DNA from: Nesterenkonia massiliensis
GTDB lineage: Bacteria > Actinomycetota > Actinomycetes > Actinomycetales > Micrococcaceae
Assembly: GCF_000455245.1 (NCBI RefSeq)
Contig: NZ_HG005165.1
Location: 524,688-564,042, forward strand
Reading direction: 5' to 3'
Length of the DNA stretch: 39,355 bases
Under the pieces are notes generated by a model that did not search any database, was not told where the DNA came from, and worked only from the letters and a program-made list of their open reading frames with translations. Numbering within the stretch: position 1 is the stretch's first letter; each line of letters starts with the position of its first letter. Below are positions 1 to 39,355 of this stretch, in pieces. A program made the position numbers and the translations under genes.

Positions 1-134
1 GTGACGACGGCGCCCCTGTGGTCCTCTCGGCACCCGACTCCCCCTCTGGTGCTGCCCTGCGCAGCATCGCAGCACAACTGGCCTCACGGGGCCGAGACAT
101 CAGTGGTCGTTCGCTGCCGCTGAGCATCGCCTGA
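1..134 (+). CDS. mrp: Mrp/ApbC-type Fe-S cluster carrier ATPase, C-terminal end only
   Basis: The frame running in from the left edge encodes 43 residues and stops with TGA at 132-134. The tail (VVLSAPDSPSGAAL, then GRSLPLSIA) resembles the C-terminus of actinobacterial Mrp/NBP35 P-loop ATPases, which typically end with a PDSPAAxAL helix and a GRSLxL segment. Mrp proteins bind and transfer iron-sulfur clusters in the cytoplasm. The Walker motifs lie outside the window, so the call rests on the tail and on context: mrp lies near tatB and facing it in many actinobacteria (Rv1229c and Rv1224 in M. tuberculosis), and tatB faces this gene here. A transporter operon separates the two. Another short frame through the same bases is open but resembles nothing known to me. 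Confidence 0.6.
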   Translation, partial: DDGAPVVLSAPDSPSGAALRSIAAQLASRGRDISGRSLPLSIA

Positions 135-155
135 ACCTCTATCGCCTGAACCTTA
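126..155. repeat. 15-bp direct repeat over the mrp stop codon
   Basis: The 13-mer ATCGCCTGAACCT occurs at 126-138 and again at 141-153, a 15-bp period. The first copy contains the mrp stop codon. A weaker echo (CGCCTAAACCTT) follows near 170-181. This looks like a small slippage duplication and has no evident function. Confidence 0.6.
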
Positions 156-325
156 GCGCTTGACCTTCGCCGCCTAAACCTTCTCCACCCTTGGCCGGTG
201 GCCCCTCGTAATAATGATGCCGCTCACATACACTTGTGCCCTGCACCATATGAGCCGCTTCACACCCGCGCTCTTGTGACGCGGACCTTAGCTCGCACCG
301 TATGTACTCGAAGAGGGAGAAAACA

Positions 326-1336
326 ATGACGTGGAAAACCCAGAGCCTGCGAGTGGGCGGGTTGCTGGCAGCATCGGCGCTGCTGCTGACCGCCTGCGGA
401 GATGGCGAGGGCAACGGTGACTCTGCAGGAGAGGCCGGCGAAGTCGGCAGCATGGACGCTGAGTTCATCACTATCGCAGCCGGCGGATCCTCCGGACCGT
501 ATTACCAGATCGGCGCCACGATGTCCGAGATCCTCGGCACTGAGCTGGACTCCGACACCTCCGTACAGGCCACAGGTGCCTCGGCGGAGAATATCAACAT
601 GATCTCCGACGGCGACGCCGAGATCGCATTCGTCATGGGAGACGCCGCGGTCCAGGCCACCGAGGGCACCGGACCTTTCGAGGGCAATGCCCGCGAAGAC
701 CTCATGGCGATCATGACCATGTATCCCAATACTGTGCAGCTGGTCGCCACCGCTGCTTCGGGTATTGAGTCGGTGGAGGACCTCGAGGGTCGCAATGTGG
801 CTGTGGGCGACGTCGGCTCCGGCGTGGAGCTCAACGCCCGCACAGTGCTCGAAGCACATGGCATCACCTATGACGACATCAGCGCAGACTACCTCTCCTA
901 CGCAGAGGCCACCGATCAGATGGCCAATGGCCACATCGACGCCGCTTTCGTCACCTCCGGACTGCCGAACCCCACCCTGACCGAGCTGGGCACCAATACT
1001 GATTTCATTGTCGTGCCCATCGAGGGAGAGGGTGCGGAGAATCTGCTGTCCGAGCATGACTACTTCTCTGAAGACGTCGTCCCCGGCGGCACCTACCTGC
1101 AGGATGAGGATGTGCCCACCGTAGGTGTGACCAACCATCTCCTGGTCAGCTCTGAGCTTTCCGAAGACGCCGTCTACGACATCACTGCTGCTTTCTTCGA
1201 CAACCTTGACCGCCTTCACGGTTCGCACTCTGCAGCACAGCAGATCACCCTGGAGACTGTGACTGATGGCCTGGTGGTACCGCTGCATCCAGGCGCTGCC
1301 CGGTACTTCGAGGAACAGGGTGTGGAACTGGACTGA
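326..1336 (+). CDS. TAXI-family TRAP transporter substrate-binding lipoprotein
   Basis: 336 residues. The N-terminus is a lipoprotein signal: basic residues, a hydrophobic run and the lipobox LLTAC with Cys24 as the predicted lipidated residue. An acidic, glycine-rich linker follows, and then the mature domain opens with ITIAAGGSSGPYYQIG, the usual opening of TAXI (TRAP-associated extracytoplasmic immunogenic) proteins. Such proteins capture a small organic acid or amino acid outside the membrane and hand it to a TRAP permease. The substrate cannot be read from sequence; glutamate and dicarboxylates are known for relatives. Start ATG 326 is chosen because GAGGGAG lies just upstream and the signal peptide then has normal length; an earlier in-frame ATG at 302 would add eight residues without a ribosome site. 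It is the first gene of a three-gene operon. Confidence 0.9.
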   Translation: MTWKTQSLRVGGLLAASALLLTACGDGEGNGDSAGEAGEVGSMDAEFITIAAGGSSGPYYQIGATMSEILGTELDSDTSVQATGASAENINMISDGDAEIAFVMGDAAVQATEGTGPFEGNAREDLMAIMTMYPNTVQLVATAASGIESVEDLEGRNVAVGDVGSGVELNARTVLEAHGITYDDISADYLSYAEATDQMANGHIDAAFVTSGLPNPTLTELGTNTDFIVVPIEGEGAENLLSEHDYFSEDVVPGGTYLQDEDVPTVGVTNHLLVSSELSEDAVYDITAAFFDNLDRLHGSHSAAQQITLETVTDGLVVPLHPGAARYFEEQGVELD

Positions 1337-1826
1337 GCCCTTCGGGGAACCGTCACTGTCGCGGCGGCGGCTGCTGGCCCTGAGTGGGTCAGCAGCCGCC
1401 GCCGCGCTGGCGCCACTGCTGCTGAACTCCTGCAGCAGCGGACTGCGTCTGGTCTGTGAGCACCAGCGAACAGGTGAGGTCTATGCACAGGCGCCGGTGG
1501 AAACCGGAACCCAGGTGACTCTTTCTTGGATCCATTCCATTGAACTTTCACGCTGGAGCGAGACCTATCTGGTGCAACCTGACCGGTTGGTGCTGTCCAG
1601 TACTGAGTTCTTCGAATACGGCGCAGGAATGCCCCTGGACGAGGGTGATGTCCATCTCAGAGATGGCAAGATTGTGATCGAGAACATTAATCGGAACTTT
1701 GACGCAATCCGTTGGTTCCACTCCCATCGTGCCGACTACCGCATCAGTATCAACGACGATCCATCACTGATCGATGCTTCCGAACTTCCCGACCGTGAAC
1801 CTCTCACACTGAGCATGAGGAACTAA
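1320..1826 (+). CDS. DUF1850 protein of the TAXI-TRAP operon
   Basis: 168 residues from GTG 1320, which overlaps the end of the TAXI gene by 17 bases and has GAGG about seven bases upstream; an in-frame ATG at 1266 would overlap more deeply and lacks support. The N-terminus carries SRRRLLAL followed by a small-residue hydrophobic run and a lipobox-like LLNSC, suggesting export, possibly through Tat, with membrane anchoring. The rest matches the DUF1850 pattern: a TLSWIHSIELS core, then YGAGMP and a late IRWFHSHRADYRI. DUF1850 genes recur beside TAXI and fused TRAP permeases. Their role is unknown; an accessory part in substrate binding or transporter assembly is a guess from context. Confidence 0.8.
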   Translation: MWNWTEPFGEPSLSRRRLLALSGSAAAAALAPLLLNSCSSGLRLVCEHQRTGEVYAQAPVETGTQVTLSWIHSIELSRWSETYLVQPDRLVLSSTEFFEYGAGMPLDEGDVHLRDGKIVIENINRNFDAIRWFHSHRADYRISINDDPSLIDASELPDREPLTLSMRN

Positions 1827-1830
1827 GACC

Positions 1831-3915
1831 GTGACCAGCAGTAATGAACACCACAGGACAACAGCCGCAAGTGGTGTAGAGCCCCGAGGACAGTCACAGC
1901 TGACCCTCGGGGATGAAGACACGCCCAGCAGCTCTGACTTGAGCACCCTGGTCCCTGAATCCGAGGAGGAGCGCGCAGCACGGGAGGCCGAGGCCCAGGA
2001 GGCTGCAGCCAAATACGACGCCGAATCCCGTGTACGGAAGGACCAGTGGCGCCCCCTAGCCGTGGTGATCAGCGGGGTGGCGATCTTCATCGCGCTCTAT
2101 CACATCTACACCGCCTACCAGCCGCTGCTTCCCACCCTGGTGCACCGCTCACTGCACGTGAGCGTGATGCTGTTCCTGGTGTTCTTGATCTATCCGCCCA
2201 CTCGGAAGGCGCAGGCAGCACTGTGGCGGATCCCGGACGCGATCTTGGCGCTACTGTCCCTGGTACCCACGTTCTATCTGTGGGCGAACTACGAGCAGGT
2301 TGTCCTTCAGGCCGGCCGTTTCTCTGCGCTGGACGTTGCTGTGGGCACCCTCTTGGTGGTCCTGGTGCTGGAGGCCGCACGCCGCGTCACTGGCTGGGCG
2401 CTGCCGATTCTGGCGGTGCTGTTCATCCTCTTCGGGCTCTACGGGCGCGAGCTCCCCGGATTGTTCCGGCACCGCGGGTATGACTGGGACACGCTGGCCT
2501 ATAGCTTCTACGCCACCACCGAGGGCATCTTCTCTACTGCTATCGGGGTCTCTGCGACCTACATCATTCTCTTCATCATCTTCGGCGCGTTCCTGGCGAA
2601 GTCCGGTATGAGCCTGATGTTCAACGACCTCGCACTGGCTATTGCAGGACAGACACGCGGCGGACCGGCCAAGGTCGCCACCGTCGCCTCAGGCTTCATG
2701 GGCTCCATCAACGGTGCGGCAATTGCCAATGTGGTCTCCACCGGGGCCTTCACCATCCCGCTGATGAAGAAGATCGGCTATACCCGCACCTTCGCCGGGG
2801 CTGTGGAGTCCACCGCCTCGGTGGGCGGACAGATCCTGCCGCCCATCATGGGTGCTGCGGCGTTCATCATGGCCGAGACGCTCGGGGTCCCCTACACCAC
2901 TGTCGCCCTGGCCGCGATTGTTCCAGCGCTTCTGTACTACGTGAGCTTGATCGCCCAGATTCACCTGCGCGCCACACGCATGGGACTCAAAGGCATCTCC
3001 AAGGAGAACCTGCCGGCTGTCCTGGATGTGCTCAAGGAGCGCGGACACCTGATGCTGCCGCTGCTGTTCCTGCTCTACATGCTCTTCTTCTCCGGACGCA
3101 CTATCCTGTTCTCCGCCGCGATGACCATTGTGGTGACTGTACTGGTGGCCATGCTGCGCAAAACCACACGCATGGGCCCCAAGCAGATCCTGGCCGCCTT
3201 GGAGGATGGCACCCGTTCTGCATTGGGCGTGGCGGTGGCTTGCGCTTGCGTGGGCATCATCGTTGGCGTAGTGAGCATCTCTGGCTTCGGCGTAACTCTG
3301 GCCAGCGCGATTGTCTCGCTTTCTGGCGGAGTGCTCTTCTGGACCCTGGTCTTCACCATGATCGCCTGCTTGGTGCTAGGCATGGGACTGCCCTCCATCC
3401 CGGCGTATATCGTCACCGCCACTATGGCAGCTCCGGCGCTGACCCAGCTGGGCGTGGAACCACTGGTGGCGCACCTTTTCGTCTTCTACTTCGGGTTGTT
3501 CGCGAATATCACCCCGCCAGTGGCGCTGGCGTCTTTCGCTGCCGCTGGCATCTCCGGAGGCAAACCTATGGCCACCGGGCTGGCCTCTTTGAAGTTGGCC
3601 TCAGCGGGCTTCGTGATTCCCTATATCTTCGTTTACAACCCGGATCTGCTGCTGCTTGATGTCAGCTTCCTCGATGGCGCCGCAGTGGTCATCTCGGCGA
3701 TCGTGGCAATTCTGCTGCTCTCCACAGCAATCGAGGGCCACTTCATGGTGGATATGGCGTGGTACTTGCGGCCGGTGATCGCCGCAGGAGCAATCATGAT
3801 GCTCAATACCAATCTCACCTTAGACCTCATCGGTCTTGGCCTGGTGATTCTGGTGCTGGCAGTGCAGATGCTCAAAGCCCGCTCTGCTGGCAGGTTGAGC
3901 ATCCGCTCGATCTGA
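1831..3915 (+). CDS. TRAP transporter permease, fused small and large subunits (TAXI type)
   Basis: 694 residues starting at GTG 1831, four bases after the DUF1850 stop. The first 70 residues are acidic and cytoplasmic, rich in Glu, Asp and Ala. The remainder is almost entirely hydrophobic helices, as in the fused DctQ-DctM permeases that partner TAXI proteins. Typical segments are visible: GGPAKVATVASGFMGSINGAA, ESTASVGGQILPPIMGAAAF, VLGMGLPSIPAYI and FANITPPVALASFAAAGISG, the last two belonging to the family's helix-hairpin regions. The complex imports its substrate by symport, usually with sodium. It is the last gene of the operon and converges on tatB with only 29 bases between the stop codons. 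Confidence 0.92.
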   Translation: MTSSNEHHRTTAASGVEPRGQSQLTLGDEDTPSSSDLSTLVPESEEERAAREAEAQEAAAKYDAESRVRKDQWRPLAVVISGVAIFIALYHIYTAYQPLLPTLVHRSLHVSVMLFLVFLIYPPTRKAQAALWRIPDAILALLSLVPTFYLWANYEQVVLQAGRFSALDVAVGTLLVVLVLEAARRVTGWALPILAVLFILFGLYGRELPGLFRHRGYDWDTLAYSFYATTEGIFSTAIGVSATYIILFIIFGAFLAKSGMSLMFNDLALAIAGQTRGGPAKVATVASGFMGSINGAAIANVVSTGAFTIPLMKKIGYTRTFAGAVESTASVGGQILPPIMGAAAFIMAETLGVPYTTVALAAIVPALLYYVSLIAQIHLRATRMGLKGISKENLPAVLDVLKERGHLMLPLLFLLYMLFFSGRTILFSAAMTIVVTVLVAMLRKTTRMGPKQILAALEDGTRSALGVAVACACVGIIVGVVSISGFGVTLASAIVSLSGGVLFWTLVFTMIACLVLGMGLPSIPAYIVTATMAAPALTQLGVEPLVAHLFVFYFGLFANITPPVALASFAAAGISGGKPMATGLASLKLASAGFVIPYIFVYNPDLLLLDVSFLDGAAVVISAIVAILLLSTAIEGHFMVDMAWYLRPVIAAGAIMMLNTNLTLDLIGLGLVILVLAVQMLKARSAGRLSIRSI

Positions 3916-3936
3916 GCTCAGCAGCCTAATCGAGGT

Positions 3937-3953
3937 GCGACCGGTTAGGTCGC
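3937..3953. terminator. Hairpin between the convergent TRAP permease and tatB
   Basis: GCGACC at 3937-3942 and GGTCGC at 3948-3953 form a six-base-pair stem with a five-base loop. It overlaps the tatB stop codon and lies 22 bases after the permease stop. There is no T run. Its place between two convergent genes suggests a two-way terminator. Confidence 0.5.
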
Positions 3954-4421
3954 GTCAGAATCAAACGGCGCGAAGGCGCTGGCCAGGGGATCCTGGTCAG
4001 CGCCTTCGTCGTCTGCTGTCCCGGCCTCTGTACCTGCTGTCCCAGCTGCTGCACCAGCGACTCCTGCGGCCGTAGCCCGCTGGCTGCCAGCTGCCGGAGC
4101 GGAACTGAAGAGCGCCCGGGGGTCCACTGATTTCTGCAGGTTCTGCACTCCTGCGCGCGCCTGGTCATAATCATCGGCAAGCGCCTCACGGATGATCCGC
4201 CGGGGGTCATACTGGCGCGGATCGTATTTGTGCCAGTCCACCGCGTCGAAGTCCGTTCCGGTCTCCTCACGGAACCGGACTTTGGCATCTTCTGCCATAC
4301 CACGCGCTTTGCGGACCCATCCTGCCAGGGTCTGAGCATACTGCGGCAGACGTTCAGGCCCCAGGATCACCAGGGCCAGCACTATGAGTATCAGAAACTC
4401 GTAGACGTTGATGCCGGGCAC
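3945..4421 (-). CDS. tatB: Sec-independent (twin-arginine) translocase subunit TatB
   Basis: 158 residues. An N-terminal membrane helix (about residues 6-20) is followed directly by GPERLP and an amphipathic helix (QTLAGWVRKARGMAEDAK), the hallmark of TatA/B proteins. The acidic central region and the long Ala/Gly-rich tail favour TatB over TatA. TatB works with TatC as receptor for folded proteins that carry twin-arginine signals. The start is GTG 4421; there is no ribosome site, but TAAAGT lies six bases upstream, suggesting a leaderless message. The gene lies 16 bases after the RseB-like gene and is in the position expected from the M. tuberculosis Rv1224 region. Confidence 0.9.
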   Translation of the reverse strand: MPGINVYEFLILIVLALVILGPERLPQYAQTLAGWVRKARGMAEDAKVRFREETGTDFDAVDWHKYDPRQYDPRRIIREALADDYDQARAGVQNLQKSVDPRALFSSAPAAGSQRATAAGVAGAAAGTAGTEAGTADDEGADQDPLASAFAPFDSDAT

Positions 4422-4427
4422 AGGGCA

Positions 4428-4433
4428 ACTTTA
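4428..4433 (-). promoter_or_regulatory. -10 element for leaderless tatB
   Basis: TAAAGT on the minus strand is followed by six bases and the GTG start of tatB. It lies in the short gap after the upstream gene, so it would give tatB its own transcript. No clear -35 was seen. Confidence 0.45.
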
Positions 4434-4437
4434 CCGT

Positions 4438-5304
4438 CTATCGCAGCCAGGAGCTGATCTTATCGAACCCGCGTTCCAAACGGTCAGCGGTTCCCGGTGA
4501 GGTGGGCAGCATCTGCACGCGCGAGCGGTCCGTAATCATCACCCAGGAGGTCACCTCTGAAGCTGCGGCGGCAGGCAGGTCTGAGCTGATGACGTACTGG
4601 ACGCTTCCGGTCTCCACGGCGGTAGTCCAGGCGGTTCCACCGCGATCGATGAACAGCAGTGCTTCCTGACCTGTCGAGAGCAGAATACGCTCTGAGGTCA
4701 CGGACGCCAGATCGATGCGAGACATCAGCTTCTCGGACAGCGGCGCCAGAACCAGATCCTCTTCTTCCACCCGGGTCTCAGCGACGGTGACGTAGTTGCG
4801 GCCGTCGCTCATGTTCAGCTGCATAGTGCGCACACCGTCAACTGAACCGGTCTTCAGGGACTTCGAGCGCATGTTGTAGCCGCCTTCGAGATACGGCACT
4901 GCCCAGCCCAGACGTTTGAGCTGACTGAGGTTGTCCAGCGAGATCTCGCGAATAGGGGCGGCACCCTGTGCACCGGGCAGAATGACCGGCTCCTCCAGGG
5001 GTGCCTGCTGCCCAGCGGCCGCGGTGTTCACCGCAGTGCCTGAATCTGCGTTCTCCCGGGTCGGAAGCTCATCTGCGGCTCGCGGCTCTGGAGGCAGAAG
5101 AGATTGCAGAGTAGGCACCGGAACCGCTCGACCGCCGAGAAACCACGCAGTGGCAACAATCAGGCATAGCACGGTGGCCAGAGAGGTCAGGAAGACAGCA
5201 CAAATCCAGCCGACCGACAAACGTCCGGCTCGTCTAGCTACGGAACCCCCAGCTGCCGTGGTGGCAGGCTCAGGCTCCCGAAGAATTCCGTTCTCCCTGG
5301 GCAT
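4438..5304 (-). CDS. Membrane-anchored protein with RseB/MucB-like C-terminal domain
   Basis: 288 residues from ATG 5304; an in-frame TTG at 5352 is possible but less likely. A basic N-terminus (RRAGR) leads into one membrane helix (about 32-56), then a Pro/Ala/Glu-rich linker, and an outer domain from about 120. That domain has the layout of the MucB/RseB C-terminal domain: LGWAVPYLEGGY, then SDGRNYVTVAETR, and near the end SVQYVISSDLPAAAASEV. RseB proteins sense the cell envelope and control an anti-sigma factor. The place next to tatB and the methyltransferase is that of the sigE-rseA-htrA genes in relatives, which supports an envelope-stress role, but neither a sigma factor nor a zinc-finger anti-sigma gene is present. 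Family assignment is moderate. Confidence 0.5.
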   Translation of the reverse strand: MPRENGILREPEPATTAAGGSVARRAGRLSVGWICAVFLTSLATVLCLIVATAWFLGGRAVPVPTLQSLLPPEPRAADELPTRENADSGTAVNTAAAGQQAPLEEPVILPGAQGAAPIREISLDNLSQLKRLGWAVPYLEGGYNMRSKSLKTGSVDGVRTMQLNMSDGRNYVTVAETRVEEEDLVLAPLSEKLMSRIDLASVTSERILLSTGQEALLFIDRGGTAWTTAVETGSVQYVISSDLPAAAASEVTSWVMITDRSRVQMLPTSPGTADRLERGFDKISSWLR

Positions 5305-5425
5305 CCTGGTAAGTGTGCCCGGGAAACCTGAGAATATCCTTAAAATTTTCAATGAAGGTCGGCCTGCTCACTGGAGAGCCGGAACTATAGGATTAACCCG
5401 TATCGCAGGGAGGATCCGCACAACT

Positions 5426-6064
5426 ATGAGCAGCGCACCTACGGCCAAGCACGCGAGCTGGGCCTACGCCGAACAGCACAGCGGGCAGGACCCGGTGTTT
5501 GAAGCTGCCCGGCTGCGAGCTGCCGAACTCGGCGTGAACACCATCGGAGAAGGGACAGCCTCGGCCCTTATCGCCTTGGCGGCAGCCAGAAGAGCCCACA
5601 GCATTGTGGAAGTAGGCACCGGAGTGGGCGCCTCTTCTGCTGCGCTGCTGCGTGGCGCCCCGGAGGCTGTCCTGACCACCATAGATGTAGATCCCGATCA
5701 CAGTGCTGCCGCTCGGGATCTGTTGCGCCAAGAAGGTATCAGCCCTTCGCGCACCAGGCTGATCACCGGGCGAGCTGAGCAGGTACTCCCCCGCCTGAAG
5801 ACGCAGGGCTATGACATGGTCTTTGTCGACACGGATCCGGCGAGCGCTGCTGAATTCGCTTACGAGGCAGTCCGCCTGCTCCGCACCGGGGGCATGCTGT
5901 TGATCAATGACGCTCTTCACGGTGACCGCGTGCCGCGTCCTGCCGTGCGGGATGCTGGGACTCACGCGCTCCGAACACTAGAGCGCGCCCTCCTTGAGGA
6001 TGAACGGGTCACCACAGCGCTGTTCGGCACCGGAACCGGACTGCTGCTGGCAGTACGGACCTGA
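5426..6064 (+). CDS. Class I SAM-dependent O-methyltransferase (Rv1220c-like)
   Basis: 212 residues. Start ATG 5426 has GGGAGG eleven bases upstream. The SAM-binding motif I is VEVGTGVGAS (61-70), the acidic ribose-binding residue falls in TTIDVDP (84-90), and the metal/active-site strand is DMVFVDTDP (130-138), all typical of the methyltransf_3 (catechol O-methyltransferase-like) fold. Length matches the family. It is divergent from the RseB-like gene, as Rv1220c is from sigE in M. tuberculosis. The substrate is not known for this group. The next gene converges on it. Confidence 0.85.
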   Translation: MSSAPTAKHASWAYAEQHSGQDPVFEAARLRAAELGVNTIGEGTASALIALAAARRAHSIVEVGTGVGASSAALLRGAPEAVLTTIDVDPDHSAAARDLLRQEGISPSRTRLITGRAEQVLPRLKTQGYDMVFVDTDPASAAEFAYEAVRLLRTGGMLLINDALHGDRVPRPAVRDAGTHALRTLERALLEDERVTTALFGTGTGLLLAVRT

Positions 6065-6090
6065 GCACAGTCACGCTCATATAGCGCCGA

Positions 6091-6106
6091 CGCCCTTGGC
6101 AGGGCG
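6091..6106. terminator. Hairpin between convergent methyltransferase and DUF3117 genes
   Basis: CGCCCT, a four-base loop TGGC and AGGGCG make a perfect six-base-pair GC-rich stem in the 51-base gap between two converging stop codons. No T run follows on either strand. It probably ends transcription from both sides. Confidence 0.55.
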
Positions 6107-6115
6107 GGGATACTG

Positions 6116-6286
6116 TTACTCGCCGACGGCCTCGACCAGGCACTGCTTCAAAGCCTGTGCCTCGTCATTGTTGATCTCCAGCACCAAACGTCCGCCGCCG
6201 TCGATGGGCACACGCATGATCAGGCTGCGTCCTTCCTGGGTGACCTCCATTGGACCGTCGCCAGTACGCGGTTTCATTGCAGCCAT
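6116..6286 (-). CDS. DUF3117 small protein (Rv1211-like)
   Basis: 56 residues beginning MAAMKPRTGDGPMEV and ending VEAVGE. The whole protein matches the short, highly conserved actinobacterial DUF3117 family: a glycine-rich start, the VPIDGGGRLVLEI strand pair and an acidic DEAQALKQCL helix. ATG 6286 has GAGGG eight bases upstream. The function is unknown. In M. tuberculosis the homologue Rv1211 also lies close to a DivIVA-motif gene and upstream of the methyltransferase, so the order here is ancestral. Confidence 0.9.
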   Translation of the reverse strand: MAAMKPRTGDGPMEVTQEGRSLIMRVPIDGGGRLVLEINNDEAQALKQCLVEAVGE

Positions 6287-6339
6287 CGAGTGATTCCCTC
6301 TCGTGTCAGGTATGCCGGTGTGAGGCTTGTCGTCCTCTA

Positions 6340-6702
6340 TTATCGCTCACTAGGTCCAGATGTCATCTCAGTCACGGTGCGGGCTGCCTCTTCTGAAGGT
6401 GCCAGAGCCCGTTCCTCCGGCGAGTCAGCCTGCTTCTGCTGGGCCTGGAGCTGCTGAACCAGAGCGTCCACAAGAGCGTCCACCTGATCCATCCGGTAGC
6501 CGCGTACCCCCGAGTCGAAACGCAGTTGCTCAAGGTCTTCAGCCCTGATATTGCCCGCCGAGCGCTGCAGCAAGTGCAGCACGCTGTGCGCTCCACCCAC
6601 GGTCCCTTCCTCCTGCGGAATTTCGGCTCCATCCCAGCGGCCGACAAGAAGCATGATGATCAGTCCGATGAGCACCAAGGCGAGCAGATAGAGCCACAAC
6701 AT
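6340..6702 (-). CDS. Small membrane protein with DivIVA-type motif (Rv1209-like)
   Basis: 120 residues: a membrane helix at about 3-21, a short linker, then a segment with the DivIVA N-terminal signature (FDSGVRGYRMDQVDALVD, residues 62-79), followed by a Gln-rich coiled-coil stretch (QQLQAQQKQ) and a charged tail. DivIVA proteins bind curved membrane at cell poles and septa. Here only the short motif is present, as in Rv1209 of M. tuberculosis, so a role in growth or envelope synthesis is inferred. ATG 6702 has TACTGT six bases upstream and probably needs no leader. Confidence 0.75.
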   Translation of the reverse strand: MLWLYLLALVLIGLIIMLLVGRWDGAEIPQEEGTVGGAHSVLHLLQRSAGNIRAEDLEQLRFDSGVRGYRMDQVDALVDALVQQLQAQQKQADSPEERALAPSEEAARTVTEMTSGPSER

Positions 6703-6708
6703 AGTCCT

Positions 6709-6714
6709 ACAGTA
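6709..6714 (-). promoter_or_regulatory. -10 element for the leaderless DivIVA-motif gene
   Basis: TACTGT on the minus strand, then six bases (AGGACT), then ATG 6702. The AGGA inside the gap is too close to the start codon to be a normal ribosome site. The -35 region is weak. Confidence 0.45.
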
Positions 6715-6755
6715 TCGGGTGACTGCGGGATTCTGAGTGCAGTGCGGGCAGCGTC

Positions 6756-7541
6756 TCAGCTGAGACCTGAAGTCAGTGCGGGCAATATCTGACCGCTTGT
6801 TCCGCGCACACAGTAGTCCATCAGTTCGCTCAGTTCGGTCTCTTCGGGGTTCACCTCCACCAGGGGGGTACCTCGCTCGAGGGCCAGAAGCGGCAGGGAG
6901 GCAGCGGGCTGAACAATGCCGGAGGTGCCCACTACCAGTACAAGATCAGCACGCCGGATCGCTTCGGCCGCGGCCTCAAACGCCTCTACCGGCAGCATCT
7001 CCCCGAACCATACGACGCCGGGGCGCAACAGTCCGTTCTCGCAGTGTTCGCATGGAGGTGTCGGTTCAGGTTCAGGGGGCGACTGGAAGCCGTCATAGTC
7101 GGGACGAGGCAGCTCCTGCGGTTCGCCACAGTCCACGCAGCGATAAGCGGAAATACTGCCGTGAAGGTGGGCCAGAACCTCAGCTCCGGCACGTTCGTGA
7201 AGGTCATCGACGTTCTGCGTCACAATGGTCACAGAACCCCCGCGCCGCATGAGCGCGCGCTGCCATGCTGCCAGGCTGAGATGACCTGGATTTGGCTGCA
7301 CCTGCTGGATCAGCGCCTGGCGCCACCGGTACCAGGTCCACACCAGATCCGGGTTGCAGGCAAAAGCCTCCGCGGTGGCGAGATCCTCCGCGGAGAAGCG
7401 CTCCCAGAGACCGGCCTGCACCTCCCGGAAGGTCGGCACTCCGGACTCTGCACTGATGCCGGCGCCGGAAAGCACAGCGACGTGGCGTGCCCGGTGGGCC
7501 AACGCTCGGATGTCCTCGGTGATGTCGTGGAGCACCTGCAT
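6756..7541 (-). CDS. cobB: Class III sirtuin, NAD-dependent protein deacylase (CobB-like)
   Basis: 261 residues. NAD-binding motifs are GAGISAESGVPTFR (26-39) and TQNVDDLHERAG (108-119); the catalytic histidine is His127 in LHGS. The zinc site is Cys135-x2-Cys138 and Cys164-x2-Cys167. Tyr71 and Arg74 (W-Y-R-W-R) form the YxxR pair that in class III sirtuins (SIRT5, CobB) binds the carboxylate of succinyl- or malonyl-lysine, so desuccinylase/demalonylase activity is likely beside deacetylation. It is cytoplasmic and uses NAD+. TACCGT lies six bases before ATG 7541; an AGGAGG 22 bases upstream is too far to serve. Confidence 0.92.
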   Translation of the reverse strand: MQVLHDITEDIRALAHRARHVAVLSGAGISAESGVPTFREVQAGLWERFSAEDLATAEAFACNPDLVWTWYRWRQALIQQVQPNPGHLSLAAWQRALMRRGGSVTIVTQNVDDLHERAGAEVLAHLHGSISAYRCVDCGEPQELPRPDYDGFQSPPEPEPTPPCEHCENGLLRPGVVWFGEMLPVEAFEAAAEAIRRADLVLVVGTSGIVQPAASLPLLALERGTPLVEVNPEETELSELMDYCVRGTSGQILPALTSGLS

Positions 7542-7547
7542 AGATCT

Positions 7548-7553
7548 ACGGTA
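7548..7553 (-). promoter_or_regulatory. -10 element for the leaderless sirtuin gene
   Basis: TACCGT on the minus strand, six bases, then ATG. No ribosome site lies at a usable distance. Confidence 0.4.
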
Positions 7554-7633
7554 CAGCGCACCTCCTGAAGACTGCCTGGGCGCCGGATGCTGCAGTAAGC
7601 TCAGACTTGAGACGTACCGAGAGAGGAACCTCC

Positions 7634-7996
7634 ATGGCAGAGCCGCAGTACGGTCACAGCGCCCCGCGTCCCATGACCGCCGGTGAGGAGCAGGGCTGGG
7701 GTGTGGGTATGCACCTGGGCGGCCTCGTGCTCAGCTGGCTTGTGCCGGTAGTACTATGGCTGGTCTTCCGTGAGCGCTCCCGGATGCTCGACGATCACGG
7801 CAAAGAAGCAGTGAACTGGCAGATCACATTCTTCATCTTCTATGTGATCAGTGTGGTACTAATGCTGGTGCTGGTGGGATTTGTGCTGCTGCCGCTGCTC
7901 TACATCGTCAATGTCATCTTCAGCATTCTGGCGGCACTAGCCGCCTACCGCCGCCAGCCCTTCCGCTACCCCTTCGCTATTCGTCTGCTCAAATAG
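7634..7996 (+). CDS. DUF4870 membrane protein
   Basis: 120 residues from ATG 7634, which has GAGAGGA six to seven bases upstream. A polar N-terminus is followed by a helix near 27-45, the conserved HGKEAVNWQITF segment (55-66), two further helices (about 67-84 and 86-105) and the end PFRYPFAIRLLK. This is the DUF4870/Tic20-like pattern: three helices with a conserved D-x-x-G-K-E-A-x-N-W. Function is not established for bacterial members. A small lipoprotein gene starts two bases after its stop, so the two are probably made together. Confidence 0.85.
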   Translation: MAEPQYGHSAPRPMTAGEEQGWGVGMHLGGLVLSWLVPVVLWLVFRERSRMLDDHGKEAVNWQITFFIFYVISVVLMLVLVGFVLLPLLYIVNVIFSILAALAAYRRQPFRYPFAIRLLK

Positions 7997-7998
7997 CC

Positions 7999-8370
7999 GT
8001 GACCTGCTGGTCCGTTCCGGTCCTTGGGCTCGCAGCGGGAGCCACGCTGCTCGCTGCCTCCGCCTGTTCAGGCGGGGGTGCCCATATGGGCGAAGACCGG
8101 CTGCCGGAGGGTGAGGTCCATCTGCAGCAGCCGGTCACCGTCGTAGGCGGTGATTCACCCACACTTTGCGTGGGCATGGTTATGGAGTCAGCCCCGCCGC
8201 AGTGTGAAGGGCCCACGATCACCAACTGGGACTGGGGCAGCTATGAGGGGACATATGTGGCACACCCTGAAGGCTCCTGGGGTGATTTTCTTCTGCGGGG
8301 CGTCCACGATGCGCGGGCCAACACCTTCACCGTGACAGAGGCAGAACCCAACTCCCCTCCGTCGAACTGA
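7999..8370 (+). CDS. Small secreted lipoprotein of unknown function
   Basis: 123 residues from GTG 7999, two bases after the DUF4870 stop, which implies translational coupling. The N-terminus is a lipoprotein signal with lipobox AASAC (Cys23). The mature part is short, acidic and rich in Pro, Gly and Trp, with two more cysteines (in TLCVGMV and PPQCEGP) that could pair, and a stretch NWDWGSYEGTYVAHPEGSW. I do not recognise the family. It is exposed on the outer face of the membrane if the signal works. A strong hairpin follows. Confidence 0.65.
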   Translation: MTCWSVPVLGLAAGATLLAASACSGGGAHMGEDRLPEGEVHLQQPVTVVGGDSPTLCVGMVMESAPPQCEGPTITNWDWGSYEGTYVAHPEGSWGDFLLRGVHDARANTFTVTEAEPNSPPSN

Positions 8371-8393
8371 CCCTGCCGCCTAAGCGCCAAAAA

Positions 8394-8437
8394 GGCGCCG
8401 TCGCTGGCCCCCTGATACGGGAACTAGCGACGACGCC
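8394..8437. terminator. Long imperfect hairpin between convergent units
   Basis: GGCGCCGTCGCT (8394-8405) pairs with AGCGACGACGCC (8426-8437) over 12 positions with one C-A mismatch, enclosing a 20-base loop. A second small stem, GCGCC-AAAAA-GGCGC, overlaps its left arm and may compete with it. It sits between the lipoprotein stop and the stop of the ABC permease on the other strand, so it can serve both. Confidence 0.65.
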
Positions 8438-8471
8438 TGCTGGCTTAGGTGAGAGCGAATCCTTATGCGTC

Positions 8472-9344
8472 TCAGCTCTTGCGGTTGTACAGGAACATCG
8501 ACAGCGGAGCGAAGATCGCCACCAGCACAGCGCAGTAGATGAACACCAGGGTGATGCTGCCGACATCGTAGGTTCCGTCCATCAGCTCGCGAATTGCGGT
8601 GACGACAACGGACACCGGGTTGGCCTCCACCACACCCTGCAGCCAGTTGGGCATGGTTTCGGTGGGCACGAAGATATTCGAGGCAAAGGTCAGCGGCATC
8701 ATGATGGTCATTGACGCGCCCATCACCGCTTCTTCAGTGGGCAGCAGCAGTGAGAGAGTGGTCCACACCCAGGAGAGGCAGAAGCTGAACACCAGCAGCA
8801 GCAGGAACCCAGCTGCTGCTCCGCTCAGTCCGCCCTCAGGCCGGAAGCCCACCAGGAAGCCCACACCCAGGATGATGACTCCAGCCAGGGTGTAGCGGAC
8901 CTGGTCTCCCAGCAGGGCGCCTACCAGCTGCGCAGGCCGCCAGGTAGGCAGCGAGCGGAACCGGTCGAAGATACCCTTGGAGATGTCCTTATTCAGGGTC
9001 ATGCCGGTGTACATGGTGATCATGATCAGCGTCTGCACAAAGATGCCAGGAATGAAGAACTGGACATACTCGCTCACTGCAGGGCCGCCGGTCTGGCCGG
9101 TGCCTGAGACCACCGCACCCATGGCGCCACCAAAGATGTAGGTGAACATCACCGTCATGATGATCGGGAAGATCGTCACGTCAAAGAGCTGCATGGGGAT
9201 GTGCTTGATCTTCAGCATGGCCCGCCAGCCGAAGGTGATGGAGGCGCTCACTGCGCTGGAGGGAGTGGGACGTTCAGTCTCCGGAAGGAGGACGCCTAGA
9301 ACTTTCTGGCCTTCGGCGACGCGAGATTCAGTCATGGTGCTCAC
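8472..9344 (-). CDS. ABC-2 type exporter permease (DrrB-like)
   Basis: 290 residues with six predicted membrane helices. The ABC-2 signature is visible around residues 90-130: FFIPGIFVQTLIMITMYTG, then GIFDRFRSLP, the conserved cytoplasmic turn of DrrB-type permeases. It forms the channel for the ATPase encoded just upstream; related pairs export anthracyclines, other drugs or lipids. GTG 9344 overlaps the ATPase stop (GTGA), so translation is coupled, with GAGGAG some ten bases upstream. An in-frame ATG at 9335 is an alternative. Substrate unknown. Confidence 0.88.
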   Translation of the reverse strand: MSTMTESRVAEGQKVLGVLLPETERPTPSSAVSASITFGWRAMLKIKHIPMQLFDVTIFPIIMTVMFTYIFGGAMGAVVSGTGQTGGPAVSEYVQFFIPGIFVQTLIMITMYTGMTLNKDISKGIFDRFRSLPTWRPAQLVGALLGDQVRYTLAGVIILGVGFLVGFRPEGGLSGAAAGFLLLLVFSFCLSWVWTTLSLLLPTEEAVMGASMTIMMPLTFASNIFVPTETMPNWLQGVVEANPVSVVVTAIRELMDGTYDVGSITLVFIYCAVLVAIFAPLSMFLYNRKS

Positions 9345-10381
9345 TTGGAGGTCTCCTCATTCTCATTCTGCTCGGCGGCGTCGCCTTCCTTGGACTTCTC
9401 CTCAGCAGGCTTGCCGGTCAAGGCCAGGAACACCTCATCCAGGCTGGGCTGGCCCAGGGAGAAGGTCTCGACCCCCACCGCGGCCTCTTCTAGGGCATTG
9501 AGCGCCACCGCGGCGTTCTGTCCCTCTCCCAGACGTGCGGTCAGTGCCGCGGCGTCAGATTCGCGGACTACTTCAACATTGAGGGTGCGAGTCAGGATCT
9601 CGGCTGCAGGCTCACGGTCTGCGGGATCAACCACCCGCACTTTCAGGGCACCGGCGCCCACCTGCGCCTTAAGCTGACCGGGAGTACCTTCGGCAATGAC
9701 CTTGCCGTGATCGATGACGGCCAGCCGGTCTGCCAGCTGATCTGCTTCCTCCAGGTACTGGGTGGTCAGCAGGATGGTAGTTCCGCCGTCTACCAAGGTA
9801 CGAATAATGTCCCAGACCTGATTACGGCTACGCGGGTCGATTCCGGTGGTGGGCTCATCCAGGAACATCAGCTCGGGAGTGACAATGAGCGATCCTGCGA
9901 TGTCGAGTCGGCGGCGCATACCGCCGGAGAACTTCTTCACCTGACGATTCGCGGCATCGGTCAGCCCGAAGGCCTCCAACAGGTCCATGCCGCGGGCGCA
10001 AGCCGCGTGCTTGGAGAAGCCCAGCAGCCGGCCCAGCAGAATCAAATTCTCGATGCCGGTGAGGTCCTCATCCAGGGAGGCGAACTGGCCGGTCAATGCG
10101 ATCTTCTCGCGGATACTCTTCGGCTCGGCGAAGACATCGTGACCTAGCACAGTCGCGCTGCCTTCATCCGGTCGAAGCAGCGTGGCCAGCATCCGGATAG
10201 CGGTGGTCTTACCGGCACCATTGGGCCCCAGCACACCGTAGATGCCGCCTCGTTTGATGGACAGGTCCACGCCGTCGACAGCGGTGTTCTCTTTAAACCT
10301 CTTGACCAAACCGTGAGTTTCCACGGCGAGATCAGAGGCGGCGTGAATGCCGGGGGCGGGCGCTGATGCAGGCGCGCTCAT
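9341..10381 (-). CDS. ABC exporter ATP-binding protein (DrrA-like, daunorubicin-resistance family)
   Basis: 346 residues. Walker A is GPNGAGKTT (52-60), the ABC signature is SGGMRRR (152-158) and Walker B with its glutamate is LMFLDEPTTGID (171-182). The run LADRLAVIDHGKVIAEGTP and the C-terminal domain that ends near LGQPSLDEVFLALTG are typical of the DrrA subfamily. The last 25 residues are charged (Lys, Glu). ATG 10381 has GAGAGG eight bases upstream; a TTG at 10396 is unlikely. It energises the DrrB-like permease that overlaps its stop codon. Confidence 0.92.
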   Translation of the reverse strand: MSAPASAPAPGIHAASDLAVETHGLVKRFKENTAVDGVDLSIKRGGIYGVLGPNGAGKTTAIRMLATLLRPDEGSATVLGHDVFAEPKSIREKIALTGQFASLDEDLTGIENLILLGRLLGFSKHAACARGMDLLEAFGLTDAANRQVKKFSGGMRRRLDIAGSLIVTPELMFLDEPTTGIDPRSRNQVWDIIRTLVDGGTTILLTTQYLEEADQLADRLAVIDHGKVIAEGTPGQLKAQVGAGALKVRVVDPADREPAAEILTRTLNVEVVRESDAAALTARLGEGQNAAVALNALEEAAVGVETFSLGQPSLDEVFLALTGKPAEEKSKEGDAAEQNENEETSK

Positions 10382-10464
10382 AGGTGTGCCTCTCAAAGGG
10401 GTAAAGGGGTGCAGGGAGATTCCTGACTCAGGTTACCGGTGAGAGATGAACTGAACAGCCCCGT

Positions 10465-12657
10465 TTAATCGTTCAGTCGTTGCCAGATGTAGCGATAAAT
10501 GAGTGCATTCATCACTGCCCGCTGCTCAGGGTTGGCTGCTCCGCCGTGCCCGCCTTCGGTGTTCTCCCAGTAGGTGACGTCTACCCCGAGGTCCTGAAGT
10601 GCAGCTGTCATTTTGCGGGCATGGCCCGGATGGACCCGGTCATCGCGGGTGGAGGTAGTCAGCAGCACCGGTGGGTAGTCACGTCCCTTCTCCAGGAGAT
10701 GATAGGGGGAGAAAGTCTGGATGTAGTCCCAGTCTGAGGTCTCGGGGTCCCCGTACTCTGCTCGCCAGGAGGCCCCGGCCAACAGATGCGAGTAGCGCCG
10801 CATATCCAGCAGCGGCACCTGGATGACAACCGCCCCGAACAGGTGAGGGTACTGAGTGAGCATATTGCCAGTGAGCAGACCGCCATTGGACCCACCGCGG
10901 CAAGCTAGTTTCTCCACCGTGGTCACTCCGGTTTCCACCAGATCCTCTGCCACCGCGGCGAAGTCCTCATAGGCCCGGTGCCGGTTTTCCTTTAGCGCCG
11001 CCTGGTGCCACCGTGGGCCGTATTCACCGCCGCCGCGAATATTGGCCAGGGCGAAAACTCCACCCTTCTCCAGCCAGGCTTTGCCCACCAGGGACAGGTA
11101 GCCAGGGGTCTGACTGATCTCGAATCCGCCGTAGCCATAGAGCACTGTGGGCTGGGGTTCGGGCCCGACGATGCTGGTCTCGCCCGGGACATTCTGCTGA
11201 GTCTCGACGGCGGCTTGGACAGTCTCTGCCGGACCAATCAGGAAGTAGGGGATTTTGGTGCCGTCGGCGCTGGTGGCAAATCGTTGAGCGGTGGCCAGGC
11301 CGGAGGCCTCGAACCGTTCCGGGGTCTGTTTCAGCCGCTGAGCGGTCTCTTCCTCACCCTCGAGCAACGGAGCAAGACTGCCAAGATACTTGGTGGTGGG
11401 GATCAGGAAATCCTCAGCGGTGATCCACACGTCATCACTTTCCCGCGGGTCCACTGCGCTGACCGAGACTGACCCGGTGATGCTGTCAAAGACCCGCTTG
11501 CTCTGCCAGTGACCTGAATTCCGCCAGTGAGCTTCTACATGCTCCACCACGTCTTCCATCACGGTCAGCACAAAGACATTGCGAGTAGCGGTGATGCCCT
11601 GCAGCGAAGTGGACTCTGTGGGTACGAACAGTGGAGTGAGCTTGACGACGTCCTCGTCATCCCGCGGCCCGCTCAGGAAAGTCTCGGCGTCGGCGACATA
11701 GAGGCTTCCACCGGGCAGCGTGGTTCCTGCGATGAGGGTGTCGGTACGCGGTGCGAAGAAGATCAGGTCGCGGTGGAAGCCCAGCCGCACGTCAGTGGCC
11801 ACGTCAATCCGAGTCAAGATGGGTTCATCCTCAGCGTCATAGCTGAGCACATAGGTCTCTGAGTCATAGAAGCCGATGACGCGGCTGGCCAGGTGACGTT
11901 CATAGCCCTCAGTCGAGTCATAGCCAGCACCGGCGACCATATCGTCCTCGGCAACGCTGATGATCGGCTCCGCCTGGGTCAGCAGGGTGCCGCGCTTCCA
12001 CCGCCTGGCGATGCGCGGGTACCCGGAGCTAGTCACCGGACTGCCGAGTTCGTCGCTTCCGGCGATGTCCACTGCCGCATAGACAGTGTCCTCATCAATC
12101 CAGCTCAGGCTGCCTTTGCCCTCTGGCTTATAGAAGCCGCCCTCTTCCTGCGGGATGAACTGCTTGGACAGCAGGTCAAACTCCCTGGTGACATCTGCAT
12201 CCGATCCACCACGGGAGAGCGAGATCAGCGCACGCCGCCAAGGGCTGTCTGCTGCCCCCGGGACAGGGCGAAGCACGGTGGCACCGTGCCAGACCCAAGT
12301 AGTGCCTTCCTGGGCGGAGAGCGCGTCCAGATCCAGGATGATCTCCCATTCTGGTTTCTCACCGCGGTAGGACTCCAAGGTGGTGCGCCGCCACAGCCCC
12401 TGAGGGTGCTCGGCGTCGGTCCAGAAGTTATACAGGTGAGGGCCGCGCTTGACGACTCCGGGAATGCGATCTGCGGCGTCCATGATCTGACGCAGCTCGT
12501 CCTTCAACGGAACGAAGGCCTCATCCTGCAGTGCTGCCTCGGCCTTCGCGTTGTGTTCGCTCACCCAGTCCAGAGCCTGTTCGCCTTCGACATCCTCTAA
12601 CCACAGGAAAGGGTCGTTCTGCGGATCGATCAGCCGGGAGTCCTTAAGATCAGCCAT
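10465..12657 (-). CDS. Prolyl oligopeptidase family serine peptidase (S9A)
   Basis: 730 residues, no signal peptide, so cytoplasmic. The N-terminal 430 residues match the propeller part (DPFLWLEDVEGEQALDWV near the start is the family opening). The C-terminal alpha/beta hydrolase domain carries the nucleophile Ser590 in GGSNGG, the acid in DDRVHPGHA (672-680) and His704 in EGGHGG. GYGGFEIS and NIRGGGEYG are the usual oxyanion-side segments. Such enzymes cut short peptides after proline. The protein is more acidic than most homologues. ATG 12657 has TAGACT six bases upstream and no ribosome site. Confidence 0.9.
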   Translation of the reverse strand: MADLKDSRLIDPQNDPFLWLEDVEGEQALDWVSEHNAKAEAALQDEAFVPLKDELRQIMDAADRIPGVVKRGPHLYNFWTDAEHPQGLWRRTTLESYRGEKPEWEIILDLDALSAQEGTTWVWHGATVLRPVPGAADSPWRRALISLSRGGSDADVTREFDLLSKQFIPQEEGGFYKPEGKGSLSWIDEDTVYAAVDIAGSDELGSPVTSSGYPRIARRWKRGTLLTQAEPIISVAEDDMVAGAGYDSTEGYERHLASRVIGFYDSETYVLSYDAEDEPILTRIDVATDVRLGFHRDLIFFAPRTDTLIAGTTLPGGSLYVADAETFLSGPRDDEDVVKLTPLFVPTESTSLQGITATRNVFVLTVMEDVVEHVEAHWRNSGHWQSKRVFDSITGSVSVSAVDPRESDDVWITAEDFLIPTTKYLGSLAPLLEGEEETAQRLKQTPERFEASGLATAQRFATSADGTKIPYFLIGPAETVQAAVETQQNVPGETSIVGPEPQPTVLYGYGGFEISQTPGYLSLVGKAWLEKGGVFALANIRGGGEYGPRWHQAALKENRHRAYEDFAAVAEDLVETGVTTVEKLACRGGSNGGLLTGNMLTQYPHLFGAVVIQVPLLDMRRYSHLLAGASWRAEYGDPETSDWDYIQTFSPYHLLEKGRDYPPVLLTTSTRDDRVHPGHARKMTAALQDLGVDVTYWENTEGGHGGAANPEQRAVMNALIYRYIWQRLND

Positions 12658-12663
12658 GGGCCG

Positions 12664-12669
12664 AGTCTA
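12664..12669 (-). promoter_or_regulatory. -10 element for the leaderless prolyl oligopeptidase gene
   Basis: TAGACT on the minus strand, then CGGCCC, then ATG 12657. The spacing is that of a leaderless start. The -35 region is poor. Confidence 0.45.
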
Positions 12670-12730
12670 GACTGACACCGGTGCTGCCCACCGATGATGA
12701 CGTACTCGCGTGCTGCAGCGCTGTGATTCG

Positions 12731-12752
12731 CCGGCTTCCCCGGCTCAGCCGG
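12731..12752 (-). terminator. GC-rich hairpin at the end of ppc
   Basis: CCGGCT (12731-12736) and AGCCGG (12747-12752) are complementary across a ten-base loop and overlap the ppc stop codon. No T run follows. Confidence 0.35.
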
Positions 12753-15468
12753 TGTTCTGCAGCCCGGCGGCGACGCCCTTGAGTGTGATCAGCAGCAGAT
12801 TCCGCGGATCTGTGATCTCCTCGTCACTGAGCGTGCCCGCACGCAGCTTCTTCAGGGCCCGCAGCTGTAGCAGGCTCAGCGCATCCACATAGGGATTGCG
12901 CAGCTGCACGGCCCGGCCAAGCACCCGGTGATCCTGCAGGAGACGGTCCTGCCCAGTGATGGCAAGCACCCATCTTTCAGTCAGGTCCAGCTCCTGCAGC
13001 ACAGCCTCGGCCAACTCATCCCGGTCCCCCAAGGCGAGGTAGCGGCGGGCGATACGCCGGTCAGTTTTGGCCAGGGACATCTCGATATTGTCGATGAGCG
13101 CCCTGAACAGTGGCCATTCTGCATACGCCTGGCGCAGCAGGTCCAGGTTATTGACGCTCTCCAGCGCTGTCCCGAGCCCGTACCAACCGGTGAGGTTAAT
13201 CCGTGCCTGGCTCCACGCGAAGTTCCAGGGGATAGCACGCAAATCCTCGAGAGATTCAACGGAGAGGCCCCGTTTGGCAGGACGAGACCCGATGGCCAGC
13301 AGCCCGATCTCATCCTGCGGGGTTACCTGCGCGAACCAGGGGGCGAAGCCCTCGGCCTTCACCAGCGCATGGAAACGTTCGCGAGATGCGCTATCGAGTG
13401 CCGCAGCGAGCTCCGCGAATCGCTGAGCAGCCTCTGCGTTTCGTCTCTCCACCGAGGGGGCACTGGCCATCAGTGTGGCCGCAGCAACCTGCTCAATGTG
13501 GCGCAGGGCTATCTCCGGGTTGCCGTAACGGGCCGAGATCACCTCACCCTGCTCAGTGACTTTGAAGCGCAGATCCACCGAATGCGGCGGCTGGGCAAGA
13601 ATCGCGCGGTTGGCGGGTCCACCGCCGCGGCCCAGCGCCCCACCTCTGCCGTGGAATTGGGTCAAGGTGATGTCGTTCTCCAGCGCCCACGCTGCGATCT
13701 TCTCCTGCGCTTCGTAGAGCGCAAGGGTGGCGGCCACCGGGCCGACGTCCTTGGATGAGTCTGAATAGCCGAGCATGACTTCCATGCGCCTACCGGTCTG
13801 CTCCAGACGTGCCTGAAGCTGCGGTGTCCGCAGGGCCTCTTCCAGGATGCGTGGGGCATTCTGGAGATCTTCGTATGTTTCGAACAGCGGAATGACATCC
13901 AGCACTGGAGCATTCTCGGGCCCATCCAGTGCCGCCTCGGCCAACTGGTAGACATCTGCCAGGTTCTCGGCACTCTGGGTGAAGGACACGATGTAGCGTC
14001 GGCACGCGTCGACCCCGTAGCGCTGCTGAACCGAGGCGATGGCCCGAATCGTTTCCAGGACTTCTTCGCCTGGGACAGCCATCTTCTCCACCGATGCCGG
14101 GTCCTTCAGCCACTGCAGCGTCTGGCTGTGCACCGCAGAATGCTGTCGGACCTCCAGCTCTGCTAGATGGAAACCGAACGTCTCCACCTGCCAGATCAGC
14201 TCCTGAAGGTCACCATAGGCGGCGCGCGGAGCACCGGCAGAGGCCAGCGAGGACTGCACCGTCTTAAGGTCCTCCACCAACTCCTGAGGTACCCCATAGG
14301 CCAGATCAGCATTGCGTTCACGGGTGGCTTCGATACGCCCGGCAATGGCCAGCAGCACCTGCCGGTGAGGTTCACCGGGCGAGTGCTCAGCCGCCGTCGT
14401 AGTCAGTTCCTCCGAGAGCTGCTTGAGCTGATTCCACAGGCCGTTGAGCTTGCTGGTGGGCGGGGTGTAGCGCTCGTCCAGGGTCAGCGAGAGGCCCACC
14501 GCACGGGCGCGACGCTCCAGATCCGTCAGCACTCGGTCTGCTGCCTGAGCTACGGCTTTGCGGGTGATGGTGGCGGTGACATTGGGGTTGCCATCTCGGT
14601 CTCCGGCAATCCATGAGCCCAGCCGGATGAAAGCGGGGGCTTTCGGTGCGGTAGCTCCAGCCCGCTCGCCCTGCAGCCAGTCGTCCATGCGACGGTATGC
14701 CTGGGTGAACACCGAGGAGAAGGAAGCGTCAAAGACGCCCAGGGCGGTGCGCACCTCGTCCAGCGGGGAAGGGTTGGAGACCCGCAATTGGGCGGTGCGC
14801 CACATATTGTCGATCTCTTCGAGCAGGTCCCGGGTGTTCCGCGCCAACGAGGTAGCCCCAATGCGCGGGTCATCGCGTTCATCAAGCAGGGTTCCGATAC
14901 GCCGGACACTGGCGGTGATGGCGTTTCGGCGGGCTTCAGTGGGGTGGGCGGTGAGCACCGGGTGGAAGCGCAGTTCCTTCAGGCGGCGTTCTGCCTCGCC
15001 TTCACCGACCTCATCGGCCAGGTGCTGGAAGGCAGCGGCCACGGAATCCGATGGTTGCTGCTGCTGCAGCGGCAGTTCACCATCGCGGGAGCGCAGCGTG
15101 CGCACCCGGTGCTGTTCCTCGGCGAGGTTAGCCAGCAGGAAGTAGCAGGTGAAGGCCCGCGCGACCTCCTTGGCGCGTTCGGCGGTGAAGGACTCCACCA
15201 GAGCTTCAGCACTGGCCAGGGTCTCCTCCGAAGGGTCCTCGATGGCGGCGATGGTCAACGCCCGCAGCTTCTCCACATCCTCGTAGAGGCCGGCGGAGTC
15301 TTCCTTGGCGTTGCCGTATTCGGTCAGGACCTGTCCCAGCAGGCCGCCCAGGAGCCCGACGTCGCGGCGCATGGCCTCTGGGATTTCATGCTCAGCGGCT
15401 GCGCGAGAGTGCTGCGCCTGTGCTGACTGCTGTGCATCGCGGTGCGCCTGGGGTTCCGTGTGGGTCAT
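12745..15468 (-). CDS. ppc: Phosphoenolpyruvate carboxylase
   Basis: 907 residues. It adds bicarbonate to phosphoenolpyruvate to give oxaloacetate, replenishing the TCA cycle. The catalytic histidine is His175 in TAHPTEARR; later come GYSDSSKDVGP and the glycine-rich loop FHGRGGALGRGGGP, and the C-terminus ends in NTG as in nearly all family members. ATG 15468 is preferred because AGGAG lies seven bases upstream and the family begins there; the frame stays open another 31 codons upstream without a ribosome site. A 20-residue Gln/Ala/His-rich stretch precedes the conserved domain. It is one of three neighbouring minus-strand genes (dnaG, ppc, peptidase), each apparently with its own start signals. 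Confidence 0.96.
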   Translation of the reverse strand: MTHTEPQAHRDAQQSAQAQHSRAAAEHEIPEAMRRDVGLLGGLLGQVLTEYGNAKEDSAGLYEDVEKLRALTIAAIEDPSEETLASAEALVESFTAERAKEVARAFTCYFLLANLAEEQHRVRTLRSRDGELPLQQQQPSDSVAAAFQHLADEVGEGEAERRLKELRFHPVLTAHPTEARRNAITASVRRIGTLLDERDDPRIGATSLARNTRDLLEEIDNMWRTAQLRVSNPSPLDEVRTALGVFDASFSSVFTQAYRRMDDWLQGERAGATAPKAPAFIRLGSWIAGDRDGNPNVTATITRKAVAQAADRVLTDLERRARAVGLSLTLDERYTPPTSKLNGLWNQLKQLSEELTTTAAEHSPGEPHRQVLLAIAGRIEATRERNADLAYGVPQELVEDLKTVQSSLASAGAPRAAYGDLQELIWQVETFGFHLAELEVRQHSAVHSQTLQWLKDPASVEKMAVPGEEVLETIRAIASVQQRYGVDACRRYIVSFTQSAENLADVYQLAEAALDGPENAPVLDVIPLFETYEDLQNAPRILEEALRTPQLQARLEQTGRRMEVMLGYSDSSKDVGPVAATLALYEAQEKIAAWALENDITLTQFHGRGGALGRGGGPANRAILAQPPHSVDLRFKVTEQGEVISARYGNPEIALRHIEQVAAATLMASAPSVERRNAEAAQRFAELAAALDSASRERFHALVKAEGFAPWFAQVTPQDEIGLLAIGSRPAKRGLSVESLEDLRAIPWNFAWSQARINLTGWYGLGTALESVNNLDLLRQAYAEWPLFRALIDNIEMSLAKTDRRIARRYLALGDRDELAEAVLQELDLTERWVLAITGQDRLLQDHRVLGRAVQLRNPYVDALSLLQLRALKKLRAGTLSDEEITDPRNLLLITLKGVAAGLQNTG

Positions 15469-15563
15469 CCGGGGTCTCCTCTTTGGTCGTGGTGGGTTAA
15501 TCACCTCGAGGCCTATGCGCGACCCCATCGTCACGCGTTGTGTTCGAGGACACGTTATCAAGC

Positions 15564-17546
15564 TCAGTCCAGCTGGCGGAGCGTACGACGACGACGCTCC
15601 AGTTCCATCAGCTCCTCATTGATGCGGCGATACTCCTCCGGCTCTGCGCTGGGGTCCATGCGCTGGAGCCGTCCCAGCAGGTTCGCTTTCTCGTGCTGAA
15701 TCTTCAGCTCGACCAGCCGGTTGAGGATCTCTTGGCAGTAACGATCCAGATGTTCTTCTGTCTTGGCCGGCAGCGCGGTTACCGCGAGTTCTGAGACCAG
15801 GTTGCGCAGCGGTTCGGGAACTTCTTCACGGACGTTCTGCACCCAGGTGCGGGGATCTGAGGCATTGGCTGCGGCGATGCGGATGCCGTCGTGGATGGCT
15901 TGGTGGGCGGCGGCGGTGAAGCGGACGCTGAAGATCTCTTCCCACTGCTCCGGGGTCAGTCGAGTGGGGTGCTGAAGGATGACTTCAAGGGCCTGGCGCT
16001 CCATCATCACGGCAGGATCCCGCGGGTCCGGGCGTTGGAAGGCCGGGGCCTGACCTGCAGCGGGCTGATGCCTAGGTGCCCAATACCCGTCCTGGTAGTA
16101 GTCCTCCGCTGCCGGTTCCTCATACTGCCGACCGGAGCCGTGAGAACGCTGCCCCTTGGACGCGGCAGGACCTCCTCCTGCGGTGGCGGCTTGCTCCGCC
16201 GCGGGGGTGGCCCGGGCAGTCTGGCGCGGGGAGTTCCGAATGGCTGCTTCGACTTCACCGACATCGGTGCCCAGCCACCCAGCCAGCTCCCTGGTATAGG
16301 CCGCACGCAGCGCAGTATCACGAATAGAGGCCACCACCGGAGCAGAGGTCTTCAGCGCCCCGATCCGGCCCTCCACCGAATTGAGGTCCCAGTCACGCAG
16401 CCGCCGTCGCACCACAAATTCCACCAGCGGGGTCTTGCCTTCGATGACCTGCCGCAGAGCCTCGTCTCCGCGGTGCTGTCGCACATCGCAGGGGTCCATG
16501 CCCTCAGGACCTACCGCGATATAGGTCTGGGCGTTGAACTGATTGGCCTCGTTGAAGGCTTTCACTGCAGCCTGCTGGCCAGCCTCATCCCCGTCGAAGG
16601 TGAAGATCACCTCGGCCGGGCTGCCGTCATCGGAGAGCAGCCTGCGGGCAATTTTGATGTGACCGTCACCGAAAGCGGTGCCGCAGGTAGCTACGGCGGT
16701 GTCCACCCCGGCAATGTGGCAGGCCATCACGTCTGTATAACCCTCCACCACTACCAGCTGGCGTTTCTTGGCGATACTGCGTTTGGCGTGCTCGATCCCG
16801 TAGAGCACCTGGGATTTCTTGTAGATCGCGGTTTCGGGCGAGTTCAAGTACTTGGGGCCCTGATCATCCTCGTAGAGCCGTCGTCCGCCGAAACCCACAG
16901 TGTTTCCGGTCATATCCCGGATAGGCCACATCAGGCGTCCACGGAAGCGGTCGTAGAGGCCGCGGCTGCCTTCAGAGAACAGTCCGGTGAGTTTGAGTTC
17001 ATCATCCCGGAAGCCTCGGCTGCGCAGGTGGTCCAGCAGGTTGCTCCAACCCTTGGGGGCGTACCCTACGCCGAACTGCTCAGCGTGGTCCTTGGTGAAT
17101 CCGCGGACGGTGAGCTGTTCGCGAGCGATCTGCGCCTCGGGGCTATGCAGGTGTTTCTGGAAGAACTCGTCAGTGATCTTATGGGCATCCAGCAGTCGTT
17201 GCCGGCGGCCCACTTCGGCCTTATCCGGGCCGCTGCCGCCATCCTCGTAGCGCAGCTCGATGCCGTATTTCCCGGCGAGGCGTTCAACGGTCTCCTGGAA
17301 GCTGGTGTGCTCCATGGCCATCAGAAAGGCGATGACATCACCGGACTCCCCGCAGCCGAAACAGTGATAAGTCCCTACATGGGGGCGGATATGGAAACTC
17401 GGCGAGCGCTCATCATGGAAAGGACACAGCCCCTTCCAGGAACCGATTCCGGCACCTTTGAGAGTGACGTACTGTTCAACGACCTCACGCAGATCGGCGC
17501 GTTCACGCACCGCATCGATATCCTCACGCTTGATCAGTCCAGCCAC
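15564..17546 (-). CDS. dnaG: DNA primase
   Basis: 660 residues. It makes RNA primers at the replication fork. The N-terminal zinc ribbon is Cys41-x2-His44 with Cys62-x2-Cys65. The RNA polymerase domain contains the TOPRIM acid in VVVEGYTDVM (Glu268) and the DGD motif (318-320). A Pro/Gly/Gln-rich linker (about 455-520) separates it from the C-terminal helicase-binding region. The start GTG 17546 is preceded by TAGATT at six bases, a leaderless arrangement. In many actinobacteria dnaG follows dgt directly; here a gene on the opposite strand lies between them. Confidence 0.96.
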   Translation of the reverse strand: MAGLIKREDIDAVRERADLREVVEQYVTLKGAGIGSWKGLCPFHDERSPSFHIRPHVGTYHCFGCGESGDVIAFLMAMEHTSFQETVERLAGKYGIELRYEDGGSGPDKAEVGRRQRLLDAHKITDEFFQKHLHSPEAQIAREQLTVRGFTKDHAEQFGVGYAPKGWSNLLDHLRSRGFRDDELKLTGLFSEGSRGLYDRFRGRLMWPIRDMTGNTVGFGGRRLYEDDQGPKYLNSPETAIYKKSQVLYGIEHAKRSIAKKRQLVVVEGYTDVMACHIAGVDTAVATCGTAFGDGHIKIARRLLSDDGSPAEVIFTFDGDEAGQQAAVKAFNEANQFNAQTYIAVGPEGMDPCDVRQHRGDEALRQVIEGKTPLVEFVVRRRLRDWDLNSVEGRIGALKTSAPVVASIRDTALRAAYTRELAGWLGTDVGEVEAAIRNSPRQTARATPAAEQAATAGGGPAASKGQRSHGSGRQYEEPAAEDYYQDGYWAPRHQPAAGQAPAFQRPDPRDPAVMMERQALEVILQHPTRLTPEQWEEIFSVRFTAAAHQAIHDGIRIAAANASDPRTWVQNVREEVPEPLRNLVSELAVTALPAKTEEHLDRYCQEILNRLVELKIQHEKANLLGRLQRMDPSAEPEEYRRINEELMELERRRRTLRQLD

Positions 17547-17552
17547 GGTTCC

Positions 17553-17558
17553 AATCTA
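17553..17558 (-). promoter_or_regulatory. -10 element for leaderless dnaG
   Basis: TAGATT on the minus strand, then GGAACC, then GTG 17546. This is among the best matches in the window to a leaderless start. No good -35. Confidence 0.5.
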
Positions 17559-17653
17559 CCCGGGTTCAGATGGTGACTGCGCCGCTTTTCCACAGGCGAA
17601 CGGGGCAGCCACTGCGCAACGATTCTCGGACCGGATAGGTAGGCTTGGGCACC

Positions 17654-18160
17654 ATGAGCGTTGATCTCACCGGACGTGAACGCGTGGCTGCCGATGCTGC
17701 AGCCCGCGGGGTAGACATTGAGTTCGTGGAGCGCGGCCCGGCGTCGTCGCTGGAGGAAGCCGCGGCAAATCTGGGGCTTGAGCCCCGCGAGATCGTCAAG
17801 ACCCTAGTGGCCAGGGCCAAACGCACCCAGACCACCGCGGACTCCGAGTACGTGCTGGCGCTGATCCCCGGAGATAAAGCTGTGGACTGGGCCAAGCTGC
17901 GCAAACTGGCTGGTTACAAGAAGATGTCCATGGCCTCACCCGATGAGGGCTACGCGGCCACCGGCTACCGCCCCGGCACCATCAACCCCTTCGGTGCGAC
18001 AGCGGTGGAGGGGTCGACGACGCCGCTGCCGGTCTATGCCGATGAGTCCATCAGCGGGCGCATCGCGATGGGTGCTGGTGAACCCCACCTGAGCCTGCTG
18101 GTGGATTCTGCCGAGTTATTCGCCGCTTTTCAGGTCATTACCGGAGATATCGGCAAATAG
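17654..18160 (+). CDS. YbaK/EbsC-type aminoacyl-tRNA deacylase
   Basis: 168 residues from ATG 17654. The fold-defining segments of the YbaK/ProX editing family are present: PREIVKTLVA with its conserved lysine near residue 50, GDKAVDWAKLRKLAG, GYRPGTINPFG and the late GAGEPHLSL. These enzymes hydrolyse mischarged tRNAs, such as Cys-tRNA(Pro) or Ala-tRNA(Pro), in trans. No ribosome site is evident; TAGGCT lies eight bases upstream. It is divergent from dnaG and convergent with dgt. Which mischarged tRNA it edits cannot be read from sequence. Confidence 0.88.
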   Translation: MSVDLTGRERVAADAAARGVDIEFVERGPASSLEEAAANLGLEPREIVKTLVARAKRTQTTADSEYVLALIPGDKAVDWAKLRKLAGYKKMSMASPDEGYAATGYRPGTINPFGATAVEGSTTPLPVYADESISGRIAMGAGEPHLSLLVDSAELFAAFQVITGDIGK

Positions 18161-18332
18161 GCGACCCCGCCTACTGGCGCCGTCGGAGCCGTTGGGACAG
18201 AAAGCTCCGGAACTTCAGTCGCCAACAACTGACTGGCTGTTGCAACGTTCACTAGAACCCAAGGGCGTTCTGCCCGCGTCTTAACGGACAAACTGCCCAC
18301 TCAACTCCCCCGGTAGCGTCCTGGGCAACGAA

Positions 18333-19715
18333 TCAGCCGAAGAGCGGGCTGGTCACCGGTTTGCCGTGGACCAGGGTGGCGTACCACTCCAGGCAGGCAC
18401 CATCAGTGAGTGAAGCGATCTGGTCGATGATGGCGCGGTGCCTGCCGGCGTCGTCGGCGGCGGCGTGGAAATCAGCCTGGAAGGGCGGGTCCAGGAACCG
18501 GTCACCGGTCTCCAGCAGCAGCGCATGCAGAGCTTCAATCACCTCGCGCTGCCGCACATAGACCGGCATCTGCTCGCGCGAGGCCATGATGTAGTTGGCA
18601 GCGATCCCCTTCATCAGGCAGATTTCCTCCAGGGTCTCCTGTGGAACGACCAGATGGGCTTCGTGCCGGACCAGCGGCTTCTCCCCGTAGGCTTCACGCG
18701 TCGCCGCCCAAAAGGCGTTGCAGAAGCGACCAATGAGCTCGCTGGTCATATTCTTCAGCGCCGCCAGTGACCGTCGCGACCCATCGGACTCCTTGACCCA
18801 GTTCTCACTGGATGCCAGACGCTCCAGCGCTGCCTCGATCCGGTCCTCTTCAGCATCGGGCAGGTACCACTGCTGGGTAGTCTGAATGACTCGACGGCGC
18901 TGAATATCGTCATCGAGAAACTTCAGCTGGAACCTGCCGTTGACAATTCCGTCTTCAACATCGTGGACCGAATACGCGATGTCATCGGCAGCGTCCATGA
19001 CCTGGGCTTCCATGGATTTGCCCATGCTCTCGACACCCTGGCGGATCCAGAAGAAGACGTCCAGGTCATCCTCATAGGCCCCGAATTTCTGGCTGCGCGT
19101 GCCATCAGCCTTCAGCGGTGCTTCATGGGCCCGCCAGGGGTACTTCACCGCTGCGTCAAGCGACGCCCGGGTCAGATTCAGTCCGGCCGAACGCCCGTCG
19201 GGGTGAAACCGCTTGGTCTCCAGCCGGGTGAGGATCCGCAGGGTCTGCGCATTGCCCTCGAATCCCCCGATACCCGCGGCCAGTTCATTGAGCACCGTCT
19301 CCCCGTTATGCCCAAACGGCGGGTGGCCCAGATCATGCGAGAGGCAGGCGGCATCCACCACATCGGGGTCGCAGCCGAGCATGCGGCCCAAATCCCGGCC
19401 CACCTGGGCGACCTCCAGAGAATGGGTCAAGCGGGTACGGGAGAAGTCATCCACATGCGGGGAGACCACCTGGGTCTTAGCACCTAAGCGGCGCAGTGCG
19501 GAAGAGTGCAGCAGGCGGGCCCGGTCGCGCTCAAAGCTTGAACGGTAGACAGATTTGCCATGCTCGGGAACCCAGCGGTCCTCATCGGCCTCCGTATAGC
19601 CGGGCCGCAGCTCCGCATACTGACCTTCTTCTCGCTCTACATTCCGCGCATTCACATCGAACACCTTACCGGCAGGCCGGTGCTGCAGACGCAGCGGGAA
19701 AGCAGTGCCCGTCAC
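18333..19715 (-). CDS. dgt: Deoxyguanosinetriphosphate triphosphohydrolase-like HD protein
   Basis: 460 residues. The HD-domain metal ligands are visible: His98 in RLTHSLEVAQ, then His127-Asp128 in CLSHDLGHPPFGHNGE, with DAADDIAYSVHD further on. These enzymes cleave dNTPs to deoxynucleoside and triphosphate, trimming the nucleotide pool. The GTG 19715 start lies 12 bases after the dus stop; an in-frame GTG about 20 codons later is possible, since the conserved part begins near GYTEADEDRW. It is the last gene of the GNAT-dus-dgt unit. The 172-base gap between its stop and the YbaK stop holds no gene, only weak hairpins such as GGGC-GTTCT-GCCC near 18263-18275. Confidence 0.93.
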   Translation of the reverse strand: MTGTAFPLRLQHRPAGKVFDVNARNVEREEGQYAELRPGYTEADEDRWVPEHGKSVYRSSFERDRARLLHSSALRRLGAKTQVVSPHVDDFSRTRLTHSLEVAQVGRDLGRMLGCDPDVVDAACLSHDLGHPPFGHNGETVLNELAAGIGGFEGNAQTLRILTRLETKRFHPDGRSAGLNLTRASLDAAVKYPWRAHEAPLKADGTRSQKFGAYEDDLDVFFWIRQGVESMGKSMEAQVMDAADDIAYSVHDVEDGIVNGRFQLKFLDDDIQRRRVIQTTQQWYLPDAEEDRIEAALERLASSENWVKESDGSRRSLAALKNMTSELIGRFCNAFWAATREAYGEKPLVRHEAHLVVPQETLEEICLMKGIAANYIMASREQMPVYVRQREVIEALHALLLETGDRFLDPPFQADFHAAADDAGRHRAIIDQIASLTDGACLEWYATLVHGKPVTSPLFG

Positions 19716-19727
19716 CGGGTGCCGGAG

Positions 19728-20906
19728 CTATCCGCCGGAAGTGTCCACCTCGGCGGCCTTGATCATCTCGCGCTGATCCTCATTGAGTTCCTGAGACTCC
19801 AGCCAGTCCTCAGGCAGATGGACCTTCTTGGGAGAGCCGGCTCGTCCGCGCGGACCTTCGGCAGCCTCCCCGGGATAACCGATGGACTGATCCAGCTGGC
19901 CCAGCAGATCCTGCAGCTGAGCCATGCTCTCCACGGTGACCAGCTGGGTGCGCAGCGTCGAACCCACCGGGTAGCCCTTGAAGTACCAGGCCACATGCTT
20001 GCGGATATCCTGCATGGCCTTGCGCTCATCGCCGTCGAAATACGGGATGAGCATTTCTGCATGGCGCAGCAGGGTCGCCGAGACCATCGGCAAGTCCGGG
20101 CGGTGGCGGTCTTCGCTGCCGTCAAAAGCAGCCTGCAGGTCACCGAAGAGCCAGGGACGGCCCTGGCAGCCACGGCCGACGACGACGCCGTCGACTCCGG
20201 TCTGCTCGACCATCCGCACTGCGTCCTCGGCCGACCAGATATCTCCGTTGCCGAGCACCGGAATATCGGGAAGGGATTCCCGCAGAGTCGCGATGGCTGA
20301 CCAGTCGGCCTGGCCCGAGTAGTGCTGACGGGCAGTGCGACCGTGCAGCGCCACGGCAGCAACACCTGAATCCCGGGCCACTTTGCCGGCTTCGATATAG
20401 GTCAGGTGGTCTTCGTCGATGCCTTTGCGCATCTTGACTGTCACCGGGATATTCGCCTTGGCAGCCTCCCGCACCGCGGTGGAGACGATGGCTTCGAAAA
20501 GCCGAATCTTCCAGGGCAGCGCTGACCCTCCGCCCTTGCGGGTGACTTTGGGGACCGGGCAGCCGAAGTTCAGGTCGATGTGATCGGCCCGGTCTTCCTC
20601 GACCAGCATGCGCACCGCATGTCCGGTGGTGACGGGATCCACTGAGTACAGCTGGACCGAGCGCGGAACTTCATCGGGCTCGTGTTTGATGATGCGCAGG
20701 CTTTCGGGCCTGCGTTCCACCAGGGCGCGGGCGGTGACCATCTCATTGACGTAGAGCCCCCCGCCGTACTCACGGCACAGCCGACGGAAGGCAGTGTTGG
20801 TGATGCCCGCCATGGGGGCAAGAATCACCGGGGTGGTTACGGTGATGAGCCCCAGCTGCAGCGGCGGCAGCAGGGCGGAGGCGGGGCGTTGGAGAGTTTC
20901 GGTCAC
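19728..20906 (-). CDS. dusB: tRNA-dihydrouridine synthase (DusB/NifR3 type)
   Basis: 392 residues. An FMN enzyme that reduces uridines in the tRNA D-loop with NADPH. PMAGITNTAFR (31-41) is the FMN-binding opening, the catalytic cysteine is Cys116 in NFGCPVPK, and the later flavin motifs HGRTARQHYSG and GNGDIWS are intact. The C-terminus adds a charged tail. GTG 20906 overlaps the stop of the GNAT gene (GTGA), so translation is coupled, and dgt follows by 12 bases. Confidence 0.94.
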   Translation of the reverse strand: MTETLQRPASALLPPLQLGLITVTTPVILAPMAGITNTAFRRLCREYGGGLYVNEMVTARALVERRPESLRIIKHEPDEVPRSVQLYSVDPVTTGHAVRMLVEEDRADHIDLNFGCPVPKVTRKGGGSALPWKIRLFEAIVSTAVREAAKANIPVTVKMRKGIDEDHLTYIEAGKVARDSGVAAVALHGRTARQHYSGQADWSAIATLRESLPDIPVLGNGDIWSAEDAVRMVEQTGVDGVVVGRGCQGRPWLFGDLQAAFDGSEDRHRPDLPMVSATLLRHAEMLIPYFDGDERKAMQDIRKHVAWYFKGYPVGSTLRTQLVTVESMAQLQDLLGQLDQSIGYPGEAAEGPRGRAGSPKKVHLPEDWLESQELNEDQREMIKAAEVDTSGG

Positions 20907-21931
20907 TGCGGGGGCTCCCCGCCGAGGGAAGCAGAACTGTCGGAAGCAGAACTGTCGGAAGCAGAACTGTCGCGTGCGTAGATGAGCGCTTCGAAGTCCA
21001 CTTCCGCCTCCCCGCTGGCCAGCAGCTCGGCCGTGACGGTCTTCAGCGGGCTCATGGAGTCGTCGACCTCCACCGAGACCGGGTAGCGGGCTGCCACCAG
21101 GGCCAGCAGATTGCGCACCGCAGTTTCGGCTTCATCCTCGGGGAGCTCCGGGTTCCAGCCCAGCAGCACATCGGCTGGAGCATCGGTGCGCTCGGAGGTG
21201 TAGCTGATGGCAAAGGCCAGGATGGGGGCTGGTGCGTCTTCTCCTGATGAGATGTCGCGCAGCACGACGACGCCTGATGCTCCGGTCTCGGGTGCCAGCA
21301 GCATCTGCTGGGCCCGGCCCAGGGTCATCTCTGCGCGGTCCCATTCATGCACCGCGTTGTAAAAATCGGCGACGAGCTTGGTCAGCTCCACAGAGCCTGT
21401 GGCAAGGTCTTGAAGATCCTGGCCGCTGTTCTCCAGGTCGGGCAGCGGCAGCGCCCCGGGCTGGACGATGATCTGGCGCGAGGCCTGGACCTTGGCGAAG
21501 CCGTTGTCCTTCAGGAAACACTGGGCAGCGGATCCCTTGGCGACCCGGGACTTCATGGACTGTACCGCGCAGTTGGGCACTTCAGCTTCAAGGATCTGCA
21601 GCAACTGGGCCGCCACCCCCTTGCGGCGGTGCTCCTGGGCGACTTCGGCGTAGAAGGAGAGCCGGTCCGGGTGCAGCGAGGAGCGGAAGATGGTGGCGGC
21701 AGCCACGGGTACTCCCTGGTGCTCAGCCACGATGCAGCGGGACCAGGGGTCGTTGGAGGAGGGCCGCAGCAGGCCGCGGTCCTGATGATGCATGGGGTTC
21801 TCGGGATCGCCCCAGACTTCCAGTAGTTTCAGGTCATCGCCGTCGCGCCAGGGGCGGACGGTGAGCCCGGAATCTAGAGTCAGTGAAGGGGTATCCGGGG
21901 CCTCGAGGTGATCGGGATGGCTATTCAGCAC
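20903..21931 (-). CDS. GNAT N-acetyltransferase family protein, probably two GNAT domains
   Basis: 342 residues from GTG 21931. The first domain (about 21-130) has the acetyl-CoA motif HRRKGVAAQLL (101-111) and the preceding strand LSFYAEVAQE. The second half (about 150-325) looks like a degenerate GNAT repeat without a clear CoA motif, as in MshD-like tandem proteins. The tail has three SSASD-type repeats. The substrate is unknown. The start is fixed by a promoter: TTGCAC and TAAACT with 17 bases between them, the latter seven bases before GTG; further upstream the frame runs into the glyS terminator, so earlier starts are unlikely. The stop overlaps dusB. Confidence 0.75.
   Translation of the reverse strand: MLNSHPDHLEAPDTPSLTLDSGLTVRPWRDGDDLKLLEVWGDPENPMHHQDRGLLRPSSNDPWSRCIVAEHQGVPVAAATIFRSSLHPDRLSFYAEVAQEHRRKGVAAQLLQILEAEVPNCAVQSMKSRVAKGSAAQCFLKDNGFAKVQASRQIIVQPGALPLPDLENSGQDLQDLATGSVELTKLVADFYNAVHEWDRAEMTLGRAQQMLLAPETGASGVVVLRDISSGEDAPAPILAFAISYTSERTDAPADVLLGWNPELPEDEAETAVRNLLALVAARYPVSVEVDDSMSPLKTVTAELLASGEAEVDFEALIYARDSSASDSSASDSSASLGGEPPQ
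20931..20975. repeat. Three 15-bp tandem repeats at the GNAT gene 3' end
   Basis: GCAGAACTGTCGGAA occurs at 20931-20945 and 20946-20960, and a third copy with three final changes fills 20961-20975. The repeats encode SSASD units just before the C-terminus. Confidence 0.9.
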
Positions 21932-21938
21932 TTGCGCG

Positions 21939-21967
21939 AGTTTAGACCTGGAAGCTTGAGGGTGCAA
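21939..21967 (-). promoter_or_regulatory. Sigma-70 type promoter for the GNAT-dusB-dgt operon
   Basis: On the minus strand, -35 TTGCAC (21962-21967), a 17-base spacer, and -10 TAAACT (21939-21944), followed after seven bases by the GTG start. It is the best complete promoter seen in the window and predicts a leaderless transcript. Confidence 0.6.
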
Positions 21968-22010
21968 AGAAACCGGTGCCAGGAGTACCAACCTGCGCGC
22001 TCTCAGTGCA

Positions 22011-22081
22011 GAAAAACGCACCCCACTTCGGCTGTGCTCACCCTGCCGTAGCTGAGTGCGCACACCTGAAGTGAGGTGCGT
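22011..22081 (-). terminator. Strong Rho-independent terminator after glyS
   Basis: ACGCACCCCACTTCGG (22016-22031) pairs with 22066-22081 over 16 positions with one mismatch and one G-T pair; the stem continues inside as TGTGC (33-37) with GCACA (60-64). On the minus strand the stem is followed by five T residues. It lies 34 bases after the glyS stop. Confidence 0.85.
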
Positions 22082-22114
22082 CGGAAGGTGGTACCCGGTG
22101 TCTTCCCGGAACGA

Positions 22115-23497
22115 TCAGCCCAGCAGTTTGGCTGCCAGGTAGGACACGACCTGGTCCAGGCTGACGCGCTCCTGGGTCATCTGGTCGCGGTCGCGGATAG
22201 TCACGGCCTGGTCCTCGAGTGTGTCGAAGTCCACTGTGATGCAGAACGGTGTGCCGATCTCATCCTGGCGGCGGTAGCGACGCCCGATGGCACCGGCGTC
22301 GTCGTAGTCAACGTTCCAGTGCTTGCGCAGCTCATCAGCCAGCTTCTGGGATGGTCCGGCCAGCTCGGCCTTCTTGGACAGCGGCAGCACTGCGGCCTTT
22401 ACAGGGGCCAGCTTCGGGTGCAGCTTCAGGACGGTGCGGGTGTCCACCCCGCCCTTGGTGTTGGGGGCCTCGTCCTCGGCGTAGGAGTCCACCAGGAACG
22501 CCATCATGGAGCGGGTCAGACCGAAGCTCGGCTCGATGACGTAGGGGATGTACCGTTCGCCGGTGGCCTGGTCGAAGTAGCTGAGTTCCTTGCCTGAGTG
22601 CTTGATGTGCTGACCCAGGTCGTAGTCGGTGCGGTTGGCCACACCCATCAGCTCGCCCCACTCGGAGCCCTGGAAGCCGAAGCGGTACTCCAGGTCGATG
22701 GTGCCGGCGGAGTAGTGGGCACGCTCGTCCTCGGGAACATCCAGGCGGCGGATGTTCTCCTTCTTCAAACCGAGGTTCAGGAACCAGTTCTCGCAGTCCT
22801 CAACCCAGCGGTCGTACCACTCACCGGCCTCAGCCGGGGGCACAAAGTACTCGATCTCCATCTGCTCGAACTCACGCGTGCGGAAGATGAAGTTGCCGGG
22901 GGTGATCTCGTTGCGGAAAGCTTTGCCGATCTGGCCGATGCCGAAGGGCGGCTTCTTCCGCGCGGTGGTCACCACATTGGCGAAGTTCACGAAGATGCCC
23001 TGGGCGGTCTCCGGGCGCAGATAGTGGAGCCCTGAGGCGTCGTCGAGAACTCCCAAATAGGACTTGACCAGCCCGGAGAAGGCCCGCGGTTCGGTGAACT
23101 TGCCCTTGGTGCCGCAGTCCGGGCAGGGCACCTCGGATAGCCCGTCCACCGGGCTGCGACCGTGCTTGTCCTCGAATGTCTCGATGAGGTGGTCCTCACG
23201 GTGGCGTTTATGGCACTGCAGGCACTCCACGAGCGGATCGGTGAAGGTCTCCACATGGCCCGAGGCCTCCCAGACCCGCGATGGCAGGATGATGGCTGAA
23301 TCCAGGCCGACCATATCGCCGCGTCCGCGCACGAAGGTCTGCCACCATTCGGCCTTGATGTTCTCTTTCAGCTCGGTGCCCAGCGGTCCGTAGTCCCAGG
23401 CCGAACGAGAGCCGCCGTAGATCTCGCCGGACTGGTAGACGAAGCCGCGGCGCTTTGCCAGGGAAATGACTTTATCCAGCGTGGACTCTTTGGCCAT
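22115..23497 (-). CDS. glyS: Glycyl-tRNA synthetase, single-chain type
   Basis: 460 residues. Class II synthetase of the homodimeric kind found in actinobacteria, not the two-subunit type. It opens with [21 protein letters not shown]-type sequence, has zinc-ligand cysteine pairs (CLQCHKRH and CPDCGTKG), motif 2 around [21 protein letters not shown], and motif 3 near [12 protein letters not shown]. It charges tRNA-Gly in the cytoplasm. ATG 23497 begins [10 protein letters not shown] as in relatives; a GGGGGCACC sequence upstream is a weak ribosome site. No T-box leader fits in the 52-base gap before the next gene. Confidence 0.96.
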
Positions 23498-23549
23498 AAG
23501 TAGTGGTGCCCCCAATGGTGCGAAGATGAATGGTCAGTTGCAGGCCAGC

Positions 23550-24566
23550 TTACCGTTTGCCTCTGCCGGGCCTGCGCAGCATGTCCGGCAGAGAGGCTAC
23601 GACGACGGCTACTAGAGTCAGCACAGTTCCGGCCACTGTAGAGAAGGTCACCAGCGAACCTGGCGCAGGCATCAGCACATCGAGCAGCAGGGAACCCACC
23701 AGCTGCCCAGCGATCATGCCCATCGCTGCCACCAGGACCCCGACTTTGGTCACCAGCACCGCCCCTAAGGCGATGAACATGCAACCTAACGGTCCCCCGA
23801 TGTAATACCACCATTGATCCGGCAGCGCACCGGGGACTCCTCCGACAAAGAGCAGCTTGCCCAGCCATGCCAGCAGCAGCACGAAGGTACCGGCGATGAA
23901 GTTGAAAAGAGTGGCGGGTATGGGACTGCCATAGGCTGCCGACTGCCGTCCATTAAGCGCCTGCTGACCAGAATTGAGGAAGCCCCCTGAGAAGGGCAGG
24001 ATCACCAGCAGCAGCCAGCTCAGACCGCGATCCGTTCCGGAAAGCTGCGGGGAGACAGCCCAGAGCACGGCCGCCACGGTCAGCAGGGCACCCGCCACGC
24101 GCATCAGGCTCAGCCGCTTTCGCCCTGCCGGGCCTAAGCCGATTCGGTCCCATAGCAGCCCGCCCACAGTCTGGCCGGTCACTACTGACACGGTGAATAC
24201 CGCGACCCCGATCATGCCGATGGTCAGCGTCTGGGTCAGTACATAGTAGCCGCCCACACAGCCTGCCAGGAGGTACCACCATTTGACTGCTCCGGAGCGG
24301 AACGCTGGCTTCACCTGACGCATGGTGCGGCGGCCTCGGGCAGTGGCAAAGGCGATAAGCAGCATGAGCGCTAACCCAGTGGTGAAGCTGATGAGGGCAG
24401 CCAGGAAAGCATCTCCGGTCTGCGCAGCCAATGCCGCATTGACTCGCCCCTGCCCGGGCATGGCAATACCAGCCATGAGCATGAGTGTCACCAGTGCGAT
24501 CCACGCCAGCGGGGAATGCCCTGGGTCCTCCTGCGCCGAGTGCGACCGGTGCTGATCTGGGCTCAT
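23550..24566 (-). CDS. YdcZ/DUF606-type membrane transporter with two fused halves
   Basis: 338 residues with about ten membrane helices in two related halves, each with a small-residue, glycine-rich pattern: first GRVNAALAAQTGDAFLAALI and later LNGRQSAAYGSPIPATLFNF. This inverted or tandem duplication is typical of DUF606 proteins in the drug/metabolite transporter superfamily. The substrate is unknown. ATG 24566 is favoured over the GTG three codons upstream because TAGAGT lies seven bases before it. Its stop is 52 bases from the glyS start on the same strand. Confidence 0.82.
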   Translation of the reverse strand: MSPDQHRSHSAQEDPGHSPLAWIALVTLMLMAGIAMPGQGRVNAALAAQTGDAFLAALISFTTGLALMLLIAFATARGRRTMRQVKPAFRSGAVKWWYLLAGCVGGYYVLTQTLTIGMIGVAVFTVSVVTGQTVGGLLWDRIGLGPAGRKRLSLMRVAGALLTVAAVLWAVSPQLSGTDRGLSWLLLVILPFSGGFLNSGQQALNGRQSAAYGSPIPATLFNFIAGTFVLLLAWLGKLLFVGGVPGALPDQWWYYIGGPLGCMFIALGAVLVTKVGVLVAAMGMIAGQLVGSLLLDVLMPAPGSLVTFSTVAGTVLTLVAVVVASLPDMLRRPGRGKR

Positions 24567-24573
24567 GCATGTC

Positions 24574-24579
24574 ACTCTA
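24574..24579 (-). promoter_or_regulatory. -10 element for the leaderless YdcZ-type gene
   Basis: TAGAGT on the minus strand, seven bases, then ATG 24566. No ribosome site precedes the ATG. Confidence 0.4.
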
Positions 24580-24642
24580 ATCCAGCTGGGTGATCACTCA
24601 GGAGCTGCCCAGCGCTTCTGTGACGATGAGAGACTTAACAGT

Positions 24643-24888
24643 ATGAGTGACGCCATAGAAGTACCGTTAAGGGACGATTCCATCCGGCTCGGTCAGCTGC
24701 TGAAGCTCGCCGGGGCTGTAGAGAACGGGGCTCTCGCACGCGAAGTCATCGCCGCAGGCGCGGTCTTGGTAGATGGTGAAACAGAGACTCGACGCGGCCG
24801 CCAGATCCAGCCGGGGCAGAAAGTGGATTTCCGCGGGGAGGAATTCGGCCTCCCGAGTGTCACTCTCATACCGACAATTGAGTCCTGA
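24643..24888 (+). CDS. Small S4-domain RNA-binding protein (YbcJ/YaaA type)
   Basis: 81 residues. An S4 fold fills most of the protein: SIRLGQLLKLAGAVENGALAR, then EVIAAGAVLVDGETETRRGR with the G-x-V-x-V-N/D-G turn, then QIQPGQKVDF. Such single-domain proteins bind structured RNA, often in ribosome assembly or rescue. ATG 24643 has GAGAG some 11 bases upstream. It is divergent from the YdcZ-type gene. Confidence 0.85.
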   Translation: MSDAIEVPLRDDSIRLGQLLKLAGAVENGALAREVIAAGAVLVDGETETRRGRQIQPGQKVDFRGEEFGLPSVTLIPTIES

Positions 24889-24940
24889 AGCCCAATAGCC
24901 CCAGGTCATAGCGTTAAGGAAACGTACAGCCAATTCTCGG

Positions 24941-24958
24941 GGACCATCGGTACGGTCC
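24941..24958 (+). promoter_or_regulatory. Inverted repeat with T run before the GT operon
   Basis: GGACC (24941-24945) and GGTCC (24954-24958) flank an eight-base loop and are followed by a T-rich stretch that ends at the GTG start of the glycosyltransferase gene. It can be read as a terminator of the S4 gene, or as an operator overlapping a -10 element TACGGT (24951-24956) for a leaderless GT transcript. Confidence 0.4.
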
Positions 24959-24964
24959 GTTTTT

Positions 24965-26056
24965 GTGCGCATTTGTCTGATCGCCTCAAGCCAGTTCCCC
25001 ATCCGGGAGCCCTTCGCTGGGGGCTTGGAGGCCCACACCCACGCGACGGCGCGGACGCTGAAGTCCCGTGGTCACGATGTCACCCTCTTCGCCGCCGAAG
25101 GCAGCGACCCTGCCCTTGGCGCGCGCAGCCTGGTGCCCGAGCGCTTCACCGGAACAGAATGCGGAAGGCGCGATGTCTCCGCTGCCCCGGAGGAGTGGAT
25201 GCGCCAGCACCATGCTTATCTGGGGCTGATGCTGCAGCTGGCAGAGTCCCGTGACTTCGACGTCATCCACAACAATTCCATCCACCACCTGCCGGTAGCG
25301 ATGTCGTCGCTGCTGAAGACACCGATGGTCACCACACTGCACACACCACCCACGCCGTGGCTTGAGTCCGCAGTGGAGTACTCCTCCCCGCGCACCGTCT
25401 TTGTCGCTGTCAGCTCAGCCACCGCGCGTGCTTGGGGTTCGGTGGCCGAAGCGTCGGTGATCACCAACGGAGTCGATACCGATCAGTGGTGCCCGCTGCC
25501 CGGAACGCAACGATCCGGTGCAGCGGTGTGGACCGGACGGTTTGTTCCGGAGAAGGCACCGCATCTGGCCATCGATGCCGCCCGCCGGGCCGGGGTACCG
25601 ATCATCCTGGCGGGCCCGGTGATGGATCAGGGCTACTACCAGGCGCAGATCGCTCCGCGCCTAGGTGAGGACGCCATCTACCGGGGCCATCTGGACCACC
25701 GGGAACTGCATGAACTTGTGGCCTCCGCTTCTGTAGCGGTGGTCAGCTCGCAGTGGGATGAGCCCTACGGGCTTGTAGCGGCCGAGGCGATGTCCTGCGG
25801 CACACCGGTGGCGGCCACTCCGCGCGGTGGCCTGGTGGAGATCGTCGGACCAGCCGGTGGAGTACTGGCCCGAGATGATTCGGAGAATGCGCTGGCTGCG
25901 GCAATTCTGAATGCTCTAAAGCTGCCGCGGGAGCGAGTGCGGCGCTATGCACTGGGTGCGCTTTCGCTGAACCGGATGGTCAGCGAATACGAGCAGCTCT
26001 ACCGCGCGCTCTCCCCCGTCTCTGCGGCAGCCCAGGACCGAGCGGGGGCCGCATGA
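24965..26056 (+). CDS. Family 4 glycosyltransferase (GT-B fold)
   Basis: 363 residues. The N-terminal nucleotide-fold half begins with PIREPFAGGLEAHTHATAR, the usual acceptor-side GG loop of GT4 enzymes; VVTTLHTP and ITNGVDTDQW follow. The C-terminal half has GRFVPEKAPHLAIDA and the donor-binding EX7E pair Glu266 and Glu274 in DEPYGLVAAEAMSCGTP. It transfers a sugar from a nucleotide donor with retention of configuration. The start GTG 24965 has no ribosome site, only a T run. Its stop overlaps the next gene (ATGA). First of three glycosyltransferase genes in one operon. Confidence 0.92.
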   Translation: MRICLIASSQFPIREPFAGGLEAHTHATARTLKSRGHDVTLFAAEGSDPALGARSLVPERFTGTECGRRDVSAAPEEWMRQHHAYLGLMLQLAESRDFDVIHNNSIHHLPVAMSSLLKTPMVTTLHTPPTPWLESAVEYSSPRTVFVAVSSATARAWGSVAEASVITNGVDTDQWCPLPGTQRSGAAVWTGRFVPEKAPHLAIDAARRAGVPIILAGPVMDQGYYQAQIAPRLGEDAIYRGHLDHRELHELVASASVAVVSSQWDEPYGLVAAEAMSCGTPVAATPRGGLVEIVGPAGGVLARDDSENALAAAILNALKLPRERVRRYALGALSLNRMVSEYEQLYRALSPVSAAAQDRAGAA

Positions 26057-27180
26057 TCGGCTGCTATATCCATCACCAGGGTGCCGGTCACCTCCACCGC
26101 TCCCTGACCTGGGCCCGCGCCTGGTCTCAGCTGAACCAGGAGCCCGTCGCAGGTCTCTCCAGTCTGGAGCAGCCCAGGGACTGGCCCGGTCCGTGGGTCA
26201 GCTTGGAAGCCGACGACGACGGCAGCACCAGTCATCACAGCGCCGGGGGTGTGCTGCACTGGGCACCAGTCCACCACGCTGGGCTGCGGTCGAGAATGAC
26301 CAGGATCTCCCAGTGGATCTCCTCCGAGAATCCGGATCTGCTGGTCGCGGATGTCTCAGTCGAAGTCGCCATGCTGGCCAGGCTGCACGGGGTACCGGTG
26401 GTGACGGTGGCACTGCCGGGTGACCGCACTGACCGCACGCATGCCCTGGGCTATGAGATTTCCTCGGCAATTGCCGGATTCTGGCCCCCTGCAGCTAACG
26501 GCATTATCGGCAGGCAGGACCAGGGCGCGGCAGTCTCGCCCTTGGGCGCGATCTCCCGCTTTCCGCCCGCAGCGGCGGACAATCCAGACTCCACGCGCGC
26601 ACCGAGGAGCCCAGAGGCACCTGAGATCCTGATCATGGGCGGACGCGGGGGCGGAGGTATTCCCCCTGCTGCCCAGCGGGCTGTCACTGCGGCATTTCCG
26701 CAGTCAAGGATCACCCACATAGGTGGCACCACAGGCACTTGGACCTCGGATCCCTGGAGTGCGCTGCAGCAGGCCGACGTGGTGGTGACCGCAGCGGGAC
26801 AGAACTCTCTTGCCGAGATCGCAGCCAGCCGAACACCAGCGGTGGTTTACGCCCTGGACCGCCCTCATCAGGAACAGCGGCACACCCTGGAATCGCTGCG
26901 GCGAGGACCATGGCCAGTGATCCCAGCACCGGAATCTGCCGACGCCGTGGCGTGGCGAGACGCGCTCGAGGCGGCACTGCAGCTCAACGGTAATGACTGG
27001 AGGACCTGGTGCGACGGTCAGGCTCAGCACCGCTTCGCCGCTCTGCTGGAGCAGGTCCGAGACTCCATGAAACCGCACCCAGTGCAATCCCACCCAGCAC
27101 AATCCCACCCAGTGCAATCCCCACCGTCCATCCCCACCGTGCAGGCATCTCCGGGACCGAGCCCCCGGACAAACCAGTGA
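26053..27180 (+). CDS. GT-B glycosyltransferase, MurG/GT28-like
   Basis: 375 residues, start ATG 26053 overlapping the preceding stop. The N-terminus (YIHHQGAGHLHRSLTWARA) has the G-x-G-H loop of MurG-like and UDP-glycosyltransferase enzymes, and LLVADVSVEVAMLARLHGVPVV is the typical acceptor-domain helix. The C-terminal domain has ILIMGGRGGGG and a donor site around VVVTAAGQNSLAEIAASRTPAV (243-264) followed by DRPHQEQRHTLESL. Sugar donor and acceptor are not known. The last 35 residues are Pro/Ser/His-rich with repeated HPVQS units and are probably disordered. Not a peptidoglycan MurG: it is outside the division cluster and lacks close similarity. Confidence 0.78.
   Translation: MIGCYIHHQGAGHLHRSLTWARAWSQLNQEPVAGLSSLEQPRDWPGPWVSLEADDDGSTSHHSAGGVLHWAPVHHAGLRSRMTRISQWISSENPDLLVADVSVEVAMLARLHGVPVVTVALPGDRTDRTHALGYEISSAIAGFWPPAANGIIGRQDQGAAVSPLGAISRFPPAAADNPDSTRAPRSPEAPEILIMGGRGGGGIPPAAQRAVTAAFPQSRITHIGGTTGTWTSDPWSALQQADVVVTAAGQNSLAEIAASRTPAVVYALDRPHQEQRHTLESLRRGPWPVIPAPESADAVAWRDALEAALQLNGNDWRTWCDGQAQHRFAALLEQVRDSMKPHPVQSHPAQSHPVQSPPSIPTVQASPGPSPRTNQ
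27076..27120. repeat. Three 15-bp tandem repeats at the end of the GT28-like gene
   Basis: CACCCAGTGCAATCC (27076-27090), a copy with two changes (27091-27105) and an exact third copy (27106-27120). They encode HPVQS/HPAQS/HPVQS in the C-terminal tail. Confidence 0.92.
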
Positions 27181-27190
27181 GGCATACCCT

Positions 27191-29299
27191 ATGACCCCGC
27201 ACCCCTACACCGCAGCCGCGGAGACTGACGCAAAGCCAGTCGGTTCGCCGACTGACGCCTTGGAGTCCCCCGCACCGGGGAAAGCACAGCGGCCGCGCAC
27301 GGTCATCATCACCACAGTGCATGGCCGCCATGATCATCTGCGCAAACAACGTGAGGCCTTAGGGGCCAGCAGTCTGCTCCCAGATGAGCACCTGATCATC
27401 ACTATGGACGACGACGAGCTGGCTCAGGCCCTGGCCAACGAGTCGGCATCTGAGGTGCCCACCCGAACTGCGGCAGCGCCGTCGTCCCTCAGCGCAGCGC
27501 TGCCGCTGGCTGCCGCGCGCAACATAGGCGCCGAGCTCAGCAAGAGCGCACTCCGGCCTTCTACAGCTGCGCACTCGGAATCCTCCGAATTCAGCTCAAC
27601 CGAAGGTCACGCCGAGGATCTGCTGATCTTCTTGGATGTCGACTGCATACCGCACCCGGACCTGGTTCGGGGATACCTTCAGGCAGCCCAGGAGAATCCC
27701 GGCGCGCTCTTGTGCGGACCAGTGGCCTACCTTCCAGAGACGGACCTCCAAGATCTCAGCCCCCGGTACCTAGACTCTCTGGCCGAGCCCCACCCGGCGC
27801 GTCCGGCCCCCGAGCCCGGACAGTACACGCAGGACTCCAACTACGACCTCTTCTGGTCGCTCTCCTTCGCTGTGCGCAGGAGCGTCTGGGAGAACATCGG
27901 CGGCTTCGATGAACGGTTCACCGGATACGGCGGGGAGGACACCGACTTCGCTCAGCAGGCCCGCTCGCGCGGCGTCGGCCTCTGCTGGGTGGGCGCGGCG
28001 CGTGCCTATCACCAGCACCATCCGGTATCGAATCCCCCGGTAGAGCACGTTGATGACATCCTGGCCAACGGTCGCCGGTTTGCGAATAAGTGGGGACGTT
28101 GGCCCATGCAGGGTTGGATTGCCGCTTTTCAAGAACGCGGCCTGGTCACCTGTCTCAGTCGCGACGGCGACACTGATTTTGTCCGCACTATCCGGGTGGC
28201 CTCTGTGCCGCAATCCCATGTCTATATCCGCCACTTGTCCCCTCCCGAGGGAGAACGCAGCGCAGTGGTGAGGCTGCCGGATCCTCCGGCGCGGCGTGAG
28301 GACCACCCCACAGGCGCCCCATGGTGGCCACCGCGGATGCTTGATCCCGAATGGATCCTGGCCCCACGTGGACCCGAGGAGGGTTTTGACATCTTCCACA
28401 TACACTTCGGTTTTGATGCAGAGTCCCCGCAGCGGCTGCACGAGGTGGTCGATGCTCTCGACACCAAGGGTGTGCCGCTGGTCTACACGGTTCATGACCT
28501 GCAGAATCCGCACCATACCGACACCGCCCTGCACACCGCACAACTGGATGTGCTGATTCCGCGTGCCGCGGCGGTGATCACCCTCAGCCGCAGGGCCGCG
28601 GAGATCATTGAGGACCGCTGGGGTGTGCGTGCCCGGGTCGTACCGCATCCTCATGTGGTGGATCTGCCACTGATCCAGGACTACGGAGTGTCTCCGCGAC
28701 GCAAACCTGAGGAGTTCCGTCTGGGAATTCACCTCAAGAGCCTGCGCCAGAACATGTCGACCATACCCGTACTGGAGGCTGCTCTGGAGGCGGTGCACGG
28801 GATCCCCGGTGGCATCCTGCAGGTCAATGTCCATCGGGATGTGTACGACGACGCCGGGCCCGAGTTCAATCCCCAGAAACACGATCCTGAGCTGGTTCAG
28901 TGGCTCAACACCCATCCGGTGGATCTTCGGGTGCACAACTATTTCACTGACGGTGAGCTCTACGACTACATCGCTGGCCTGCACGCCTCGCTGCTCCCCT
29001 ATCGCTTCGGGACACATTCGGGATGGATGGAGGCCTGTCACGATCTGGGCACCACAGTGATCGCACCCGATGTGGGGTGTTATGCCAGCCAGGGAGCTGA
29101 CCTGACCTACCGCTGGAGGTGCGATGAGCTCGATGTTTCTTCACTGCGGCAAGCTGTCAGGGATGCCGCAGTGGCGCACGGCAGACGCGCAGAGGATTCC
29201 AGTCACAGGTGCACACAGCGTCGGCAGTGGCGCACAGACCAGCGCCGGCAGATCGCGGCAGTCCACGAGGATGTCTACCGCCAGCTGTTGCAGCGGTAG
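27191..29299 (+). CDS. Bifunctional glycosyltransferase: GT2 (Glyco_transf_7C type) fused to GT4-like
   Basis: 702 residues, ATG 27191 with GAGG eight bases upstream, ten bases after the previous stop. Residues 35-325 are a GT-A domain: TVIITTVHGRHDHL, metal-binding Asp149-Val-Asp151 in FLDVDCIP, and GGFDERFTGYGGEDTDF (237-253), the galactosyltransferase-type C motif with its catalytic acids. A low-complexity insert (about 83-140, rich in Ser, Ala, Thr, Glu) interrupts this domain before the DVD. Residues 395-702 form a GT-B half: FDIFHIHFGF, PLVYTVHDLQNP, RVVPHPHVV, and a donor-site helix HSGWMEACHDLGTTVIAPD (609-627). One polypeptide thus has two potential transferases. The product is unknown; the operon suggests an oligosaccharide or glycolipid. 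Confidence 0.88.
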   Translation: MTPHPYTAAAETDAKPVGSPTDALESPAPGKAQRPRTVIITTVHGRHDHLRKQREALGASSLLPDEHLIITMDDDELAQALANESASEVPTRTAAAPSSLSAALPLAAARNIGAELSKSALRPSTAAHSESSEFSSTEGHAEDLLIFLDVDCIPHPDLVRGYLQAAQENPGALLCGPVAYLPETDLQDLSPRYLDSLAEPHPARPAPEPGQYTQDSNYDLFWSLSFAVRRSVWENIGGFDERFTGYGGEDTDFAQQARSRGVGLCWVGAARAYHQHHPVSNPPVEHVDDILANGRRFANKWGRWPMQGWIAAFQERGLVTCLSRDGDTDFVRTIRVASVPQSHVYIRHLSPPEGERSAVVRLPDPPARREDHPTGAPWWPPRMLDPEWILAPRGPEEGFDIFHIHFGFDAESPQRLHEVVDALDTKGVPLVYTVHDLQNPHHTDTALHTAQLDVLIPRAAAVITLSRRAAEIIEDRWGVRARVVPHPHVVDLPLIQDYGVSPRRKPEEFRLGIHLKSLRQNMSTIPVLEAALEAVHGIPGGILQVNVHRDVYDDAGPEFNPQKHDPELVQWLNTHPVDLRVHNYFTDGELYDYIAGLHASLLPYRFGTHSGWMEACHDLGTTVIAPDVGCYASQGADLTYRWRCDELDVSSLRQAVRDAAVAHGRRAEDSSHRCTQRRQWRTDQRRQIAAVHEDVYRQLLQR

Positions 29300-29358
29300 C
29301 ACCAAGGTGCACCCGCTAAGCTGACACCGGTCAACCCGCTGAAGGAGAACACGAGTCG

Positions 29359-29526
29359 ATGGCTGAGAAGCACTCCCCCAAGGATGAGCAGAACGAATCT
29401 AAGAAGAAGATGATCTCCACCGGCGTCCCCGCAGCACTGGGCGGAATGGGGGCCACCGGCCCCATTCAGATCGTACGGAAAAAGGATGCGCAGCCTGAGC
29501 CGGGTTCAGCTGCCGAGGATCAGTAG
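29359..29526 (+). CDS. Unrecognised 55-residue hydrophilic protein
   Basis: Begins MAEKHSPKDEQNESKKK, has a glycine-rich middle (TGVPAALGGMGATGPIQIV) and ends in an acidic tail. ATG 29359 has AAGGAG about 11 bases upstream, and codon use resembles its neighbours. Charged ends around a short GVPAALGGMG stretch suggest a partly disordered small protein. It follows the glycosyltransferase operon by 59 bases and may be part of it or have its own promoter. I do not recognise the family. Confidence 0.6.
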   Translation: MAEKHSPKDEQNESKKKMISTGVPAALGGMGATGPIQIVRKKDAQPEPGSAAEDQ

Positions 29527-29620
29527 CACCCAGGATTCACGACCGCACAAGGCCTGTTTCAGTGCGGCAGCCGATACCCGGTGTGAACACGCCGTCAACA
29601 TAGCGGAAATACTCCGTCCC

Positions 29621-29626
29621 TAGAGT
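29621..29626 (+). promoter_or_regulatory. -10 element for the leaderless amidohydrolase-like gene
   Basis: TAGAGT, then TGGGAC, then ATG 29633. There is no ribosome site. The -35 is unclear. Confidence 0.5.
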
Positions 29627-29632
29627 TGGGAC

Positions 29633-31216
29633 ATGAGCCTGCGCCATCTCATCGCCGAACAGGTCCTGTTGGAGGGTGAGCTGGTGCCTGCCCACCTTGA
29701 GGTCGGTGACGATGGAATCATCCGTCGCATTCACCGCCTGGAGGCCGGCAGCACGGCCAGGCGCGCGGCTATTGTCCGCGCTCGAGAGGTCTCGGCGGGG
29801 GCAGGAATGCACCTTGTGCGACCGCGCATGGTAGTTCTGCCAGGCGCGGTCGATACCCATGTCAGCTTCTGCGAACCCGGTCATGTTCAACGCGAGGGCT
29901 TTTCCTCCGGCACTATGGCTGCGGCCCTGGGCGGGGTCACGTCGGTGCTGGAGATGCCGCATTCCAGCACCCCGGTCACGGTCCGGGCAGAAGACCTTCA
30001 GCACAAACGCTCGGCTGCAGCCGAGCAGGCCTATGTGGACATTGGATTCTGGGCTGCTCTGGTCCCGCCGTCGGTGCAGAGCCGCGGACGTGTGAGCGGC
30101 CAGGATAGACCGAGCTGCGCCGAACCCGAAGAGCTCTGGGAATCCGGAGCCTTCGGGTTCGTCTGCACCCTGCTGCCCTTTGACCACTCAACTGATGCGC
30201 TGAGGTCTGCCGGTACGCCTCAGCTCCTTCCGCTCACACCTGCTGAACTTCGCGAAGCGATGATGCGCATCGCTCGGTTCGACGGTCTGCTTGCCGTTCA
30301 TGCAGAAGACTCCCGTACTGTTGCCGCCGCCGCGGGCGCCACCGGCGCGAACCTCTCCTCCCGCCTCGCCTGGGCACAGGCTGCGGCACGATACTCCGCG
30401 TGGGCCGCCAGCCGTCCGGCCGAGGCGGAGGTAATTGCGGTGGAAGGGCTGATCGATGCCGTCCGTGAGACAGGATGCCGGACACACATTCTGCAAGTCT
30501 CCACTGCTGGCGCTCTGGAGCTTATCGCCGCGGCCAAGGCAGAGGGACTTCCGCTGAGCGCAGAGACTTGCACCCACTATCTCAGCTTCGCCGCCGAGAG
30601 CGTCCCCGTGGGATCCCCTGAATTTGTCTGCTGGCCGCCGCTGCGGGACGTCGGGCATCGCGAGGCCCTGTGGCAGGGGCTTCAGGAGGGAATCCTCGAC
30701 GCCGTAGTCTCCGCCCATTCCCCCACCACCAGGCAGGAGAAGCTCCGCGGTGCAGCAGATCTGCGACTTGCCCGTCCGGGGATCTCCGGACTTCAGGTGG
30801 GATTCGCTGCGCTGGCCTCTGAAGCCAGGTCACGCGGAATCGGGCTGGCAGAGGTCAGCCGCTGGACATCGGGCGGCCCCGCCGAGCTTTGCCGGTTGCA
30901 CCAGAAAGGCGACATTGCTCCCGGCAGGTATGCCGACCTACTCATCTATGACCCCGAGGAGACCCACGTGGTATCAGCCGCAGGACTGGCGCATAAGACG
31001 CCCCTTTCGGCCTATGAAGGAATGGAGATTCACGGCACGGTGGTGGGCTCAGTGCTCCGGGGGATGCAGCTTTTCACCGCACAGGACAGCTCCGCCACAC
31101 TTGGCCAGCATGGCCAACTGCTCAGTGGGCCAGGTACCGGTGTACCGCTGGGGCCAGGGCCGCACCAGGTAGGTTCCGGGCCCCGCCGTCGTCATCTGCG
31201 GGCGGTCAGCGCATGA
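29633..31216 (+). CDS. Allantoinase/dihydroorotase-like protein with lost metal ligands
   Basis: 527 residues. It aligns by eye with allantoinase AllB throughout: GAVDTHVSFCEPGHVQREGF, TMAAALGGVTSVLEMP, LAVHAED, THILQVSTAG, SAETCTHYL, VVSAHSPTTRQEK, and a typical C-terminal KGDIAPGRYADLLIYDP. Of the six residues that hold the two metals in E. coli AllB (His59, His61, carboxylated Lys146, His186, His242, Asp315), only the first and fourth are kept (His76, His223); the others are Ser78, Val177, Gln288 and Ala361. Normal hydrolysis is therefore unlikely. The C-terminal 60 residues are Gly/Pro/Arg-rich and extra. The frame is full length and uninterrupted, so it is maintained or only recently relaxed. 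The stop overlaps the IclR start. Confidence 0.85.
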   Translation: MSLRHLIAEQVLLEGELVPAHLEVGDDGIIRRIHRLEAGSTARRAAIVRAREVSAGAGMHLVRPRMVVLPGAVDTHVSFCEPGHVQREGFSSGTMAAALGGVTSVLEMPHSSTPVTVRAEDLQHKRSAAAEQAYVDIGFWAALVPPSVQSRGRVSGQDRPSCAEPEELWESGAFGFVCTLLPFDHSTDALRSAGTPQLLPLTPAELREAMMRIARFDGLLAVHAEDSRTVAAAAGATGANLSSRLAWAQAAARYSAWAASRPAEAEVIAVEGLIDAVRETGCRTHILQVSTAGALELIAAAKAEGLPLSAETCTHYLSFAAESVPVGSPEFVCWPPLRDVGHREALWQGLQEGILDAVVSAHSPTTRQEKLRGAADLRLARPGISGLQVGFAALASEARSRGIGLAEVSRWTSGGPAELCRLHQKGDIAPGRYADLLIYDPEETHVVSAAGLAHKTPLSAYEGMEIHGTVVGSVLRGMQLFTAQDSSATLGQHGQLLSGPGTGVPLGPGPHQVGSGPRRRHLRAVSA

Positions 31217-31467
31217 GTCAGGTACGGCGCAACGGTGTTCAGTCGGTGGAGCGGGCACTGGAGATCTTGGAGGTCATCGCCTCCCGTGGCGGGGCCACCA
31301 CATTGAGCGAACTGGCACATGCCACCGGCCTGCCGGCCGCCACCGCTCATCGGCTGCTGCGCACCATGACCGAGGCGGGCTTTGTGGTTCAGTTGAAGAA
31401 CCGCAGCTACGGGCTCGGCGATAAACTCGGGCCCATCGGTGAAGTAGCTACCCTACGCACTCGCTGA
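31213..31467 (+). CDS. Truncated IclR-family regulator, DNA-binding domain only
   Basis: 84 residues. VQSVERALEILEVIAS opens the winged helix-turn-helix, TLSELAHATGLPAATAHRLLRTM is the recognition part, and YGLGDKLGPIGE is the start of the linker. Full-length IclR proteins have about 250 residues; the effector-binding domain is missing, and I found no continuation in any frame before the next gene. ATG 31213 overlaps the amidohydrolase stop (ATGA). IclR regulators (AllR, for example) commonly control allantoin and related pathways, so the pair may be the remains of a catabolic unit. It could still bind DNA as a short repressor. Confidence 0.8.
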   Translation: MSQVRRNGVQSVERALEILEVIASRGGATTLSELAHATGLPAATAHRLLRTMTEAGFVVQLKNRSYGLGDKLGPIGEVATLRTR

Positions 31468-31505
31468 GGCGAACTACCGAACCCAACTGACCAAAGCCCC
31501 GCTGC

Positions 31506-31520
31506 GAGCCTTCTGGGCTC
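31506..31520. terminator. Small hairpin between converging genes
   Basis: GAGCC, a five-base loop and GGCTC lie between the IclR stop and the stop of the esterase gene on the other strand. Short and without T run. Confidence 0.35.
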
Positions 31521-32397
31521 AGACCGGGAAGCTCTCCTCAGGACTCCCGCCTGGCGGCATGGAACCGCCGAAGAGCGGTTCGATACTCGGTCGCTTGGGT
31601 GTCACTCCGTCGCCAGAGGAACGTCCCCGCAGCCGACGGATCACCCAGGGGAACAGGTGATGACGGGCCCACACGGCGTCGTCCACGCGCGCCTCGCGCC
31701 AGGATCGCTCCAAGACAGGGCGCGGTTCCACAGGGTCCAGATCATGTTTCACGTTGAGGGTGTCCAGGACCATGCGAGCAATAGTGTGATGGCCCAGCGG
31801 CGAGAAATGCAGGCGGTCCTCATCCCACATCTCTTTGGCCGTCAGCTCGCGCAGAGACCACATATCCGCCACCAGCGCGTCATACCGTGCAGCTACCGTG
31901 CGGATATTCTCGTTGAAGATCGCAACCTTACCGCGGATGGAACCCACCACCGCGGTTTCACGCACATCGGGGCCGTTGAACAGCACGATGGTTGCGCCGG
32001 TGGTGGCCAGCAGCTGAACCATAGTGTCGAGGATTCGTGCCGTCTCGTCTGGGTCGCCACCAGGACGGATGACGTTATTGCCGCCGGCGCACAGGGTGAT
32101 CAGATCAGGCTTCAGCTCCAGTGCCGGTGCGATCTGCTCGTCACGAATCTGCTCGATCAGCCGGCCACGGATGGCCAGATTTGCATAGGCGAAGTTCTCA
32201 GTCCCGTTGGCCAGTTCCTCCGCTACTCGGTCGGCCCAGCCGCGGTGATAACCCGGCCGGGACTCGTCAGGGTCACCGATTCCTTCGGTGAAGGAATCCC
32301 CCAGGGCCACATAGCGCAGCCACGGGTGCTTTGCTCCGGGAACTCCAAAAGGCTGGTCATCGGGTGTCATGGTCTCTGCGTCATTGATTCCGCTCAC
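31519..32397 (-). CDS. SGNH/GDSL-family esterase or lipase
   Basis: 292 residues from GTG 32397, which has GGAGA eight bases upstream; an ATG nine codons later and two upstream ATGs are alternatives. The catalytic serine is Ser35 in ALGDSFTEG (block I), block III is AGGNNVIRPG with Asn107/108, and block V is DRLH (Asp194, His197). No signal peptide is evident, so it is probably cytoplasmic. Length suits the actinobacterial GDSL group, with an additional basic and Pro-rich tail. Substrate unknown. It is divergent from the next esterase gene. Confidence 0.88.
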   Translation of the reverse strand: MSGINDAETMTPDDQPFGVPGAKHPWLRYVALGDSFTEGIGDPDESRPGYHRGWADRVAEELANGTENFAYANLAIRGRLIEQIRDEQIAPALELKPDLITLCAGGNNVIRPGGDPDETARILDTMVQLLATTGATIVLFNGPDVRETAVVGSIRGKVAIFNENIRTVAARYDALVADMWSLRELTAKEMWDEDRLHFSPLGHHTIARMVLDTLNVKHDLDPVEPRPVLERSWREARVDDAVWARHHLFPWVIRRLRGRSSGDGVTPKRPSIEPLFGGSMPPGGSPEESFPV

Positions 32398-32466
32398 CCG
32401 GTCATTCTCCAATGAATCCGTGCGAGGGTCCATCGGCCTTGAGGATGATTCGCGGTTCCGGGCATC

Positions 32467-32472
32467 TAGGAT
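32467..32472 (+). promoter_or_regulatory. -10 element for the leaderless carboxylesterase gene
   Basis: TAGGAT, seven bases, then ATG 32480. The sequence AGGATGG in the same place could alternatively act as a ribosome site. Confidence 0.35.
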
Positions 32473-32479
32473 GGAATTC

Positions 32480-33139
32480 ATGGGCGGTAGCTATGAAGTC
32501 ATCTGGACACGTGATGAATCCGAACGCCGGGGCACCCCGCTTCTGGTGCTGTTGCATGGATACGGGGCCAATGCCCAGGACCTCATGGGGCTGGTTCCGG
32601 GGCTCCCGGCTGAGTTCACTGTGGCCGCTGTGCAGGCCCCGGTGCCTATGGGCTACGGCTCCTACACCTGGTTCGAGCTCGACGTCGAGCGCTTGGCCTA
32701 CTCCTCCCAGGCGGCCCGGCAGGCGGTTGAGGACCTCTGGGAATGGTTGGCGGAGGTCAAGGAGCAGCATTCCTCAGTGACTCTGCTGGGTTTCTCCATG
32801 GGGATGGCGATGGCCACCTCGCTGCTGCGCACCCGTCCCGATCAGTTTGCCGCAGTGGTCGGGCTCTCCGGCTTTGCCGTGGACCCCGAGCGCGGTGAGG
32901 GGCTTGAAGGATACTTCGACGACGACGCGCTGGCAGCCCAGCAGGTGCCTTTCTTCTGGGGACGGGATCAGCAGGACCCGGTCATACCGGCTGAGCAGAT
33001 CGACTACACGCATAGCTGGGCCACCGGCACGGTGAAGTTGACCAAAGTCCTCTACGCCGGGGCAGGGCACGGGATCGTCCCGCAGGAAGTCAGTCATATC
33101 AATGAGTTCCTGAAGATGACTGTGCTGCGCCGGGGTTAG
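32480..33139 (+). CDS. Alpha/beta hydrolase, carboxylesterase/phospholipase family
   Basis: 219 residues; an in-frame ATG three codons upstream (32471) is also possible. LLHGYGANAQDLMGL is the oxyanion-hole region, the nucleophile is Ser106 in GFSMG, the acid Asp166 lies in QQDPVIPAEQ and the base is His197 in GAGHGI, the pattern of the abhydrolase_2 family. These small soluble enzymes hydrolyse short-chain esters or lysophospholipids. It lies divergent from the GDSL esterase and convergent with metX. Confidence 0.9.
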   Translation: MGGSYEVIWTRDESERRGTPLLVLLHGYGANAQDLMGLVPGLPAEFTVAAVQAPVPMGYGSYTWFELDVERLAYSSQAARQAVEDLWEWLAEVKEQHSSVTLLGFSMGMAMATSLLRTRPDQFAAVVGLSGFAVDPERGEGLEGYFDDDALAAQQVPFFWGRDQQDPVIPAEQIDYTHSWATGTVKLTKVLYAGAGHGIVPQEVSHINEFLKMTVLRRG

Positions 33140-33144
33140 CTCTA

Positions 33145-33177
33145 GACCTGGTTCGGCAGTCCTGCGAACTACAGGTC
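33145..33177. terminator. Hairpin between convergent carboxylesterase and metX
   Basis: GACCTG (33145-33150) plus GTTCG (33151-33155) pair with CGAAC (33164-33168) and CAGGTC (33172-33177), leaving an eight-base loop (33156-33163) and a small bulge. It overlaps the metX stop codon and starts six bases after the esterase stop. Confidence 0.65.
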
Positions 33178-34329
33178 CAGGGTCTGCTGCATCGCCGTGG
33201 CAAGCTGTTCGGCGCTGGTGAGGAAACCGTCGTGGCCGATCGGCGAGGTGATCAGGTGGACCCGGTGTTGTCCTGGGATAGCATCGGCGATCTCTTGGGA
33301 CTGTTCGGGATAGAACAGCCGGTCGGTGTCCACAGCAGCTAAGAACGGCACTGCGCTGACCCTGCTCAGGGCTGCCTGCACGCCTCCGCGGCCACGCCCG
33401 ACGTCGTGACTCATCAGCGCTTCGGCCAGCACCAGGTAAGCGTTGGGATCAAACCGGCTGATGAGTTTATTGGCTTGGTGGTCCAGATAGGACTCCACCT
33501 GGTAGCGGCCCTGCCGCTGAGCAGTAGGAGAGCTCAGCGGCTGCTCGTCGCCCTGCGGAGCGCGACCGAAGCGCAATTGCAGCTCGGCCTCAGTGCGGTA
33601 GGTGATATGCGCGATGCGTCGAGCAATGCCCAGTCCAGCATGGGGACGCGGCCCGGAGTAATAATCTCCGCCGCTGAAATTCGGGTCATTGCGGATAGCG
33701 GCCACCTGGGCTTGGCCGAAAGCGATCTGCTCGGCGGTGGAGGCCGCCCCACAGGCGAAGACCGCCAGCCCCTCCACCAGCTCAGGATATGTCGCAGCCC
33801 ATTCCAGGGCCCGAGCTCCGCCCATGGATCCGCCGACCACGGTGTGCAGGCGCCTGACTCCGAGCTGCTGCAGCAGCCGATGCTCCAGGTGCACTGAATC
33901 CCGGATAGTCACATACGGAAAACGTGAGCCCCAGGGCACCCCCTCAGGATCCAGGGAGGCGGGACCGGTGGAGCCATAGCAGCCCCCGACCATAGCCGGG
34001 GCGATCACAAACCACTTGGAGGTATCGATCGGTCGCCCCGGACCCAGCAGGCCCTCCCACCAGCCGAAGCTGGGGTCACGGTCGGTGGCCGCTACATGGG
34101 AGTCTCCGGTCAGCGCATGGGCCACCAGGATGGCGTTGTCGCCAGCCGCGTTGAGGCTCCCCCAGGTCTCGTAGGCAATGGTGACGGCGGGGAGCCGCCC
34201 GCCGGTCTCGAACGTGTAGGCACCGACTTCTGCTGTGCGCAGGGCACCGGCTGGCCGAGTGCCGAAGTCATTGCTGCTGCCTGCGTTCAGCCCGCCGGGC
34301 TGGCTCAGCACCGTCACACCGTGGGACAT
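33169..34329 (-). CDS. metX: Homoserine O-acetyltransferase
   Basis: 386 residues from ATG 34329 (the frame is open further but lacks other support). It transfers acetyl from acetyl-CoA to homoserine, the first committed step of methionine synthesis. The alpha/beta-hydrolase nucleophile is Ser168 in VGGSMGG, with Asp336 in DTDRLFYP and His366 in GHDGFL. NAILVAHALTGDSH and GGCYGSTGP are standard. It starts seven bases after the metY stop, without a strong ribosome site, so it is coupled to metY and comes under the same riboswitch. Confidence 0.95.
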   Translation of the reverse strand: MSHGVTVLSQPGGLNAGSSNDFGTRPAGALRTAEVGAYTFETGGRLPAVTIAYETWGSLNAAGDNAILVAHALTGDSHVAATDRDPSFGWWEGLLGPGRPIDTSKWFVIAPAMVGGCYGSTGPASLDPEGVPWGSRFPYVTIRDSVHLEHRLLQQLGVRRLHTVVGGSMGGARALEWAATYPELVEGLAVFACGAASTAEQIAFGQAQVAAIRNDPNFSGGDYYSGPRPHAGLGIARRIAHITYRTEAELQLRFGRAPQGDEQPLSSPTAQRQGRYQVESYLDHQANKLISRFDPNAYLVLAEALMSHDVGRGRGGVQAALSRVSAVPFLAAVDTDRLFYPEQSQEIADAIPGQHRVHLITSPIGHDGFLTSAEQLATAMQQTLDL

Positions 34330-34336
34330 TCGTGGA

Positions 34337-35704
34337 TCAGCCCGCTGCCTTCTGGTCCAGGGTGTCCAGTGCCTGCTGGAGGTCGGCCAGAATGTCATCG
34401 ATGTGCTCCAGGCCCACCGACAACCTCACCAGGCCAGGCTTGATGCCTGCAGCACGCTGTTCTGCTTCACCCAGTTGCCGATGCGTGGTGGTGGCCGGGT
34501 GGATGGCCAGCGAACGCACGTCACCGACGTTGGCGACCAGTGAATGCAGTACCAGTGCATCGACCACCTGCTGTCCCGCTCGAGCCTGGGCGCTGTGATC
34601 TCCTGCTGCATCGATCTCGAACGCCAGAACTGCACCCACGCCCTTGGGCAGGTACTTCTGCGCCCGCTCGTAGCAGGGGCTGGAGGGCAGGCCTGAGTAG
34701 TACACCCGGCGGACAGCGGGGTGTTGCTGAAGAAACTCCGCCACAGCCTGGGCGTTCTGGACATGACGCTCAACGCGCAGGCTCAGTGTCTCCAAGCCCA
34801 GGTTGATCTCGAAAGCGTTATGGGGTGAGAGCGAGGGGCCGAGGTCGCGCAGCAGCTGCACCCGGGCCTTCAGGATGTAGGAGAGGTTGACTCCGAAGAT
34901 GCCCTCCGGTCCTAAGTCTCGGCCGAAGACAAGTCCGTGGTAGCTCTCATCCGGCTGGTTGAAGCCCGGGAAGCGCTCGGGGTAGCGGCTGTAGTCGAAG
35001 TTTCCGGAGTCCACGATCACCCCGGCGATGGCCGTGCCGTGCCCCCCGAGGAACTTCGTGGCTGAGTGCACCACCACGTCGGCGCCGTATTCGATAGGAC
35101 GCAGCAGATACGGGGTGGGCAGGGTGTTATCCACTACCAACGGGGCCCCGAATTCATGCGCCAGACCAGCGACACCTTCTAGGTCGAGCACATCTCCGCG
35201 CGGGTTGGCCACGGTTTCGGCGAAGAACGCGACAGTATTGCCTTTGATCTCAGCGCGCCAGGACTCCAAGTCATCGGGATCCTCCACAAAACTGACTTCC
35301 ACGCCGAACTTGGGCAGCGTGTGCTTGAAGAGATTCTGCGTGCCGCCGTAGAGAGTCGGTGAGGCGACGATATGGCTTCCGGCTTCAGCGATATTCAGCA
35401 GCGCCAGTGAGGTGGCGGCCTGTCCCGAGCCCACAGCCAAGGCGCCGACGCCGCCCTCTAGGGCTGCGATCTTGTTCTCCACCGCTTCTACCGTCGGATT
35501 GCCGATCCGCGTGTAGATCGGGGCGATCTCCTCCAGCCCGAAGCGCTTGGCAGCAGCGTCAGTGCTGGGGAAGACGAAGCTGGTGGTCTGCTGAATCGGC
35601 AGGGCACGGGCACCGCTGGCGGGATCCGGGGCGACACCGGCATGGATCTGCCGGGTCTCGAATTTGGCGGTTTCCGGGGAAAAAGTGGGGGTGTTCTCAG
35701 ACAT
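34337..35704 (-). CDS. metY: O-acetylhomoserine sulfhydrylase (PLP-dependent)
   Basis: 455 residues. It joins sulfide to O-acetylhomoserine to give homocysteine. The PLP lysine is Lys217 in SATKFLGGHG; YTRIGNPTVEAVE and SPTLYGGTQNLF are standard. ATG 35704 has AGGAG eight bases upstream, preceded by a SAM-IV riboswitch. First gene of metY-metX, which together let the cell assimilate sulfide into methionine when SAM is low. Confidence 0.96.
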   Translation of the reverse strand: MSENTPTFSPETAKFETRQIHAGVAPDPASGARALPIQQTTSFVFPSTDAAAKRFGLEEIAPIYTRIGNPTVEAVENKIAALEGGVGALAVGSGQAATSLALLNIAEAGSHIVASPTLYGGTQNLFKHTLPKFGVEVSFVEDPDDLESWRAEIKGNTVAFFAETVANPRGDVLDLEGVAGLAHEFGAPLVVDNTLPTPYLLRPIEYGADVVVHSATKFLGGHGTAIAGVIVDSGNFDYSRYPERFPGFNQPDESYHGLVFGRDLGPEGIFGVNLSYILKARVQLLRDLGPSLSPHNAFEINLGLETLSLRVERHVQNAQAVAEFLQQHPAVRRVYYSGLPSSPCYERAQKYLPKGVGAVLAFEIDAAGDHSAQARAGQQVVDALVLHSLVANVGDVRSLAIHPATTTHRQLGEAEQRAAGIKPGLVRLSVGLEHIDDILADLQQALDTLDQKAAG

Positions 35705-35735
35705 AGAGATGTCTCCTCATGACTCGCGCTTGCCT

Positions 35736-35753
35736 CAGCGCGGTTCTGCGCTG
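35736..35753 (-). promoter_or_regulatory. Hairpin between the riboswitch and metY
   Basis: CAGCGC-GGTTCT-GCGCTG, a six-base-pair stem, lies directly after the aptamer and ahead of the ribosome site. It is probably part of the expression platform; no T run follows, which favours control of translation over termination. Confidence 0.45.
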
Positions 35754-35838
35754 CGACCTGGTCGTCACCCGGGGCACCCCACCGCGAAGGAGGGTTGCCG
35801 GCCAGCAAACCGGGGTTTTGCGCTGGCACTCTTGACCG
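35754..35838 (-). promoter_or_regulatory. SAM-IV type riboswitch aptamer in the metY leader
   Basis: On the minus strand the leader contains GGTCAAGAGTGCCAGCG, then GCTGGCCGGCAACCCTCC, then GCGGTGGGGTGCCCCGGGTG and the closing ACGACC, which matches the actinobacterial SAM-IV motif as I recall it, including the closing stem GGTC with GACC and the conserved CCGGCAACC core. Binding of S-adenosylmethionine would shut off metY-metX. Confidence 0.85.
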
Positions 35839-35856
35839 TGGCTATAAGTGAAGCCC

Positions 35857-35878
35857 ACTTGCGGCACGGGCCGCAAGT
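35857..35878. terminator. Perfect 9-bp inverted repeat between gluQ and the metY leader
   Basis: ACTTGCGGC (35857-35865), a four-base loop and GCCGCAAGT (35870-35878) form a stable stem. It lies 18 bases after the gluQ stop in the direction of gluQ, so it may terminate that gene, but no T run follows. It also lies just upstream of the presumed metY promoter and could be an operator. Confidence 0.6.
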
Positions 35879-35885
35879 CAGGATG

Positions 35886-35895
35886 AAACGTTTCG
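35886..35895. promoter_or_regulatory. 10-bp perfect palindrome abutting the gluQ stop
   Basis: GAAACGTTTC at 35886-35895 is a perfect palindrome adjoining the gluQ stop codon. It may be a regulator site for metY, or chance. Confidence 0.3.
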
Positions 35896-36822
35896 CTATA
35901 TGGACTCACTTGGGCCGCGTTTTTGCGATGCGGGGCTAAACACCCATGGCTGCTTCGGCAGTCGAGAGGGATCAAAAGTCTTCACAGACTGTTCCAAAGG
36001 ACCACGGGGCAGCCCCAGCGAGGCTAGGAGCTCATCGCGGACTTGTTCCGGGCTTCGTCCCAACTCACTCAGCTGCCCCAGAGTCACCGCGCCGTCGCGC
36101 TTGGCCAGCCGCTGACCCTGCCGGTTGAGCACCAGCGGAACATGGGCATATTGCACCGACTCAGCGGCCCGTTGCCCGTAGAGCAGGCCGCGCAGATACA
36201 CCTGCCGCGGGGTGGAGCTGGCCAGGTCATCTCCGCGCACCACTTGGTCCACACCGGTTAAATGATCGTCCACCACGACGGCGAGGTTATATGCGGCAGT
36301 GCCGTCATTGCGCACCAGCACCAGATCATCCACAAGTCCGGTAACCTCGCCAAGCAGCAGGTCAGCCACCCGGTACTCGCCGGCTTCAGCCTTCAGCCGC
36401 AGCGCCGGAGGCCGCTGCCGGCGGCGCTGGCGACGTTCTGCATCGCCGAGATCTCGGCAGGTGCCGGGATAAGCCCCGGGCGGTGCGTGCGGCGCCCGGG
36501 GCGCGTCCTGGATTTCGCGGCGGGTACAGAAGCACTCGTAGACCAGACCGGCCTCGCGCAGCTGGCCCACGGCGGCCCCGTAATGGCGCTGCCGCTGGGA
36601 CTGCCACAGTGGCTCGCCGCTGAAGGTGATGCCAATTGCCCTCAGGTCCTTGAACTGACGCTCGGCGGAACCGGGGATGGTCCGGCCGGCGTCCAGATCT
36701 TCAAAGCGCAGCAGCAGCGGACGGCCGGTTGAAGCGGCAAAGAGCCAGGACAACAGGGCGGTGCGCAGGTTCCCCAGGTGCAGGTCCCCTGAGGGGCTGG
36801 GGGCGTAGCGACCGGCGGACAT
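35896..36822 (-). CDS. gluQ: Glutamyl-Q tRNA(Asp) synthetase
   Basis: 308 residues, the short GluRS-like form without an anticodon-binding domain. The HIGH-type motif is SPSGDLHLGNLRTAL, the KMSKS-type motif is RLAKRDG (238-244), and the zinc site is Cys97, Cys99, Tyr118 and Cys122 (FCTRREI, YPGTCR), all typical of GluQ-RS. It activates glutamate and attaches it to queuosine at position 34 of tRNA-Asp. ATG 36822 has TAGGAT six bases upstream. Confidence 0.93.
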   Translation of the reverse strand: MSAGRYAPSPSGDLHLGNLRTALLSWLFAASTGRPLLLRFEDLDAGRTIPGSAERQFKDLRAIGITFSGEPLWQSQRQRHYGAAVGQLREAGLVYECFCTRREIQDAPRAPHAPPGAYPGTCRDLGDAERRQRRRQRPPALRLKAEAGEYRVADLLLGEVTGLVDDLVLVRNDGTAAYNLAVVVDDHLTGVDQVVRGDDLASSTPRQVYLRGLLYGQRAAESVQYAHVPLVLNRQGQRLAKRDGAVTLGQLSELGRSPEQVRDELLASLGLPRGPLEQSVKTFDPSRLPKQPWVFSPASQKRGPSESI

Positions 36823-36828
36823 GATGCC

Positions 36829-36834
36829 ATCCTA
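36829..36834 (-). promoter_or_regulatory. -10 element for leaderless gluQ
   Basis: TAGGAT on the minus strand, then GGCATC, then ATG 36822; a TATAGG just ahead overlaps it. No ribosome site. Confidence 0.45.
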
Positions 36835-36881
36835 TAGAGCCGCCTAAATGTGCTTGACATCACATTTTCAGGGTGCTTGAG

Positions 36882-36909
36882 TTGACTTACTGACCAATCG
36901 GTCTGGAAT
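36882..36909 (+). promoter_or_regulatory. Promoter with TetR-type operator before paaI
   Basis: A -35 TTGACT (36882-36887) and a weak -10 TGGAAT (36904-36909) enclose the inverted repeat GACC-AATC-GGTC (36892-36903). A repressor bound there would block RNA polymerase. The ACCNNNNGGT-type core recalls operators of PaaR-like TetR repressors of phenylacetate genes. Confidence 0.45.
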
Positions 36910-36927
36910 TGATGCAAGGAGCCCCGG

Positions 36928-37506
36928 ATGCCTGCACCCAGCACTGCCACCCCAGCCACCGCTGAGGACACTGTTGAGCACACTGCTGAGCACACTGCCC
37001 AGAAAGCCGGCAATGGTGTGCCCATGCCCGCAGACGGCCCCCGGCATAGGATGCTTGAGACTGACTCCTGCACCCGCTGGCTCGGTGGAGAGGTTCTGCT
37101 GGCCGAGCCTGGGCACGCCAAGCTGCGTATGCGCGTGCGGGAAGAGATGACCAATGGGTTCAAAATCGCCCACGGCGGCATGATCTTCACCTTGGCTGAT
37201 ACCTGTTTCGCCATGGCCTGCAACCATCCCGACGGCGATGACGGCACGATCACCGTGGCCTCCGGGCCGGTACACCTGACATCCGACGGGCAGGTCATGC
37301 GAACTCGGGACCGGCCTGACAGAGAGCCTGGGGTCAGAGACTGCCCAGGACATCCGCGGCTGCGGCATCGGCGTCGGCGAGGCTTCGTGCTGTGGTGGCG
37401 GGGTCCCCGCCCGCCTCGGCCGCGATCGCGGTGCCCCACTGCGCTGAGCTCAGTTGCAGTCCCAGCGCGTAGAGGCCTTCACTGGGTCGGCCGTCCGCGC
37501 CGATGA
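36928..37506 (+). pseudogene. paaI: Truncated PaaI-type hotdog thioesterase
   Basis: AAGGAG lies seven bases before ATG 36928, and residues 1-112 read as a normal PaaI start: MLETDSCTRWLGGEVLL, then NGFKIAHGGMIFTLADTCFAMACN with the hotdog HGG motif and catalytic Asp, and TITVASGPVHL. After about 37270 similarity stops and the frame continues as Arg/Pro-rich residues through the 3' end of the gene on the other strand to a stop at 37506. The last third of the thioesterase fold (the final strands) is missing. PaaI hydrolyses CoA esters of the phenylacetate pathway; no other paa gene is present. N-terminal residues contain a VEHTAEHTA repeat. Likely a deletion relic. Confidence 0.75.
36961..36996. 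repeat. Three 12-bp tandem repeats in paaI
   Basis: GCTGAGGACACT, GTTGAGCACACT and GCTGAGCACACT follow each other and encode AEDT-VEHT-AEHT-like units near the N-terminus. Confidence 0.8.
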
Positions 37507-39109
37507 GCTGGTGCGGCTGGTCAGTCACATCAAAGCCCTTGCCTGGGCGCGGGCCGTCGTCGCCGGTGGAGGTGATATGGGCTTGGCCGGGTCGGGCCAA
37601 TCCTTCCTCGAACAGCTGGTGGATCAGCAGAGAATCTGCCACCGACACCCGGTTGGGCGGCATCATCGCTTCCAGCAGCCAAGCTGCCCGGTAGGGCTCC
37701 CCCTGGACGTGCGGGGAGTCTGCGGCGAAGCAGCTGGCCTCCTCATCCACGGTGAATGCCGGATGTGGACCGAGGAATTCAACAATGCCAGCTCGCGCCA
37801 GGGCTGCCAGCTCCTCGATGCGCTGCACCGGTGGCCCGCTGGCCAACCCTTCCACGAGGGACTCGAACCAGGCCTCCACCTGGGTGATACGGCTTAGCGG
37901 GTCGATGTGCCCTGCGGTGATAAGCGCTTTGAGCTGCAGTCTGGCGGCGTGCATGGCGTTGAGCGCCATTTTCTCCGGACTTCCGGTCCCTGCAGCTGAG
38001 GCTGCAGCATCCTCCTGGAGCCAGCCCAGCATGGCTTGTTGGTACTCGGCACTGCTGCTGAAGCTGCTGGTGTCGAAGGGTCGGGCATAGCTGCGGATAT
38101 CGAAGCGCGGGGCGCCATCACCGGCTATGCGCCTGTAGGTGTCCTGCACATCAGCTTCAATAAGTGGCCACAGGTATTCAGCGAAGTCGAGCGGGCCGTG
38201 GACTTCCATCAGGCGTGCCACCGCATCCTTGGTGAAGTGCCGCAGCTGGATTCCTTCAGGCACGAATCCTGCGGCGGCAGTCTTGGCTCGGTAGGGAGTA
38301 CCGCGCCGCGAGCCTGCCACCAGTTTCGGTTCGGTCCCACTGGGCTGGTAGCGGAGCTTCTGTCCGGCTGGAGCATCTGGAACCGGTTCGAAACGACCAC
38401 CGCGCCCCTGACTCACCTGAATCATCAGGTCAAAGAAGTTCAACCCCATTCCGCGGACCAGCACGGTCTGCTCGGCGTCGATGGCGCTGTAGTCCACATC
38501 AGTGGGGATTGATGGCGGAATGTAGTGCAGATTCAGGCGCTCCGCGGCTTCCTGGAACTCCTGCGCCGCGCCGGTAAGCCGCGCCGGAATATGCCCGAGG
38601 CACAGCACTGCGGCGTGAACCTCGTGCCGCGCGCCGTTCTGGAGCTGCAGTTGATAGCCCCCGGCCGCCCGCTGGAGCCCGGTGGCGTAGCTGAAGATGG
38701 GTTCGACGACGACGCCGCGGTTCCGCAGTTGCTGCACCACCGCCTCATGCAGCCATGTCAGATAGTTGCCGTAATCCCGGCGTGCCGGATAGTCGGTGGT
38801 CTCTGCATCCCCGCGCCACTGCGCGAAGCTGCGCGAGACGGAGGAGGGACGCAGCTGCTCTTGGGTGCTGCCGACGGGCGCGGCGGTGGGGAAGCTGGCC
38901 GGAGTGTTCATCAGGTAGAGGTCTGATTGCTCGGGGTTCCAGACTCGTCCTGGTCCATGCGGTGCGGGGTCCACCACCAACACGCGCAGTTGCGCAGCGG
39001 AGGCGACGTCGTCGTTGTTCTCCAGGTGTGCCAGCAGGCGTTCCAGGAATGATGTGCCGCGAGGCCCGGCACCGATGACGGTGAGGACAAATTCCTGCTG
39101 GTTGCTCAT
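37334..39109 (-). CDS. FAD/NAD(P)-binding protein (NAD_binding_9 family)
   Basis: 591 residues. ATG 39109 begins MSNQQEFVLTVIGAGPRGTSFLERL, a Rossmann G-x-G-P-x-G dinucleotide site in the first 20 residues; ADPAPHGPGRVW-type sequence follows the first strand. The length and the late segments LRHFTKDAVARLMEVHG and LYALGLQLSSAQWGTAIAAEAG match the FAD-NAD(P)-binding family related to lysine/ornithine monooxygenases, but no reaction is established. TAGGGT lies seven bases upstream, suggesting a leaderless message; no ribosome site. Its 3' end is overlapped by the tail of the broken paaI frame. Confidence 0.8.
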   Translation of the reverse strand: MSNQQEFVLTVIGAGPRGTSFLERLLAHLENNDDVASAAQLRVLVVDPAPHGPGRVWNPEQSDLYLMNTPASFPTAAPVGSTQEQLRPSSVSRSFAQWRGDAETTDYPARRDYGNYLTWLHEAVVQQLRNRGVVVEPIFSYATGLQRAAGGYQLQLQNGARHEVHAAVLCLGHIPARLTGAAQEFQEAAERLNLHYIPPSIPTDVDYSAIDAEQTVLVRGMGLNFFDLMIQVSQGRGGRFEPVPDAPAGQKLRYQPSGTEPKLVAGSRRGTPYRAKTAAAGFVPEGIQLRHFTKDAVARLMEVHGPLDFAEYLWPLIEADVQDTYRRIAGDGAPRFDIRSYARPFDTSSFSSSAEYQQAMLGWLQEDAAASAAGTGSPEKMALNAMHAARLQLKALITAGHIDPLSRITQVEAWFESLVEGLASGPPVQRIEELAALARAGIVEFLGPHPAFTVDEEASCFAADSPHVQGEPYRAAWLLEAMMPPNRVSVADSLLIHQLFEEGLARPGQAHITSTGDDGPRPGKGFDVTDQPHQLIGADGRPSEGLYALGLQLSSAQWGTAIAAEAGGDPATTARSLADADAAAADVLGSL

Positions 39110-39116
39110 AGGAAAG

Positions 39117-39122
39117 ACCCTA
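39117..39122 (-). promoter_or_regulatory. -10 element for the leaderless FAD-binding protein gene
   Basis: TAGGGT on the minus strand, seven bases, then ATG 39109. No -35 match. Confidence 0.4.
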
Positions 39123-39145
39123 CCGGGATCAGCGCGGGTCATATT

Positions 39146-39175
39146 TTGCTCTCAGACACGTTGGGCGGCTACCCT
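39146..39175 (+). promoter_or_regulatory. Possible promoter of tRNA-Ser
   Basis: TTGCTC (39146-39151), 18 bases, then TACCCT (39170-39175), about 40 bases before the tRNA. Weak match. Confidence 0.4.
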
Positions 39176-39216
39176 AGACAGGCGCGTCTTGAGCGGTTTC
39201 CGTTCATGAGGCGCAC

Positions 39217-39305
39217 GGAGGCGTGCCGGAGCGGCCGAACGGACTTCACTGCTAATGAAGGATCCCTTTAAACGGGGATCGGGGGTTCAAATCCCCCCGC
39301 CTCCG
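39217..39305 (+). tRNA. tRNA-Ser (anticodon GCU)
   Basis: Acceptor stem GGAGGCG (39217-39223) pairs with CGCCTCC (39298-39304), followed by discriminator G at 39305. The anticodon stem is CTTCA/TGAAG around a loop with GCT at 39251-39253, which reads AGC and AGU. A long variable arm (GGATCCC through GGGATC) is the mark of class II tRNAs, and the T arm is GGGGG-TTCAAAT-CCCCC. No CCA is encoded. Confidence 0.97.
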
Positions 39306-39310
39306 CGTTT

Positions 39311-39355
39311 ACCCCCGTCTGACTAGGAGTTTTCCTAAATCAGGCGGGGGTTTTA
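39311..39355 (+). terminator. Rho-independent terminator after tRNA-Ser
   Basis: ACCCCCGTCTGA (39311-39322) pairs with TCAGGCGGGGGT (39340-39351) through one G-T pair; inside, TAGGA and TCCTA extend the stem. A T run (TTTT) follows at the window edge. Confidence 0.9.

Follow-up and report, generated by a model that had tools for sequence, protein, structure and literature searches.

A conserved glycosyltransferase cassette of Nesterenkonia massiliensis as a candidate pathway for a short, stress-related oligosaccharide

Three adjoining genes of Nesterenkonia massiliensis, which encode four glycosyltransferase domains (A, B and the fusion C-D), are one version of a conserved, patchily distributed gene cassette. 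In the reading that we prefer, and to which we give an even chance, these enzymes would act in succession to build one short hetero-oligosaccharide on a soluble acceptor, as a product of the stress response. The basis of this reading is the co-occurrence and synteny of the genes, their alternative fusions, conserved donor and catalytic motifs, the folds, the accessory genes and the catalase and SigB/F genes nearby; from it we infer the reaction order, the donors, a small soluble acceptor, the stress role and a cytoplasmic location. Interest attaches to the cassette of four domains, and to the primers and caps that its lineages add, rather than to the fusion.

The four glycosyltransferase domains

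The window, which is the whole stretch of 39,355 nucleotides that was analysed, contains the three-gene operon with four glycosyltransferase domains that a first-pass annotation had proposed; its open reading frames and domains were located as follows:

24965..26056, + strand: A, GT4 glycosyltransferase of GT-B type (ORF, Pfam, solved relatives, residue mapping)
26053..26056, + strand: ATGA stop/start overlap of A and B (sequence)
26053..27180, + strand: B, MurG/GT28-like glycosyltransferase (ORF, alignments, Pfam on homologues, PDB profile matches, model and fold)
27191..29299, + strand: fusion gene C-D, whole (ORF)
27191..28180, + strand: C, GT-A domain (GT2/Glyco_transf_7C) of the fusion (Pfam, alignment, profile match)
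28181..29299, + strand: D, GT4-fold GT-B domain of the fusion (alignment, Pfam on homologues, model, fold comparison, separate genes in the genus)

Judged from its letters, the ATGA overlap is typical of translational coupling. All three reading frames are intact and carry their catalytic motifs. As members of their families, the GT4-type A and D would be retaining, B (GT28/GT1) inverting and C, a DxD GT-A enzyme, metal-dependent. All three proteins score below the curated cut-offs of the NCBIfam models among the matches listed, families of teichoic or teichuronic acid and trehalose-lipid synthesis included, in support of the earlier view of an undescribed system. Among these matches, TuaC was the sole teichuronic model for A (15.5 bits against a cut-off of 550), and there was none for B or C-D. 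A defence-system reading, prompted by a match to the GT4-conflict Pfam family, was rejected because PADLOC gave no match.

Among solved proteins, A is most similar to the glucosylsucrose synthase TeGSS (7fg9/8x3q; E 1.2e-35, with 31% of 332 aligned positions identical), and it also matches the tetrahydrobiopterin glucosyltransferase BGluT (5zer; E 3.4e-24) and the MMP mannosyltransferase 7qsg (4.3e-13). Residue mapping showed that the donor-phosphate residues of TeGSS (R179, K184, W254 and E256) are kept in the window (R192, K197, W264 and E266) and in 37/37 and 5/5 alignment rows, and thus A is TeGSS-like in overall homology and in these residues. In contrast, the sucrose-site and pocket residues W10, Y18, R117 and N122 are replaced by Q10, A18, P128 and L133. 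For this reason we do not file A as a glucosylsucrose synthase, nor do we claim sucrose as its acceptor; sucrose is not supported as acceptor in the window's lineage, since no strong S6PP was found in the cassette genomes of the Micrococcaceae and the acceptor residues differ.

B keeps the GxGH and RPxxEQ motifs and ends in a low-complexity tail that is not conserved. Its PDB profile matches include YjiC and MurG, and its predicted model has the MurG (GT28) fold, a GT-B fold with a GT28 C-terminal domain, with MurG and the UGTs together as nearest folds, which bears out its initial description as MurG/GT28-like. B had no NCBIfam match at E<=0.01 and so reached the cut-off of no named GT28 enzyme. 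It is only 15-18% identical to the MurG entries among the matches listed and, unlike MurG, has its own conserved DVSVEV motif and no cell-wall gene among the annotated neighbours of the cassette in the window.

C begins with a leader of about 35 residues that has no counterpart in most relatives. Its DVD, GYGGEDTDF and HQxH motifs are kept, it matches the profile of chondroitin synthase 2z86 (E 1.2e-15), and it shares the DxD and GYGxEDTD motifs with chondroitin synthase-type and Glyco_transf_7C GT-A enzymes. Whereas chondroitin synthase has two GT-A domains, C is a single catalytic domain, joined in the window to D. When aligned by itself, D has the conserved motif LPYRFGTHSGWxEACxDLG; PF13439 is its only Pfam match in the window and was found in 25/37 of its homologues. 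Its model has a GT4 GT-B fold like that of sucrose-phosphate synthase (SPS), whereas its sequence matches no SPS model (for the fusion, NCBIfam at E<=0.01). Soluble enzymes top its list of structural matches in the PDB, where PglA, PimA and TarM also occur; families missing from such lists do not count as excluded. A putative small-molecule acceptor, one of the options of the first-pass annotation (lipid, cofactor or small metabolite), fits both these soluble enzymes and the nearest solved relatives of A (TeGSS and BGluT).

The GT2-GT4 fusion named in the first-pass annotation is not the defining feature of the operon. D is a separate gene in most relatives, and three species of the same genus (G042, G066 and G107) keep C and D as separate adjoining genes. 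Brevibacterium (L149) also has a C-D fusion, and other lineages have joined D to C in the order D-C (seven loci of a single genus, L068-L074) or D to A (L054 and L055), not counting the shared open frames B-C in L039, A-B in L142 and D-B in L056. Such varied ways of joining one set of partners speak for a single pathway rather than for a bifunctional novelty peculiar to the window; the C-D fusion is secondary and the cassette looks like four genes by origin. Within the genus, D is missing in G089, G138 has no match to B and in G012 the C-D fusion is present in interrupted form. In this last copy (L043) the whole cassette is interrupted: the reading frames of both A and B shift and the fusion contains a stop, reflecting either sequencing error or decay.

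Conservation of the cassette and its accessory genes

Used as sole query against GTDB contigs, C gave at least 576 confirmed candidates; the best 80, whose titles all place them in Actinomycetota, were taken. Among these best 80 of at least 576 loci, B lies beside C in 80/80, A is present in 78 and D in 70, and the order D-A-B-C is found in 61. Rhodococcus, Mycobacterium, Nocardia, Gordonia, Streptomyces, Nocardioides and Arthrobacter are among the genera with the conserved unit. The trio therefore recurs as a unit, and non-conservation in relatives, which would have spoken against a pathway, is not what we found. In the window's family, the Micrococcaceae, B is present in 37/149 genomes and 12/32 genera; A adjoins it in 37/38 loci (all but L075, which starts at the end of a contig), with strong matches to C in 35 and to D in 29. 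In the phylum sample B exceeds 280 bits in 15/396 genomes, the window's included; the tally of 104 at E<=1e-10 consists mostly of partial GT28 matches. When the distance matrices of the four domains were compared, they were correlated (r 0.61 to 0.81, 68 loci; 0/999 permutations as high); shared vertical descent may account for part of this. In same-genus relatives S4-domain and GDSL genes flank the cassette.

The core extends beyond the phylum. Of the 17 proteobacterial plasmid records listed, 13 were analysed (11 Alpha- and 2 Gammaproteobacteria); A, B and C were matched in 13/13, in pieces in some, and D in 0/13. The A-B-C core occurs in Methylobacterium, Sphingomonadaceae and Rhodobacterales. 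At 9/13 of these loci it is accompanied by an SPS-SPP-like fusion, an SPS-like GT4 joined to a sucrose-phosphatase-like HAD domain (up to 438.8 bits for TIGR02472, where the cut-off is 576, and up to 206.5 bits for PF05116), which was found in 0 of the best 80 of at least 576 actinobacterial loci.

No non-glycosyltransferase neighbour is common to the whole family; the widest such cluster covers 9/46 loci. The annotated clusters present in at least six of the best 80 of at least 576 loci are SDR, GAF-ANTAR, sigma, Zn-dehydrogenase, catalase, haem-oxygenase-like, acyl-CoA dehydrogenase, WcbI and glycosyltransferase genes; there is no exporter among them, and one, cluster 10, has no Pfam match. 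Clusters 1 and 2, on the minus strand over the cassette and without Pfam match, were dropped as likely spurious antisense ORFs. The annotation had described a set lacking flippase, polymerase, nucleotide-sugar and export genes. The absence of an exporter holds for these annotated recurrent clusters, but the set is not always bare, since other lineages add the primer-type SPS-SPP and decorating genes.

The most frequent decorating module combines WcbI with two extra glycosyltransferases, GT4' and GT2'. All three are present in 18 of the best 80 of at least 576 GTDB loci, in 10/38 family loci and in 2/17 phylum loci. The accessory gene is a clear member of the WcbI family (PF18588, E 4.2e-70), known from a capsule pathway of Burkholderia (PMC4104973); unlike the capsule enzyme, it is co-inherited with the cassette. 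In the Micrococcaceae 18/149 genomes carry WcbI and 18/18 of these carry B (hypergeometric 2.5e-13; within-genus permutation 84 of 100000), while 19/37 B-carrying genomes, the window's among them, are without it. In G005, G061, G083 and G103, WcbI and an adjoining GT2' are a long way from B or on a separate contig, an unlinked pathway module that still co-occurs with the cassette.

A second set, with acyl-CoA-dehydrogenase-like, PIG-L deacetylase and NodS-like methyltransferase genes, adjoins the cassette on Sphingomonadaceae plasmids (L224 and L228), in Jiella (L080, along with SPS-SPP) and in actinobacteria. In the latter, deacetylase and methyltransferase can be one protein (L157, with homologues at L166, L189, L196, L203, L119 and L128); in Marihabitans asiaticum (L157, 4698-6149) this fusion stands beside acyl-CoA-dehydrogenase-like, GT2 and A-B-C genes. 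Given the deacetylase and NodS-like genes, the products of those loci, at least, may contain an amino sugar. Sulfotransferase genes were found at L079, L081, L225 and L226, and a pyruvyltransferase gene at L227.

Some other genes of the window deserve mention on their own account. Directly after the fusion gene lies a small ORF of 55 residues with a good ribosome-binding site (29359-29526, + strand), unmatched in 12 related loci. Directly downstream of the cassette, an allantoinase-like amidohydrolase (29633-31216, + strand; TIGR03178 332.8 bits, just below the cut-off of 357.85) had no homologue in the same-genus loci searched. The window also encodes, in an actinobacterium, GluQRS, a tRNA glutamyl-Q synthetase (35896-36822, - strand; NF004315 291 bits, cut-off 250). 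The FAD/NAD(P)-binding gene at 37334-39142, considered as a cassette partner given a similar gene at some Rhodobacterales copies, was treated as coincidence, as L081, L083 and the same-genus L040 were the only loci where such genes turned up.

Stress genes beside the cassette

Catalase homologues were found in the flanks of 9 of the best 80 of at least 576 GTDB loci (8 of the long type and one short, L172), of 4/17 phylum loci and of 3/46 family-plus-plasmid loci, as well as at L224 in an 11-locus proteobacterial set that overlaps the 46. SigB/F-type sigma genes occur in 14 of the best 80 of at least 576 loci, 4/17 phylum, 1/46 family-plus-plasmid and 0/11 proteobacterial loci. Together with CsbD, found once, these genes mark 20 of the best 80 of at least 576 loci.

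The background was taken from 148 genomes of the class (657 Mb), where the same queries gave 140 catalase and 303 sigma matches and family models gave 42 long catalases and 708 SigB/F/G-type matches; note that these searches score limited candidates per genome and may undercount. In the 1.41 Mb of the best 80 of at least 576 loci this predicts 0.30 catalases, 0.09 long catalases and 0.65 to 1.52 sigma genes. The excess is thus about 30-fold for catalase homologues and 89-fold for long catalases; for sigma genes it is 22-fold with the same query and 9-fold by family model. It is real in size, but its P values are not valid, because the loci are related to one another. In the class sample three genomes carry both a full-length B and a long catalase (G254, G286 and G454), and in 3/3 the catalase lies within 9 kb of B; SigB/F genes lie near B in G445, and not in G361, G425 or G286. 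Of the stress genes searched for (catalase, SigB/F and CsbD), the window itself has none. Counted without a background rate, Zn-dehydrogenases occur in 13 of the best 80 of at least 576 loci and GAF-ANTAR regulators recur in 12 (e.g. L154, L160 and L175; among L132-L211).

A proposed pathway and its alternatives

In the order that we consider probable, an enzyme of GT4 type (D in Actinomycetota, the SPS-SPP-like fusion in many Alphaproteobacteria) would make the first transfer, to a small soluble acceptor. The SPS-SPP-like fusion would provide a free non-reducing disaccharide as primer, comparable to the SPS step that supplies the glucosylsucrose synthase of Thermosynechococcus (PMC9909042). 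D, with a fold like those of SPS and other small-acceptor enzymes, may act as the actinobacterial primer enzyme, which is the least certain step. Next, A would transfer a hexose, with retention, from a UDP-sugar; the outer sugars would be attached by B (MurG-like, with UDP-HexNAc as suspected donor) and C (GT2/GT7C-like, metal-dependent). After four transfers to a single acceptor, the product would be roughly a tri- to pentasaccharide. Some lineages would decorate the chain, using WcbI and the two extra glycosyltransferases, the PIG-L deacetylase and NodS-like methyltransferase, the sulfotransferase or the pyruvyltransferase. Most likely the product would take part in the general stress response, as an intracellular protective or osmotic glycan.

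The enzymes could instead work at the inner membrane face on a lipid acceptor (phosphatidylglycerol, diacylglycerol or polyprenyl phosphate), making a glycolipid head group or a short surface glycan that a general transporter exports. We consider this rather unlikely. MurG, which shares with the UGTs the place of nearest fold to B, uses a lipid-linked acceptor, and A weakly matches the model of GlcN-phosphatidylglycerol synthase (48.7 bits, cut-off 480); PglA, PimA and TarM in the structural list of D, the capsule origin of WcbI and the sulfotransferase and pyruvyltransferase genes by some copies point the same way. However, the annotated recurrent clusters contain no exporter, the closest solved relatives of A use soluble acceptors, and SPS-SPP beside the proteobacterial copies points to a free sugar.

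Less probably, what the enzymes decorate would be a special metabolite, a cofactor or a signal, such as a pterin, a redox cofactor or a Nod-factor-like amino-sugar signal. The likeness of A to BGluT, the matches of C (31.8 bits) and GT2' (91.6 bits) to the mycofactocin enzyme MftF (cut-off 280) and the PIG-L and NodS-like genes of L224 and L157 would fit, whereas no NRPS, PKS, radical SAM or pterin family appears among the annotated recurrent neighbours of the best 80 of at least 576 loci, and presence in groups as different as soil actinobacteria, Methylobacterium and marine Rhodobacterales points to a generic acceptor.

That A makes plain glucosylsucrose, which B, C and D extend, seems very improbable. 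In Thermosynechococcus the TeGSS gene (tll1591) adjoins the SPS gene (tll1590), according to PMC9909042, just as many alphaproteobacterial cassettes adjoin the SPS-SPP-like enzyme, and a stress link is common to both systems. But the cassette has B, C and D in addition, the acceptor-site residues of A are not kept, the best 80 of at least 576 actinobacterial loci are without SPS-SPP, and the family's cassette genomes without a strong S6PP. Finally, a decaying remnant with no present function in this genome, to which patchy presence and the defective or incomplete copies of G012, G089 and G138 might point, is hardly credible given three intact reading frames with catalytic motifs and a position between the S4 and GDSL genes that is kept in the genus.

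The compact, undescribed oligosaccharide pathway of the first-pass annotation, to which our preferred reading gives a form, is strengthened by this conservation. Taken one by one, its enzymes have folds of known families; the pathway itself is unmatched in NCBIfam, PADLOC and the literature, where titles and abstract openings among the matches listed, with thin coverage of subscription papers, gave no account of this gene set. MMP, a mycobacterial intracellular polysaccharide whose mannosyltransferase matches A, is acylated or methylated. The gene sets for MGLP and MMP are not known to coincide with the cassette. MGLP is likewise an intracellular, acylated or methylated glycan of mycobacteria (PMC4555173).

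A common A-B-C core with phylum-specific primers (D in Actinomycetota, SPS-SPP in Alphaproteobacteria) and caps (WcbI acylation, N-deacetylation with methylation, sulfation or pyruvylation), often placed by catalases and SigB/F regulators, may tentatively be read, at somewhat less than even chances, as a widespread undescribed class of intracellular stress glycan. The unit is kept across actinobacterial genera, its core is present in proteobacteria and no product of it appeared in our searches, which points to an overlooked carbohydrate that is common in bacteria. If it is a stress protectant, it would rank with trehalose, sucrose and glucosylglycerate; its caps, which vary with the lineage, would offer a ready series of enzymes and products for comparison.
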